Assembly (NCBI GenBank): GCA_027049035.1
Contig: JALTVI010000087.1
Coordinates: 1-48,057, forward strand
Direction: 5' to 3'
DNA from: Sulfurovum sp.
Lineage (GTDB): Bacteria; Campylobacterota; Campylobacteria; Campylobacterales; Sulfurovaceae
Length of the DNA: 48,057 nucleotides
In this document: positions 1 to 48,057 of the stretch, in pieces
Layout of the letters: each line of letters opens with the position of its first letter
Numbering within the stretch: position 1 is the first letter of the stretch
Notes under the pieces: model-generated
Database searches by the model: none
Seen by the model: only the letters and a program-made list of their open reading frames with translations
Told to the model about the DNA's origin: nothing
Program-made: the position numbers and the translations under genes

Positions 1-86
1 GTATAGGGCAGGTTCAGCTTTTTTGCCACAACCGCTACGGCCGAAGCGATGACAAAGAGAATGAGAATGACCGACTCGTACGACAT
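1..86 (-). CDS. N-terminus of a probable cation/proton antiporter (partial)
   Basis: The reverse strand starts with ATG at 86, preceded by AAGAGGGC as ribosome binding site, and reads 28 residues to the window edge. The peptide begins MSYESVILILFVIASAVAVV and continues AKKLNLPY: one hydrophobic helix followed by a basic 'KKLNLPY' turn. This is the usual start of CPA1/CPA2 family Na+(K+)/H+ antiporters, where the first helix is followed by a conserved Leu-Pro. The family call rests on this short stretch only, so other polytopic proteins are possible. The gene is cut by the left edge and begins 33 bases beyond the stop of the RNase gene, so it may be the last gene of the same minus-strand run. 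Confidence 0.5.
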   Translation of the reverse strand, partial: MSYESVILILFVIASAVAVVAKKLNLPY

Positions 87-119
87 GCGTGCCCTCTTCT
101 TTCCTGTGTTCCGACTATG

Positions 120-1523
120 CTAAGTCAGGTAGATGACCTCTTCGGGTTTGACGATATGGGCTTTCTCGTGCAGCTTTTTGCCCATAACCTTTCTGAGTAC
201 CTCCTGCTTCTCCTCCTCACCGTGAATGAGAAAAATACGTTTGAGGTCGTCTATGTCGCCTACCCACTTGATTATGCCGTTCTGGTCCGCATGGGCGGAA
301 AAACCGTTGATAGTGTAGACACTCGCTTTGATACGGATGTCCTCATGGTAGATCTTGACCCACTTCGCCCCGTCGACAATGCGGCGTCCAAGGGTTCCTA
401 CCGCCTGGTATCCGACGAAGAGCACCGCGTTCTTGCGGTTCCAGAGACGGTTTTTGAAGTGGTGCAGAATCCGTCCGCCCGTACACATGCCGCTTCCGGC
501 GATGATGATGGCGCGTGAATCGACTTCGTTGATGGCTTTGGAGTCATCGACACTCAGTGTGTACTCGAGACCATCGAAATCGAAGACCGTACCGTCACGC
601 TGCTTGATATCTTGGCACTCTTTGCTTAGAAGTTTCTCCGCATACTCTTTGTAGACAGCCGTTGCCTTTGTTGCCATGGGAGAGTCAAGAAATATCCGGC
701 ACTCTGGCAGTTCGCCGTTGTCGTGCATCTCTTTGAGAATACAGAGAATCTCCTGTGTGCGCTCTATGGCAAAGGATGGGATGATGACATTTCCCCAGTT
801 TTTGAGTGTTTTGGTGATGACACCCCTGAACTCTCTTTCACTCTCCAGTGCGCCCTTGTGGTTGCGGTCGCCGTAGGTCGATTCCACATAGAGATAGTCC
901 GCACGTTTGCAGGGGTGAAGATTGGGGATGACCATGTCGTTGTCGTTGCCTATGTCGCCGGAGAAGACGATCTTGCGCTTCTGGCCACCCTCTTCGTACT
1001 CTATCTCTATGTAGGCAGAGCCAAGAATGTGGCCTGCGTTTCTGTAGGTGACGGTTACATTGTCGCAGAGTTCGAAAGGTTTGTCGTATTCGGGGATGAT
1101 CTTTGGCAGGGCAAGGGCTTTTTCAACATCCTTGGTTTCATAGAGCGGTGCCTGGACAGTGTGCTCCGTACCTCGCCTCTGTGCCTTCTTGTATCGGGTC
1201 AGATAGTCTTCTTTCATGATTTTCGCACTGTCAAGCAGTACCACTTCCGCCAGCGCCAGTGTCGCTTCGGTAGCGACAAGGGTACCGTCAAACCCCTCTT
1301 TGAGCAGTTTCGGAATACGCCCAACGTGGTCGAGGTGCGCGTGGGTAACCAGCAGATAGTCCACTTCGTTCGCATCGAAATCGAAAGGGCCGTAGTTGCG
1401 GTGCTCTTCTCTGCCCTGGAACATTCCACAGTCGACCATAATTCTTTTTCCGTTGTCCAGCTCCATCAGGTGACATGAACCGGTAACGACTTCGGCAGCA
1501 CCATATGAGATGACAGTTGCCAT
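120..1523 (-). CDS. Beta-CASP metallo-beta-lactamase RNase (copy 1)
   Basis: A 467-residue protein of the MBL-fold, beta-CASP (CPSF73/Ysh1-like) family, expected to be a zinc-dependent ribonuclease in the cytoplasm. The zinc motif HAHLDH is at residues 61-66. Further family marks are GHILGSAYIE, FSGDIGND, the GSGMCTGGRILHHF block and the C-terminal NGFSAHADQ motif. The start has AAAGGATAAATC just upstream. It is the last gene of the ppsA-eno-gap-aldolase-flavoprotein run, 27 bases beyond the flavoprotein stop. A close paralogue at 30298-31698 has the same length and the zinc motif at the same residues, and it too sits beside a glycolytic gene (gpmA). Substrate specificity cannot be read from the sequence. 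Confidence 0.9.
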   Translation of the reverse strand: MATVISYGAAEVVTGSCHLMELDNGKRIMVDCGMFQGREEHRNYGPFDFDANEVDYLLVTHAHLDHVGRIPKLLKEGFDGTLVATEATLALAEVVLLDSAKIMKEDYLTRYKKAQRRGTEHTVQAPLYETKDVEKALALPKIIPEYDKPFELCDNVTVTYRNAGHILGSAYIEIEYEEGGQKRKIVFSGDIGNDNDMVIPNLHPCKRADYLYVESTYGDRNHKGALESEREFRGVITKTLKNWGNVIIPSFAIERTQEILCILKEMHDNGELPECRIFLDSPMATKATAVYKEYAEKLLSKECQDIKQRDGTVFDFDGLEYTLSVDDSKAINEVDSRAIIIAGSGMCTGGRILHHFKNRLWNRKNAVLFVGYQAVGTLGRRIVDGAKWVKIYHEDIRIKASVYTINGFSAHADQNGIIKWVGDIDDLKRIFLIHGEEEKQEVLRKVMGKKLHEKAHIVKPEEVIYLT

Positions 1524-1550
1524 GATTTATCCTTTAATATTTGTAAATAT

Positions 1551-2942
1551 TTATCTTCGCTGCATCATGCTTTTGAAGAAGACCTGTTGTGCCAGCTTAC
1601 CGAAACTTTCCGTCAAAGTAGGATGCGGATGGATCGTTTTCATCACATCCATCGCCGTCATTTCGTTGGCAACGATCAGTGAGGCTTCCCCGCTCAGTGA
1701 CGAAGCATCCTCACTGACGATCTGAATACCGCGGATAATACCGCTTTTCTTTTCAATGACATACTTCAAAAAGCCCTCAGCCGCCTTGTCGATCTGCGCT
1801 CTTGCATCGGTGGCAAAGTCGTATCTGGCTGTCTCTACCTCCATCCCCGCTTTTTCGGCATCGGCTTCACTCAATCCTACCGAAGCGATCTGCGGATCGG
1901 AAAAGAGTACCCAACTGAGTTTGTTCATGTCACTTTTGTGTTTCATCGGAGCAAAGATGTTGTGTATGGCGATTCCCGCCTGATAGGTAGCCCAGTGTGC
2001 GAACTTCGGCCCGACGTTACAGTCACCTACGGCATAGATGTTCGGCTGTGTGGTCTGCAGTGTCTCATCAACTTTGATGCCGTGTCTGTCAAACGAGACT
2101 CCGGCATTCTCAAGCCCTATCCCCTCCACATTGGCAGCACGTCCGGTGGCAATGAGCAGGTGGGGTGTGTCGAGGCTTTTGGTTTCACCGTTTTGGGTGT
2201 AATTGATGGTAAAGTCACCATCTTTGCCGTCAATCCTGCCAAAGGTGACATTCAGTCGGATGTCGATACCCGCATCGATCATTTTCTGCTGTACGACAAG
2301 GGCACTCTCTTCGTCGATGTGTTTGAGAATCCGTCCGCCGCGCTCGAGCATGCGGCAGGTCGTTCCCAGCTTGTTGAACATCTGTGCCAGTTCACAGCTG
2401 ATGGCGCCCGCACCGATAAAGGTGATCTCTTTAGGTAGATCGCTGTGCTTGAAAACGTCGGCATTGGTCCATGCATGGGCGACACCATCGCCCTCGAATG
2501 GCGGCATAAAGGCATCGGCTCCCGTTGCTACAATGGCATAGTCAAACGACACCTTCTCACCATCAATGTCAAGGGTGTTGGCATCGACAAAAGCAGCACT
2601 GCCCTGTTTGAACCTGAGATTGGGGAAACGTTCCATCTGTTTCAGTGCTCCCATAGAGCGCTGTTTGACGATTTGCGCTTTGTCCGCAAGCACCGCTTCC
2701 CAGTGAATCTGCCCTTTGGTCTCCACATCGATATGAAAGGCTTTCATCTCTTTGAGCATGGCAAAACGGTTGGCGGCATTTTCGAGTACCTTTGAGGGGA
2801 TACACCCTTCAAAAAGACACTCTCCGCCGGGTGCATCGCGTTTATCGACAAGCAGCACCTTTTTGCCAAACTGTGCGGCAGCCATCGCTGCGGGAGTACC
2901 GCCGGGACCGGCACCAAGCACGACAAGGTCATATGTTTCCAT
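1551..2942 (-). CDS. Dihydrolipoamide dehydrogenase-like FAD disulfide oxidoreductase
   Basis: A 463-residue class I pyridine nucleotide-disulfide oxidoreductase. The FAD-binding VVLGAGPGGTPAAMAA is near the N-terminus, the redox pair is C42-x4-C47 (ECLFEGCIPSK), and the NAD(P)-binding domain (FIGAGAISCELAQMFNKLG) lies in the middle. The second FAD motif is YAVGDCN, and the C-terminal catalytic HPHPTLTE places the His-Glu dyad. The family includes lipoamide dehydrogenase, mercuric reductase and soluble transhydrogenase. No E1/E2 dehydrogenase subunits are nearby, so the substrate is unknown. ATG 2942 is preceded by AGGATAAACC, which overlaps the stop of the aldolase gene, so the two are translationally close. 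Confidence 0.82.
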   Translation of the reverse strand: METYDLVVLGAGPGGTPAAMAAAQFGKKVLLVDKRDAPGGECLFEGCIPSKVLENAANRFAMLKEMKAFHIDVETKGQIHWEAVLADKAQIVKQRSMGALKQMERFPNLRFKQGSAAFVDANTLDIDGEKVSFDYAIVATGADAFMPPFEGDGVAHAWTNADVFKHSDLPKEITFIGAGAISCELAQMFNKLGTTCRMLERGGRILKHIDEESALVVQQKMIDAGIDIRLNVTFGRIDGKDGDFTINYTQNGETKSLDTPHLLIATGRAANVEGIGLENAGVSFDRHGIKVDETLQTTQPNIYAVGDCNVGPKFAHWATYQAGIAIHNIFAPMKHKSDMNKLSWVLFSDPQIASVGLSEADAEKAGMEVETARYDFATDARAQIDKAAEGFLKYVIEKKSGIIRGIQIVSEDASSLSGEASLIVANEMTAMDVMKTIHPHPTLTESFGKLAQQVFFKSMMQRR

Positions 2943-2945
2943 GGT

Positions 2946-3848
2946 TTATCCTTCCAGTATTTTCAGGGCTTCTTCTACCGAAGCGTTCTTGACGGTCACC
3001 GCGTAGATGGCATCTGCCATACGGATCGCTTCATCGAGCGGACGCTGGTGAATGTTTCGTCCGGTACCGTTACCTCTGCTGCCTCCCTTGTGGATCTGCT
3101 CATGCAGTTCCATTAGGAAAGCTTCGGGAGCGACTTTGTCTCCGCCTTCACAGAGCACACCGGTGCGCCCTGCGGCAGTGGTTACTTCCACCAGTCCGTC
3201 CGTGTCGAGCTCGCCGTCAATGTAAGGTACTTTGAGTTTGGCAAAATCGGCTCCGAGTGCTGCACCCACACCGGCTGCACCGGCTATGAGGTGGCGGTCA
3301 TGCTGGTCTTTGACGAAGTTGCCTTTGGGGTAGATCCACAGCACCGCGATCCAACCGTTGAGGTGTGCTTCATGGACGATGCGCGCCGCTTCACGCAGCA
3401 TGGCATGTTCGTGTTCGCTGCCGAGGTAAAGCGTGTAGCCAACGCCACGGATGTCCAGACCGCTGCTCTTTTGGAAACGTACCACATCTTCGACCTCCAG
3501 CCACTGCTGTGAGTACGGGTCTTTGGCACTGTAGGGAATGAGGTTGGTTTTGGCGTTGAGTTTCACGAGGTATGGAATGTCGGGGTAGTCGCGTCCGTAG
3601 CGCGTAATGAGCCCGAACTGGGTAGCGAAAACACCGATATCCGCCTGTGAAGCGATTTTGAAGAGGTGTTCGGGGTCGTTGTCCTCAAGGGGAATCCCCT
3701 CGCCGTAAAAGTCGTTGTTGAGATGTTCTACTTTCTGGTCACCGGCAAAGAGCATCAAGCGTCCGCTCCCTCCGGTGGTCTTTTCGAAATTCTCGATAAA
3801 CGCTTTTTCCTTGTCGGCAGGTACGTCTGCAGGTAGATAAAGTTGCAT
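2946..3848 (-). CDS. Class I fructose-bisphosphate aldolase (archaeal/DhnA-like type)
   Basis: A 300-residue protein of the class I aldolase DhnA/DeoC-like family, which forms a Schiff base with an active-site lysine and cleaves or builds fructose-1,6-bisphosphate. The supporting segments are an early FAGDQKVEHLN, a KLNAKTNLIPYS strand with its lysine, the GADFAKLKVPYID strand (K204/K206 are the Schiff-base candidates) and a C-terminal phosphate-binding GGSRGNGTGRN loop. A strong AAGGAGGGGGG precedes ATG 3848. It lies 10 bases after the gap stop in the gluconeogenic operon, which supports the aldolase role over other DhnA-family functions. No class II zinc aldolase features are present. Confidence 0.82.
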   Translation of the reverse strand: MQLYLPADVPADKEKAFIENFEKTTGGSGRLMLFAGDQKVEHLNNDFYGEGIPLEDNDPEHLFKIASQADIGVFATQFGLITRYGRDYPDIPYLVKLNAKTNLIPYSAKDPYSQQWLEVEDVVRFQKSSGLDIRGVGYTLYLGSEHEHAMLREAARIVHEAHLNGWIAVLWIYPKGNFVKDQHDRHLIAGAAGVGAALGADFAKLKVPYIDGELDTDGLVEVTTAAGRTGVLCEGGDKVAPEAFLMELHEQIHKGGSRGNGTGRNIHQRPLDEAIRMADAIYAVTVKNASVEEALKILEG

Positions 3849-3858
3849 CCCCCCCTCC

Positions 3859-4872
3859 TTACGCGTTCATTTTGGAAGCGACGAAGTCAGCCAGTTCCAG
3901 CAGTCTCTGGGAGTAGCCGTACTCGTTGTCGTACCACGCCAGCACTTTGACCATGCGATCCCCCACTACAGCGGTAGAGAGACCGTCGATGATGCTTGAG
4001 TGGCGGTTGCCAAGGATGTCAGTGGAGACAATCTCGTCGGTGGTGAACTCCAGAATCCCCTTGAGTTCATTCTGCGAAGCGGTTTCGTATGCCGCATTCA
4101 CCGTTTCAACTGTCACCGGTTTGTTCAGCAGCGCGACAATCTCCGTAATGGCACCGTCGGGTACAGGCACTCGCAGCGCCATCGCTTCCATTTTCCCCTG
4201 CAGTGCAGGGATGACCTCTGTCGTCGCAATCGCCGCTCCCGTTGTAGTCGGGATGATATTTACCGCCGCCGCACGTCCGCGTCTGCGTTTTTTGGCACGC
4301 TTGTCCACGGTTGTCTGGCTGGAGGTGTAGGCATGTGTGGTGGTGATCATCGCATTTTCCACGCCGAAGTTCTCTTCAAGGACTTTCATCGCCGGTGCAA
4401 GCGAGTTTGTCGTACACGATGCGTTGGAGAGTATATGGTGCGCGTCAGGGTCGTACTCGTTCTGGTTTACGCCCAGTACGATGGTCTTGTCCACATTCTT
4501 GCCCGGTGCGGAGATAATGACCTTCTTCGCTCCTGCCTCGATGTGTTGCGCAGCAAGCGAACCTTCGGTAAAGTGCCCCGTACACTCGAGGACAATATCG
4601 ATGTTCATCTCTTTCCACGGCAGTTCCAGCGGGTTGTGACTGCTGACAATAGCGATTTCGTGCCCGTCAATGATGAGCTTGTTCTCTTCCGTGCTGATAT
4701 CGAAATCCGCCCGTCCGTGCACGGAATCATACTTCAGCAGGTAAGCAGCATCTTCCACACTCGATGTATTGGCTGCAACGATTTCACAGTTTTTTGGCAG
4801 TGCATGGATATAGTGTCTGAGTACCTGGTTCCCGATGCGTCCCAGTCCGTTGATTGCTACACGTTTTTTCAT
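3859..4872 (-). CDS. gap: Glyceraldehyde-3-phosphate dehydrogenase
   Basis: A 337-residue type I GAPDH, interconverting glyceraldehyde-3-phosphate and 1,3-bisphosphoglycerate. The Rossmann start is INGLGRIGNQVLRH, the catalytic Cys153 lies in SNASCTTNSLAP, the histidine is in TTHAYTSSQTT, and the family end is KVLAWYDNEYGYSQR. After the second beta strand the sequence is AANTSSVEDA, where NAD-specific enzymes carry an Asp (for example the IND of E. coli GapA); no acidic residue follows the strand directly. This favours NADP or dual use and a biosynthetic direction, as in GapB-type enzymes, but is inference. A basic stretch KRAKKRRRGR replaces the usual S-loop sequence. RBS GGAGAACAGT precedes ATG 4872. 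Confidence 0.95.
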   Translation of the reverse strand: MKKRVAINGLGRIGNQVLRHYIHALPKNCEIVAANTSSVEDAAYLLKYDSVHGRADFDISTEENKLIIDGHEIAIVSSHNPLELPWKEMNIDIVLECTGHFTEGSLAAQHIEAGAKKVIISAPGKNVDKTIVLGVNQNEYDPDAHHILSNASCTTNSLAPAMKVLEENFGVENAMITTTHAYTSSQTTVDKRAKKRRRGRAAAVNIIPTTTGAAIATTEVIPALQGKMEAMALRVPVPDGAITEIVALLNKPVTVETVNAAYETASQNELKGILEFTTDEIVSTDILGNRHSSIIDGLSTAVVGDRMVKVLAWYDNEYGYSQRLLELADFVASKMNA

Positions 4873-4887
4873 ACTGTTCTCCTTTGT

Positions 4888-6165
4888 TTATTTCCAGTAG
4901 TATTGGGCATCGTCACCCAGTGCATGTTCGATTTCGATGATGCGGTTGTACTTGGCGAGGCGCTCGCTGCGTGATGCCGAACCGCTTTTGAGGTGTCCGC
5001 TCTGCATGGCGACCGCGAAGTCGGCAAGGAACGTGTCAGCCGTTTCACCGGAGCGGTGGGAGAGGAATGCTCTCCATCCGTTCTCCAGACAGAGTCTGAC
5101 CGCTTCGACCGTTTCGGTAACCGTACCGATCTGGTTGAGTTTGATCAAAGAGGCGTTGGCGGTATGTTCCGCAATACCACGTGAGATGAACTTAGTGTTG
5201 GTGACGAAGATGTCGTCACCGACCACCTCTATCTTGTCTCCCAGTGTTTTTGTAAACTGGGCAAACCCTTCCCAGTCCTCTTCTGCCAGCGGGTCTTCCC
5301 ACAGAATGATGGGGTATTTCTTCACCCACTCCTCTGCCAGCGCGATGAGGTCGCTGCTCTGCATTTTCCCGGCACCCGACCACTTCAGGTCGTAATGCCC
5401 TTTTTTGTCCGTGGAAAATGAGGTAGCGGCACTGTCGATGGCAATGGAGATGTCCTCTCCAGGTCTGTAGCCGCTCTTTTCGATCGCTTCGACGATGAGC
5501 TCTATGGCCTCTTCGTTGCTGCCGAGGTTGGGGGAGAATCCGCCCTCATCACCTACCGAAGTGGCAAGTCCTCTATCGTGCAGGAGTCCCTTTAGAGTAT
5601 GAAAGGTCTCCGCCACATAGCGCAGCCCTTCGCTGAAGCTTGGCGCACCGTGCGGCACGGCCATGAACTCCTGAAAATCCACACTGTTGTCGGCATGTTC
5701 TCCTCCGTTGAGGATGTTCATGCAGGGTACGGGCAGTCTGCGCGCTTCGGCACCGCCGAGGTAACGGTAGAGCGGAGTGTTCAGGCTTTGCGCCGCCGCT
5801 TTGGCTGCCGCCATGGAGACACCGAGAATCGCATTGGCACCCAGATGGCTTTTGTCTTCGGTACCGTCAAGCTCTATGAGTGTACGGTCGATCTTTGCCT
5901 GCTCGGAAGCGTCCATCCCTTTGAGCACCGGCGCGATCTGATCGATGACATTGGCACACGCCTTGCGTACTCCTTTGCCTTTGTAACGGTGCATATCCCC
6001 GTCACGCAGCTCATGGGCTTCATACTCGCCGGTACTGGCACCTGATGGTACGGAAGCACTTACCTCGGTACCGTCTTCCAGTGCCATCAGCACCCTTACT
6101 GTCGGGTTGCCTCGTGAGTCGAGGATCTCCACCGCATCGATCGATTGAATGTTACTCTTTGTCAT
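4888..6165 (-). CDS. eno: Enolase
   Basis: A 425-residue enolase interconverting 2-phosphoglycerate and PEP. Motifs in order: EILDSRGNPTV, SVPSGASTGEYEA, NGGEHADNSVDFQEFM, GDEGGFSPN (catalytic Glu), WEDPLAEEDW, LIKLNQIGT (catalytic Lys), LSHRSGET and GHLKSGSASRSERLAKYN. All metal and catalytic residues expected for the family are visible. Two adjacent ATG codons (6168 and 6165) follow AGGAGCAG; the second has the better spacing and is chosen, giving one residue less. It lies only 9 bases from the ppsA stop. In Campylobacterota the housekeeping eno is commonly next to recA, so this may be a second, pathway-dedicated copy, but that cannot be tested here. Confidence 0.96.
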   Translation of the reverse strand: MTKSNIQSIDAVEILDSRGNPTVRVLMALEDGTEVSASVPSGASTGEYEAHELRDGDMHRYKGKGVRKACANVIDQIAPVLKGMDASEQAKIDRTLIELDGTEDKSHLGANAILGVSMAAAKAAAQSLNTPLYRYLGGAEARRLPVPCMNILNGGEHADNSVDFQEFMAVPHGAPSFSEGLRYVAETFHTLKGLLHDRGLATSVGDEGGFSPNLGSNEEAIELIVEAIEKSGYRPGEDISIAIDSAATSFSTDKKGHYDLKWSGAGKMQSSDLIALAEEWVKKYPIILWEDPLAEEDWEGFAQFTKTLGDKIEVVGDDIFVTNTKFISRGIAEHTANASLIKLNQIGTVTETVEAVRLCLENGWRAFLSHRSGETADTFLADFAVAMQSGHLKSGSASRSERLAKYNRIIEIEHALGDDAQYYWK

Positions 6166-6174
6166 CATCTGCTC

Positions 6175-8589
6175 CTATCTTCCCAGTCTCTTTTCAAGAT
6201 CGACAATTTTCGGCAGTGTACTCAGGACGCTGTCGGGGTTGAGGCTGATCGAGTCGATGCCAAGCTTCACGAGGTACTCCGCCACTTCAGGGTAGTCTGA
6301 CGGTGCCTGTCCGCAGATGCCGCTGTGGCGTTTGTTGCGCTGTGCACCCTCAACCGCCATCTGAATCATCTTCAGTACACCGGGGTCACGCTCGTCGTAG
6401 TCGAATGCGACAATCTCGCTGTCACGGTCGACACCCAGTGTCAGCTGTGTCAGGTCGTTGCTTCCGATACTGAAACCGTCGAAGATTTTGCTGAATTCGT
6501 CAATGGAGATGACATTGTTGGGAATCTCGCACATCACATAGATCTTCAGGCCGTTCTCGCCCTGTTTGAGGCCGTACTTCGCCATCGTGTCGATGACACG
6601 CTGTCCCTCCTCCACACGGCGGCAGAATGGAATCATCAGCGTGACATTGTCAAAGCCCATCTCGTCACGCACACGCTTCATCGCCGCACACTCGAGAGCG
6701 AAACCCTCTTCGTAGGCGGGGTGCGCATAACGCGCCGCGCCGCGGAAGCCGATCATCGGGTTGTCTTCGGTCGGTTCGAAGAACTTTCCGCCAAGCAGGG
6801 AGGCGTATTCGTTGGACTTGAAGTCACTCATACGCACAACACACGGTTTGGGGTAAACGGTTGCTGCGATGGTCGCCACCCCCTCACTCAGGCGTTTGAC
6901 AAAGAAAGTCTCAAAGTCTTCATAGCCTTCGGTCAGCTCCGTCAACGCTTTGCGTGTGGCATCGTCGGTCTTTTCGGGATGTCGCAGTGCCATAGGGTGT
7001 GCTTTGATGTCGTTGTTGATAATGAACTCCATGCGCGCCAGCCCGATGCCGTCAACCGGCAGCGAAGCCAGTGAGAATGCGATGTCCGGATCACCGAGGT
7101 TCATCATGATTTCCGTTTTGGTTTTCGGCAGCGCGCTCAGGTCGGTCTCCTGCACTTCAAAGGGAAGTTTGCCCTCGTAGACATAGCCCGTTTCCCCTTC
7201 TGCACAGCTGACGGTCACCTCCTGACCGTCTTTGAGCACTTCGGTTGCATTGACCGCACCTACCACTGCCGGAAGTCCCAGCTCACGGCTGACAATCGCC
7301 GCATGGCAGGTACGCCCGCCCTTGTTGGTGACAATGGCGGAGGCGATCTTCATCACCGGCTCCCAGTCGGGTGTGGTGATGTCGGCAACCAGCACTTCTC
7401 CGGGCTTGAAGCTGTCCATCTCCTTGACATCGTTGATGACGTGCACTTTCCCAGCACCGATCTTGGTACCCACGGCACGCCCTGTCGTGAGCACTTTTCC
7501 TTTCTCTTTGAGGCGGTAGAGCTTCAGCACGGAGCCTTTCTGCTGCGACTCCACCGTTTCGGGACGTGCCTGAACCATATAGAGGTGTCCGTCTTCCCCG
7601 TCTTTTGCCCACTCCATATCCATCGGCTTGTGGTAGCCGGCTTTTTCGGAGTAGTGGTTCTCTACCTTGATGGCGTAGTCTGCCAGTACCATCACATCCT
7701 CATCGCTCAGGGCAAAGCGTTTGCGCTCATCGGGCGTTGTTTCGACATTTTTGGTGTACTCCACAGCCATGTTACTGACATTGGCCTCTTTGGTAAAGAC
7801 CATTTTGAGCGCCTTGCTTCCCAAACGCCGCTTGAGTACCGCACGATGCCCTTTGTTGAACGTCGGCTTATGTACATAGAAGCTGTCGGGGTCAATGGTA
7901 CCAAGCACCACGTTCTCTCCCAGACCGAACGCGGCGTTGATAAATACGACATCACGAAAGCCCGTTTCGGTATCGAGACTGAACATCACACCGCTTGCGC
8001 CGATGTCGCTGCGTACCATTTTCATAACCACTGCGGAGAGGTAAACCTTGTAGTAGTCGAAGCCGTGGTCGTACTTGTAGTGCAAAGAGCGGTCGGTGAA
8101 GTTGGAAGCAAGACAGCGCATATACGAATCGAGCAGCTGCTCTTCGTTCTGAATATGCAGGTAGGTTTCGTTCTGTCCCGCAAAGGATGCTTCGGGGGAG
8201 TCTTCGGCGGTGGCGGAGGAGCGTACGGCAACTGAGAGGTGTTCGCCGTACTCCTCCTTGAGTTTGGCATAGTTGTCGAGGATCTCCTCTTTGAGGTCAT
8301 CAGGGATCGTCGCATTGTAGATCAGGTCACGGCACGCCGCGCCGCGCTCCTGCAGCTGTTTAACATTGTCGGGATCGAGGTCGTCAAGCTGTGCGTGGAG
8401 CTTCTCCCAGAGGTTGTTGTAATCAAGAATGTATTTGTACGCAGACGCCGTTACGGCAAAACCGTTTGGCACACGCACCCCCTCTTTGGTAAGGTTCCGG
8501 TACATTTCGCCAAGTGAAGCGTTCTTGCCCCCTACTTCGGCGACATCCTCAATGCCTATTTCGCTGAACCATTTGATATTCTGACTCAT
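6175..8589 (-). CDS. ppsA: Phosphoenolpyruvate synthase
   Basis: An 804-residue PEP synthase: pyruvate + ATP + H2O to PEP + AMP + Pi, the committing step of gluconeogenesis from pyruvate. The N-terminal PPDK-like ATP-grasp domain starts VGGKNASLGEMYRNL and contains AVRSSATAEDSPEASFAGQ. The swivelling phosphohistidine domain has GGRTCHAAIVSRELGLPAVVG with the catalytic His. The C-terminal PEP barrel has MCEIPNNVISIDEF and GSNDLTQLTLGVDRD. An upstream in-frame ATG at 8631 is less likely: the ATG at 8589 has AAAAGGATGCACA before it and gives the family N-terminus MSQNIKWFSEIG. First gene of a six-gene minus-strand run. Confidence 0.96.
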   Translation of the reverse strand: MSQNIKWFSEIGIEDVAEVGGKNASLGEMYRNLTKEGVRVPNGFAVTASAYKYILDYNNLWEKLHAQLDDLDPDNVKQLQERGAACRDLIYNATIPDDLKEEILDNYAKLKEEYGEHLSVAVRSSATAEDSPEASFAGQNETYLHIQNEEQLLDSYMRCLASNFTDRSLHYKYDHGFDYYKVYLSAVVMKMVRSDIGASGVMFSLDTETGFRDVVFINAAFGLGENVVLGTIDPDSFYVHKPTFNKGHRAVLKRRLGSKALKMVFTKEANVSNMAVEYTKNVETTPDERKRFALSDEDVMVLADYAIKVENHYSEKAGYHKPMDMEWAKDGEDGHLYMVQARPETVESQQKGSVLKLYRLKEKGKVLTTGRAVGTKIGAGKVHVINDVKEMDSFKPGEVLVADITTPDWEPVMKIASAIVTNKGGRTCHAAIVSRELGLPAVVGAVNATEVLKDGQEVTVSCAEGETGYVYEGKLPFEVQETDLSALPKTKTEIMMNLGDPDIAFSLASLPVDGIGLARMEFIINNDIKAHPMALRHPEKTDDATRKALTELTEGYEDFETFFVKRLSEGVATIAATVYPKPCVVRMSDFKSNEYASLLGGKFFEPTEDNPMIGFRGAARYAHPAYEEGFALECAAMKRVRDEMGFDNVTLMIPFCRRVEEGQRVIDTMAKYGLKQGENGLKIYVMCEIPNNVISIDEFSKIFDGFSIGSNDLTQLTLGVDRDSEIVAFDYDERDPGVLKMIQMAVEGAQRNKRHSGICGQAPSDYPEVAEYLVKLGIDSISLNPDSVLSTLPKIVDLEKRLGR

Positions 8590-8625
8590 TGTGCATCCTT
8601 TTTTGGGTTTTGTGTTTTCTTCGCT

Positions 8626-8637
8626 GCGCAAATGCGC
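8626..8637 (-). other. Small leader hairpin of ppsA
   Basis: GCGCATTTGCGC on the minus strand, in the predicted 5' leader of ppsA between the -10 and the RBS, can form a 4-5 bp stem with a tiny loop. Function unknown; it may only stabilise the mRNA end. Confidence 0.3.
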
Positions 8638-8647
8638 CTCTACTAAA

Positions 8648-8690
8648 AGTATACTCCTATTTCTGTTTACTATTTGTTAGACTTATCATT
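8648..8690 (-). promoter_or_regulatory. ppsA operon promoter with half-degenerate CRP-like site
   Basis: A minus-strand TATACT (-10) occupies 8653-8648. TGTTA-GACTTA-TCATT at 8675-8690 matches TGTnA-N6-TnACA fully in the promoter-proximal half and loosely in the other. It ends 22 bases from the -10, the same spacing as at three full sites in this window (10008, 16708, 31756). There is no good -35 hexamer, which fits an activator-dependent promoter. The regulator gene at 8715-9437 lies immediately upstream. Confidence 0.45.
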
Positions 8691-8714
8691 TTATTAAAAT
8701 TATAAGTCCTGCTT

Positions 8715-9437
8715 CTATTTATGAAAAATATCACAGCGGTTCATCAATTTCTTTAGGTCCATTACGGCCAGCTTTCCGCGCTTGGAGAGAATGATCTCCT
8801 CCTCTTTGAGCTTCTGCATCTGTGTAGAGACGACGGAGCGTACCGAACCGATGAGCTCTGCAAGTGATTCGTGCGAAAGGTTGTTGATAAGCCGCACCGG
8901 GTAGTGCCCCTCTTTTTCATCAGGGCACTGGTCGGTATGGTGCAAGATGAGGTTGGCAAGGCGTGTGGTGGTGTCGTGAAAGACAAGCGATTCGCTGAAC
9001 GCTTCGACCTCCCGCAGGCGCTCGCCAAGGTAAGGCAGAAAAGACTCATTGAACTGCGGATGCTCTTTGACCCATTCTCTTGCACGCTGTAAGGGGATTC
9101 TGAGGAGCTTCATCGGCGCCATAGGAACGGGAAAGACGATGTGCTCCTTGCCGTCAAGCAGCGTAAAAATGTCGAAGATGTCTCCGGGAGCGAGCAGGAA
9201 AAGTGCAAGGCTTCTGCCTGTTTCGGGGTCTATCTGTGTTACTTTCATCTTTCCGTCGATAACGATATGCATATACTTCGTACTGATATCAGGATCGATA
9301 GATTCTCCCTTTTTCCACTCTACGGGTGTGCACTCCTCAACGAGACTGCGTCGTGTCTCCTGGTCGAGCCCGCCAAAGAGCGGCGTGTTTCTGAGTACTT
9401 CACAGGCGTTTGCGTAGCAGGGGTGGTCATTGGTCAT
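8715..9437 (-). CDS. Crp/Fnr-family transcriptional regulator
   Basis: A 240-residue protein with an N-terminal cyclic-nucleotide-binding-type beta barrel (about 20-120: LFLLAPGDIFDIFTLLDG), a dimerisation helix (about 125-160) and a C-terminal winged HTH (LSHESLAELIGSVRSVVSTQMQKL, 187-210). It lacks the four-cysteine Fe-S cluster of FNR and the cAMP-contact motif of CRP, so the signal is unknown; C7 and C12 are the only paired cysteines near the start. In the recognition helix R200 aligns with CRP Arg180, while the CRP Glu181 and Arg185 positions are Ser201 and Thr205. It overlaps the upstream small gene by 11 bases and is probably co-transcribed and autoregulated from the site at 10008-10023. 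Confidence 0.93.
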   Translation of the reverse strand: MTNDHPCYANACEVLRNTPLFGGLDQETRRSLVEECTPVEWKKGESIDPDISTKYMHIVIDGKMKVTQIDPETGRSLALFLLAPGDIFDIFTLLDGKEHIVFPVPMAPMKLLRIPLQRAREWVKEHPQFNESFLPYLGERLREVEAFSESLVFHDTTTRLANLILHHTDQCPDEKEGHYPVRLINNLSHESLAELIGSVRSVVSTQMQKLKEEEIILSKRGKLAVMDLKKLMNRCDIFHK

Positions 9438-9951
9438 AACGGGGTGTCCTTTTTATATGCAGCTTTACGTCTCTATTATAACCAAACCGTTCTGCCATTT
9501 TACTAATCATGGAAGCTGTGTTCATCTCAAGCCCCTCAAGCTCGGCAAAGAACCTTCCATGCCCCCTCTCGCTGGCGTAGTGACGCAGACTCTCCATGGA
9601 GTCTCTGATGATGCTCTCTTCGCTTGCAAGCACTTCGTTGAAGCGGTGCTGTGCCGAATGCATTTTATGCTCTTCGCAGGCAAGCCTTTGGAGTGCATCT
9701 TTGTGGATGATTTCGACAATCTGTTCGCTCGCCCTCTTCAGGTACGACTCTCTGAAATTATCCGAATCACGAAGTGCGGACTCTATCCCCTCGAGCATTT
9801 CATATACGACACTCTCAAGAGAGACACCCGCCTTTTTGGAGTCTTCCAGCGCTTTGCCAAAGAGTTCCAAGACCGCTTCTTCCGTGGCTTCTTCGGCAGA
9901 TTTTGTCTGCAGGAGTTTTGCCAGGGTATGTTTCATCTTCTCATCATACAT
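9427..9951 (-). CDS. Conserved helical protein of unknown function, partner gene of the Crp/Fnr regulator
   Basis: A 174-residue, charged, almost wholly helical protein beginning MYDEKMKHTLAKLLQ, with no signal peptide or membrane segment. The start at 9951 is chosen over upstream Mets because AGAGGAG lies 7 bases before it and the predicted promoter (TACAAT at 9985-9980) gives a transcript start near 9973. Its 3' end overlaps the start of the regulator gene by 11 bases, so translation is probably coupled and the two proteins may work together. I do not recognise a family with certainty. A cytoplasmic sensor or adaptor for the regulator is a guess only. Confidence 0.7.
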   Translation of the reverse strand: MYDEKMKHTLAKLLQTKSAEEATEEAVLELFGKALEDSKKAGVSLESVVYEMLEGIESALRDSDNFRESYLKRASEQIVEIIHKDALQRLACEEHKMHSAQHRFNEVLASEESIIRDSMESLRHYASERGHGRFFAELEGLEMNTASMISKMAERFGYNRDVKLHIKRTPRYDQ

Positions 9952-9979
9952 CGCAAATCTCCTCTCGTGGTATGCTGCC

Positions 9980-10050
9980 ATTGTAGACAAAGCGCTGTGT
10001 GCTTTTCTGTAAGCTGGCTGACATTCAGCTTTTCTATGGGGTGCTATAAT
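9980..10050. promoter_or_regulatory. Divergent promoters sharing a CRP-like operator (regulator operon / BI-1 gene)
   Basis: TGTAA-GCTGGC-TGACA at 10008-10023 is a near-perfect palindrome of the CRP class. On the plus side TATAAT is at 10045-10050, 22 bases away, for the Bax-inhibitor gene. On the minus side TACAAT is at 9985-9980, 23 bases away, for the 9951-8715 operon. Neither promoter has a convincing -35. The operator centre is near -41.5 for both predicted starts, the class II activation position. Confidence 0.65.
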
Positions 10051-10083
10051 AAGCCGAAATTCCAAACACAAAAGGATTGTACA

Positions 10084-10791
10084 ATGTTAAACAGCAACAT
10101 ATACGACAGAGAACTCAGCCGACACGACACCAATGTTCTGCTGAATTCCGTTTACCAGTGGATGATGGTTGGATTGCTCATCTCGGCACTAAGCGCCTTT
10201 ATGGTGGTTCACAGTGCAACGATGCTGCACCTTCTCTTTGGCAACCCCTATATGATATGGGTACTCTTTCTCATTGAGCTGGGACTTGTCGTCGCCATCT
10301 CGGCAGGAATCAACAAGATGGATGTCTCCACTGCCCGAGTCCTCTTCATTCTCTTTTCCATTGTCGACGGCATGACACTGGCAAGCATCTTCATCGTCTA
10401 TACCGAAGCCTCCATCGCCACCACCTTTTTCATCGCGGCAGCAACATTCGGTGTTATGAGCCTCTACGGCTACTTTACCGATACCGATCTGAGCTCATGG
10501 GGCAATCTGCTCTTTGCAGCGCTCATCGGGCTTATCATCGCGATGGTCGTCAATTTCTTTCTGAAAAGTCCGGCATTCGAATGGTGGCTGAGTGTGATCG
10601 GTGTCATCATTTTTGTAGGACTGACCGCCTACGATACACAGAAGATCAAAGCACTCGGTGAAGCGATGGCAGAGGATGGAGACCCGCAAAGTCTTGGGCG
10701 TATCGCCATTGTCGGTGCACTGACACTCTACCTCGACTTCATCAACCTCTTCATTTTGATGCTGGAGTTTTTTGGCAACCGAAGAGATTGA
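10084..10791 (+). CDS. Bax inhibitor-1/YccA family membrane protein
   Basis: A 235-residue polytopic protein starting MLNSNIYDRELSRHDTNVLL, with about seven transmembrane segments. The family ending GALTLYLDFINLFILMLEFFGNRRD is preceded by the GLTAYDTQKIK motif typical of the BI-1/TMBIM (YccA/YbhL) group, small pH-sensitive Ca2+-leak-type proteins linked to membrane stress. AAAGGATTGTACA precedes ATG 10084; the reading frame is open further upstream but that part lies inside the divergent promoter region and is not expected to be translated. It is divergent from the Crp/Fnr operon and probably controlled by the shared operator. Confidence 0.9.
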   Translation: MLNSNIYDRELSRHDTNVLLNSVYQWMMVGLLISALSAFMVVHSATMLHLLFGNPYMIWVLFLIELGLVVAISAGINKMDVSTARVLFILFSIVDGMTLASIFIVYTEASIATTFFIAAATFGVMSLYGYFTDTDLSSWGNLLFAALIGLIIAMVVNFFLKSPAFEWWLSVIGVIIFVGLTAYDTQKIKALGEAMAEDGDPQSLGRIAIVGALTLYLDFINLFILMLEFFGNRRD

Positions 10792-10816
10792 TTCTCTATG
10801 CTATTTGGGATATAAT
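10788..10816 (+). promoter_or_regulatory. Sigma-70 promoter of the amino acid permease
   Basis: TTGATT (10788-10793), 17-base spacer, TATAAT (10811-10816). The -35 overlaps the stop codon of the BI-1 gene. The predicted start near 10823 leaves a leader of about 25 bases. Confidence 0.7.
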
Positions 10817-10848
10817 TCCTCTGACTATCATTTAAACAAAGGCAGCAT

Positions 10849-12162
10849 ATGCGAAGCATTGGACTACTGGGCGCAATCTCTATCGGTATCGGCGGTATGG
10901 TCGGCGGAGGTATCTTCGCCGTTTTGGGTGAAGCGGTATCGCTCGCACACGGCGCAACGGCGGTGGCTTTTGCCATTGCAGGGCTTATTGCCATCCTGAC
11001 AGCCTACTCCTATGCCAAACTCTCGGTGGCCTACCCCAGTGAGGGCGGGACGGTGACTTTCATCGACAAGGCATTTGGGGACAATGTCCTCTCCGGCAGC
11101 GTCAACCTGATGCTCTGGCTGAGCTATCTGGTGACCATTTCACTCTACGCCACCGCGTTTGCCTACTACGGTGAAACCTTTTTTGCACAAAAAAGCGCCT
11201 GGCTGCATCACGGGCTCATCACCGCTGCCATTGTCGTGCCTGCACTCATCAACCTTGTCAGTGCTTCGTTTGTGGGCAAGAGCGAAACGGTCATTGTCGT
11301 ACTGAAAGTCTCCATTCTGGTGCTGGTCATCGTCGCAGGCGCATCACACGTCGATCCTGAGCGTATGTCACCCCAGCACTGGGGAAGCCCGCTCTCTATC
11401 GTCACGGCGGGGATGATCATCTTCGTTGCCTATGAGGGGTTCGAACTTATCGCCAACTCCGCTGAAGACATTGTCAAGCCGGCAAAGAACCTGCCGCGTG
11501 CTTTCTACGCTTCGGTCATCATCGTCATCGCGCTTTATGTGCTCATCTCCATTATCACGGTCGGAAGTGTCTCCGAAGAGGCGCTGATGAAAGCCAAAGA
11601 CTATGCGCTGGCCATCGCCGCACAGCCCTCTCTGGGCCACACCGGATTCGTTCTGGTCGCCTCTGCCGCCCTGCTCTCGACATTCTCCGCCATCAACGCG
11701 ACCATTTACGGCAATGCAAGGCTTGGTTACATCATCGCCAAATACGGCAAACTTCCCAAAGCGCTGATGGATGAGGGCAAACGTTCGGGGGTCCCTTTCA
11801 AAGGGGTGCTCTACACGACGCTTTTCAGCCTTGTGCTTGCCAACTCCATCGACCTGACACAGATCGCCATTATCGGCAGTGCCGGCTTTCTGCTAATCTT
11901 TTTTATCGTCAATGTCAGCGCTTACCGACTCCATAATACCATTGGCGCCAGCCGTCTCATCTTGCTGACCTCTTCCACACTGGCATTTCTGGCACTCTGC
12001 ACCCTGCTTCTGCACACCTACCGAACCAATCCCGATGCGGTGATGATCTTTATGGGATTCATCATCATCTCCGGTATGTTCGAACTCATCTACGGCCGCT
12101 ATGTACGAGGCCAGCTCTTCAACAGAACCTACCCCGTTGCTGCACACAAAAAGAAGGAATAG
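10849..12162 (+). CDS. APC-superfamily amino acid permease
   Basis: A 437-residue inner-membrane transporter with about 12 helices. The diagnostic helix-1 motif is ISIGIGGMVGGGIFAVLGEA (glycine-rich unwound substrate site), followed by SYAKLSVAYPSEGGTVTFIDKAFG, the family helix-2/3 region. Helix 6 begins FVAYEGFELIANSAEDI, the usual acidic APC signature. Substrate is not predictable from the sequence. It has its own strong promoter inside the end of the BI-1 gene, and a T-rich inverted repeat follows the stop (TTTTCATT ... AATGAAAA, about 12173-12200). Confidence 0.9.
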   Translation: MRSIGLLGAISIGIGGMVGGGIFAVLGEAVSLAHGATAVAFAIAGLIAILTAYSYAKLSVAYPSEGGTVTFIDKAFGDNVLSGSVNLMLWLSYLVTISLYATAFAYYGETFFAQKSAWLHHGLITAAIVVPALINLVSASFVGKSETVIVVLKVSILVLVIVAGASHVDPERMSPQHWGSPLSIVTAGMIIFVAYEGFELIANSAEDIVKPAKNLPRAFYASVIIVIALYVLISIITVGSVSEEALMKAKDYALAIAAQPSLGHTGFVLVASAALLSTFSAINATIYGNARLGYIIAKYGKLPKALMDEGKRSGVPFKGVLYTTLFSLVLANSIDLTQIAIIGSAGFLLIFFIVNVSAYRLHNTIGASRLILLTSSTLAFLALCTLLLHTYRTNPDAVMIFMGFIIISGMFELIYGRYVRGQLFNRTYPVAAHKKKE

Positions 12163-12215
12163 CGTACTTTTCATTCCTTTTTTTTCAATGAAAAAACCTT
12201 TTCTAGTGATAAATT

Positions 12216-12245
12216 TTGTTAGGTTAATGACGATATTAATATAAA
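12216..12245 (+). promoter_or_regulatory. Candidate promoter of the cytochrome bd operon
   Basis: TTGTTA (12216-12221), 18-base spacer, TATAAA (12240-12245). TATAGT at 12251-12256 is an alternative -10. The assignment is weak because the region is AT-rich throughout. Confidence 0.35.
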
Positions 12246-12258
12246 GAGAGTATAGTTT

Positions 12259-12300
12259 CTACGTCACAACTCCTTTTTCTTCGTACAGAAAGGGACGTAG
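12259..12300 (+). promoter_or_regulatory. Stable hairpin in the 5' leader of the cytochrome bd operon
   Basis: CTACGTC (12259-12265) pairs perfectly with GACGTAG (12294-12300). Inside, CCTTTTTCT can pair with AGAAAGG with two bulged bases. The hairpin ends 29 bases before the DUF4492 start codon, downstream of any plausible -10, so it should be in the mRNA leader. Confidence 0.45.
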
Positions 12301-12329
12301 TGGATAAAAGTACTTCAAATAGGAAAACC

Positions 12330-12560
12330 ATGATCAAAAAAAGCCTTCACTGGATCTTTCACCTCTACTATGACGGATTTACGCAGATGCGTATGGGAAA
12401 GAAACTGTGGGCCATTATGATCATCAAGGTTTTCATTCTGTTCGTTATTGTCAAATGGCTTTTTTTCCCTGACATACTGCAGGAGAAATTTCACACTGAC
12501 ACAGCAAGAAGCAATTATGTGTTAGATCACTTAACAGGAGAGAACAATGCATCACATTGA
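12330..12560 (+). CDS. DUF4492 small membrane protein, cytochrome bd-associated
   Basis: A 76-residue protein with one transmembrane helix in the family context YYDGFTQMRMGKKLWAIMII...FPDIL, which matches DUF4492, a short protein found upstream of cydA in Campylobacterota and Bacteroidetes. ATG 12330 after AGGAAAACC is preferred to the in-frame GTG at 12300, which lies within the leader hairpin. The 3' end overlaps cydA by 14 bases, implying translational coupling. A role in bd oxidase assembly or regulation is inferred from context. Confidence 0.82.
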   Translation: MIKKSLHWIFHLYYDGFTQMRMGKKLWAIMIIKVFILFVIVKWLFFPDILQEKFHTDTARSNYVLDHLTGENNASH

Positions 12561-14088
12561 TCCGTCCCTGATAGATTGGTCGCGTGCACAATTCGCACTG
12601 ACCGCGCTCTATCACTGGATATTCGTCCCGCTGACACTGGGGCTGACCTTCATTGTCGCCATCATGGAGACGATCTACGTCAAGACTGGCAACGCATGGT
12701 GGAAAAAGACCACCAAATTCTGGATGGGGCTGCTGGCGATCAACTTCGCCATCGGGCTTGCAACCGGTATCATTATGGAGTTCGAGTTTGGAACCAACTG
12801 GTCGAACTACTCGTGGATCGTCGGAGACATTTTCGGAGCGCCACTGGCCATTGAGGGACTGATGGCATTCTTTATGGAGTCGACCTTTTTTGCCGTCATG
12901 TTCTTCGGATGGGACAAGGTTTCCAAACGAACACACCTGCTCTCGACATGGCTTGTAGCCATCGGCTCGAACCTTTCGGCGCTCTGGATTCTCATTGCCA
13001 ACGGATGGATGCAGCACCCTGTGGGTATGCACTTCAATCCCGACACTGCACGTAACGAAATGACCGACTTCTGGGCGGTCGTTTTCAACCCCAATGCCTA
13101 CACCAAGTTTCTGCATACCATCAGCAGCGGCTATGTGCTTGCCTCCCTCTTTGTCATCGCCATCAGCAGCTGGTATCTTCTCAAAAAGCGTGACATTCAG
13201 TTTGCCAAACGCTCCATTATGGTTGCAGCAAGCTTTGGTCTGATGGTATCACTCTTCAACCTTACCACAGGTGATGATGCGGCCAGACAGGTTGCCATCA
13301 ACCAGCCGATGAAACTGGCATCGATGGAGGGGCTCTACAAAGGGAAAAAAGGTGCAGAGATCGTAGCGTTTGGTCTTCTCGATCCCTCCAAGACGCTGAA
13401 AGACAACAAAGATCCTTTCCTTGTCAAATTCGCCATCCCCGGAGGGCTTTCACTGCTCAGTTACCACAGTTTCGATGCCTATGTTCCCGGCATAGAAGAC
13501 ATTGTTTACGGAAACAAAACACACCACATTATGAGCGCGTCGGAGAAGATGCAGCAGGGTAAAAAAGCCGTTGATGCACTCAAAACCTATAAAGAGGCGA
13601 AAAAAGCCGGAAATGTCCAGGAGGCAAAAGCGGCTCTAAACGTGTTTGAAGCCAACAGTAAATATATGGGCTACGGTTACCTTGCTTCACCCGAACAGAC
13701 CGTACCCAATGTACCCCTTACCTTCTATGCGTTCCATACCATGGTCGGGTTCGGTACATGGTTCATTGTCCTTTTTATCATTATTCTCTATCTGACCATG
13801 ACCAACGAACTGCATGCACACCGTTGGGTACTCTGGGCGGGCGTATGGAGTCTGCCTATGGGCTACATCGCCCAGGAGGCAGGCTGGATCACCGCAGAAG
13901 TCGGCAGACAGCCATGGGCCATTCAGGATATGCTGCCTGTGGGCATGGCAACCTCCAACATTGCTTCAGGCTCGGTCATGATCACCTTCTGGATGTTCGC
14001 CATCCTCTTTACCGCACTGCTGATCGCGGAAGTGAAGATCATGGCAACCCAGATCAACATCGGTCCAAAGGAGGCAGATCATGTTTAA
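12547..14088 (+). CDS. cydA: Cytochrome bd quinol oxidase subunit I
   Basis: A 513-residue inner-membrane protein carrying hemes b558, b595 and d; it oxidises quinol and reduces O2 to water with high affinity. H23 in FALTALYHWIFVPLTLG corresponds to the E. coli b595 ligand H19. GFWTAEVGRQPW-type sequence is present as AGWITAEVGRQPWAIQDMLP. The quinol loop is long (about residues 260-390, with the MQQGKKAVDALK helix), so this is the E. coli-like long-Q-loop subfamily. ACAGGAGAGAACA precedes ATG 12547. It overlaps cydB by 8 bases. Confidence 0.96.
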   Translation: MHHIDPSLIDWSRAQFALTALYHWIFVPLTLGLTFIVAIMETIYVKTGNAWWKKTTKFWMGLLAINFAIGLATGIIMEFEFGTNWSNYSWIVGDIFGAPLAIEGLMAFFMESTFFAVMFFGWDKVSKRTHLLSTWLVAIGSNLSALWILIANGWMQHPVGMHFNPDTARNEMTDFWAVVFNPNAYTKFLHTISSGYVLASLFVIAISSWYLLKKRDIQFAKRSIMVAASFGLMVSLFNLTTGDDAARQVAINQPMKLASMEGLYKGKKGAEIVAFGLLDPSKTLKDNKDPFLVKFAIPGGLSLLSYHSFDAYVPGIEDIVYGNKTHHIMSASEKMQQGKKAVDALKTYKEAKKAGNVQEAKAALNVFEANSKYMGYGYLASPEQTVPNVPLTFYAFHTMVGFGTWFIVLFIIILYLTMTNELHAHRWVLWAGVWSLPMGYIAQEAGWITAEVGRQPWAIQDMLPVGMATSNIASGSVMITFWMFAILFTALLIAEVKIMATQINIGPKEADHV

Positions 14089-15211
14089 TGCACTTACAAC
14101 TTTGCAGCTACAGGAGTACTGGTGGTTCCTTACCGCCCTGCTTGCGGCTCTCTTTGTCTTTATGACCTTTGTTCAGGGCGGGCAGAGTCTGCTATGGACA
14201 CTTGCCAAGACAGAAACACAGCGTGATATTATCGTCAATACACTGGGCAGAAAGTGGGAGCTTACCTTCACCTCACTGGTGATGTTCGGCGGGGCACTCT
14301 TTGCTTCGTTCCCGCTCTTTTACGCGACCAGTTTCGGCGGTGCCTACTATGTATGGATGGCGATTCTGTTTTGTTTCATCATCCAGGCGGTTGCCTACGA
14401 ATATCGCAAGAAGCCGGGAAATGTTTTCGGTGAAAAAACCTATGAAGTCTTTTTGTTCATCAACGGAAGCCTCGGCATCATTCTCATCGGTACCGCACTG
14501 GGAACGCTCTTTACAGGCGGGCACTTCATCGTCAACGAGATGCACCTCTCCCACTGGACAACCAAAACCTACGGTCTTGAAGCAGTGCTGAATTTCTTCA
14601 ATGTCGCCTTCGGTTTCATGCTCTTCTTCCTGGCACGTCTGAGTGCGGCACTCTACTTCATCAACGCCGTCGATGACGCATCCATTCTCAGCAGGGCACG
14701 TACTGTACTCAAGTATGAGAGCTGGATCTTCCTGATCCTCTTTCTCTATGTTGCAGGCAGCATTTTGACGATGAACGGATACACTTACGACCCGCAAACC
14801 ATGGTTGTCTCCGTCGAACCTATGAAGTTTCTGCACAATTTCGAAGCGATGCCGGCAGTGGCAGGCATATTTGCAGTAGGTGTTCTGTCGTTGCTTGCAG
14901 GACTCTATATGGGTGCCTACACACAGAGTGACAAGGGTATCTGGCCTGCGGGTGTGGGCATTGTACTGACAGTCACGTCACTAATGCTGATACTGGGGTA
15001 CAATCACACGGCATACTATCCGTCACTTTCGGATATGCAGAGCTCTCTGACCATCGAAAACAGTGCCAGCAGCCGCTATACGCTCATTGCCATGAGTTAT
15101 GTATCGATCCTGGTGCCTGTCGTACTTGGGTACATCATCCTCGTATGGCGCGCGATGAACAGAGAAAAAATTACAGCGGATGAAGTCGAAAACGATCCGC
15201 ATCACTACTAA
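14081..15211 (+). CDS. cydB: Cytochrome bd quinol oxidase subunit II
   Basis: A 376-residue polytopic partner of CydA. It begins MFNALTTLQLQEYWWFLTAL and FVQGGQSLLWTLAKTETQRD replaces the classical GVGILLPFLGRTD-type region, followed by NTLGRKWELTFTSLVMFGGALFASFP, which is a conserved CydB block. It starts within the last codons of cydA. The C-terminus ends in an acidic, His-rich tail. The length is close to the E. coli protein (379). Confidence 0.94.
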   Translation: MFNALTTLQLQEYWWFLTALLAALFVFMTFVQGGQSLLWTLAKTETQRDIIVNTLGRKWELTFTSLVMFGGALFASFPLFYATSFGGAYYVWMAILFCFIIQAVAYEYRKKPGNVFGEKTYEVFLFINGSLGIILIGTALGTLFTGGHFIVNEMHLSHWTTKTYGLEAVLNFFNVAFGFMLFFLARLSAALYFINAVDDASILSRARTVLKYESWIFLILFLYVAGSILTMNGYTYDPQTMVVSVEPMKFLHNFEAMPAVAGIFAVGVLSLLAGLYMGAYTQSDKGIWPAGVGIVLTVTSLMLILGYNHTAYYPSLSDMQSSLTIENSASSRYTLIAMSYVSILVPVVLGYIILVWRAMNREKITADEVENDPHHY

Positions 15212-15221
15212 GGAGAGAACA

Positions 15222-15392
15222 ATGGACTATTCTGATGCAATATTCTGGTACGCTTCGTGGCCGGTACTGATCTATGTCGCCTACCGTTTCGTACTGATCA
15301 ACATGAAACACCATGCCAAAATGGAACGCCTTGAAATGCTCGAAGAGCGTTTCGGGAAAGAGGTTGAACACCAAAAATGCGAAGAGTTTTGA
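15222..15392 (+). CDS. Small single-pass membrane protein after cydB (CydX-like position)
   Basis: A 56-residue peptide, MDYSDAIFWYASWPVLIYVA..., with one helix (about 8-28) followed by a charged cytoplasmic tail of about 28 residues. It starts 10 bases after the cydB stop with a perfect AAGGAGAGAACA. Position and topology match CydX/CydY-type accessory subunits that stabilise heme in bd oxidases, but it is longer, and the tail (HHAKMERLEMLEERFGKEVE) is a likely coiled coil. The CydX role is inferred from context. Confidence 0.75.
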   Translation: MDYSDAIFWYASWPVLIYVAYRFVLINMKHHAKMERLEMLEERFGKEVEHQKCEEF

Positions 15393-15417
15393 TACCGTAT
15401 CGAATACTTGATATAAT
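15389..15417 (+). promoter_or_regulatory. Near-consensus promoter placed for a leaderless transcript
   Basis: TTGATA (15389-15394), 17-base spacer, TATAAT (15412-15417), then six bases and ATG at 15424. The expected transcription start falls on or next to the A of the ATG and no Shine-Dalgarno is present. The -35 overlaps the stop of the preceding small gene. Confidence 0.65.
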
Positions 15418-15423
15418 GGCTGT

Positions 15424-15819
15424 ATGAAAAAGAAAAAACAGACCATCGACCCCAAAGACCTGATGGCGGTCGAACGTGCCACGACAGCACTTATAGGTAC
15501 GGCTATTTCCCTCATTGTTCTTGGCTTCGTGGTCGAAAAGTTCGAACTCTTTCTTGATCTTATCGCCACGGAGCTTAAGGGGAAAGAGAGTGCCGAACTC
15601 CCCGGACAGGTAATGCATGCAGCTTTCTACAACTATCTCGGCATCGCTATTGTCGCCGCAGGCATCATCCTTGCACTCTATACCTACCGTTACTACACCC
15701 GCTGGGTACGCCATCTTGAAGAGGGGCGTCTCGATACGGACAAAAATATCTATCTCATGCTTGCTGTTTTTATTGCACTTATCGGTGCCATTTTACTTGC
15801 AAGTATGATCATGATTTAA
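15424..15819 (+). CDS. DUF202 family membrane protein
   Basis: A 131-residue inner-membrane protein with three helices. The family core is MAVERATTALIGTAISLIVLGFVVEKFELF, corresponding to the 'ERTFLAWLRTALALIALGFVV' pattern of DUF202/YidH proteins, with Arg replaced at the usual 'WIRT' position by IGT. The start at 15424 has no RBS, and the -10 is only six bases upstream, suggesting leaderless translation. A second Met at codon 14 would remove the conserved lead-in. It ends 10 bases before the ferritin/VIT1 gene and is probably co-transcribed with it. Function is unknown. Confidence 0.8.
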   Translation: MKKKKQTIDPKDLMAVERATTALIGTAISLIVLGFVVEKFELFLDLIATELKGKESAELPGQVMHAAFYNYLGIAIVAAGIILALYTYRYYTRWVRHLEEGRLDTDKNIYLMLAVFIALIGAILLASMIMI

Positions 15820-15829
15820 AGGAACAGTT

Positions 15830-16690
15830 ATGCAGATGCAAAAAGCGCTGAAACAACAGCAGAACGAGATCAACGACTACGCCCTCTACACTGCAATGGC
15901 CCGTCGCCAGAAAGAGGAGCACAACAAAAAAGTCTTCGAAGAGATAGCAGCGGAAGAAAAAGAGCATTACGAATTCTGGAGAGGCATTACCGGCAAGTCG
16001 CTTGCGCCCAACCGTTTTCTTGTGGGCTGGTATATCCTGCTTGCGACACTCTTTGGCACCTCCTTCGCCCTGAAGCTTGCCGAAAAGCGTGAAGAGGATG
16101 CCGAAGCCTTCTACAAATCGCTCTTTGAGAGCTATCCGCAGGCAAGGGAAATTTACGCACAGGAGATGAAGCACGAAGAGGAGCTCATCGATATGCTGCA
16201 TGACAAAAAGCTGCTCTATGCCGGAGCGATCGTGCTGGGAATGAACGATGCGCTTGTAGAGCTTACGGGAACGCTGAGCGGTATTGCCCTGGCATTCGAC
16301 AAGAGTATGGTCGTCGGCGTTACCGGTGCCATCATGGGTATCGCAGCCTCCCTTTCCATGGCAGGCTCCTCCTACCTTGAAGCCAAAGAGAGTCCGGTCG
16401 AGGGTATCAGTGCAGGTGTCTACGCCGCCTACACAGGTGTATCATACATTCTTACCACCCTCTTTCTTGTACTGCCCTTTTTTCTTGTCGATTCCATCAA
16501 GGTCGCACTTGGCAGTATGTTCGCTGCTGCCTTCATCGCCATTGTGCTCTACAACTTCTACATCTCCGTAGCAAAGGATCAGTCCTTCTATAGAAGAACG
16601 TCCCAGATGTTCGTCATCACATTCGGTGTCTCTCTCATCTCCTTTGCCATCGGCTATGTCGTCAAGCACTACTTCGGGGTCGAAATCTGA
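15830..16690 (+). CDS. Membrane-bound ferritin (ferritin-like domain fused to VIT1/CCC1 iron transporter)
   Basis: A 286-residue fusion. Residues 1-125 form a rubrerythrin/ferritin-like helical domain with iron-ligand patterns (ARRQKEEHNKKVFEEIAAEEKEHYEF and AQEMKHEEELIDML). Residues 130-286 are a VIT1/CCC1 domain with five helices, including GMNDALVELTGTLSGIALAF and GIAASLSMAGSSYLEAKES. The architecture is that of MbfA, an inner-membrane iron exporter that protects against iron and peroxide stress in alphaproteobacteria. AAAGGAACAGTT precedes ATG. The position behind cytochrome bd and DUF202 fits handling of iron or reactive oxygen during respiration. Confidence 0.9.
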   Translation: MQMQKALKQQQNEINDYALYTAMARRQKEEHNKKVFEEIAAEEKEHYEFWRGITGKSLAPNRFLVGWYILLATLFGTSFALKLAEKREEDAEAFYKSLFESYPQAREIYAQEMKHEEELIDMLHDKKLLYAGAIVLGMNDALVELTGTLSGIALAFDKSMVVGVTGAIMGIAASLSMAGSSYLEAKESPVEGISAGVYAAYTGVSYILTTLFLVLPFFLVDSIKVALGSMFAAAFIAIVLYNFYISVAKDQSFYRRTSQMFVITFGVSLISFAIGYVVKHYFGVEI

Positions 16691-16707
16691 CCCTCTTTTT
16701 TGCCATC

Positions 16708-16751
16708 TGTTAGCCAGCTTACAGATGTGGTTTACCTTCCACCGTTATACT
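16708..16751 (+). promoter_or_regulatory. yfdX promoter with CRP-like operator
   Basis: TGTTA-GCCAGC-TTACA at 16708-16723 lies within a 24-base near-palindrome (16704-16727, one mismatch pair plus a CA centre). TATACT at 16746-16751 starts 23 bases after it, so the operator is centred about -42 from the predicted start. The arms could also act as a weak hairpin after the ferritin gene, but no T-run follows. Confidence 0.6.
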
Positions 16752-16786
16752 TGTTTTGTAAATAAAAATAGTATAAAGGATCTAAA

Positions 16787-17773
16787 ATGAGAAAGAACAT
16801 TCTACTCTCAGCCGCAGCAGCCATGCTTATTGGAGGTACTTCACTCTATGCAACTTCAAACAAGGAACTCAAGGCTATCGAACATGCCGATGTACCTGTA
16901 CATCACTTCTGGGCATTCGGTGAAGCACCGGATCATCTGACAAAAGAGCAGCTTGCCTACCTGAAGTCGGTCGGACTGCTCAAAAAGCATGCTCTTATAA
17001 CCAATGAGGTCAAAAAACTCGTTCATAAGAAGAGTGAAGCCTCCAATGAAGTAACGGCCGGTCTTGTCGAAACGCTCAAAGCCATTGCCAACCTCGAGAA
17101 AAAAGATACAAAATCGGCAGAGAAGCACTTGAAACTGGCAAGTGAACTCTTTGAAAAGGCGATCAAAAAAGAGCCCTCACTTAAACTGATTCCGGTCGAT
17201 GAAGATGTTAATCTCGTCGAACACCCTATCACGCTTGAAGATGCGAAGAAGATCAAGAAATCGGCCATAAAACTGCTTGAAGAGAACCGTCCGCAGGAGA
17301 CCATTGCACTTTTGAGTACATTGAAAAACCAGATTACCGTATCAACCACCTCCATACCGATGGATCTCTACCCTGCAGCAACAAAAAAAGCGTATGAGGA
17401 ACTCAAACAAGGCAAAAAGCCTGAAGTTGCCCTGCAGACCCTCGCTGCTGCGCTCGATACCATCGTAACGGTCGAAGTGGTCGTGCCCATTCCTGTTCTG
17501 GTAGCACAAAGTGCCATCACTGAAGCGTCGAAACTACCCAATAACAAAGGGAAAGAGGTAGAGAAACTGCTTAAGATTGCACAAAATCAGCTCGATCTGG
17601 CCCAGTATGAGGGGTACCTCTCCAAATATGACAAGGAGTACAAGGCGCTCAGTGAAGAGATCAAGGTCCTGAAGAAAAAAGCGGGTGATGGCAATATTCT
17701 CGAGAAAGATTTCGAAAAGATTCAGTCATCCTTCGAAGAGCTCTTCAAGAAGCTGCACGAGGGGAAAAAGTGA
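16787..17773 (+). CDS. YfdX family exported protein (copy 1)
   Basis: A 328-residue protein with a Sec signal peptide (MRKNILLSAAAAMLIGGTSLYA, cut near 22) and a mature helical domain of the YfdX family. Family marks are LIPVDEDVNLVEHPI, STTSIPMDLYPAATKKAYEELKQGK and the VVVPIPVLVAQSAITEASKL block. YfdX of E. coli is induced by the acid-response regulator EvgA, and Salmonella YfdX oligomerises pH-dependently; the function is otherwise unknown. A paralogue of the same length is at 20583-21569. AAAGGATCTAAA precedes ATG. The TGTnA-N6-TnACA site upstream suggests control by the local Crp/Fnr regulator. Confidence 0.85.
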   Translation: MRKNILLSAAAAMLIGGTSLYATSNKELKAIEHADVPVHHFWAFGEAPDHLTKEQLAYLKSVGLLKKHALITNEVKKLVHKKSEASNEVTAGLVETLKAIANLEKKDTKSAEKHLKLASELFEKAIKKEPSLKLIPVDEDVNLVEHPITLEDAKKIKKSAIKLLEENRPQETIALLSTLKNQITVSTTSIPMDLYPAATKKAYEELKQGKKPEVALQTLAAALDTIVTVEVVVPIPVLVAQSAITEASKLPNNKGKEVEKLLKIAQNQLDLAQYEGYLSKYDKEYKALSEEIKVLKKKAGDGNILEKDFEKIQSSFEELFKKLHEGKK

Positions 17774-17800
17774 GGCAAATAGCACGCCTCTTCTATCACT

Positions 17801-17821
17801 TCTCTGCCCAGGCGGCAGAGA
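17801..17821 (+). terminator. Hairpin between convergent genes
   Basis: TCTCTGCC (17801-17808), loop CAGGC, GGCAGAGA (17814-17821): an 8 bp perfect stem 27 bases after the yfdX stop, followed by GGGTTAAAATTTC. The T-run is weak, so termination is likely but not certain. It could serve both converging transcripts. Confidence 0.45.
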
Positions 17822-17867
17822 GGGTTAAAATTTCACGCTTCATATACTACAAAGTTAAGCTGCTGGA

Positions 17868-18227
17868 CTACTTCAGCTTTTTCTTCAGGTCAGCCTCTGC
17901 CTCTTTTTTAAATGCCTCTACCTTTGACTTTGCAGCCTGTTGATCTTTCTTCTCAATCTCTTTTACTTCGGTAGCCTCATCGACTTTTTTTTCATCCGCT
18001 TTTGCTTCCTTGGCGAACTTCTCTCTGTCGAGTTTCGATTCAAACTCCTCTTTTGCTGCCGACTCTTCCACTTTCGCCTTGGCAGCCGCTTCCTCTTTGA
18101 CCTTGCCTTTTACCAGTGCCGCAGCCTCTTTTTTCGCGACTGTATCAGTCAGGCTGTTTGCCGTCAGTGTTGTTGTTCCAAAGAGTGCAGCAGCAAGAGC
18201 TGCAGAGATCATTACAGTTTTTTTCAT
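17868..18227 (-). CDS. Small exported Lys/Ala/Glu-rich helical protein
   Basis: A 119-residue protein with a signal peptide (MKKTVMISAALAAALFGTTTLTA) and a mature part made almost only of K, A, E, D and V in long charged helices, likely an extended coiled coil in the periplasm. ATG 18227 after TTGGAGAATACC is chosen over an in-frame TTG four codons earlier. No catalytic motif is visible and I do not recognise a family. Its tail (KVEAFKKEAEADLKKKLK) resembles the low-complexity tail of the YfdX protein at 20583. The promoter carries a perfect FNR-type box. Confidence 0.72.
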   Translation of the reverse strand: MKKTVMISAALAAALFGTTTLTANSLTDTVAKKEAAALVKGKVKEEAAAKAKVEESAAKEEFESKLDREKFAKEAKADEKKVDEATEVKEIEKKDQQAAKSKVEAFKKEAEADLKKKLK

Positions 18228-18262
18228 GGTATTCTCCAAAGATATAATTTTGATAATACTCT

Positions 18263-18304
18263 ATTATACCGATATTCGTTTTGTCTGGAATTGATTTATA
18301 TCAA
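18263..18304 (-). promoter_or_regulatory. FNR-type class II promoter of the small exported protein
   Basis: TTGAT-TTAT-ATCAA at 18291-18304 is a perfect match to the FNR consensus TTGAT-N4-ATCAA. The minus-strand -10, TATAAT, is at 18268-18263. The box centre is 29.5 bases from the -10, which places it at about -41.5 from the expected start. There is no strong -35. Confidence 0.7.
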
Positions 18305-18330
18305 AGAAAAAGAAGCTGGGACTTCGAAGA

Positions 18331-18975
18331 CTATTGCCCCCAAAGCCCTTTGATACCCTCGATGAGAAACTGTGCTGCAATGGCACCGACCACCAGTCCC
18401 ATAATCCGTGTCAGGATCTTTATACCGGTGATACCAAGGACTCTGTTGATAGCCCCTGCATAGCGGAGTGTAAGGAATACAGTGACAGCCGAGACCACCA
18501 GCGCGACACTTACGATACTGTAGCTGACAAGATGGGAATACTCACGTGAAATATTGTTGTTGAGGACGATAATCGTTGCAATGACACCCGGGCCAAACAG
18601 TATGGGAATACCAAGCGGTACAATAGAGACATCCTCTTTTTCCTGAGCCTCTTCATGCTCAGCCTGAGTATGTCTGGATTTATTGGACTGCCCATAGGCC
18701 ATATTGATGGCAATGAGCATCAATATGACACCACCGATAACCTTGATGGACATAACATTGATACCGAAGAACTTGAAAATGGCCTCTCCGCCAAAAAGTG
18801 TGACGAATGATGCGATAAGCACAGTCATTGTGGCTTTAAAGGCAACGGATTTCATGGTCGAGGGTGTGGTGTCATTGACCATACTGATCATAATACTGGC
18901 TGCAGCGACGGGGTTGAGGATTGTAATGAGTCCTATGGTGTCATGCAGTGCCAGGGAGAGGTATGTTTGCAGCAT
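18331..18975 (-). CDS. MarC/UPF0056 family membrane protein
   Basis: A 214-residue protein with six predicted helices. Family marks are GLITILNPVAAASIMISM in helix 1 (the 'NP' motif), FGINVMSIKVIGGVILMLIAINM, and VPLGIPILFGPGVIATIIVL after a charged loop rich in His and Glu (about 95-117). MarC proteins are polytopic inner-membrane proteins of unknown function. AAGGAGAAGAG precedes ATG. It starts 10 bases after the crcB stop and is the last gene of the DUF190-crcB-marC operon. Confidence 0.9.
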   Translation of the reverse strand: MLQTYLSLALHDTIGLITILNPVAAASIMISMVNDTTPSTMKSVAFKATMTVLIASFVTLFGGEAIFKFFGINVMSIKVIGGVILMLIAINMAYGQSNKSRHTQAEHEEAQEKEDVSIVPLGIPILFGPGVIATIIVLNNNISREYSHLVSYSIVSVALVVSAVTVFLTLRYAGAINRVLGITGIKILTRIMGLVVGAIAAQFLIEGIKGLWGQ

Positions 18976-18985
18976 CTCTTCTCCT

Positions 18986-19366
18986 TTAACCGTAGAGGCG
19001 CTTGAAGAGCATCATTCCAAGCATGGTTGCGGTGATACACAAAACAACATTGAGTGTCACGTTCATCGTCACCCTGCCCCATAAACCGCCCTGGAGCATG
19101 GTGAGTGTCTCAAGCGAAAAGGTCGAAAAGGTCGTCAGAGCCCCGAGCATACCGGTGATGACCAGCGCTTTCTGGTGCGGTGCCACTACAGACTCGAAGT
19201 AAAGCGCCATAAAGCCGATGATGAAGCTTCCCAGAACATTGACACTAAGTGTTCCCACGGGGAAAAGTGTAGGAGAGAGTTTCTGTACCCAGCCGCTTAT
19301 GAGAAAACGCAAAATAGCACCCACGAAACCGCCGGTACCCACGGCAAGCAGTAGTGTCGGCTGCAT
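18986..19366 (-). CDS. crcB: Fluoride channel Fluc/CrcB
   Basis: A 126-residue small membrane protein with four helices. Conserved features are GTGGFVGAILRFLIS at the N-terminus (G..G..R), LSVNVLGSFIIGF with the pore Asn (N43) and GALTTFSTFSLET with the TTFSTFS polar track (78-84). Family members are dual-topology dimers exporting fluoride. The ATG overlaps the stop of the DUF190 gene by one base (TGATG), a coupled arrangement. The predicted leader of the operon is too short for a fluoride riboswitch. Confidence 0.94.
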   Translation of the reverse strand: MQPTLLLAVGTGGFVGAILRFLISGWVQKLSPTLFPVGTLSVNVLGSFIIGFMALYFESVVAPHQKALVITGMLGALTTFSTFSLETLTMLQGGLWGRVTMNVTLNVVLCITATMLGMMLFKRLYG

Positions 19367-19719
19367 CAGGCTTCTCCCTCGAATTTCGGATGGTGGTAGA
19401 GTACCACATCTATGTCGTGGGTTGTAACCAACCCTTCACTGATCATGGAGGAAGCAGCTTCAAGGAAAGTGTTTATATTCTCTTCTGTGTCGATGATGGT
19501 AATAAGCAGCGGCACTTTCTGTTTGAGCACCCAGACACTGAAGCTGTGAATCTCCGAATGTGCACCAAGGCCTGCAACCCCTTTAAATACCGTCGCACCT
19601 GCCAGACCTTTCTCTTTTGCAAGGGCAAGCAGTGCTTCAAAAAGAGGCTTTCCCTCATAGGTGTCTTCGTTACTGATGTAGATTTTAAGCTCTTTGCGTT
19701 TTCCAAGATAGCGCTGCAT
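19366..19719 (-). CDS. DUF190 protein (CrcB partner)
   Basis: A 117-residue cytoplasmic, PII-like ferredoxin-fold protein. The family run is LGKRKELKIYISNEDTYEGK, PLFEALLALAKEKGLAGATV and FKGVAGLGAHSEIHS; it ends VVLYHHPKF. DUF190 genes are often beside crcB and may modulate it. RBS AAGGACTCCTCC lies before ATG. A minus-strand TATAAT at 19757-19752 is the likely -10, giving a leader of about 26 bases. Confidence 0.88.
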   Translation of the reverse strand: MQRYLGKRKELKIYISNEDTYEGKPLFEALLALAKEKGLAGATVFKGVAGLGAHSEIHSFSVWVLKQKVPLLITIIDTEENINTFLEAASSMISEGLVTTHDIDVVLYHHPKFEGEA

Positions 19720-19768
19720 GGAGGAGTCCTTTTGTAGGGAGTCTTTGCAAGATTATACTCAAAAAGAT

Positions 19769-20023
19769 TTAGACAATCTCTTCGAGGTCGTGTGCGAGTT
19801 CATCCACTTTTGACTTTTCTCTGCTTTTGAGGTGAACCGCGGTCGCCCAGAGGGCGCCAATGAAACTGAGAATCACGAAGATCCAGGGGTTGATCATATC
19901 GTAGGCGTAGTAGTCGATCATCGCCGTCAGGGCAAGAAAGAGTACGAAGTAGACACTGAAGAGTGCCGCCTTGTGTTTGAAACTGGTTCTATTTTTTCTC
20001 TTCGTCTTCGATCTCGTCGACAT
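19769..20023 (-). CDS. Small 2TM membrane protein
   Basis: An 84-residue protein with a basic N-terminus (MSTRSKTKRKNRTSFKHKAA), two helices (about 20-40 and 46-64) and an acidic C-terminal tail ending ELAHDLEEIV. ATG 20023 is chosen because GGGGAGG lies 5-6 bases upstream, although the frame is open further. It overlaps the end of the HdeD gene by 35 bases and is probably translated in coupling with it. No named family is recognised with confidence; it resembles 2TM-domain proteins. Confidence 0.7.
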   Translation of the reverse strand: MSTRSKTKRKNRTSFKHKAALFSVYFVLFLALTAMIDYYAYDMINPWIFVILSFIGALWATAVHLKSREKSKVDELAHDLEEIV

Positions 20024-20570
20024 AGATCCCTCCCCACAATAGTGCAAATCCGTCAAAGAGCAGGCTGATACCCACAAAGAGCCCGACCATGAAGAATGAG
20101 CTAAACGGCCATCCTATGACAAAGACAACGCCCAGTGCCAGAGAGGTGATGGCGTTGATGAGCCAGAGCCACCAGACTTTCTGCGGTTTGAGCGAGAACG
20201 CCAGTGCAAATCCCGCAAAGGCGTCTATGAAGAAATAGACCGCAAAGAACATCCCCAGTGCGGCAATGCCCTGTGCGGGGTAGAAGATCATCAAAATACC
20301 CACAAGCGTGAGCAGGAAGCTCTTGAGCCACCCTGCCCAGTCACGCCGGTTGCTCATCCAGGTCAGCGTCCCCGATGAGATACCTGCAAAGAGCATCAGA
20401 TAGGCGACAAACGCCAGTGTCGTAAATGACATGAATGTCGGGAAGAAAATGCCTATGGAGCCGAGCACGATAAATGCCACGCCGCTTATTTTTGCATACT
20501 TCTTGAAGTTGTCCACCAGATTTTTATTGATATTCATCTCCGGTGAGAGCGTACTGTTCCAGTTCCACAT
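19989..20570 (-). CDS. HdeD/DUF308 family membrane protein
   Basis: A 193-residue protein with six helices in three repeated pairs, typical of HdeD (DUF308). Marks are AFIVLGSIGIFFPTFMSFTT, WLKSFLLTLVGILMIFYPAQ and LGVVFVIGWPFSSFF. E. coli HdeD lies in the acid fitness island and contributes to acid resistance at high cell density. It starts 12 bases after the YfdX stop (AAAGGACGCAACC as RBS), forming a yfdX-hdeD-2TM operon. As YfdX is also acid-linked in E. coli, the operon is likely an envelope-stress unit (inference). Confidence 0.88.
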   Translation of the reverse strand: MWNWNSTLSPEMNINKNLVDNFKKYAKISGVAFIVLGSIGIFFPTFMSFTTLAFVAYLMLFAGISSGTLTWMSNRRDWAGWLKSFLLTLVGILMIFYPAQGIAALGMFFAVYFFIDAFAGFALAFSLKPQKVWWLWLINAITSLALGVVFVIGWPFSSFFMVGLFVGISLLFDGFALLWGGIYVDEIEDEEKK

Positions 20571-20582
20571 GGTTGCGTCCTT

Positions 20583-21569
20583 TTAGTTGACCGTTTTCTT
20601 TTCGTCCTGATGTGCCTCTTTTTCAAAAGCAGGAGCCTCTTTTTTAGCCTTTTGTGCTTCGGCATTCTCATAGGCTTCCACTTTCTGTTCGGCAATGTTT
20701 TCAGATGTCTTCTGTGCCTTTTTGCTGCTGTCGATCAGACTCTTGATATCGTTCTTGAGCGTTTCGTAGAGTTTTGCGACAATGTTCTTGCCGTCGATCT
20801 CTTTTTCAATCTTCTCGATGTCGCTGTTAAGCGTTTTGTATGCCGCTTCGTGTCTGGAGACATAGCCGAGCAGCTCTGCACGCTTGAGCTCCTCTTTGGC
20901 GGCGGCAAGCAGCTTTTTGGCTTCCTCTTTCTTGTTCTTGTCGAGTTTGGAGGCGTCAAGAATCAGATCTTGCGCTACCAGCAGTGGCGTAGGAATGACC
21001 GCTTTGGCGACAACCAGAGAGTTCATTGCCGTTGCAAGCGTCTCAAACGCCGCTTTCTGGTCACCCTTCTTCAGTGACTCAAGCGCTTTTTTGGTCGCAA
21101 CAGGGTAGATCTTCATCGGAATGGAGATGACAGTGATATCCAGTTCATCCTTCATCGGTACCAGAACTGCTGTCGCGACCTGCGTATCGTGTGCCTTAAG
21201 CAGCTTCTGTGCCAACTCAAGGCGCGCTTCGATCACATCGGAGCTTCCAAGGAAAGCGAATGCCTGAAAACGCTCGTCAATGGGGACGATGTCAAGTGCA
21301 GGGTTTGCCTTGAGTGCCGCATCGAAACTCTTGTTCGCCGCTTCAAGTGCCTTCTGTGCAGCCTCTTTCTTGCCTGCCTGCAGTGCCTGCAGCGCAGCAA
21401 AGGCGTTTTGCATACCGGCAACAATCTCTTTGGGTGCCTGTTTATGGTTCTTCATCTCTGTCTGGGCCATATTGTGTACCAGCTCTTTTTTGTCCGTTTT
21501 TGCCTGAAGTCCGGTCGCTCCAAGAAGAAGTCCGCATGCCAGTGCCGAAAGTAGTACTCTTTTTTTCAT
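20583..21569 (-). CDS. YfdX family exported protein (copy 2)
   Basis: A 328-residue paralogue of the protein at 16787, with signal peptide MKKRVLLSALACGLLLGATG and cleavage near ALQA-like GLQA. Family marks are ALDIVPIDERFQAF, TVISIPMKIYPVATKKALES and KAVIPTPLLVAQDLILDASKL. It differs in lacking the N-terminal HHFWAFGEAPDH insert and in having an added low-complexity C-terminal tail of about 40 residues rich in E, K and A. ATG 21569 after AAGGATTGAAA is preferred to a TTG two codons upstream. First gene of the yfdX-hdeD-2TM operon. Confidence 0.85.
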   Translation of the reverse strand: MKKRVLLSALACGLLLGATGLQAKTDKKELVHNMAQTEMKNHKQAPKEIVAGMQNAFAALQALQAGKKEAAQKALEAANKSFDAALKANPALDIVPIDERFQAFAFLGSSDVIEARLELAQKLLKAHDTQVATAVLVPMKDELDITVISIPMKIYPVATKKALESLKKGDQKAAFETLATAMNSLVVAKAVIPTPLLVAQDLILDASKLDKNKKEEAKKLLAAAKEELKRAELLGYVSRHEAAYKTLNSDIEKIEKEIDGKNIVAKLYETLKNDIKSLIDSSKKAQKTSENIAEQKVEAYENAEAQKAKKEAPAFEKEAHQDEKKTVN

Positions 21570-21691
21570 TTTCAATCCTTATGAAATATATTTTATTCAT
21601 TTATATTGTATAGGGTTTGGTATAACGGATATTTAATGAATTAGGTAGGAGGGAGCAATGAGTAGTGAGTAGTGCTTCGGTTTGATATTGA

Positions 21692-21735
21692 TTGGAATAA
21701 TGACGTTTGGCAGGGCGGAGAACCACCGATTCCAA
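21692..21735 (-). terminator. Nested hairpin after the ATPase operon
   Basis: On the minus strand TTGGAAT (21735-21729) pairs with ATTCCAA (21698-21692), and just inside it GGTGG pairs with CCGCC around TTCT with one G-U pair. It begins two bases after the DUF4010 stop. There is no long T-run, so it may terminate with Rho or protect the 3' end. The rest of 21576-21737 holds the AT-rich promoter region of yfdX copy 2 (candidate -10 TACAAT at 21610-21605) and nothing else that I see. Confidence 0.45.
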
Positions 21736-21737
21736 AT

Positions 21738-22991
21738 TTAAATACCGTAGACTGCCCAGGCGATGGTGAGAATTCCAAGCAGTGCTACCCAGAGTGCAGA
21801 GCGGCTGCCGCCTTTAATTCCGCCAAACCAGACAGCGTAGATCGCTTTGAGAATATTGTTGCTTCCTGCGGCGATCATGATGGCGGTGACCAGTTCTGTC
21901 TGTGCTACGGTGTATTTTCCTGTAAGCAAGGAGAGGATGAAAGGATCAATATCGGTAAAGCCTACGACAAAAGAGAGTACCTGAAGCCCATTGTTGCCGT
22001 AGTGTCCGATGACAAAATGGGTGACGACCATCATCAGCACGAAGAGTCCTGCAAAGAGAAAGGCTGTGCCAAGCTCCAGCGGGTTTCTGTCGACAAATTC
22101 GGCATGTTTAGTCTGCTGTTTCTTTTGGCTCAGGTAGAAAAACGAAAGAAAGAGTCCGGCAAGAGACATCGCAACAAAGGGCAGAATCAGCGCCTTTGCG
22201 ACGGCAAAGTTGAATATTGCAGCGACAATGAGAAGCCTGAGGTACATCATGGAGGTCGCCGCGACGATCGCCGCATCGATAACGGGGTTGCGTCCGCCCG
22301 CTTTGGCTTTGCGTGCCAGCACCACAGTTGTAGCAGTCGAAGAGTAGGTACCGCCGAAAATGCCGGTCAGAAAGTAGCCCTTGGAGGGGAAGAAGTACTT
22401 CTGCACCAGATAGCCGCCGTAGCTGATGGCGGAGATAACCACCACCGCCAGCCACATCTTGAACGGAGAGATGGGCAGGTAGGGAATGGTATCTGTGTTT
22501 GGCAGCAGCGGCAGGATGACTGCAGAGAGCAGCACCATCTTGCCAAGGGTTTCGAACTCGTGCATATTGACCGTCTCTCCCCAGTGCTGAAGCGACTGCT
22601 TGGCGTTGAGTAGAAAGATGATGAGTACAAAGAGCAGTGAGGGCATCCATAGAGGAAAACGCTCGGTCAGTGGTCCGAAAGCATAGACGGAGAGCATCAC
22701 TACGTACGGCAGAATACTCGACTTGCCCTCACCCAGCTTGCGCCAGTAGAGCATGGCAAAGAGCACGGAAAGCCCCAGCAAAACAGCGATGTATACCGTC
22801 AAACCTGTGGGGTCGAGCCTGTAGAAGAGATAGCCCAGAATACCTATGAATGTATAGGTGCGGGCCGTACCGAAATAGAGATTGCCCTCTTTTGCATGGT
22901 ACTGTTCACGGTAGGTACGAAGCTCCATACCGACCAGGAAACTGAAGACGATCGTTACAGTAAGATGGATGAGATCAGGAGAGAGACTCAT
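21738..22991 (-). CDS. MgtC-like/DUF4010 membrane protein
   Basis: A 417-residue polytopic protein with about 12 helices. The N-terminal region HLTVTIVFSFLVGMELRTYR corresponds to the MgtC/SapB-like start (G-E-R), here followed by GTARTYTFIGILGYLF. The C-terminal DUF4010 half has GIFGGTYSSTATTVVLARKA and TAIMIAAGSNNILKAIYA. MgtC/SapB-DUF4010 proteins are of unknown transport function. It overlaps PPK2 by four bases (ATGA) and ends the H+-ATPase operon. Confidence 0.88.
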   Translation of the reverse strand: MSLSPDLIHLTVTIVFSFLVGMELRTYREQYHAKEGNLYFGTARTYTFIGILGYLFYRLDPTGLTVYIAVLLGLSVLFAMLYWRKLGEGKSSILPYVVMLSVYAFGPLTERFPLWMPSLLFVLIIFLLNAKQSLQHWGETVNMHEFETLGKMVLLSAVILPLLPNTDTIPYLPISPFKMWLAVVVISAISYGGYLVQKYFFPSKGYFLTGIFGGTYSSTATTVVLARKAKAGGRNPVIDAAIVAATSMMYLRLLIVAAIFNFAVAKALILPFVAMSLAGLFLSFFYLSQKKQQTKHAEFVDRNPLELGTAFLFAGLFVLMMVVTHFVIGHYGNNGLQVLSFVVGFTDIDPFILSLLTGKYTVAQTELVTAIMIAAGSNNILKAIYAVWFGGIKGGSRSALWVALLGILTIAWAVYGI

Positions 22992-23746
22992 GGTGCGATC
23001 ATCCCTTTATCGTAACAGGCCGGATCGAATTTGCAGACGACATCGTGGTCGTACAGCAGCAGCGCTTCACGTTTGCCCGGATAGTCGTTGTGGCTTAGAA
23101 AGTGCTTCATCACATTGATGCGCGCCTCCTTTTTGTCATCGGTATGGACGACATACCAGGGGGCGTATACGAATGAAGTTTTGTTGAACATCGCATCTCT
23201 GGCTTTGGAGTAGGCCTTCCACTTCTCCTGCGCCTTTGCATCGATGGGGCTGAGTTTCCACTGCTTGAGCGGGTCGGTCTTTCTTGCCTCAAGACGTTTT
23301 TTCTGCTCCTCCTTGGAAATGTCGAGGTAGTACTTGAAGAAACGGATGCCCGAATGTGTCAGCATCTGCTCGAAGCTGCTTACCTCTTCCATAAAGGTTT
23401 TGTACTCCTCTTTGCTGCAAAATCCCATCACCTTCTCCACGCCGGCACGGTTGTACCAGCTGCGGTTGAAAAAGACGATCTCTCCCTGGCTTGGCAGATA
23501 CGGCACGTAGCGCTGGAAGTACCACGATTTCGTCTCTTTGTCGCTGGGTTTTCCAAGGGCGACGGTACGTGCTTCCCTGGGACTGAGGTGTTCTGTAAAA
23601 CGCTTGATGGTACCGTCTTTCCCCGCAGTATCACGCCCCTCGAAGAGGAGGCAGACAGCAATCTCTTTTTCTATGACATGCTTTTGGAACTTCACCAGTT
23701 CCACCTGCAGTTCATAGAGTTCTTTTTTGTAAATTGATTTTTTCAT
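22988..23746 (-). CDS. ppk2: Polyphosphate kinase 2
   Basis: A 252-residue PPK2 enzyme, transferring phosphate between polyphosphate and nucleotides. The Walker A loop GRDTAGKDG is at 37-45 and the Walker B-like FFNRSWYNRAGVEKVMGF at 92-109. The lid region KTDPLKQWKLSPID is followed by KWKAYSKARDAMF, both usual in the family. PPK2 enzymes mostly run from polyP to ATP or GTP, but the subclass is not resolved here. TAGGAGAACCGC precedes ATG 23746. The place in an operon with a P-type H+-ATPase suggests local nucleotide supply (inference). Confidence 0.93.
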   Translation of the reverse strand: MKKSIYKKELYELQVELVKFQKHVIEKEIAVCLLFEGRDTAGKDGTIKRFTEHLSPREARTVALGKPSDKETKSWYFQRYVPYLPSQGEIVFFNRSWYNRAGVEKVMGFCSKEEYKTFMEEVSSFEQMLTHSGIRFFKYYLDISKEEQKKRLEARKTDPLKQWKLSPIDAKAQEKWKAYSKARDAMFNKTSFVYAPWYVVHTDDKKEARINVMKHFLSHNDYPGKREALLLYDHDVVCKFDPACYDKGMIAP

Positions 23747-23755
23747 GCGGTTCTC

Positions 23756-25138
23756 CTATGCCCAGCCGCGCAGGACACCCTGCATCATATAGCTTTTTGC
23801 AAGATAGCGGGCAGTGTACCAGTAGAGCCCGTGGCACTGCAACGGATCGAGGCTTATCATCGGTGAAAGCGGATTGCCCTTGTAGTCCCACGCCTCGATG
23901 AGAGCCGTGCCCCTCTCCGGACAGAGCAGCGTGTCCGAACCGTAACCGTCATAGTGCGCCTTTGGTTTTTCACCCTCATCTATGGCACGGATGGTATCGG
24001 TAATGATCTTGACCTGCTCACTGATGGCAGAAGCGCTTTTGAGGGTATTGCACCCTGCGACATCGCCGATGGCGAAGAGTTTGGGGTGCTTTTTATGCTC
24101 CAGTGTACCCCTGTCGACTTCCACAAAACCCTCTTCGTCAAGCAGACCGGCACTCTCGAGGAAAGCAGCGGCCCTCATTGGCGGTGTGATGTGCAGGAAG
24201 TCGTAATCGAGTGTGCCGCCATTCTTGAAAGTAGCTTTCCTGCTCTTGGCATCGACAGCACTCAGCCTGTCTTTTACGACACGAACACCCTCTTTTTTCA
24301 TAAGTGTACGGTAGCGTTTGTCGTACGCATCGTTTTGTGAAAGCTTTCCGTCTTCGGTTACGAGTGTAATCTCCACCCGGTCACGGAGATTGGCTTTTTC
24401 AAGGCGCTGTGTGAGTGTCAGCAGTACGCTCTTGGCAGCAGCGGGCGATTTGGTGCGAATGGTCGGCTGTGTGAAAAAGACCTGCAGCTTCTGCGTCTTT
24501 GTAGCCTTTTTCGCCTTTTCCACGAGAGTATCGAGCTGTACCGACAGGCGGAATGCGCCGTGCAGATGATAGACGCTCCCGATAGCCTCGTCATCCATCC
24601 ACGCTTCCGGCGTTTCCATGCGCTCAAGGGAGGTGAAGTTACCGCCAAGCCCCTCTATGGCATAGTAGTCAAGCTGCAAGCCTGTAGCAACGATGATGTA
24701 ATCGTACTGCACCTCTGTGCCATCAGCTTCCGTGACGGTATGTGTTTGGGCATCTATAGCGCCAACCGGCTCTTTTTTGAGTGTGACATGCTCGGGAATG
24801 TAGCTCTCTCTGTCGTATGCCAGGTCCGCTATCGGCAACAGTCCGGTGCCAAGCATCGTAAGGCCCGGCTGATACCAGCAGCTGCGCTCATGGGGCTCAT
24901 AGAGCGTGATGAGAGGATAAGTGATGGCTCGGCTGAGGCGGTATGCCAGCGCCGTTCCCGCCATCCCTCCGCCGATGATGGCGATGCGCAGCGGGTTTTT
25001 GCTGCTGAGCGCCTCTTTGCTGTTGGCTTTTGGGGCATTGGCCTCGGCCTCGCTTCCCATCAGCACGACACCCGCTCCCGCTGCGGCAGCGAGTTTGAGC
25101 ATCTGCCGTCTGTTCATTCGTGTAGTCTCTTTATTCAT
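23756..25138 (-). CDS. Tat-exported sulfide:quinone oxidoreductase-like flavoprotein
   Basis: A 460-residue FAD protein similar in layout to type II SQR. It has a Tat signal (NRRQMLKLAAAAGAG, R10-R11), the FAD loop IAIIGGGMAGTAL at 53-65, CWYQPGLTMLGTG (compare YYQPLWTLVGAG of SQR), LDYDFLHITPPMRAA and FAIGDVAGCNTLKSASA, then YDGYGSDTLLCPERG. Only four cysteines remain after the signal (87, 363, 406, 435). The position of the first catalytic Cys of human SQR is TQPTIRTKSPAA, with no Cys, and GDC is GDV. It may therefore not oxidise sulfide in the usual way. ATG 25138 after AAGGAGTCCGTG is chosen over an upstream Met inside the ATPase gene. Confidence 0.82.
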   Translation of the reverse strand: MNKETTRMNRRQMLKLAAAAGAGVVLMGSEAEANAPKANSKEALSSKNPLRIAIIGGGMAGTALAYRLSRAITYPLITLYEPHERSCWYQPGLTMLGTGLLPIADLAYDRESYIPEHVTLKKEPVGAIDAQTHTVTEADGTEVQYDYIIVATGLQLDYYAIEGLGGNFTSLERMETPEAWMDDEAIGSVYHLHGAFRLSVQLDTLVEKAKKATKTQKLQVFFTQPTIRTKSPAAAKSVLLTLTQRLEKANLRDRVEITLVTEDGKLSQNDAYDKRYRTLMKKEGVRVVKDRLSAVDAKSRKATFKNGGTLDYDFLHITPPMRAAAFLESAGLLDEEGFVEVDRGTLEHKKHPKLFAIGDVAGCNTLKSASAISEQVKIITDTIRAIDEGEKPKAHYDGYGSDTLLCPERGTALIEAWDYKGNPLSPMISLDPLQCHGLYWYTARYLAKSYMMQGVLRGWA

Positions 25139-25148
25139 CACGGACTCC

Positions 25149-27791
25149 TTAAATATCCAGTTTGCCGCGTTTGCGGTAGTAGTTGAGTACCAGCATTTTG
25201 ACTGCGTCGTTGAAGAGGAACCATGCAAAGAGGTACACTACCAGGAAAAGTGCCCAGCCCCACCCCATCGGATAGATGAGTCCAAAGCCGTAGACGGCGA
25301 TGATGACCGCTGCAACCGCCGACCAGAGTGACGCGTTCCATAGAATGGGGTTTGGCCACGGACGCTTGAAGAACCAGTCGTCACGGCGCGTATTGTAGAG
25401 CGTACCGTGTCCGGCGATGATCAGTTTCGCAAAGAAGATCGTCTGTGTCAGTTCGGCATTGACCTGCCAGACATAGTAGACCAGCCAGAAGAGGAGGAAT
25501 GACGACATCACCCCTGCAATACCGAGCCAGCTTGATAGTACCAGGACCTCTTTCATATCCCACCGTACCGGGTATTTTCGCAGTTTGGTATTGTCGTAGG
25601 CAATGGCGAGAATGGGCAGGTCGTTGAAGAGTGCAAGCAGAATGATCTCTATGGCCGTAATAGGGTAGAAGTCGAAAATCGAAATGGTCAGCGTAAAGAG
25701 GAGGATGACGCGGATCGTTTCGGTAATGCGGTAGATCGTATAGCTCTGCATACGCTCGAATGTAATACGCGCGATCTTGATGGCGTTGTTGATTACATTC
25801 AGTCCCGGAGCGAGCAGCACCAGGTCTGCCGAAGCACGCGCCGCGTCTGTCGCACCGCTTACGGCGATACCGCAGTCGGCCTTTTTGAGTGCCGGCGCAT
25901 CGTTGACTCCGTCACCGGTCATACCGACGATGCGGTCGGCTTTTTGCAGCTTGTCGACAATGAAGTATTTGTCTTCGGGAAAGACCTGCGCGAAACCGTC
26001 CGCCTCTTCGATGGCTTTGATGATATCAGATTCGTGCTCCTTGATGCTGCCTTTTGGCAGCGGGCGGTCAAGCAGGAGTTTCTGCACCTCGTTGCTGATC
26101 TCTTTGCCGAACGCTTTTACCGCGTCATCGGAAACCTTTTCGGGCTCGAGCTTTTTGTAGATCGCTTCGGCGATCACTTCAGCCAGGAAGACATACTCTT
26201 CGGTGCTCTCCCCTTTGAGCGCCTTGATGTCACGAATGTCATCTCCGATATCAAGCAGCTGGGCGATATATTTTGCCACGGCAACATTGTCACCGGTGAC
26301 CATTTTGACAGCGACACCGTGTGCCTTGACATCGGCTATGACCTCTTTGGAATCCTCTCTTGGCGGATCGTAGAGCGGCACGAGCCCCATGAAGTGCCAC
26401 TTCTCATCGGTCACCTCTTTCCATGCCACGCCAAGCGTTCGGAAACCTTTCTGTGCGAACGATTCGACCTGTGTGTATGCCGCTTTCTTGTCAAATGCAG
26501 TCTCGTCACACATCTCGATGATCACCTGCGGTGCACCTTTGGTTACCTGAATGGTCTTTTTGTCGTGGATGAGTACACTTTCGGTGCGTTTACTTACCGG
26601 ATCGAACGGTGTGAATTTTTCAAGGGCATAGCTTTTGAGCTTTTCATAGAGGTTGTGTTCTTTGAGGTAGGTGTAGATGGGCACCTCTATGGGGTCATTG
26701 TTCTCCTCTTTGGAAGCGAGTGCCGCATAGAAGATGATATCATCTTTACTGACATCGCCCACTGTGTAGGGGTCGTTGATGGTCATCTTGTTCTGTGTGA
26801 GGGTTCCTGTTTTGTCCGAACAAAGCACATCCATACCCGCCAGCTCCTCGATGGCCGAAAGGCGGCTGACGATGGCCTGCATGTTCGCCAGCACCTTGGC
26901 CCCTGCCGCCATCGTGACGGTCAGTACCGCAGGCAGTGCCACGGGAATCGCCGCGACGGTCAGGATAAGCGCGTATTCGAGCAGGTCAAGCAGACTCTGT
27001 CCGCGGCTGATGCCGAAGTAGATGATAATGGAGACCATCACCAGTGTCAGGGCGATAAGGAAATTCCCTACCTTGATGACCATCTCCTGGAAGTGGCTGC
27101 GCTGTTCGCTTTCGGCCTTGGCGACAAGTTTGACTGTCTTTCCGAAGTAGGTGTTCTCGCCTGTCTCCAGCACCAGACCGGTGTTCTCGCCCTTTTTGAT
27201 GATGGCGTTAGCATAGACGGTATCGTCCGTCTTACGCGTTACGGGCAGGGATTCACCTGTGAGTGCCGACTGGTCCACCTGCAGAAAATCGCCGCCTGGA
27301 AGCAGTTTGATATCTGCAGGAACGATATCACCGATCTTCACTTTGACGATGTCTCCCGGTACGATCTCCTTGGCATCGATCTGCTGCCATTTGCCGTCAC
27401 GCAGCACAAGGGCCTTTCTGGCAAGCTTGTCCTTTAATACTTTCAGCGCACTGAGCGCTTTGGACTCCTGATAGAAGTCCACAACGGCATTGACAAGAAG
27501 CAAAATGGTGATGATGGTGAAATCTTCCCAGTGCTTGACCATTGCAGAGAGAATGGCAGCCACTTCGATCATCCACGGTATCGGCCCCCAGAAGCGTCTA
27601 AAAAGCCGGTGCAGCCAGCTCTCCTCTTTCTCCTCTATGGCATTGGGACCATACTTTTCAAGACGCTTTTTCGCCTCTTCGCTGCTGAGCCCCCTGAGTG
27701 TGCCGACGGTGGCTGCCTGAGCACTCTCCTTTTCCTCTGTCTGCGTTGAGTGTTTTTCATCTTCTTTTATATCTTCGGATGTTGCAGGCAT
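25149..27791 (-). CDS. P3A-type plasma-membrane H+-transporting ATPase
   Basis: An 880-residue P-type ATPase. The actuator motif TGES is at 178-181, the phosphorylated DKTGT at D326, and the hinge TGDGVND at 625-631. N101 in helix 2 (LLLVNAVVDFYQE) and D724 in helix 6 (ALFNDLPILAIAYDN) match Asn106 and Asp684 of the plant pump AHA2, which marks it as a proton pump rather than a Ca2+ or metal pump. The N-terminus is a 25-residue acidic tail and there is no long C-terminal R-domain. A helical insert of about 65 residues (525-595) lies in the P domain. A minus-strand TATAAT at 27839-27834 is the likely -10. First gene of the ATPase-flavoprotein-PPK2-DUF4010 operon. Confidence 0.93.
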   Translation of the reverse strand: MPATSEDIKEDEKHSTQTEEKESAQAATVGTLRGLSSEEAKKRLEKYGPNAIEEKEESWLHRLFRRFWGPIPWMIEVAAILSAMVKHWEDFTIITILLLVNAVVDFYQESKALSALKVLKDKLARKALVLRDGKWQQIDAKEIVPGDIVKVKIGDIVPADIKLLPGGDFLQVDQSALTGESLPVTRKTDDTVYANAIIKKGENTGLVLETGENTYFGKTVKLVAKAESEQRSHFQEMVIKVGNFLIALTLVMVSIIIYFGISRGQSLLDLLEYALILTVAAIPVALPAVLTVTMAAGAKVLANMQAIVSRLSAIEELAGMDVLCSDKTGTLTQNKMTINDPYTVGDVSKDDIIFYAALASKEENNDPIEVPIYTYLKEHNLYEKLKSYALEKFTPFDPVSKRTESVLIHDKKTIQVTKGAPQVIIEMCDETAFDKKAAYTQVESFAQKGFRTLGVAWKEVTDEKWHFMGLVPLYDPPREDSKEVIADVKAHGVAVKMVTGDNVAVAKYIAQLLDIGDDIRDIKALKGESTEEYVFLAEVIAEAIYKKLEPEKVSDDAVKAFGKEISNEVQKLLLDRPLPKGSIKEHESDIIKAIEEADGFAQVFPEDKYFIVDKLQKADRIVGMTGDGVNDAPALKKADCGIAVSGATDAARASADLVLLAPGLNVINNAIKIARITFERMQSYTIYRITETIRVILLFTLTISIFDFYPITAIEIILLALFNDLPILAIAYDNTKLRKYPVRWDMKEVLVLSSWLGIAGVMSSFLLFWLVYYVWQVNAELTQTIFFAKLIIAGHGTLYNTRRDDWFFKRPWPNPILWNASLWSAVAAVIIAVYGFGLIYPMGWGWALFLVVYLFAWFLFNDAVKMLVLNYYRKRGKLDI

Positions 27792-27833
27792 GCTGTTTCC
27801 TTTTGCTATAAGTAAATCAAAACCATTTTAACT

Positions 27834-27839
27834 ATTATA
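27834..27839 (-). promoter_or_regulatory. -10 element of the H+-ATPase operon
   Basis: TATAAT at 27839-27834, with no clear -35 (TTAACT is 19 bases upstream). ATGTT and AACAT arms flank the spacer (ATGTTcccaaaaagttAACAT on the plus strand), a loose inverted repeat. The 100-base gap 27792-27891 holds nothing else visible. Confidence 0.4.
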
Positions 27840-27891
27840 CTCCGTTATGTTCCCAAAAAGTTAACATACATCAATAATATATTTTTTTGGC

Positions 27892-28992
27892 TTATGTGCC
27901 GTTCAAAAGATGACGTATGACACTTTTCCACAAACGAAGACCCTTGGGCACCTTTGTATCCTCTAGCCACAATGCAATCATTCTACGGCGTACCGAATCC
28001 CGTTTAAAAAGCGTCATCATAAGGGCAATGCGCCAATCCGAAGCAAGTGCAAAGCGTTCAAGCCGTTTAAGGGTATCGAACTTCTCTCCATACGCTTTTT
28101 CCCACAGAGTTTCATAGGTGTCCGATTCACTCTTCTCAGACGTGATGATACTGCGGGAAAGGATTTCTCCCGATGCCATGGCATAATAGATGCCTTCGTA
28201 TGTAAAGGGCAGTACCAGCCCTGCGGCATCACCTACAAAATAGACTCCGCTATGCTCGAATAGTGGTGACTCGTATTTGGGGATTTTGTAGCCTTTTACT
28301 TTTGTGGGAACTTTACATTTCAATCTTTTGTAAAATCTTTCAAAGCTTTTTGCATCGGTCAGCGTGCCTATATTCCGCCCTCCCGACTCCAGGAAATCCC
28401 ATGCATAGAGGGAACCGGCAATATCGTGGCCGAAATGGAAATGGACTTGCCTGTCACCCCGGTCTTCAATATCGGCATAGTGCGTAAGATAAGCAGGAGG
28501 CGTGCTGCCGGTAAGCTGCTTTCGCAACTGGGAATTGACACCATCGGCCGCTATCAGACCGCGTGTATGTATGATATTTCTTCTCCCGCCAATTTCTGCT
28601 GTCACTTCGAAGCCGTTCTCTAGACGCTTGAAAAACAGAAACCTCCCCTCTTCCAGTCTCGCTCCCGCATCTGCAGCATACTGCCGAAGCGTTCGGTCGA
28701 AACGGATGCGGTCAACGATAGCGAGCCTGTTGTCTCCGAGAGATACGCTGACATGTCGGTTTTTATAGTGAAGATCGATGCTTTCCACTTCAAATTCAAT
28801 CAGTCTTTTCTCTATACCGAATGTTGCAAAGGCATCTTTTCTCAATCCGCCGCCACACGGTTTTTTGAATTGCATATCGCGCTGCAGCAGCAAAACGTTT
28901 TTGCCCGATTTTGCCAAATATTTCGCTGCTGTCGCACCTGCAGGACCACCTCCTACAACAAGCCACTCGGTCTCAATCAATGCATTTTCCAT
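27892..28992 (-). CDS. Geranylgeranyl reductase-family FAD oxidoreductase
   Basis: A 366-residue group A flavoprotein monooxygenase-fold protein. The FAD loop is VVGGGPAGATAAKYLAKSG (12-30), followed by the family PCGGGLRKDAF ('CGGG' patch), an AADGVNSQLRKQL motif in the middle and VYFVGDAAGLVLPFTYEGIYYAM. This is the geranylgeranyl/digeranylgeranylglycerophospholipid reductase family; in bacteria some members reduce isoprenoid side chains of quinones. The substrate here is unknown. It starts 53 bases after gpmA with a moderate AGAGAAGA RBS, so it could be the last gene of the RNase-dedA-gpmA operon. Confidence 0.85.
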   Translation of the reverse strand: MENALIETEWLVVGGGPAGATAAKYLAKSGKNVLLLQRDMQFKKPCGGGLRKDAFATFGIEKRLIEFEVESIDLHYKNRHVSVSLGDNRLAIVDRIRFDRTLRQYAADAGARLEEGRFLFFKRLENGFEVTAEIGGRRNIIHTRGLIAADGVNSQLRKQLTGSTPPAYLTHYADIEDRGDRQVHFHFGHDIAGSLYAWDFLESGGRNIGTLTDAKSFERFYKRLKCKVPTKVKGYKIPKYESPLFEHSGVYFVGDAAGLVLPFTYEGIYYAMASGEILSRSIITSEKSESDTYETLWEKAYGEKFDTLKRLERFALASDWRIALMMTLFKRDSVRRRMIALWLEDTKVPKGLRLWKSVIRHLLNGT

Positions 28993-29045
28993 TCTTCTCT
29001 ACCCATCCAAAATCTTCGAAGACTTTACCGACACACAAACACTCA

Positions 29046-29744
29046 TCAAACCTGCCCCTTTTTCGAAACGACTTCAAGCGATTCATTGTAGTGGTAAAGA
29101 AGCGGCTTGCCGGTAGGAATCTCCAGTGTCGTGACCGCATCGTCACTGAGCTGCTCTATCTCCTTTACCAGTGCACGCAGGGAGTTTCCGTGCGCGCTTA
29201 CCAGTACGGTACGGCCTTTTTGAAGCTCCGGCACTATTTCAGCCTCAAAATAGGGTTTGACCCTTGCATGGGTATCTTTGAGCGATTCGCTCTTTGGCAG
29301 GAGTATGGGATCGATGTTCACATATTTTGGATCATTCGCGACAGAGCGTCTGTCATTCTCAGGCAGCGGCGGAGGCGGGGTATCCCATCCGCGGCGTACC
29401 GCAAGAAAGTGCGTTTCGCCCACCTCGGCTTTGACGGCATCTTTGTCACGCTGCTGCCAGGCACCGTAGTGGCGCTCGTTGAGCCGCCAGCTTCTTTGCA
29501 CATCGATATGCTCCCACTCCATCGCAGCCAGGGCGATCTGCTGGGTATGAATGGCCCGCTTGAGCCAGGAGGTAAAGGCGATGTCGGGGAAAAGTTTCAG
29601 GCGCTTGAGTACACTACCTGCTTCCTGGGCCTCTTTTCTGCCCTGCTCACTCAGCTCCACATCGGTCCAGCCGGTAAAGAGATTCTGTTTGTTGTAGACA
29701 CTCTGCCCGTGCCGCAGCAGTATCAGGGTTGCAAAGGGTTTCAT
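29046..29744 (-). CDS. gpmA: 2,3-bisphosphoglycerate-dependent phosphoglycerate mutase
   Basis: A 232-residue histidine-phosphatase-fold mutase interconverting 3- and 2-phosphoglycerate. LRHGQSVYNKQNLFTGWTDV carries the catalytic His; Gln stands where Glu is usual (RHGES). TSWLKRAIHTQ, LNERHYGAWQQRDK and SAHGNSLRALVKEIEQL (second His) are all family motifs, and VRRGWDTPPPPL is intact. The start overlaps the dedA stop by four bases (ATGA). It supplies the step between the gap/PGK and enolase reactions, which is missing in the ppsA operon. Confidence 0.95.
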   Translation of the reverse strand: MKPFATLILLRHGQSVYNKQNLFTGWTDVELSEQGRKEAQEAGSVLKRLKLFPDIAFTSWLKRAIHTQQIALAAMEWEHIDVQRSWRLNERHYGAWQQRDKDAVKAEVGETHFLAVRRGWDTPPPPLPENDRRSVANDPKYVNIDPILLPKSESLKDTHARVKPYFEAEIVPELQKGRTVLVSAHGNSLRALVKEIEQLSDDAVTTLEIPTGKPLLYHYNESLEVVSKKGQV

Positions 29745-30292
29745 TCTTCCTCCTCTTCCTCTTTTTGTAACAGGTAGATACCATAGAAAAACAGCAGCGC
29801 CAGGAAGACAATGGTCAGATGTCGCTGCGTAAAGGTGAGCAGGTCGATAACGGTTTGCCCAAAGAAGTACCCAAGCGAAGTGAATGTGACCGACCAGAGC
29901 GCCACACCGACAATCTCAAGCAGCAGAAATTTCCAGAAGTTGAATCCCGATACCCCCAGCATCAGCAGTGCGGGAATGTGGGTACCGTAGATGAAACGCT
30001 CGAAGACGACGATCCAGCTGCCGAAACGCCTGAACCACTTCTCTACCCGCTGCAGCTTTTTCTCGTATCGGTGCAGCAGCGCTTCGGTCTTCTTTTTGAA
30101 GAGGCGTCCGGTAGTAAAGAGCAGGAGGTCACCGATCATTGCACCGCTGAACGTGATAAGAAAGACGGTAGGGAAATCGAATTTGCCCTTTTCTATCATG
30201 AATCCGGCAAGGGCTAATCCTATCTCACCCTCCAGAAAGCTCCAGAAGAAAAGAATCGTATAGGAAAAATGCGATATCAGGTATTCAATCAT
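29741..30292 (-). CDS. DedA family membrane protein
   Basis: A 183-residue SNARE-associated/DedA protein with about five membrane segments. Family marks are FWSFLEGEIGLALAGFM, SGAMIGDLLLFTTGRLF and a positively charged amphipathic loop before FERFIYGTHIPALLMLGVSG (the F-x-R-F-x-x-G motif). DedA proteins support membrane homeostasis, with several acting as phospholipid flippases. ATG 30292 is used; GTG at 30295 is also possible. It follows the RNase gene by five bases and overlaps gpmA by four. Confidence 0.87.
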   Translation of the reverse strand: MIEYLISHFSYTILFFWSFLEGEIGLALAGFMIEKGKFDFPTVFLITFSGAMIGDLLLFTTGRLFKKKTEALLHRYEKKLQRVEKWFRRFGSWIVVFERFIYGTHIPALLMLGVSGFNFWKFLLLEIVGVALWSVTFTSLGYFFGQTVIDLLTFTQRHLTIVFLALLFFYGIYLLQKEEEEEE

Positions 30293-30297
30293 CACTG

Positions 30298-31698
30298 CTA
30301 CCCCAGATAGACCGTCTCTTCAGGTTCGACGATGTGGGTTTTGATGTTCAGTGCATTGGTCAGTACGCTGCGCAGAATCACCTCCTTGTCTTCCTCACCG
30401 TGGATCAGGTGAATGCTTCTGAGTCCCTCGATGCCAGAGACCCACCGTAGAATGGAGCGCTGGTCGGCATGGGCTGAGAAGCCGTTAATGGTATGTACAG
30501 AAGCGCGCACCAGGATGTCTTCATTGTAGATCTTCACCCAGCGTGAGCCGTCTACAATATCACGCCCTAGCGTGCCTACAGCCTGGTAGCCCACGAAGAT
30601 GACGGCATTCTTTCGGTTCCAGAGGCGGTTCTTGAAGTGGTGCAGTATGCGTCCGCCCGTACACATGCCGCTGCCGGCGATGATGATGGCACGGCGGTCG
30701 TAGTCGTTTATCTTTTTGGAGGCTTCTACATCGAGCGTGTAGGTGAGCCCCTCGAAATCGAAGATAGTGCCTGTCTCTTTCTTGAACGCCTGGCAGTGCT
30801 CACCAAGCTCCTCTGCGTACTTGCGGTAGATATCGGTTGCCTTCATCGCCATGGGAGAGTCAAGGAATATCTTGCACTGGGGAAGCTCTTTTCGGTCATG
30901 CATCTGCTTGAGAATACAGAGGATCTCCTGCGTACGCTCCACAGCAAAAGAGGGAATGATGACATTCCCCCACTGCTGCATCGTCTCTATAATGACTCGC
31001 TTGAATTCATCGATACTCTCATCGATGCTCTGGTGGTTTCGGTCACCGTAGGTCGATTCGACATAGAGATAGTCGGCATTTTTGCAGGGCGCAAGCGGTG
31101 GCATGACCATATCGGTGTCGTTGCCGATATCGCCGGAGAAGACGACACGCTGCCATACGCCGTTTTCGTGGTAGTCCACCTCTATGAAAGCCGACCCCAG
31201 GATGTGCCCTGCATTGCGGTAGGTGATTTTGACGGCATCGTTAAGCTTGTATGTCGTGTCGTACTCGACGATCTGCCAGGTATGTTCAAACGTCTGCTTG
31301 ACATCCTCCTCGCTGTAGAGCGGTGCCCTCTCCTCTTCTTCCTTTCCTTTCCGCTGCGCCTTCTTGTAGCGGGTCTGGTAATCCTCTTCCATAATCTTCG
31401 CACTGTCAAGCAGTATCACTTCGGCAAGGTCGCGCGTTGCGGAAGTTGCATAAATTTTCCCGGAGTATCCCTCCTTGACGAGCTTGGGAATACGCCCCAC
31501 ATGATCAAGGTGGGCATGGGTTACAAGCAATATATCGACACTTTTTGGATCGAAGTCGAACGCGTCGTAGTTGCGTTCCTCCTCTTTGCCCTGGAACATC
31601 CCGCAGTCGATCATGACTGTCGGCCCCTTTTCGATCTGCAGAATATGACACGAACCGGTCACCACCTCAGCGGCACCGTATGAGACTACCTTTGCCAT
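30298..31698 (-). CDS. Beta-CASP metallo-beta-lactamase RNase (copy 2)
   Basis: A 466-residue paralogue of the protein at 120-1523, clearly more than half identical by eye, with the zinc motif HAHLDH at the same residues (61-66), FSGDIGNDTDMVMP, GSGMCTGGRILHHFKNRLW and NGFSAHADQ. It is expected to be a zinc-dependent endo/exoribonuclease. First gene of an operon with dedA and gpmA; AAGGAGAAGAT precedes ATG. The promoter has TATAAT at 31734-31729 and the shared CRP-like operator upstream. Both copies lie in operons with glycolytic genes. Confidence 0.9.
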   Translation of the reverse strand: MAKVVSYGAAEVVTGSCHILQIEKGPTVMIDCGMFQGKEEERNYDAFDFDPKSVDILLVTHAHLDHVGRIPKLVKEGYSGKIYATSATRDLAEVILLDSAKIMEEDYQTRYKKAQRKGKEEEERAPLYSEEDVKQTFEHTWQIVEYDTTYKLNDAVKITYRNAGHILGSAFIEVDYHENGVWQRVVFSGDIGNDTDMVMPPLAPCKNADYLYVESTYGDRNHQSIDESIDEFKRVIIETMQQWGNVIIPSFAVERTQEILCILKQMHDRKELPQCKIFLDSPMAMKATDIYRKYAEELGEHCQAFKKETGTIFDFEGLTYTLDVEASKKINDYDRRAIIIAGSGMCTGGRILHHFKNRLWNRKNAVIFVGYQAVGTLGRDIVDGSRWVKIYNEDILVRASVHTINGFSAHADQRSILRWVSGIEGLRSIHLIHGEEDKEVILRSVLTNALNIKTHIVEPEETVYLG

Positions 31699-31728
31699 AT
31701 CTTCTCCTTATACCCGACGATTTTTCCT

Positions 31729-31799
31729 ATTATATCACGTTTTCCCCTGCTAAAGTGTCAGTTGGATAACATGCTCTTTTTATGCAAATACGTTACAAT
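31729..31799. promoter_or_regulatory. Divergent promoters sharing a CRP-like operator (RNase-2 operon / LOG gene)
   Basis: TGTCA-GTTGGA-TAACA at 31756-31771. Minus-side -10 TATAAT at 31734-31729, 22 bases away; plus-side -10 TACAAT at 31794-31799, 23 bases away. Both promoters lack a convincing -35. This repeats exactly the arrangement at 9980-10050. Confidence 0.65.
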
Positions 31800-31832
31800 T
31801 AACCACAAAATCACTACTATCAGGAAGAGAAT

Positions 31833-32651
31833 ATGCAGGATAAATACGGGTTTTTCGAAGAGTCGGCAGATTTTTTCACTTCGGACGAAGCGCGCGGCAT
31901 TCGTTTACAGTTCGACTATGAAAAAGCGGAAGTCAAGATCAAAAAGGCCGGCATAGAACACACCGTCGTCGTTTTCGGCAGTGCACGCATCAAGCCTACA
32001 AGCGAAGCGCAAAAAGAGATAGAGCGCATCGAAAAAGCGCTCAAGGAGGATGAAGTAAACGATAAACTGCTCAAAGAGCTCAACAAGGCCCAGGTTGCCC
32101 TGCGTCAGAGCCTCTACTATGAGGAGGCGCGCAGGTTCGGTCAACTTGTGGGCAAAAGCGGCAAGGGGCCGCACGACTGCAAGGTGACACTCTGTACCGG
32201 TGGTGGACCGGGCATTATGGAGGCGGCCAACCGCGGCGCGCACGATGTGGGTGCGAAATCGATTGGCCTCAATATCAAACTGCCTCACGAACAGAAACCC
32301 AATCCGTACATTACCCCTGAACTCTCATTCAACTTCTACTACTTCGGTATCCGCAAGCTCCACTTCATGCAGCGAGCCAAAGCGCTGGTGGTATTTCCCG
32401 GCGGATTCGGCACGCTCGATGAGCTCTTCGATATCCTGACACTGGTGCAGACTGGCAAGAACCCACACATTCCCATAGTGCTTGTTTCACGTTACCACTG
32501 GGACAATATACTCAATTTCGATTTTCTGGTGGAGGAGGGAACCATTTCTCCTGAAGACCTGGAGCTCTTTGTCTATGCGGAGAATGCCGAAGAGGCGTGG
32601 GAAGCGGTTACCGGATGGTACGAGGAGAGAGGCGAACCTCTCTTTGTATAG
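31833..32651 (+). CDS. LOG family (TIGR00730-type) protein
   Basis: A 272-residue Rossmann-fold protein with the LOG signatures TGGGPGIMEAANRGA (122-136) and FPGGFGTLDELFDILTLVQTGK (188-209), and the catalytic Arg/Glu pair in these motifs. Members hydrolyse nucleotide 5'-monophosphates to free base and ribose-5-phosphate (LOG, PpnN). A charged helical insert (about 55-100) separates VVFGSARIKP from the rest of the fold. AGGAAGAGAAT precedes ATG 31833. It is divergent from the RNase-2 operon and probably shares its activator site. Confidence 0.9.
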   Translation: MQDKYGFFEESADFFTSDEARGIRLQFDYEKAEVKIKKAGIEHTVVVFGSARIKPTSEAQKEIERIEKALKEDEVNDKLLKELNKAQVALRQSLYYEEARRFGQLVGKSGKGPHDCKVTLCTGGGPGIMEAANRGAHDVGAKSIGLNIKLPHEQKPNPYITPELSFNFYYFGIRKLHFMQRAKALVVFPGGFGTLDELFDILTLVQTGKNPHIPIVLVSRYHWDNILNFDFLVEEGTISPEDLELFVYAENAEEAWEAVTGWYEERGEPLFV

Positions 32652-32656
32652 GTAAT

Positions 32657-32765
32657 TGGCTGTCAAGGTTTCACTCGATGGCGACAAAGGTGCACCCAAA
32701 CCCGTAGGGCGGCTCTGCCGTTTGCACCTGCCAGAGCTATCGAGTGAAACCAAAATGTGTAGCCA
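32657..32765. repeat. Nested palindromic element between convergent genes
   Basis: Four nested inverted repeats: TGGCT (32657-32661)/AGCCA (32761-32765); a perfect 13-base pair GGTTTCACTCGAT (32667-32679)/ATCGAGTGAAACC (32739-32751); GGTGC plus AAAC (32689-32701)/GTTTGCACC (32720-32728) with a 4-base bulge; and CGGC-TCT-GCCG (32710-32720). It fills the 120-base gap between the converging LOG and heat-shock genes. There is no T-run on either strand. It could be a MITE-like or REP-like element, a small RNA, or a bidirectional terminator. Confidence 0.75.
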
Positions 32766-32771
32766 CTCTTA

Positions 32772-33515
32772 CTATATCATGGAACTTGTATCTTCGACTT
32801 TCTTTGTCTCTTTGTTTGCAGGTGCCGCAGGCTGAATGGTCTTTAGCTTCTCATCGACCTTGGGCACCTCTCTTTTAAGTTTGCTCACATCTACCTTTTC
32901 AGCCTTGGGGGCAGCCGGCTGTGCCGGTGTTGGTTTCGCTGCAGCAGGTGCGGCCTGAAGCGGTCTTACCTTCTGTGTTGCACTCTTTGCTTTTTTCCCG
33001 ACGATGATCACCAGCCGTCCGTTTCTAAATTCGCTTTTGATGTTTGAGTCATCCGCGTCGGCAGGCAGCGACGTCGCCTGCTGGAAGGACTGGATCGACT
33101 TTGACGTACTGATCATTCCATTGGTCTTCTGCTGCTCCTCATGGACAATTTTAGCCGTAATGGAGAGCATACCGTTTTCCGTATGGATATTGATATGGTT
33201 CTCTTTGCTTTCCGGAATATTGGTTACCAGTTCATAATGGTTACCTTTGTCCATAAACTCGCTTTGCGCGGAGAGTTTGTACATACCCATCGAGGGGTGT
33301 ACGAGTCTTGCCGAACGCTGGTTGATACGCTGCTGCATGCGTCTGAACATCTCATCCATCTGACGCTGCATCTGAATCATCTCCTTGAAGATGTCATCTC
33401 CGAACGGATCCTGGAAGAAGGGGTCGTTGAACGGATCGTTCATTGGGTTCTGTGCCTGCAGGGAGACAACGGCCAGAAGGGGAAGTGCCAGTAGGGAAAG
33501 TTTTTTCTTTAGCAT
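32772..33515 (-). CDS. Exported small heat-shock protein (alpha-crystallin domain)
   Basis: A 247-residue protein with a signal peptide (MLKKKLSLLALPLLAVVSLQA) followed by a Met/Asp/Phe-rich segment (NDPFNDPFFQDPFGDDIF), a helix of MQRQMDEMFRRMQQR type and an alpha-crystallin-like domain (about 75-170: YELVTNIPESKENHINIHTENGM, then FRNGRLVIIVGKK, the 'GRLVI' beta strand). The C-terminus is an Ala/Pro/Lys-rich low-complexity tail. ATG 33515 after AAGGAGCAGAAA is preferred to an ATG seven codons earlier. Hsp20 proteins are normally cytoplasmic holdases; a signal peptide implies a periplasmic chaperone. Confidence 0.8.
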   Translation of the reverse strand: MLKKKLSLLALPLLAVVSLQAQNPMNDPFNDPFFQDPFGDDIFKEMIQMQRQMDEMFRRMQQRINQRSARLVHPSMGMYKLSAQSEFMDKGNHYELVTNIPESKENHINIHTENGMLSITAKIVHEEQQKTNGMISTSKSIQSFQQATSLPADADDSNIKSEFRNGRLVIIVGKKAKSATQKVRPLQAAPAAAKPTPAQPAAPKAEKVDVSKLKREVPKVDEKLKTIQPAAPANKETKKVEDTSSMI

Positions 33516-33547
33516 TTTCTGCTCCTTTTTACTCATTTATCAAGAGT

Positions 33548-33579
33548 ATTATAGAAACAGAAGTTTAACTAAAGTTAAA
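33548..33579 (-). promoter_or_regulatory. Heat-shock gene promoter with TTAAC-N4-GTTAA operator
   Basis: -10 TATAAT at 33553-33548 (minus strand). TTTAACT-AA-AGTTAAA at 33564-33579 is a perfect palindrome and contains TTAAC-N4-GTTAA, the site described for the Crp/Fnr-type regulator NssR of Campylobacter. Its centre is about -30 from the predicted start, overlapping the -35/spacer. Confidence 0.6.
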
Positions 33580-33591
33580 TAATTTTACTAA

Positions 33592-35295
33592 CTAAGTTTT
33601 AGTCTTTGTGTGTAAAGGTTGAAGGTCTTGTTTTGAGAGTTCATCTATGGAGCGCTTCCCCATGATGGCAAGGAGGGAGCGTATGCTCTCTATGAGTGCA
33701 TTGTGATAGTTGGCGATATGGCGAGACTTCTCCATCACCAGAAACTTGCTTCGCTTGCCCTCGTCCATAGTAGCAAGTCCTACAGGACAGTTGCGTCCGC
33801 CCGCCCCCGAACACTCACGTGCCCTGATGCAGCCTGCCGATATCATAAACCCCCTTGCAATGTTGACAAAATCGGCTCCATAGCAGAGCAGCTCTATGAC
33901 ATCGTCAGCCGTGAGCACCTTTTCGGCGGCGATAAGGCGGATATCGTCTCTTAGTCCATACACTTGCAGTGTGCTGTCGGCAATCTGCAGAGCGTCGCGT
34001 ATGGGAAGCCCGATACGGCTCATCATCTCAAGCGGCGCGGTTGCCGAACCGCCGTCACCGCCGTCGATGGTGATGAAGTCCGGAAGCGCTCTGCCCTCTT
34101 TTTTGCGTACAGCCAGTACATCTGCGTAGCGTTTGAAATGGGAGCGGTCGGAGATGACGATCTTGAAACCGACCGGTTTGCCGGAGAGTGTTTGCAGCCG
34201 CTCTATGAAATCGAAAAGCTCTTCCTCTGTTTGAGCATGGGGGAAGCGGTTGGGGCTGATGAGATCCTTGTGTGCCTCCACGCCGCGATAGTAGGCGATG
34301 TCGTCGCTGACCTTGGCGGCAAGCAGCTTTCCGCCCGTCTGTTTCGCACCCTGTGCGATCTTGACCTCCGTCATACGGCAAAAACGCATCACTTTCTTGT
34401 AGCGTTCCTCGTCGAAAGCACCCTTTTCATCTCTGACTCCGTAGAGTGCGCTGCCTATCTGAAAGACGATATCGGGCAGCCCTTCGGGCACCTTTTCGGG
34501 AAAGAGCGATAGCGGCGCATTCCAGTCGATACGGAAGAAGACCAGACCGTTGGGGTCAAAGATAAACGTGCCGCTCTCTTTTTGCCGTACAACCATCTTA
34601 CGGTAGACCCGCTGTGCTACCTCCTCGTTGGTCAAAAGGCACAGGGTGCGGTAGACGCCTTTGGCAAAGAGCGTACCTCTTTTGAACTCAAGATAGGCAG
34701 CGTTGCAGTCGCTGCATTTGAGTGTCGCAAGAAAGTTGGATGTAAGCCCGCCCTCCCCTGTATTGATGGGGAACCCCGCAAGCGCAGCCCCTCTTGCAAA
34801 GGCACACGTCCCCTCCGGAGAGATAGCGCCGTCACTCATGGCAGAACGCCCGATGATGCTTCTGGTCACAAACGGATGTTTTCGCGCCTCTCCAAAAGTG
34901 ACACCAAAACGGCTCTCTACTTCATCAGTCTCCAGTACCGTATTGGCATGCCTGAAGAGTGTGTGCATATTGGCATAGGGTTTGGAGGGGGAAAAGGAGA
35001 GATATGGGTTCTCTTTTCTTGCTACCTTGTTGATCCAGCGAAGTTTTTCGAAAGAGTCGTAAAATGTCTCATCGCCGAAATACTGCCGCATGGGTGCACG
35101 CAGCATATAGAAGAGGTAGCGAAGCCTGCCGACAAGCGGATAGTTGATTAGCAGCTGATTACTGCGCTGTACATAGCGGTCGTAAAAGGCTGTTGCCGCC
35201 ATCAACAGCAACAGTACTGCGGCAAAGAGGCCAAAGAGCGTACTCCAGTGTATGCTGAAGTTTGAAAAGTAGGCAAGCACGGCATCTTTAGGCAT
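33592..35295 (-). CDS. Membrane-anchored glutamate synthase-like FMN protein
   Basis: A 567-residue protein with one N-terminal transmembrane helix (about 17-37), a basic link and a large GltS-type FMN-binding TIM barrel. Marks are AMSDGAISPEG, NTGEGGLTSNF, FITIDGGDGGSATAPLEMMSRIG and NIARGFMISAGCIRARECSG. The three cysteines expected for the 3Fe-4S cluster are in CIRARECSGAGGRNCPVG, with 7 rather than 4-5 residues between the second and third. There is no glutaminase domain, so it is a stand-alone 'FMN-binding glutamate synthase family' protein of unknown substrate. It overlaps doxX by 8 bases. Confidence 0.87.
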   Translation of the reverse strand: MPKDAVLAYFSNFSIHWSTLFGLFAAVLLLLMAATAFYDRYVQRSNQLLINYPLVGRLRYLFYMLRAPMRQYFGDETFYDSFEKLRWINKVARKENPYLSFSPSKPYANMHTLFRHANTVLETDEVESRFGVTFGEARKHPFVTRSIIGRSAMSDGAISPEGTCAFARGAALAGFPINTGEGGLTSNFLATLKCSDCNAAYLEFKRGTLFAKGVYRTLCLLTNEEVAQRVYRKMVVRQKESGTFIFDPNGLVFFRIDWNAPLSLFPEKVPEGLPDIVFQIGSALYGVRDEKGAFDEERYKKVMRFCRMTEVKIAQGAKQTGGKLLAAKVSDDIAYYRGVEAHKDLISPNRFPHAQTEEELFDFIERLQTLSGKPVGFKIVISDRSHFKRYADVLAVRKKEGRALPDFITIDGGDGGSATAPLEMMSRIGLPIRDALQIADSTLQVYGLRDDIRLIAAEKVLTADDVIELLCYGADFVNIARGFMISAGCIRARECSGAGGRNCPVGLATMDEGKRSKFLVMEKSRHIANYHNALIESIRSLLAIMGKRSIDELSKQDLQPLHTKTKT

Positions 35296-35728
35296 GGCAC
35301 TCCTCCTTGAAAATCAGACAGTCAATGCTGTATTTTCCCGGACCGAACGTAGCGAAGAGGGAGAGAAACAAAAAGTAGTACAGCGGAATCTCAAATCCGT
35401 TTTGTGCCGTCGAAAAGCCGTGCTGGAAATGCACGAATGCAATGGCACCCGCCATCACACACATCAGCAGCAAAGAGATGAAGCGTGTAAGCAAGCCAAG
35501 GCTCAGCAGTACGATACCGGCAAGTTCGATATATGAGACAAGCGGTGCCGTCAGGGAAGCGAACGGAATGCCGATACTATCAAACCAGAGCTGTGTCGCC
35601 TCTATCTGCTCTATCTTCATCATCGCAGGCATCGTAAAGCCGTAGGCGACGGCCAAACGCGCAAGAAGCAGCACCACATTGCCCGGATAGGAGGCAAGCA
35701 CGGCAAATTCTGCCATAAAATCTTTCAC
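35288..35728 (-). CDS. DoxX family membrane protein
   Basis: A 146-residue protein with four helices in the DoxX layout: LARLAVAYGFTMPAMMKIEQ, FDSIGIPFASLTAPLVSYIE, LAGIVLLSLGLLTRFISLLL and YYFLFLSLFATFGPGKYSID. DoxX-like proteins take part in redox or sulfur metabolism in some organisms, but the molecular role is open. The start is a GTG at 35728 after GGGAGTTGAT; an ATG four codons on is possible. It overlaps the FMN protein gene by 8 bases. Confidence 0.85.
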   Translation of the reverse strand: MKDFMAEFAVLASYPGNVVLLLARLAVAYGFTMPAMMKIEQIEATQLWFDSIGIPFASLTAPLVSYIELAGIVLLSLGLLTRFISLLLMCVMAGAIAFVHFQHGFSTAQNGFEIPLYYFLFLSLFATFGPGKYSIDCLIFKEECHA

Positions 35729-35811
35729 ATCAACTCCCTGTTACACAAACTTTTCACAAGGTTAGTATATACTTTGGTATGTGTACTCCGTATGGAAAGC
35801 GAGGATAGACG

Positions 35812-36708
35812 ATGCGATACCGACTCTTACTGATACTCTTGTGGCTTCCGATGATGCTTCTGGCACAGGCACCCAAAAAGGTGACGTTGCAGGTACTGGG
35901 TTCAGGCGGTCCTGAGCTTACCGACAAACGTGCTTCGGCCTCCTACCTGGTGTGGATAGACGACAAATCGCGCTTTCTGGTCGATTTCGGAGGCGGTGCG
36001 TCACTGCGATTTGAAGAGAGCGGCGCAAAGGTGGAAGACCTCGATGCGGTGCTGCTGACCCACCTGCATATCGACCACACTTCAGACCTGCCTGCTTTGA
36101 TAAAGGGCGCCTTTTTCAGTGATAGAAAACGCGACCTGCCCATTTACGGTCCGGAGGGCAACGATGTGATGCCTGCCACTTCCGGCTTTGTTTTCAGGCT
36201 CTTTGAAAGCGGCAAGGGAGCGTGGGAGTATATGGGCGATTTCCTCGACGGCCGTGCGGCATTCGCCCTCAAACCCAACGACATACCTGAGAGCCGTTCG
36301 CCGCTGACACTCTTTTCTGAGAACAACGTCAGCGTAGAGGCAGTCAGTGTCCACCACGGCCCCATTCCGGCTGTCGCCTACCGCATCAATGTTGGTAAAA
36401 GAAGCATCACATTCTCCGGCGATATGAACGGCAGCTATCACACCCTTGAGGCTCTGGCAAAGGGGACCGACATTCTGGTGATGCACAATGCCGTACCCAA
36501 GGGTGCAACCGGTATCGCTGCACAGCTGCATATGACGCCAAAGACCATTGGGGAAATTGCCGCAGCGGCCAATCCGAAGATACTTATTCTCTCACACCGC
36601 ATGATGCGTACTATCGGCAAAGAGCTTGAGACGATAGCAGAGATCAGAAAGTACTACAAAGGGAAGATAAAGTTCGCAGACGACGGCAACCGCTTTCTGG
36701 CACTCTAA
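35812..36708 (+). CDS. Exported MBL-fold hydrolase
   Basis: A 298-residue protein with a signal peptide (MRYRLLLILLWLPMMLLAQA) and an RNase Z-like MBL fold. It carries LQVLGSGGPELTDKRASASY, the zinc motif LLTHLHIDHTSDLP, VSVHHGPIPAVAYRI, ITFSGDMNGS and a late LSHRMMR. With a signal peptide the substrate is more likely a small ester, phosphate or sulfate than tRNA. The -10 TATACT at 35768-35773 lies between this gene and divergent doxX. It ends four bases inside the stop of the small minus-strand gene (convergent overlap). Confidence 0.86.
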   Translation: MRYRLLLILLWLPMMLLAQAPKKVTLQVLGSGGPELTDKRASASYLVWIDDKSRFLVDFGGGASLRFEESGAKVEDLDAVLLTHLHIDHTSDLPALIKGAFFSDRKRDLPIYGPEGNDVMPATSGFVFRLFESGKGAWEYMGDFLDGRAAFALKPNDIPESRSPLTLFSENNVSVEAVSVHHGPIPAVAYRINVGKRSITFSGDMNGSYHTLEALAKGTDILVMHNAVPKGATGIAAQLHMTPKTIGEIAAAANPKILILSHRMMRTIGKELETIAEIRKYYKGKIKFADDGNRFLAL

Positions 36709-36917
36709 CTCTTCTGCTGCAGTGCCCTGAATCGGCACTCACCAAGTGTGACGGTAATGCCCTTTTTCGTCTCGGAGAGCAGATAGTCCAGTGTCGGTCC
36801 CGCATCGGTTTCGGGCATCTCGTCGAGAATAATCTTCAATGCCTCGCTTCGGGTCGTTGGGACCCAGCGTTTCTCTTTGAGAAACTGCGTTTCGATGATG
36901 GGTTTCTCTTTAGACAA
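36705..36917 (-). CDS. Small protein of unknown function, coupled to its upstream gene
   Basis: A 70-residue soluble protein, LSKEKPIIETQFLKEKRWVP..., ending GECRFRALQQKS. The best start is TTG 36917, with GGAG seven bases upstream and an 8-base overlap with the preceding stop; another TTG is at 36950. No motif is recognised; the middle part (SEALKIILDEMPETDAGPTL) suggests a small alpha/beta fold. Its 3' end overlaps the stop of the convergent MBL gene by four bases. Confidence 0.6.
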   Translation of the reverse strand: MSKEKPIIETQFLKEKRWVPTTRSEALKIILDEMPETDAGPTLDYLLSETKKGITVTLGECRFRALQQKS

Positions 36918-37104
36918 GCCCCATCTCCGCAAAAATAGGTTCAAGCTCAAGCCACCAGTTCTCCAGTTTCAGTACCACTTCGCTGATAGCCTCGTCTTCC
37001 TCTTTCCACTCTTTGATCTTTTCGATGATAAGCGGCTTGTGTTCCGCCTCGATCTTGTCTGACTCTTCGACTTTCTTGATGACTTTTTCGATCTTCTCTT
37101 TCAT
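36910..37104 (-). CDS. Small charged helical protein
   Basis: A 64-residue, highly charged helical protein (MKEKIEKVIKKVEESDKIEA...) with WWLELEPIF near the end. A frame extension to ATG 37143 is rejected because a consensus-like promoter (TTGACA at 37160-37155, 17-base spacer, TACAAT at 37137-37132) lies across that codon. ATG 37104 follows AAGGAACGGTTT in the leader. I do not recognise a family; it resembles small DUF4404-type proteins. Transcribed with the next gene. Confidence 0.65.
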   Translation of the reverse strand: MKEKIEKVIKKVEESDKIEAEHKPLIIEKIKEWKEEDEAISEVVLKLENWWLELEPIFAEMGLV

Positions 37105-37131
37105 AAACCGTTCCTTGGGTAATTTGGGGAT

Positions 37132-37160
37132 ATTGTATTTCATTCTGCCTCTTTTGTCAA
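37132..37160 (-). promoter_or_regulatory. Promoter of the two small genes
   Basis: TTGACA (37160-37155), 17-base spacer, TACAAT (37137-37132) on the minus strand. Predicted start near 37125, 20 bases before ATG 37104. Confidence 0.72.
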
Positions 37161-37222
37161 CACATACGCTCCTTTACAACCATTTTTGTTACAATAATGG
37201 CATTATTACAAATGAGGTTTCC

Positions 37223-38407
37223 ATGACAACGACACACTATATTCACGACTTCATCAAAAAGGACTCCTTTCCGGGCATCGTCCTGATTGTGGTGACCATT
37301 GCCGCACTTATTCTGCAGAATAGCCCCCTCTCCCACTACTATATGAGCTTTCTGCACACACCGGTAGAGATACGCATAGGCGCGCTGCACATCGCAAAAC
37401 CGTTGCTGCTGTGGGTCAACGACGGGCTTATGGCCATCTTCTTCCTGCTGGTGGGGCTGGAGATAAAGCGTGAAGTGATAGAGGGGCACCTCTCCTCTCT
37501 CTCGCAGATCGCGCTGCCGGGTATCGCCGCTATCGGCGGAATGCTGGTACCGGCTCTGGTATTCATCGCATTCAACCGCGGCGATGCCTTTGCGATGCAG
37601 GGCTGGGCGATCCCCACTGCAACGGATATCGCGTTCGCACTTGGTATCCTCTCCCTGCTTGGAAAACGGGTGCCGGTTTCGCTCAAGATTTTCCTGATGG
37701 CACTGGCGATCATCGACGACCTGGGTGCCATTGTCATCATCGCTCTCTTCTACACCGAAGACCTCTCCACCCTCTCCATCTCGGTTGCGGCAGTCTCGAT
37801 GGGTATACTCTTCATTATGAACAGAATGGGCGTGGTGCGTAAGGCTGCCTATATGATCGTCGGGGTCATTCTCTGGGTGAGCGTGCTCAAGTCGGGTGTA
37901 CACGCAACTCTCGCAGGCGTCGCCCTTGCCTTCTTCATTCCGCTACGCTCAAAGGACAAAGATGGGAACACCTTCTCCATCGCCCACCAGCTCGAGCACG
38001 ATCTGCACTACTGGGTAGCGCTGCTGATTCTGCCGCTTTTTGCCTTTGTTAACGCAGGAGTCGATCTTGCCGGCATCTCTCCGGGTGAAATGAGAGAGAG
38101 CGTACCCCTTGGGATCATGGCCGGTCTCTTCATTGGAAAGCAGCTTGGTGTCTTTACATTCTCTTTTATTGCCATCAAAGCGGGCATTGCCAAACTCCCC
38201 AAAGACAGCACCTGGCTGCAGCTCTACGGCGTGGCACTGCTGACAGGCATAGGATTCACGATGAGCCTCTTTGTCGACACCCTTGCCTACGATGACACCG
38301 ACCTTTTCAAGTATGCCGACAAGCTTGCCATATTGCTTGGATCGCTCTTTTCCGGGGTTGCGGGGTATATCGTTTTGAAGATCGCTACGAGGAAGTCTGG
38401 TTCGTAA
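37223..38407 (+). CDS. nhaA: Na+/H+ antiporter NhaA
   Basis: A 394-residue inner-membrane antiporter exchanging 2 H+ for 1 Na+. It begins MTTTHYIHDFIKKDSFPGIV. The ion-site aspartates are D165-D166 (LAIIDDLGAIVIIALFYT), and D135 in IPTATDIAFALG matches E. coli Asp133. Other marks are VNDGLMAIFFLLVGLEIKRE and LLTGIGFTMSLFVDTLA. ATG 37223 follows AATGAGGTTTCC; the upstream open frame crosses the divergent promoter and is not used. Full length for the family (about 390). Confidence 0.95.
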   Translation: MTTTHYIHDFIKKDSFPGIVLIVVTIAALILQNSPLSHYYMSFLHTPVEIRIGALHIAKPLLLWVNDGLMAIFFLLVGLEIKREVIEGHLSSLSQIALPGIAAIGGMLVPALVFIAFNRGDAFAMQGWAIPTATDIAFALGILSLLGKRVPVSLKIFLMALAIIDDLGAIVIIALFYTEDLSTLSISVAAVSMGILFIMNRMGVVRKAAYMIVGVILWVSVLKSGVHATLAGVALAFFIPLRSKDKDGNTFSIAHQLEHDLHYWVALLILPLFAFVNAGVDLAGISPGEMRESVPLGIMAGLFIGKQLGVFTFSFIAIKAGIAKLPKDSTWLQLYGVALLTGIGFTMSLFVDTLAYDDTDLFKYADKLAILLGSLFSGVAGYIVLKIATRKSGS

Positions 38408-38433
38408 ATTTCACCCTTCTGTTTGTATGGCTA

Positions 38434-38462
38434 TTGACAAAGCGTACGCTAATTGGTACAAT
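38434..38462 (+). promoter_or_regulatory. Promoter of the YefM/YoeB-type module with embedded palindrome
   Basis: TTGACA (38434-38439), 17-base spacer, TACAAT (38457-38462). The perfect 10-base palindrome AGCGTACGCT fills 38441-38450 of the spacer, a suitable autorepressor operator. Confidence 0.75.
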
Positions 38463-38488
38463 ATTTAAAATTTCATAAAGGTTTCACT

Positions 38489-38734
38489 ATGACAAAGATT
38501 ATACCGGTAAGTCAGGCAAGAGCAAATATCTATAGTTTAATGGACGAAACAGCACAAACCCATGAACCTATCTTGATTACAGGAAAAAGAGGTAATGTAG
38601 TGATGCTCTCTCAGGAAGACTGGAATGCGATAGAAGAGACACTTTATCTCAACGCTATACCAGGAATGGCATCTTCCATAAAAGAGGCGATGGACGCACC
38701 AGACAGTGAGTTTAGTGAAGAAATTGAATGGTAG
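38489..38734 (+). CDS. YefM/Phd-family antitoxin
   Basis: An 81-residue antitoxin. The N-terminal DNA-binding part is MTKIIPVSQARANIYSLMDE, followed by EPILITGKRGNVVMLSQEDWNAIEETLYL, the Phd/YefM signature, and an acidic C-terminus that would wrap the toxin. ATG 38489 after AAAGGTTTCACT is used. It overlaps the toxin gene by seven bases. Expected to neutralise the toxin and repress the operon. Confidence 0.92.
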   Translation: MTKIIPVSQARANIYSLMDETAQTHEPILITGKRGNVVMLSQEDWNAIEETLYLNAIPGMASSIKEAMDAPDSEFSEEIEW

Positions 38735-38997
38735 AATACAAAATACTCTACAGCAAGCTTGCATTGAAGGATGCAAAAAAACTCTCCAGTGTAGGCTTGG
38801 AAGCCAAGGCAAAAAAGCTGATTGAAACCATCAAAAAAGACCCTTTTCAGAATCCACCGCCTTATGAAAAACTGGTAGGCAATTTAAAAGGTGCCTATTC
38901 AAGACGGATCAATATTAAACACAGAATAGTATATCAGGTCAGAGAAAGCGACAAAGTTGTAAGAATTATACGAATGTGGTCACATTACGGCGAATGA
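38728..38997 (+). CDS. YoeB/Txe-family RNase toxin
   Basis: An 89-residue RelE-fold mRNA interferase. Marks are KILYSKLALKDAKKLSSVGL, PFQNPPPYEKLVGNLKGAYSRRIN, KHRIVYQV and the C-terminal RIIRMWSHYGE that holds the catalytic His, where the family has 'CRYHY'. YoeB cleaves mRNA at the ribosomal A site. The order antitoxin then toxin with overlapping ends is standard. Confidence 0.92.
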   Translation: MVEYKILYSKLALKDAKKLSSVGLEAKAKKLIETIKKDPFQNPPPYEKLVGNLKGAYSRRINIKHRIVYQVRESDKVVRIIRMWSHYGE

Positions 38998-39123
38998 ACC
39001 TTCAAACTGCCTGCAAAAAATGTACCATACTCCCTCCCCATAAAACCCCAAGCACCATTTCGCTATAATCGCGACAATTATATGTGCCCTCACGCAGTGA
39101 GCGGACTTTGAGAAGGATCATTT

Positions 39124-41757
39124 GTGAGTGAAACCAAAAAGAACGTCTACAACCCCAAAGAGATAGAAGAGAACTACTACAAACTCTGGGAAGAGCGCGG
39201 CTATTTCGAAGTGGACGGCAACGAAGCCATTCAAGAAGCGGGAAAAAACTTCTGTATCATGATGCCGCCGCCAAATGTTACAGGCCATCTGCACATCGGT
39301 CACGGGCTGACCTTTACCCTGCAGGATATCATTGTGCGCTACAAGCGTATGGACGGCTACAAGACGCTCTGGCAGCCGGGAACAGACCATGCGGGTATCG
39401 CGACACAGAACGTCGTCGAGAAGCAGCTGCTGGCAGAGGGGACGACCAAAGAGGAGATAGGACGCGAAGCCTTCCTCGAGCGTGCATGGCAGCAGAAAGA
39501 CAATTCGGGTAACGCCATCACCAAGCAGCTTAGAAAGCTCGGTGTCTCGCCAGCCTGGAGCCGTGAACGCTTTACGATGGATGAGGGGCTTGCCAACGCA
39601 GTAAAAAAAGCCTTCAAACAGATGTACGACAACGGCTACATCGTTCGCGGAAACTATATGATCAACTGGTGTACCCATGACGGCGCACTCTCCGACATCG
39701 AAGTGGAGTATGAAGACCATGCGGGCAAACTCTACCACATCCGCTATCCGCTTGCGGATGGTTCGGGGGTGGTTGTAGTAGCTACCACACGTCCTGAAAC
39801 CTACTTTGGAGATACCGCAGTCATGGTCAACCCAGCTGACGAGCGCTACAAGCATCTCATTGGCAAAAAGGTGAAACTGCCGCTCATCGACCGTGAAGTG
39901 GAGATCATCGCAGACGAGCATGTCGATATGGAGTTTGGTACCGGGTTTGTTAAGGTAACCCCGGCACACGACCCCAACGACTACGAAGTAGGCAAGCGCC
40001 ATAACCTTGAATTTATCACTATCTTTGATGAGAACGGTATCCTCAACGAGCAGTGCGGCGAGTTCGCAGGCATGGAGCGTCTTGAGGCGCGTGAGAAGAT
40101 CATGGAGAAACTCGAAGCCGAAGGCTTTGTCGAGAAAGTCGAGGAGCATCAGCATCAGGTAGGCCACTGCTACCGCTGTAAGAATGTTGTCGAACCCTAC
40201 ATCTCCAAGCAGTGGTTCGTCAAGAAGGAGTTTGCTAAGTCTTCCATCGAGAAGGTTAACGCAGGCGAAGCGAAATTCTTCCCAAGCCACTGGATCAACT
40301 CCTACAATGCATGGATGAACGACCTGCGTGACTGGTGTATCTCCAGACAGCTCTGGTGGGGGCATCAGATACCGGTAATGTACTGTGACGACTGTGGCGC
40401 GGAGTTCGCCTTTGAGGGTGAGACGCCTACAAAGTGTGAAAAGTGCGGCTCCAGCAACATCCACCAAGACCAGGATGTGCTCGATACATGGTTCAGCTCC
40501 GGACTCTGGCCGTTTTCTACACTTGGCTGGGGTAACGGCGATGCATTCAAGAATGTCAAGTGGTTCGAGAGCGATATGGAGGAGTTTTACCCCAACCAGC
40601 TGCTCATTACCGGATTTGACATCCTCTTCTTCTGGGTGGCCCGTATGCTGATGATGGGTGATAACATCACCGGTGAGCTGCCGTTTAAAGATATCTATCT
40701 GCACGCGCTCGTCAAGGATGAAAAGGGCGAGAAGATGAGCAAGTCAAAGGGCAATGTCATCGACCCGCTTGTGATGATAGAAAAGTACTCGGCAGACGCA
40801 CTGCGCTTTACGCTGGCAGTCCTTGCCGTTCAGGGACGCGACATCAAGCTGAGCGAAGAGAAGCTCGAGCAGAGCCGAAACTTCACCAACAAGCTCTTCA
40901 ATGCCGCCAACTACCTGCAGATGAATCAGGATACGTTCGAAGACCTTACGCAGGAGAACATCAAGACACCGCTTGGGCGCTACATGCTCTCACGTTTCAA
41001 TCTTGCTGTCAAAGAGACCCGTGAGTTCATGGATGTCTACCGCTTCAACGATGCGGCAACCACCCTCTACCGCTTCATGTGGGGAGAGTTCTGTGACTGG
41101 GGCATCGAGCTGAGCAAGGCAAGCAAGGAGAGTGTCGGTGAGCTTGGAAGCATCTTCAAAGAGTCGCTAAAACTGCTGCATCCGTTCATGCCGTTCATTA
41201 CCGAAAATCTCTACCAGAGACTCTCGGGTACCGAGATGAGCGAGAGTACTTCCATCATGGTCAAGCCCTATCCGAAGGTAACGGAAATTGACGAAGATAT
41301 CGCAGAGCAGTTCAACCTTGCCATCGAAGCGATCGTTTCACTCAGACGCTGCAAGACACTCATCGAAAAAGGCAACCAGCGCATCGAAAAAGCGGCAGTG
41401 AAGTTCAACAAGCCTGTCGATGCTGCGCTGCTCAAGCCGTTCATCGAAAAGCTGGCGAAAGTGGATGAAGTGGAATTTGTCGAAGCAAAACTGCCTAACT
41501 GTGTGACCGATGTCTCCGATTCGCTTGAGAGTATGATTTCGACCGATGACATCGATATGAGTGCCATCATCGGAAAGCTGACAAAGCAGAAAGAGAAGCT
41601 CGAAAAAGAGATAGGCAAACTAAACGGTATGTTGAATAATGAAAAGTTCGTTGCAAATGCGCCCGAAAAGGTCATTGCCGAAAACAGAAAGGCGTTGGAA
41701 GAGGCGCAGGCGAAACTCGAGAAGGTCGAGAGTGAGCTGAAAGGGTTTGGTGCCTAA
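39124..41757 (+). CDS. valS: Valyl-tRNA synthetase
   Basis: An 877-residue class Ia synthetase. PPPNVTGHLHIGHGL holds the HIGH motif, the CP1 editing domain has TTRPETYFGDTAVMVNP and TPAHDPNDYEVG, a zinc knuckle is CDDCGAEF...CEKCG, EKMSKSKGNVIDP is the KMSKS loop and a C-terminal coiled coil (about 810-877) is the tRNA-binding arm. The GTG start at 39124 follows GAAGGATCATTT. A -10 TATAAT is at 39064-39069, and the leader holds a small hairpin CTCAC-GCA-GTGAG (39089-39101). Confidence 0.97.
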   Translation: MSETKKNVYNPKEIEENYYKLWEERGYFEVDGNEAIQEAGKNFCIMMPPPNVTGHLHIGHGLTFTLQDIIVRYKRMDGYKTLWQPGTDHAGIATQNVVEKQLLAEGTTKEEIGREAFLERAWQQKDNSGNAITKQLRKLGVSPAWSRERFTMDEGLANAVKKAFKQMYDNGYIVRGNYMINWCTHDGALSDIEVEYEDHAGKLYHIRYPLADGSGVVVVATTRPETYFGDTAVMVNPADERYKHLIGKKVKLPLIDREVEIIADEHVDMEFGTGFVKVTPAHDPNDYEVGKRHNLEFITIFDENGILNEQCGEFAGMERLEAREKIMEKLEAEGFVEKVEEHQHQVGHCYRCKNVVEPYISKQWFVKKEFAKSSIEKVNAGEAKFFPSHWINSYNAWMNDLRDWCISRQLWWGHQIPVMYCDDCGAEFAFEGETPTKCEKCGSSNIHQDQDVLDTWFSSGLWPFSTLGWGNGDAFKNVKWFESDMEEFYPNQLLITGFDILFFWVARMLMMGDNITGELPFKDIYLHALVKDEKGEKMSKSKGNVIDPLVMIEKYSADALRFTLAVLAVQGRDIKLSEEKLEQSRNFTNKLFNAANYLQMNQDTFEDLTQENIKTPLGRYMLSRFNLAVKETREFMDVYRFNDAATTLYRFMWGEFCDWGIELSKASKESVGELGSIFKESLKLLHPFMPFITENLYQRLSGTEMSESTSIMVKPYPKVTEIDEDIAEQFNLAIEAIVSLRRCKTLIEKGNQRIEKAAVKFNKPVDAALLKPFIEKLAKVDEVEFVEAKLPNCVTDVSDSLESMISTDDIDMSAIIGKLTKQKEKLEKEIGKLNGMLNNEKFVANAPEKVIAENRKALEEAQAKLEKVESELKGFGA

Positions 41758-41758
41758 G

Positions 41759-42343
41759 ATGCAAGCACAAGTACAGGAAGCCTACAACACACTACTGGCA
41801 AAGGAGTACGACAAAGCGTTCGCACTCTACTCTGCTCTGGCAGAACAAAAAGAGCCTACCAGTTTCTACTACCTCGGGTTTCTCTACTTCAGAGGTCTTG
41901 GTGTGGAAAAGGATGATAAAAAAGCCTTTGAGAACTATCTTGAAGCGGCAACCCGAGAAGTGCCCCTGGCACAGTTTGAAGTGGCGTTGATGCTCGAAAA
42001 CGGTGACGGCTGCGAACAGAACTTCTCCGAAGCGGCGTTCTGGTATGAGGAGGCGGCAAAGCGCGGCAATATCGAAGCCTTCAACAATCTTGGCGCGATG
42101 TTCAAGGAGGGGCGTGGTGTGGTACAGGATTACCGCAAGGCCTTCATCCTCTTCAAAAAGGCTGCGGAAGCTGGCAACCCCTCTGCCCAGTTCAACCTCG
42201 GCGCACTCTACGACCTTGGGCTTGGATGTGAAGAGGACAAGGAGAAAGCCATCGAGTGGTGCCGCAAAGCTGCCTACCAGGGCCACGAAAAAGCGAAAGG
42301 AATCATACAGAGAATGCAGCAGGACGGTCAGATCGTATTCTGA
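41759..42343 (+). CDS. Sel1-repeat protein
   Basis: A 194-residue protein made of about four Sel1-like (SLR) repeats of about 36 residues, for example YYLGFLYFRGLGVEKDDKKA, FNNLGAMFKEGRGVVQDYRKA and FNLGALYDLGLGCEEDKEKA. No signal peptide, so cytoplasmic, unlike the secreted Hcp proteins of Helicobacter. The start is ATG 41759, one base after the valS stop; GTG 41750 or TTG 41747 inside valS are alternatives and would give coupling. SLR proteins act as protein-binding scaffolds. The 3' end contributes to the terminator. Confidence 0.88.
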   Translation: MQAQVQEAYNTLLAKEYDKAFALYSALAEQKEPTSFYYLGFLYFRGLGVEKDDKKAFENYLEAATREVPLAQFEVALMLENGDGCEQNFSEAAFWYEEAAKRGNIEAFNNLGAMFKEGRGVVQDYRKAFILFKKAAEAGNPSAQFNLGALYDLGLGCEEDKEKAIEWCRKAAYQGHEKAKGIIQRMQQDGQIVF

Positions 42344-42360
42344 TCGGTATGCTGCATTCT
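42311..42360 (+). terminator. Terminator formed with the 3' end of the Sel1 gene
   Basis: AGAATGCAGCA (42311-42321) pairs perfectly with TGCTGCATTCT (42350-42360), 11 bp, with an inner TCAGA/TCTGA stem. TTTTATCTC follows. The 5' arm is inside the coding sequence. It separates the valS operon from the convergent GGDEF/EAL gene. Confidence 0.65.
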
Positions 42361-42361
42361 T

Positions 42362-44668
42362 TTATCTCTTCTTTTTGATAAACTTCTCTTTGAATTGCCC
42401 TATCGGTATCGGTTTGCTGACCAGGAACCCCTGGTAGCTGAGCCGATCGTCTATTTTTCGTATGATATCCCGCTGCTCCTCTTTTTCTATACCTTCTACG
42501 ACAACAGTGTAGTTAAACTGTCTGGCAATATCCACAATCGTTCGGATCAGCGTTTCATTCCCTTCATTGTTCTCCAGGTCAAAGATGAACTCCCTATCGA
42601 TCTTGAGCACGGAGAAAGAGAGTTTTTTCAGGTAAGAGAGTGAGGAGTATCCTGTACCAAAGTCATCAATAACACACTTGATACCTCGGTTTTGCATCTC
42701 TCGGATCACCTCCTGTGTCAGTACAAAATTGTCGATGAGTGATGTTTCCGTGATTTCCACTTTAATATCTGATGGGTCTATGTCATGTTTCTCAAGTTCA
42801 GTAAAAAAGTGCTCGATAAAATCCTCTTTTATCAGCTGTTTGGCATTGAAGTTAATGGAGATGTACTCCAGATCCCAGTCACCGCTCTTTTTCCACACTT
42901 CGATCGTTTCGCAGACTTTTGCCAGTACCCACCACCCTATATCGCTGATGATACCAAGCTCTATCGCAAGCGGGATGAATTCAACCGGCTGCATCAATCC
43001 ATGCTCCGGGTGGTGCCAACGTATCAGTGCTTCTGCTGCTTTTACCGTATTGTTGTCAATCGTCACGATAGGCTGCAGGTAGAGTTCGAAAGCATCGTTC
43101 TCAAGCGCATGAATCAGGTCCTGCTGCAGCGCGAATACCTGCCTTCTCTCTTCATCAAGTTCATTGTTGTAAAAGGAGATATGCTCTTCACCCTTCTTTT
43201 TGGCCTGATACATAGAGATGTCCGCGTGCCGGACGATCTCATCAATGTTGTCGAATCCCGGTTCGATGAGCACGATACCGATACTGCTCTTGACATAAAG
43301 ACGTATGCCCTCCAGGTGAAACGGTTTTTCAAAGACTTCATGAATAGTCTTTGCAAAGGCTTTTGCTTTTGTTTTTGCATCATCCAGCACGGTAGAGATG
43401 AACGGGAGTACAATGACAAATTCGTCACCGCCAAGACGTGTCAGGTTTGCATCCGGTGGAACAACCTCTTTTAAGCGATTGGCGATCGCTTTAAGCAAAT
43501 GGTCGCCAAAGGTGTGTCCGAGTGAATCATTGATCTGTTTGAAACGATCGAGATCCAGATAGAAAAGCAGAGAAGAGGCATCTTTATGTCTCTCATCTTG
43601 AATAAGTGACTCCATGTAGTCTCTGAATCCATAGCGGTTGGAGAGTCCGGTAAGTGAATCATGCATGGCAAGGTATTCAAGCATCTCCTTTGCTTCGTGC
43701 TCTTTTGTTTTGTTCTCGATCATCACGACACCGCCGATGACATTGTTATTGTGGTCGTGCAGTGGGAATGCCTGTGCATCAACCCAAAAGTGCAGCCCTT
43801 TTAATGAATGGTAAGGGCCTACATAGTGCTGCACCCCCTTATTCAGAGCATTAGTCATCACTTTTAAAGGACTCTCATCGGGAAGCGTGTGAAGATCAAC
43901 CCCGACAATCTCCTCACGGCTCAAATGGAAAAGTTCCAAAAAGGCATCGTTACAGTCGGTTACGACAAGATCCAAATCGTAAAAGTAGATACCGATAGGT
44001 GCCTGCTTATAAAAATACTCGAGTGCCTCTCTGTCCTTATAGAGTTGTGTCTGGACCATCGAAATTGCCTCTTGGTGCGCAACAATATCGCGGTTCTGCT
44101 TATAGGTATTGTAGGCAATGACCAGTTGTGTCAAATAATAGAGCATCAGCAGTAGTGCCAACGGAAAGAGTGCCCCGCCAATGATGAGCAGTGACACTGT
44201 CAAAGGGATAAGAATGATACTCACATACAAAAGCATAATGCGTATGTCGGGAAAGAGCGAACTCATCGCACCACCGGTAAGACCGATCAGTGTCGCAAGA
44301 ATAAAGAGTTTGTCCCCCATTCCGACACCCCAGATAAAATATAACCCAAGAAGAGATATCAGCAGTGCAGTTAGAACAGTGACCCGCAGGAAAAGTCTAT
44401 GCCACCACACAAGCGGTTTTGATGCTTTGTGTCGGGTGTAGTAGTCTGCCAGAAACCACCGGAAAACAGCCAGCAGTGTCAATGCGGCTCCCCACATCAG
44501 GATAGGCATACCGATAGCGGGATAGAGATAGTATGTCAGGACAAGCGTGAAAGCAACCAGTGCAATCATACTCCGCCGTGAGTGTTGATAGAGCTGATCT
44601 ATCATATGATCATTTCTAAGTTCACTAGAAAGAAAGATACCAAACAGGTTTGTAATCAGTGTATTCAT
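42362..44668 (-). CDS. Membrane PAS-GGDEF-EAL cyclic-di-GMP protein
   Basis: A 768-residue protein: five to six transmembrane helices (about 30-190), a PAS domain (about 205-330, YFYKQAPIGIYFYDLDLVVT), a GGDEF domain with intact RLGGDEFVIV, and an EAL domain with AEALIRWHHPEHG, INFNAKQL, EITETSL, IDDFGTGYSSLSYL, KIDREF and VVVEGIE. Both catalytic signatures look active, so synthesis or hydrolysis of c-di-GMP may switch. ATG 44668 is used; -10 TATAAT at 44680-44675 lies six bases before it, suggesting a leaderless start. GTG 44692 is an alternative. Confidence 0.93.
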   Translation of the reverse strand: MNTLITNLFGIFLSSELRNDHMIDQLYQHSRRSMIALVAFTLVLTYYLYPAIGMPILMWGAALTLLAVFRWFLADYYTRHKASKPLVWWHRLFLRVTVLTALLISLLGLYFIWGVGMGDKLFILATLIGLTGGAMSSLFPDIRIMLLYVSIILIPLTVSLLIIGGALFPLALLLMLYYLTQLVIAYNTYKQNRDIVAHQEAISMVQTQLYKDREALEYFYKQAPIGIYFYDLDLVVTDCNDAFLELFHLSREEIVGVDLHTLPDESPLKVMTNALNKGVQHYVGPYHSLKGLHFWVDAQAFPLHDHNNNVIGGVVMIENKTKEHEAKEMLEYLAMHDSLTGLSNRYGFRDYMESLIQDERHKDASSLLFYLDLDRFKQINDSLGHTFGDHLLKAIANRLKEVVPPDANLTRLGGDEFVIVLPFISTVLDDAKTKAKAFAKTIHEVFEKPFHLEGIRLYVKSSIGIVLIEPGFDNIDEIVRHADISMYQAKKKGEEHISFYNNELDEERRQVFALQQDLIHALENDAFELYLQPIVTIDNNTVKAAEALIRWHHPEHGLMQPVEFIPLAIELGIISDIGWWVLAKVCETIEVWKKSGDWDLEYISINFNAKQLIKEDFIEHFFTELEKHDIDPSDIKVEITETSLIDNFVLTQEVIREMQNRGIKCVIDDFGTGYSSLSYLKKLSFSVLKIDREFIFDLENNEGNETLIRTIVDIARQFNYTVVVEGIEKEEQRDIIRKIDDRLSYQGFLVSKPIPIGQFKEKFIKKKR

Positions 44669-44674
44669 AGCTCT

Positions 44675-44680
44675 ATTATA
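44675..44680 (-). promoter_or_regulatory. -10 element for the GGDEF/EAL gene
   Basis: TATAAT (44680-44675) followed by AGAGCT and ATG 44668. No -35 of quality; the promoter lies over the stop of the polymerase gene. Confidence 0.4.
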
Positions 44681-44691
44681 CTCTAAAAGCA

Positions 44692-45960
44692 CTAAAGTTC
44701 ATTGGCTGTTTTAATGATGTCGAGACCGAACTTCTCTCGCAGTTTCCGTACTTCCGTACTGAGCCGTCTTTCATAGGTATCGGCATTGTACGAGAGCAGT
44801 GAAAGTGTCTTGTGCTGTGTCTGGGAGAAACCGGATACATTGATGCTGAGCTTGACCGCTCCAGCATGCGGTACCGATATGCTTTTGTACATCTCAATCA
44901 GCACACTTTTGAAGAGTCTCTCACTGAAAATGCGGTTGACGTTTTCCGTACGTTTCACCTTCATCCCCTCTGCATAATTGATTTTGAGATAGTAGCTTGT
45001 AGGATTCACCTCTTTCTCCATCACCATATGCGCGATATGCCGTGCCATAATCATAATGCGCCGCTTGACTTCATTGGTATCGTACAGTGCATCAAACGTA
45101 CGGCTTATCCCTATGGATTTACGTTCGGTACGCGGGACAATCCCTTCCCCATCCGTACCGGTTATCCGTTTGTAGAGCTGTATGCCCGGTTTCTTCCAGC
45201 GGTAGAAGAGTGCCCGGTTCCGTTTGGCTTCCCCCAGTGTGGTGATGTAGTGCTCTTTCAGGCGGCGTTGGAACCCTTTTCCTATGCCCGGAAAGGCTTC
45301 GATGGGAATGGTTTCAATGTAGGCATCGATATCCTCGACACGGTAGATACCGTAAGGTTTTGCCGATTCCGTAGCCAGTTTGGCGATCCACTTCGCTCTG
45401 GCAATACCTATGGAGACGGGAAGTCCAAACTCCGCTTTTATTTCCGCCTGCACGTTTTTGGCAAATGCTGTTACATTCTTATCGGCAATCCATCCGCTTA
45501 CATCACCAAAAAATTCGTCAATACTGAACTGCTCGACTTTTGGGATTTTGCGCTGCATATAGCGGTAGAGTCTTTGTGAAAGTGTATGGTACAGCCGATA
45601 GTGCGAGGGAATCACGGTCATTTCGGGACAGCGTTTCAGCGCCTGTGCAATGGGCATCGCAGTCTTCACCCCGCACGACCTTGCCTCATAGCTTGCCGAA
45701 GTGATGATGCCCCGTATTTTGCGTTCACCTTCAATTGTGTCGACAAAATACTCTTCAAATGTCTTTTCGCGCCCTGAATAGAATACAGGTGCAACGAACG
45801 CCCCCTTGTTGTCATCCATCAGCCTGACCCCGATTCGCTCCTTGTCGAAGATCTCCAGATTGCTACGACTTCCCACAGCCATAGGAATGCCATCAAGCGA
45901 CGGATCTACCGTCCGTTCGGCAGAAGCGAAAAAACTGTCGATGTCTATATGAAGAAACAC
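44692..45960 (-). CDS. Y-family DNA polymerase
   Basis: A 422-residue translesion polymerase. D6 and D8 (MFLHIDIDSFFASAE) and D148/E149 (FSIDEFFGDVSGW) form the metal site. The palm continues with GLPVSIGIARAKWIAKLATE, the thumb has FPGIGKGFQRRLKE, and there is a little-finger domain. A segment of about 50 residues (34-83) is inserted in the fingers region between AVGSRS and GIITSASYEAR, where DinB and UmuC have only a few residues. The start is a GTG at 45960 after AAAAAAGG; an ATG upstream is out of frame. No UmuD or recA gene is near. Confidence 0.9.
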   Translation of the reverse strand: MFLHIDIDSFFASAERTVDPSLDGIPMAVGSRSNLEIFDKERIGVRLMDDNKGAFVAPVFYSGREKTFEEYFVDTIEGERKIRGIITSASYEARSCGVKTAMPIAQALKRCPEMTVIPSHYRLYHTLSQRLYRYMQRKIPKVEQFSIDEFFGDVSGWIADKNVTAFAKNVQAEIKAEFGLPVSIGIARAKWIAKLATESAKPYGIYRVEDIDAYIETIPIEAFPGIGKGFQRRLKEHYITTLGEAKRNRALFYRWKKPGIQLYKRITGTDGEGIVPRTERKSIGISRTFDALYDTNEVKRRIMIMARHIAHMVMEKEVNPTSYYLKINYAEGMKVKRTENVNRIFSERLFKSVLIEMYKSISVPHAGAVKLSINVSGFSQTQHKTLSLLSYNADTYERRLSTEVRKLREKFGLDIIKTANEL

Positions 45961-46037
45961 GCTGCATACCTTTTTTGCAAAGTATAGCGTGTCGTGGGAA
46001 AAGTAGTTGAAAATGTGTCAGAATGACAGATAGGAGA

Positions 46038-46052
46038 GGCTGCAGAGCAGCC
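46038..46052 (-). terminator. Hairpin after the DUF3365 gene
   Basis: GGCTGC-TCT-GCAGCC on the minus strand, six base pairs, five bases downstream of the DUF3365 stop. Another inverted repeat, TGTCA-GAA-TGACA (46016-46028), follows directly. T-runs are weak. Confidence 0.45.
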
Positions 46053-46057
46053 TGCTT

Positions 46058-46627
46058 TTAGTGTTTTTTGATCTCAGCGACGATCACCCCTCTGAGGCTT
46101 CCCTCTTTGAATCCAGTTGCCTTGTCGTTGGGGTAGGCACTTTTGATGGCTTCTGCAATCTTTGGTGAAAGATCGGTTCCGTGACATTTGAGACACACTT
46201 TTTTTGTTACAAGCGGCTTGTAAACGCGTGTAGTGTCTCCGACTTTTACCACTTCAATCGTCTTGTCGTTCAGCTTCTTCTCGGCAATCTCCTGCTCAAA
46301 CTTCTTCATTACCTTTTTGTCTGTCGCATCAGGCACATTGACCTTGTCATTTCGCACTTTCAGTGCGGTACGTCTTACCTTTGCATACTCCGGCAGCTTA
46401 GCATTGACCTCATTGGTGATCTTGTCGGCACTTCCCGAACAGAACGCCAGTGCCTCAAGTCCGCTGGGGTCCTTCTTCATGTGCGCTTTCATTTCGGTCT
46501 TGAGCGCCTTTCCGAGCATCTTGATGTACTTGATGCCTTCGGCTTTTGTGGTGTCCATATCACCCGCGTGCAGTGTCATCGAAAATGCAGCCAGTGCAGC
46601 CGCAGCAACAAAACTTCGTCTCATCAT
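46058..46627 (-). CDS. Exported DUF3365 (Tll0287-like) heme protein
   Basis: A 189-residue protein with a signal peptide (MMRRSFVAAAALAAFSMTLH...), a DUF3365 domain and a heme-binding CLKCH motif at 145-149, followed by SPKIAEAIKSAYPNDKATGFKEG, the family C-terminus. Such mono-heme PAS-like proteins are periplasmic sensors or electron carriers. AAGGAGTTTT precedes two ATG codons (46627, 46624). A minus-strand TATAAT at 46662-46657 is the probable -10. Confidence 0.87.
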   Translation of the reverse strand: MMRRSFVAAAALAAFSMTLHAGDMDTTKAEGIKYIKMLGKALKTEMKAHMKKDPSGLEALAFCSGSADKITNEVNAKLPEYAKVRRTALKVRNDKVNVPDATDKKVMKKFEQEIAEKKLNDKTIEVVKVGDTTRVYKPLVTKKVCLKCHGTDLSPKIAEAIKSAYPNDKATGFKEGSLRGVIVAEIKKH

Positions 46628-46682
46628 AAAACTCCTTGTGTGTATGATTTTTGGGAATTATAGGCAAGAATGGTTAACACCG

Positions 46683-47108
46683 CTACTCTTCGAGCTTCAA
46701 ATCCTCCCTCATCTGTGCAAAACCTGTTTCTATATCGTCACTCCCAGGCGTATGGTCAAGATCGATGTAGTAGCTGTAGAGCAGCTTGAACCCGCGTCTA
46801 AGCTCAAGGTTCATGTAACTGTTTGGCATCTTGCCAAGCGCTTTGGTCTGTGCATTGTAATGGCTGTTGCAGACAATGCCGCTTTTGTAACTCAGTGTCA
46901 GGGTGTAGGGGCAGCTTTGCGTAAAACGATAGAGCTGACGCATGGTCTGCGCCATCTGTTTGTCGGGAGGCGTTACTGCCAGTTTCATACACGGAATGGT
47001 TTGATTGGTAATGTTTTTGTCATAGAATGTACGCTCTGCCTTTGAAGTGCATCCAACAAGCAAGAGTGCCAATAGAGATAAAGTTGTTTGTAGTAAAATT
47101 TTAGTCAT
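46683..47108 (-). CDS. Putative lipoprotein
   Basis: A 141-residue protein with a lipobox signal (LLALLLVGC, Cys20) and a mature part with three further cysteines (NQTIPCMKL, TQSCPYTL, GIVCNSH), possibly disulfide-linked. No family is recognised. Its ATG overlaps the stop of the RelE toxin gene by eight bases, so it may be co-transcribed with the toxin-antitoxin module; a moderate AGAAAAG is upstream. Base composition is intermediate between the AT-rich module and the neighbouring genes. Confidence 0.72.
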   Translation of the reverse strand: MTKILLQTTLSLLALLLVGCTSKAERTFYDKNITNQTIPCMKLAVTPPDKQMAQTMRQLYRFTQSCPYTLTLSYKSGIVCNSHYNAQTKALGKMPNSYMNLELRRGFKLLYSYYIDLDHTPGSDDIETGFAQMREDLKLEE

Positions 47109-47370
47109 ATGAATCTTTTCTATGTTTAAAATCGGTTACCACAACGATAATTTTTTCATTTTCAATAAGATAAAATAGCCTGTAGCTTCCCACTCTATAT
47201 CTGTAATATCCCTCAAAATTTCCTTTGAGCTTTTTTATATTAGTTCCATAAAACGGGTTCGATCTTAATTGCGGATAGACAATATTGACGATTTTATCAT
47301 ATATTTTTTTGTCAATATTTTTTTTGATCTTTTGGAAATTTTTTGTCTCAGCTATCTTGAAATCATACAA
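47101..47370 (-). CDS. RelE/ParE-family toxin
   Basis: An 89-residue RelE/ParE-fold protein: LYDFKIAETKNFQKIKKNID, then LRSNPFYGTNIKKLKGNFEG, YYRYRVGSYRLFYLIENE and KIIVVVTDFKHRKDSYD, a typical toxin C-terminus. TTG 47370 is taken as start because GGAG lies nine bases upstream and it overlaps the antitoxin stop by eight bases. An in-frame ATG at 47448 would lie deep within the antitoxin gene. AT-rich and lysine/isoleucine-rich relative to neighbours. Confidence 0.85.
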   Translation of the reverse strand: MYDFKIAETKNFQKIKKNIDKKIYDKIVNIVYPQLRSNPFYGTNIKKLKGNFEGYYRYRVGSYRLFYLIENEKIIVVVTDFKHRKDSYD

Positions 47371-47599
47371 GATCGTAATCTCCGTTTTTTGCTTCTTGCA
47401 AGCCAATCTCCAGGTTTTTAACCAGCTCTTTATCATTGAGTATTTCATTCATCTCGCTGTCACTCACATATTGAGATGAAGTCAGATACTGAAGTGTTGC
47501 ATATTCGATAAAGTTGGAGATATTTCTTCTCTGTCCGTCCGCCGCCGTTTTGATCATGTGATAAATTGCATCATCAACTCTCATTGTTACAGTTTTCAT
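47363..47599 (-). CDS. Ribbon-helix-helix antitoxin
   Basis: A 78-residue protein whose N-terminus (MKTVTMRVDDAIYHMIKTAA) is a ribbon-helix-helix DNA-binding motif, followed by RRNISNFIEYATLQYL and an acidic tail. It precedes and overlaps the toxin gene, the normal order. RBS AAGGATTCTCTT. Its promoter is perfect consensus, so strong autorepression is expected. Confidence 0.87.
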   Translation of the reverse strand: MKTVTMRVDDAIYHMIKTAADGQRRNISNFIEYATLQYLTSSQYVSDSEMNEILNDKELVKNLEIGLQEAKNGDYDLV

Positions 47600-47628
47600 A
47601 AGAGAATCCTTGAATAATATTTATTTCT

Positions 47629-47657
47629 ATTATATTCAAAAATATTCACATTGTCAA
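47629..47657 (-). promoter_or_regulatory. Perfect consensus sigma-70 promoter of the RHH/RelE module
   Basis: TTGACA (47657-47652), 17-base spacer, TATAAT (47634-47629). The -35 overlaps the stop codon of the cupin gene. GAATATAATA and AATATTATTC form an imperfect inverted repeat over the -10 and start region, a likely operator. Confidence 0.8.
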
Positions 47658-48057
47658 GATTCTGCTCCGTACTTCAACCCTTTTTTCAAGGCATTGAAGT
47701 GATTGAACCTGAAATCTTTTGGAAATTTGGCCGACGCTTTTTGGATAGGCAGCGGCTCGTTGAGCTCAAAAGGTTTTGAGAAGACACTTCTGTCACCGTA
47801 AGGTGCCCATGATCCGGTAATGGCGATAAGCGGTGCATCCCCCAGTCCGAGCATCTCATGCTCGACATAGGGAGGATGGAAATAGATATTTCCCGGGGTT
47901 GCGGTATAGGTATGTCCTTTCGTTCCGCCTAACGTCCATGCCGTCTTACCGGAAAGTATGTAGTAAAATTCCGGTGTTGCATGGCTGTGCATGATGTATT
48001 TCGAGTGAGGTCCCCATACAATGTAGGAGAAGTTGAAATCATACTGTTTGCCCGGTA
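47654..48057 (-). CDS. Cupin-domain protein (5' end outside the window)
   Basis: 134 codons are visible and the frame stays open to the window edge. The first visible residues read PGKQYDFNFSYIVWGPHSKY, so the inner ATG at 47992 is not the start. Cupin motif 1 is HSHATPEFYYILSG (H-x-H-x3-E-x6-G) and motif 2 is PGNIYFHPPYVEHEM, giving a metal site of three His and one Glu. Then APYGDRSVFSKPFELNEPLP follows. This conserved barrel is used by many enzymes and binding proteins; no specific function can be assigned. Confidence 0.82.
   Translation of the reverse strand, partial: PGKQYDFNFSYIVWGPHSKYIMHSHATPEFYYILSGKTAWTLGGTKGHTYTATPGNIYFHPPYVEHEMLGLGDAPLIAITGSWAPYGDRSVFSKPFELNEPLPIQKASAKFPKDFRFNHFNALKKGLKYGAES

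Follow-up and report, generated by a model that had tools for sequence, protein, structure and literature searches.

A Candidate Crp/Fnr-Family Operator Shared by Divergent Promoters in Sulfurovum

One contig of a Sulfurovum genome (contig C66; the 48,057 nucleotides analyzed here are called the window) carries a palindrome between two back-to-back promoters, one for a BI-1 family membrane protein and the other for an operon that codes for a Crp/Fnr-family regulator. This arrangement raises the question as to which protein binds the palindrome and how binding affects transcription in either direction. Our answer, to which we assign a probability of about 80%, is that positions 10008-10023 are the operator of the neighboring regulator, that this operator occupies a class II position for both promoters, and that the bound protein most likely activates its own operon and the BI-1 gene. 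A YfdX gene and a beta-CASP/TIGR00730 gene pair would be controlled in the same way (Table 1).

Table 1. Predicted operators, promoter elements and genes in the window
Feature	Coordinates	Strand	Basis
Crp/Fnr-family regulator, 240 aa, proposed binder	8715..9437	-	HTH_Crp_2, E 6.7e-11; recognition helix GSVRSVVSTQ
First gene of regulator operon, 174 aa, without confident family	9427..9951	-	homologues 5' of regulator in most relatives
Regulator operon -10 box TACAAT	9980..9985	-	invariant in 6 orthologous regions; predicted start ~9973
Shared operator TGTAAGCTGGCTGACA	10008..10023	.	exact match to TGTNAGYYRRCTNACA; present in orthologous intergenic regions
BI-1 gene -10 box TATAAT	10045..10050	+	invariant in 6 orthologous regions; predicted start ~10057
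BI-1 family membrane protein (Bax1-I, PF01027), 235 aa	10084..10791	+	E 1.5e-56
Second operator TGTTAGCCAGCTTACA, one-sided	16708..16723	.	exact site; orthologues conserve operator
YfdX gene -10 box TATACT	16746..16751	+	22 bases from operator 16708-16723
YfdX family protein (YfdX1), 328 aa	16787..17773	+	E 2.4e-26; orthologues carry operator too
MBL-fold/beta-CASP protein, first in minus-strand gene run	30298..31698	-	profile match
Beta-CASP operon -10 box TATAAT (TGA-TATAAT, extended)	31729..31734	-	spacing to 31756-31771
Third operator TGTCAGTTGGATAACA, one mismatch, two-sided	31756..31771	.	motif and two spaced -10 boxes
TIGR00730 gene -10 box TACAAT	31794..31799	+	spacing to 31756-31771
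TIGR00730 Rossmann-fold (LOG-like) protein, 272 aa	31833..32651	+	profile match

The operator, its two promoters and their conservation

Re-examination of the intergenic region returned the operator of the initial annotation exactly, in sequence and in coordinates. Both -10 boxes also stand where they had been placed, but the distances of 22 and 23 given for them are coordinate differences: 21 bases intervene on the BI-1 side and 22 on the regulator side. With transcription starts set 7 nt past the -10 boxes, the operator is centered at -41.5 of the BI-1 promoter, as had been proposed for both directions, and at -42.5 of the regulator promoter. On the BI-1 side, the -10 element is of the extended type (TGC-TATAAT, 10042-10050, with TG at 10042-10043). 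The missing -35 boxes, which had been noted for both promoters, are uninformative here. Since sigma70 promoters of Campylobacter jejuni and Helicobacter pylori lack a -35 box as a rule (PMC3847290), this absence is not by itself an argument for an activator.

The initial annotation had stated that its proposal would fall if the palindrome were not conserved between orthologous genes, and the proposal passed this test. Both -10 boxes and 13 of the 16 operator columns are invariant among six orthologous BI-1/regulator intergenic regions, in which most other positions vary. Most orthologous loci also have the palindrome TGTNAGYYRRCTNACA in front of the regulator operon. A matrix built from 31 distinct sites, including the three of the window, has the consensus TGTHAGYYRRCTDACA and places 16708, 10008 and 31756 at the top of the window, with no other site near them. 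The first two score 29.4 and 27.9, and the best score among 20 shuffled windows is 16.6; the third scores 15.7, which is borderline alone and depends on its two spaced -10 boxes. Because the ranked sites are part of the matrix and shuffling preserves base composition only, this ranking counts as supporting evidence and no more. Near matches at 10710 (within BI-1), 32874 and 12217 were dismissed because their scores do not exceed background. In L005 and L027 (G049), the BI-1 match is limited to the last 40 residues while promoter and operator are kept; the gene may be decaying there.

Which protein binds the operator

The regulator operon consists of two minus-strand genes, the first coding for a 174-aa protein and the second for the regulator. 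The C-terminal helix-turn-helix of the regulator is of the Crp type (HTH_Crp_2, 42.4 bits; cut-off 27), and residues 13-216 match solved Crp/Fnr structures; the N-terminal cNMP_binding match (E 2.9e-5, 24.4 bits) lies below its cut-off of 27.5. In an alignment with E. coli CRP, the protein has no equivalents of the cAMP contact residues Glu72, Arg82 and Ser83, and a mostly conserved His lies near the position of Arg82. The half-site of CRP is TGTGA and that of FNR is TTGAT. Position 4 of the half-site, averaged over the 31 sites, is C (0.43), T (0.43) or A (0.13) and hardly ever G (0.01). The earlier label "CRP-like operator" is thus appropriate in the sense of the Crp/Fnr family, but not in the sense of a CRP site. 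Identity with FNR is contradicted by the absence of Cys 7, 12 and 36 from several orthologues, such as L007, so that the 4Fe-4S cysteines are not conserved. NtcA is the best NCBIfam match, yet with 48.3 bits it falls far short of the equivalog cut-off of 244.95. The 174-aa protein contains an SxESxxYExxEG motif and may be a partner of the regulator; in one relative (L030, 9240-10726) the regulator occurs in two tandem copies.

We compared the distribution of operator and regulator over 78 genomes of the genus, calling the regulator at E <= 1e-40 and accepting exact operator copies only. The operator is present in 13 of the 15 genomes with the regulator and in 1 of the 63 without it (Fisher p 6e-12); sites away from the regulator locus give 9/15 versus 1/63 (p 2.5e-7), where both p values overstate independence because the genomes share ancestry, and motif and co-occurrence derive in part from the same genomes. 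In the lone genome with the operator only (G017), a site beside YfdX is followed by 10 nt before the contig stops, at the place that the regulator occupies in relatives. The two genomes with the regulator only (G042 and G045) code for a distant relative (42-43% identity) with a different helix, GSVRKVVNLN, and do not contain this operator. In operator-bearing genomes the recognition helix is GSVRSVV or closely similar. An exact site in G080 has no -10 box on either side and no regulator in the genome, and was set aside as a chance occurrence.

The same genome also encodes a paralogue (C57:684-1346) that is 31% identical to the window regulator and has the helix GTVRHVVERH. Beside such paralogues lies a different palindrome, TGCNACYTARGTNGCA, with a -10 box at 20-23 nt in 23 of 44 flanks. 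Each of the 17 genomes with an exact copy of TGCNACYTARGTNGCA contains the paralogue. In the genome of the window this palindrome occurs just twice at up to one mismatch, before the YfdX and HSP20 genes that adjoin the paralogue (C57:684-2400; L094, L108, L109). The helix GTVRHVV goes with TGCNACYTARGTNGCA, and GSVRSVV and its close forms go with the operator of the window. The fact that the sister operator tracks the paralogue supports the assignment of operator to regulator on both sides. Judged from these patterns, the protein that recognizes 10008-10023 is almost certainly the 8715-9437 product.

Spacing to -10 boxes and further targets

Of 38 non-redundant flanks, 24 have a -10 box with at least 5 of 6 matching bases at 20-23 nt, with few exceptions at 21 or 22 nt; other offsets gave about 2. 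The box is present on 20 of the 24 sides that face a gene start and on 4 of the 16 other sides. Hence, one-sided sites such as that of YfdX1 and two-sided sites such as that between the regulator operon and its divergent partner follow the layout of the genes. This partner varies: BI-1 in the clade of the window, and YfdX2, HdeD, ppsA or an EI24/CysZ-like gene elsewhere, while the spacing is constant. Such a fixed -10 distance, with the operator centered near -41.5, is the signature of a class II site, and its constancy over unrelated genes fits the prediction of class II activation.

In the window, the predicted targets are the regulator operon, BI-1, YfdX1, the beta-CASP run and the TIGR00730 gene. 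The initial annotation had described a repeat of the double layout at 31729-31799, and this was borne out, with 21 bases to the beta-CASP box and 22 to the TIGR00730 box; in genome G086, an exact operator precedes a beta-CASP homologue (L052) at unchanged spacing. The operator at 16708-16723 had escaped that annotation and is a stronger site. No operator was found upstream of the HdeD-YfdX2 pair of the window (19989-21575), although YfdX2/HdeD orthologues elsewhere have one. Outside the window, a one-mismatch site with a spaced -10 box precedes an FAD/NAD oxidoreductase gene (C45:140596). Among 28 two-mismatch sites examined there, only C86:24256 has a spaced -10 box (at least 5/6); it lies before an HdeD-like gene that is followed by an amino-acid-permease-like gene. 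A further one-mismatch site (C52:72256), within a translation-factor-like gene and without a -10 box, was rejected as chance.

The literature on tLST treats YfdX and HdeD as envelope-stress proteins (PMC8290217), which is the reason to read this set of targets as a stress regulon; the signal is probably envelope or protein-folding stress. The stretch from 12300 to 33536 is rich in stress genes (cytochrome bd, two YfdX, HdeD, CrcB, PPK2, a P-type cation ATPase and HSP20) and recalls tLST, with several of these genes named by eye only.

Mode of action and known systems

How may the regulator act at this site? We surmise that a dimer on 10008-10023 would occupy a class II position relative to each of the two divergent sigma70 promoters and probably activates the BI-1 gene as well as its own operon, the latter by positive autoregulation. 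We propose the same mode of action for the YfdX site (16708) and for the site that the TIGR00730 gene shares with the beta-CASP operon (31756). Alternatively, the same dimer might act as a repressor that blocks both promoters until a signal releases it, with negative autoregulation as a consequence. Such a block is sterically possible, as an operator centered at -41.5 extends into the -35 region, and the extended -10 elements of BI-1 (TGC-TATAAT) and beta-CASP (TGA-TATAAT) might fire unaided in a class of sigma70 promoters that needs no -35 box (PMC3847290). However, repressors tolerate many positions, and a distance of nearly always 21 or 22 nt across unrelated promoters points to contact with the polymerase. 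We consider repression unlikely and rank activation well above it.

The remaining alternatives concern the palindrome itself. That another Crp/Fnr protein of the cell binds it is conceivable, given the paralogue at C57:702-1346, but very improbable, since this paralogue has its own operator beside it and TGTHAGYYRRCTDACA tracks the window regulator. A chance palindrome near two -10-like boxes might be suspected from the looser two-mismatch pattern, which matches the window 8 times compared to 3.5 expected. We give this idea practically no weight: it is contradicted by conservation, co-occurrence and spacing, and refuted by the conservation test. By these sequence comparisons, the palindrome and its flanking -10 boxes are not a product of chance.

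Activation in both directions from one site has a precedent. As cited in PMC12781870 and PMC5434802, El-Robh and Busby (2002, Biochem J 368:835) described activation of divergent promoters by E. coli CRP at a single target, which is likewise one Crp-family dimer between back-to-back promoters. The double layout, called unusual and an argument for real function in the initial annotation, is indeed beyond chance, but as an arrangement it is not without example. In contrast to the E. coli case, the Sulfurovum regulator lacks the cAMP contacts and uses another half-site, and its arrangement is natural, presumably autoregulatory, and kept while partner genes change. When CRP is placed at -40.5 of one side of a bidirectional promoter in E. 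coli, transcription is activated on that side and blocked on the opposite one (PMC12825309), which makes competition a fair expectation at 10008-10023. The predicted starts are separated by only 84 bp, too little for two polymerases to bind without overlap, and the two directions therefore probably alternate rather than fire simultaneously.

The 16-bp two-fold operator, centered at about -41.5 or -42.5 ahead of a sigma70 -10 box, resembles that of class II CRP/FNR-dependent promoters but has another half-site, TGTHAG. Its ends, TGT-N10-ACA, recall the site of NtcA (TGTA-N8-TACA), another member of the Crp/Fnr superfamily, from which it differs by the conserved inner AGYYRRCT. The Sulfurovum gene set with YfdX, HdeD and small heat-shock proteins is similar to that of tLST, which is described with the MerR-like Orf1; in Sulfurovum, a Crp/Fnr regulator would be in control. 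A limited search of the open-access literature found no description of this regulator, operator or targets, and nothing on Sulfurovum together with YfdX. The type of control is therefore known, while the circuit looks undescribed. More tentatively, and with the odds against it, the locus may represent a conserved module in which one dimer on a symmetric double class II operator has to serve either its own operon or the divergently oriented stress gene, with mutually exclusive polymerases and a freely swapped partner, and in which sister regulators split one envelope-stress set (YfdX, HdeD, HSP20) by a change from TGTHAG to TGCNAC.

For an uncharacterized Campylobacterota regulator, these results provide a predicted operator, a promoter architecture and a directly testable list of targets, and they suggest a regulon for the YfdX/HdeD/BI-1 stress genes of Sulfurovum-like bacteria. 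With its other operator, the sister regulator provides a natural, small-scale test of DNA specificity in Crp/Fnr recognition helices. Two sites, L100 2539-2554 (G065) and L096 5954-5969 (G112), combine TGTHAG and TGYNAC half-sites and may be intermediates between the two operator codes.
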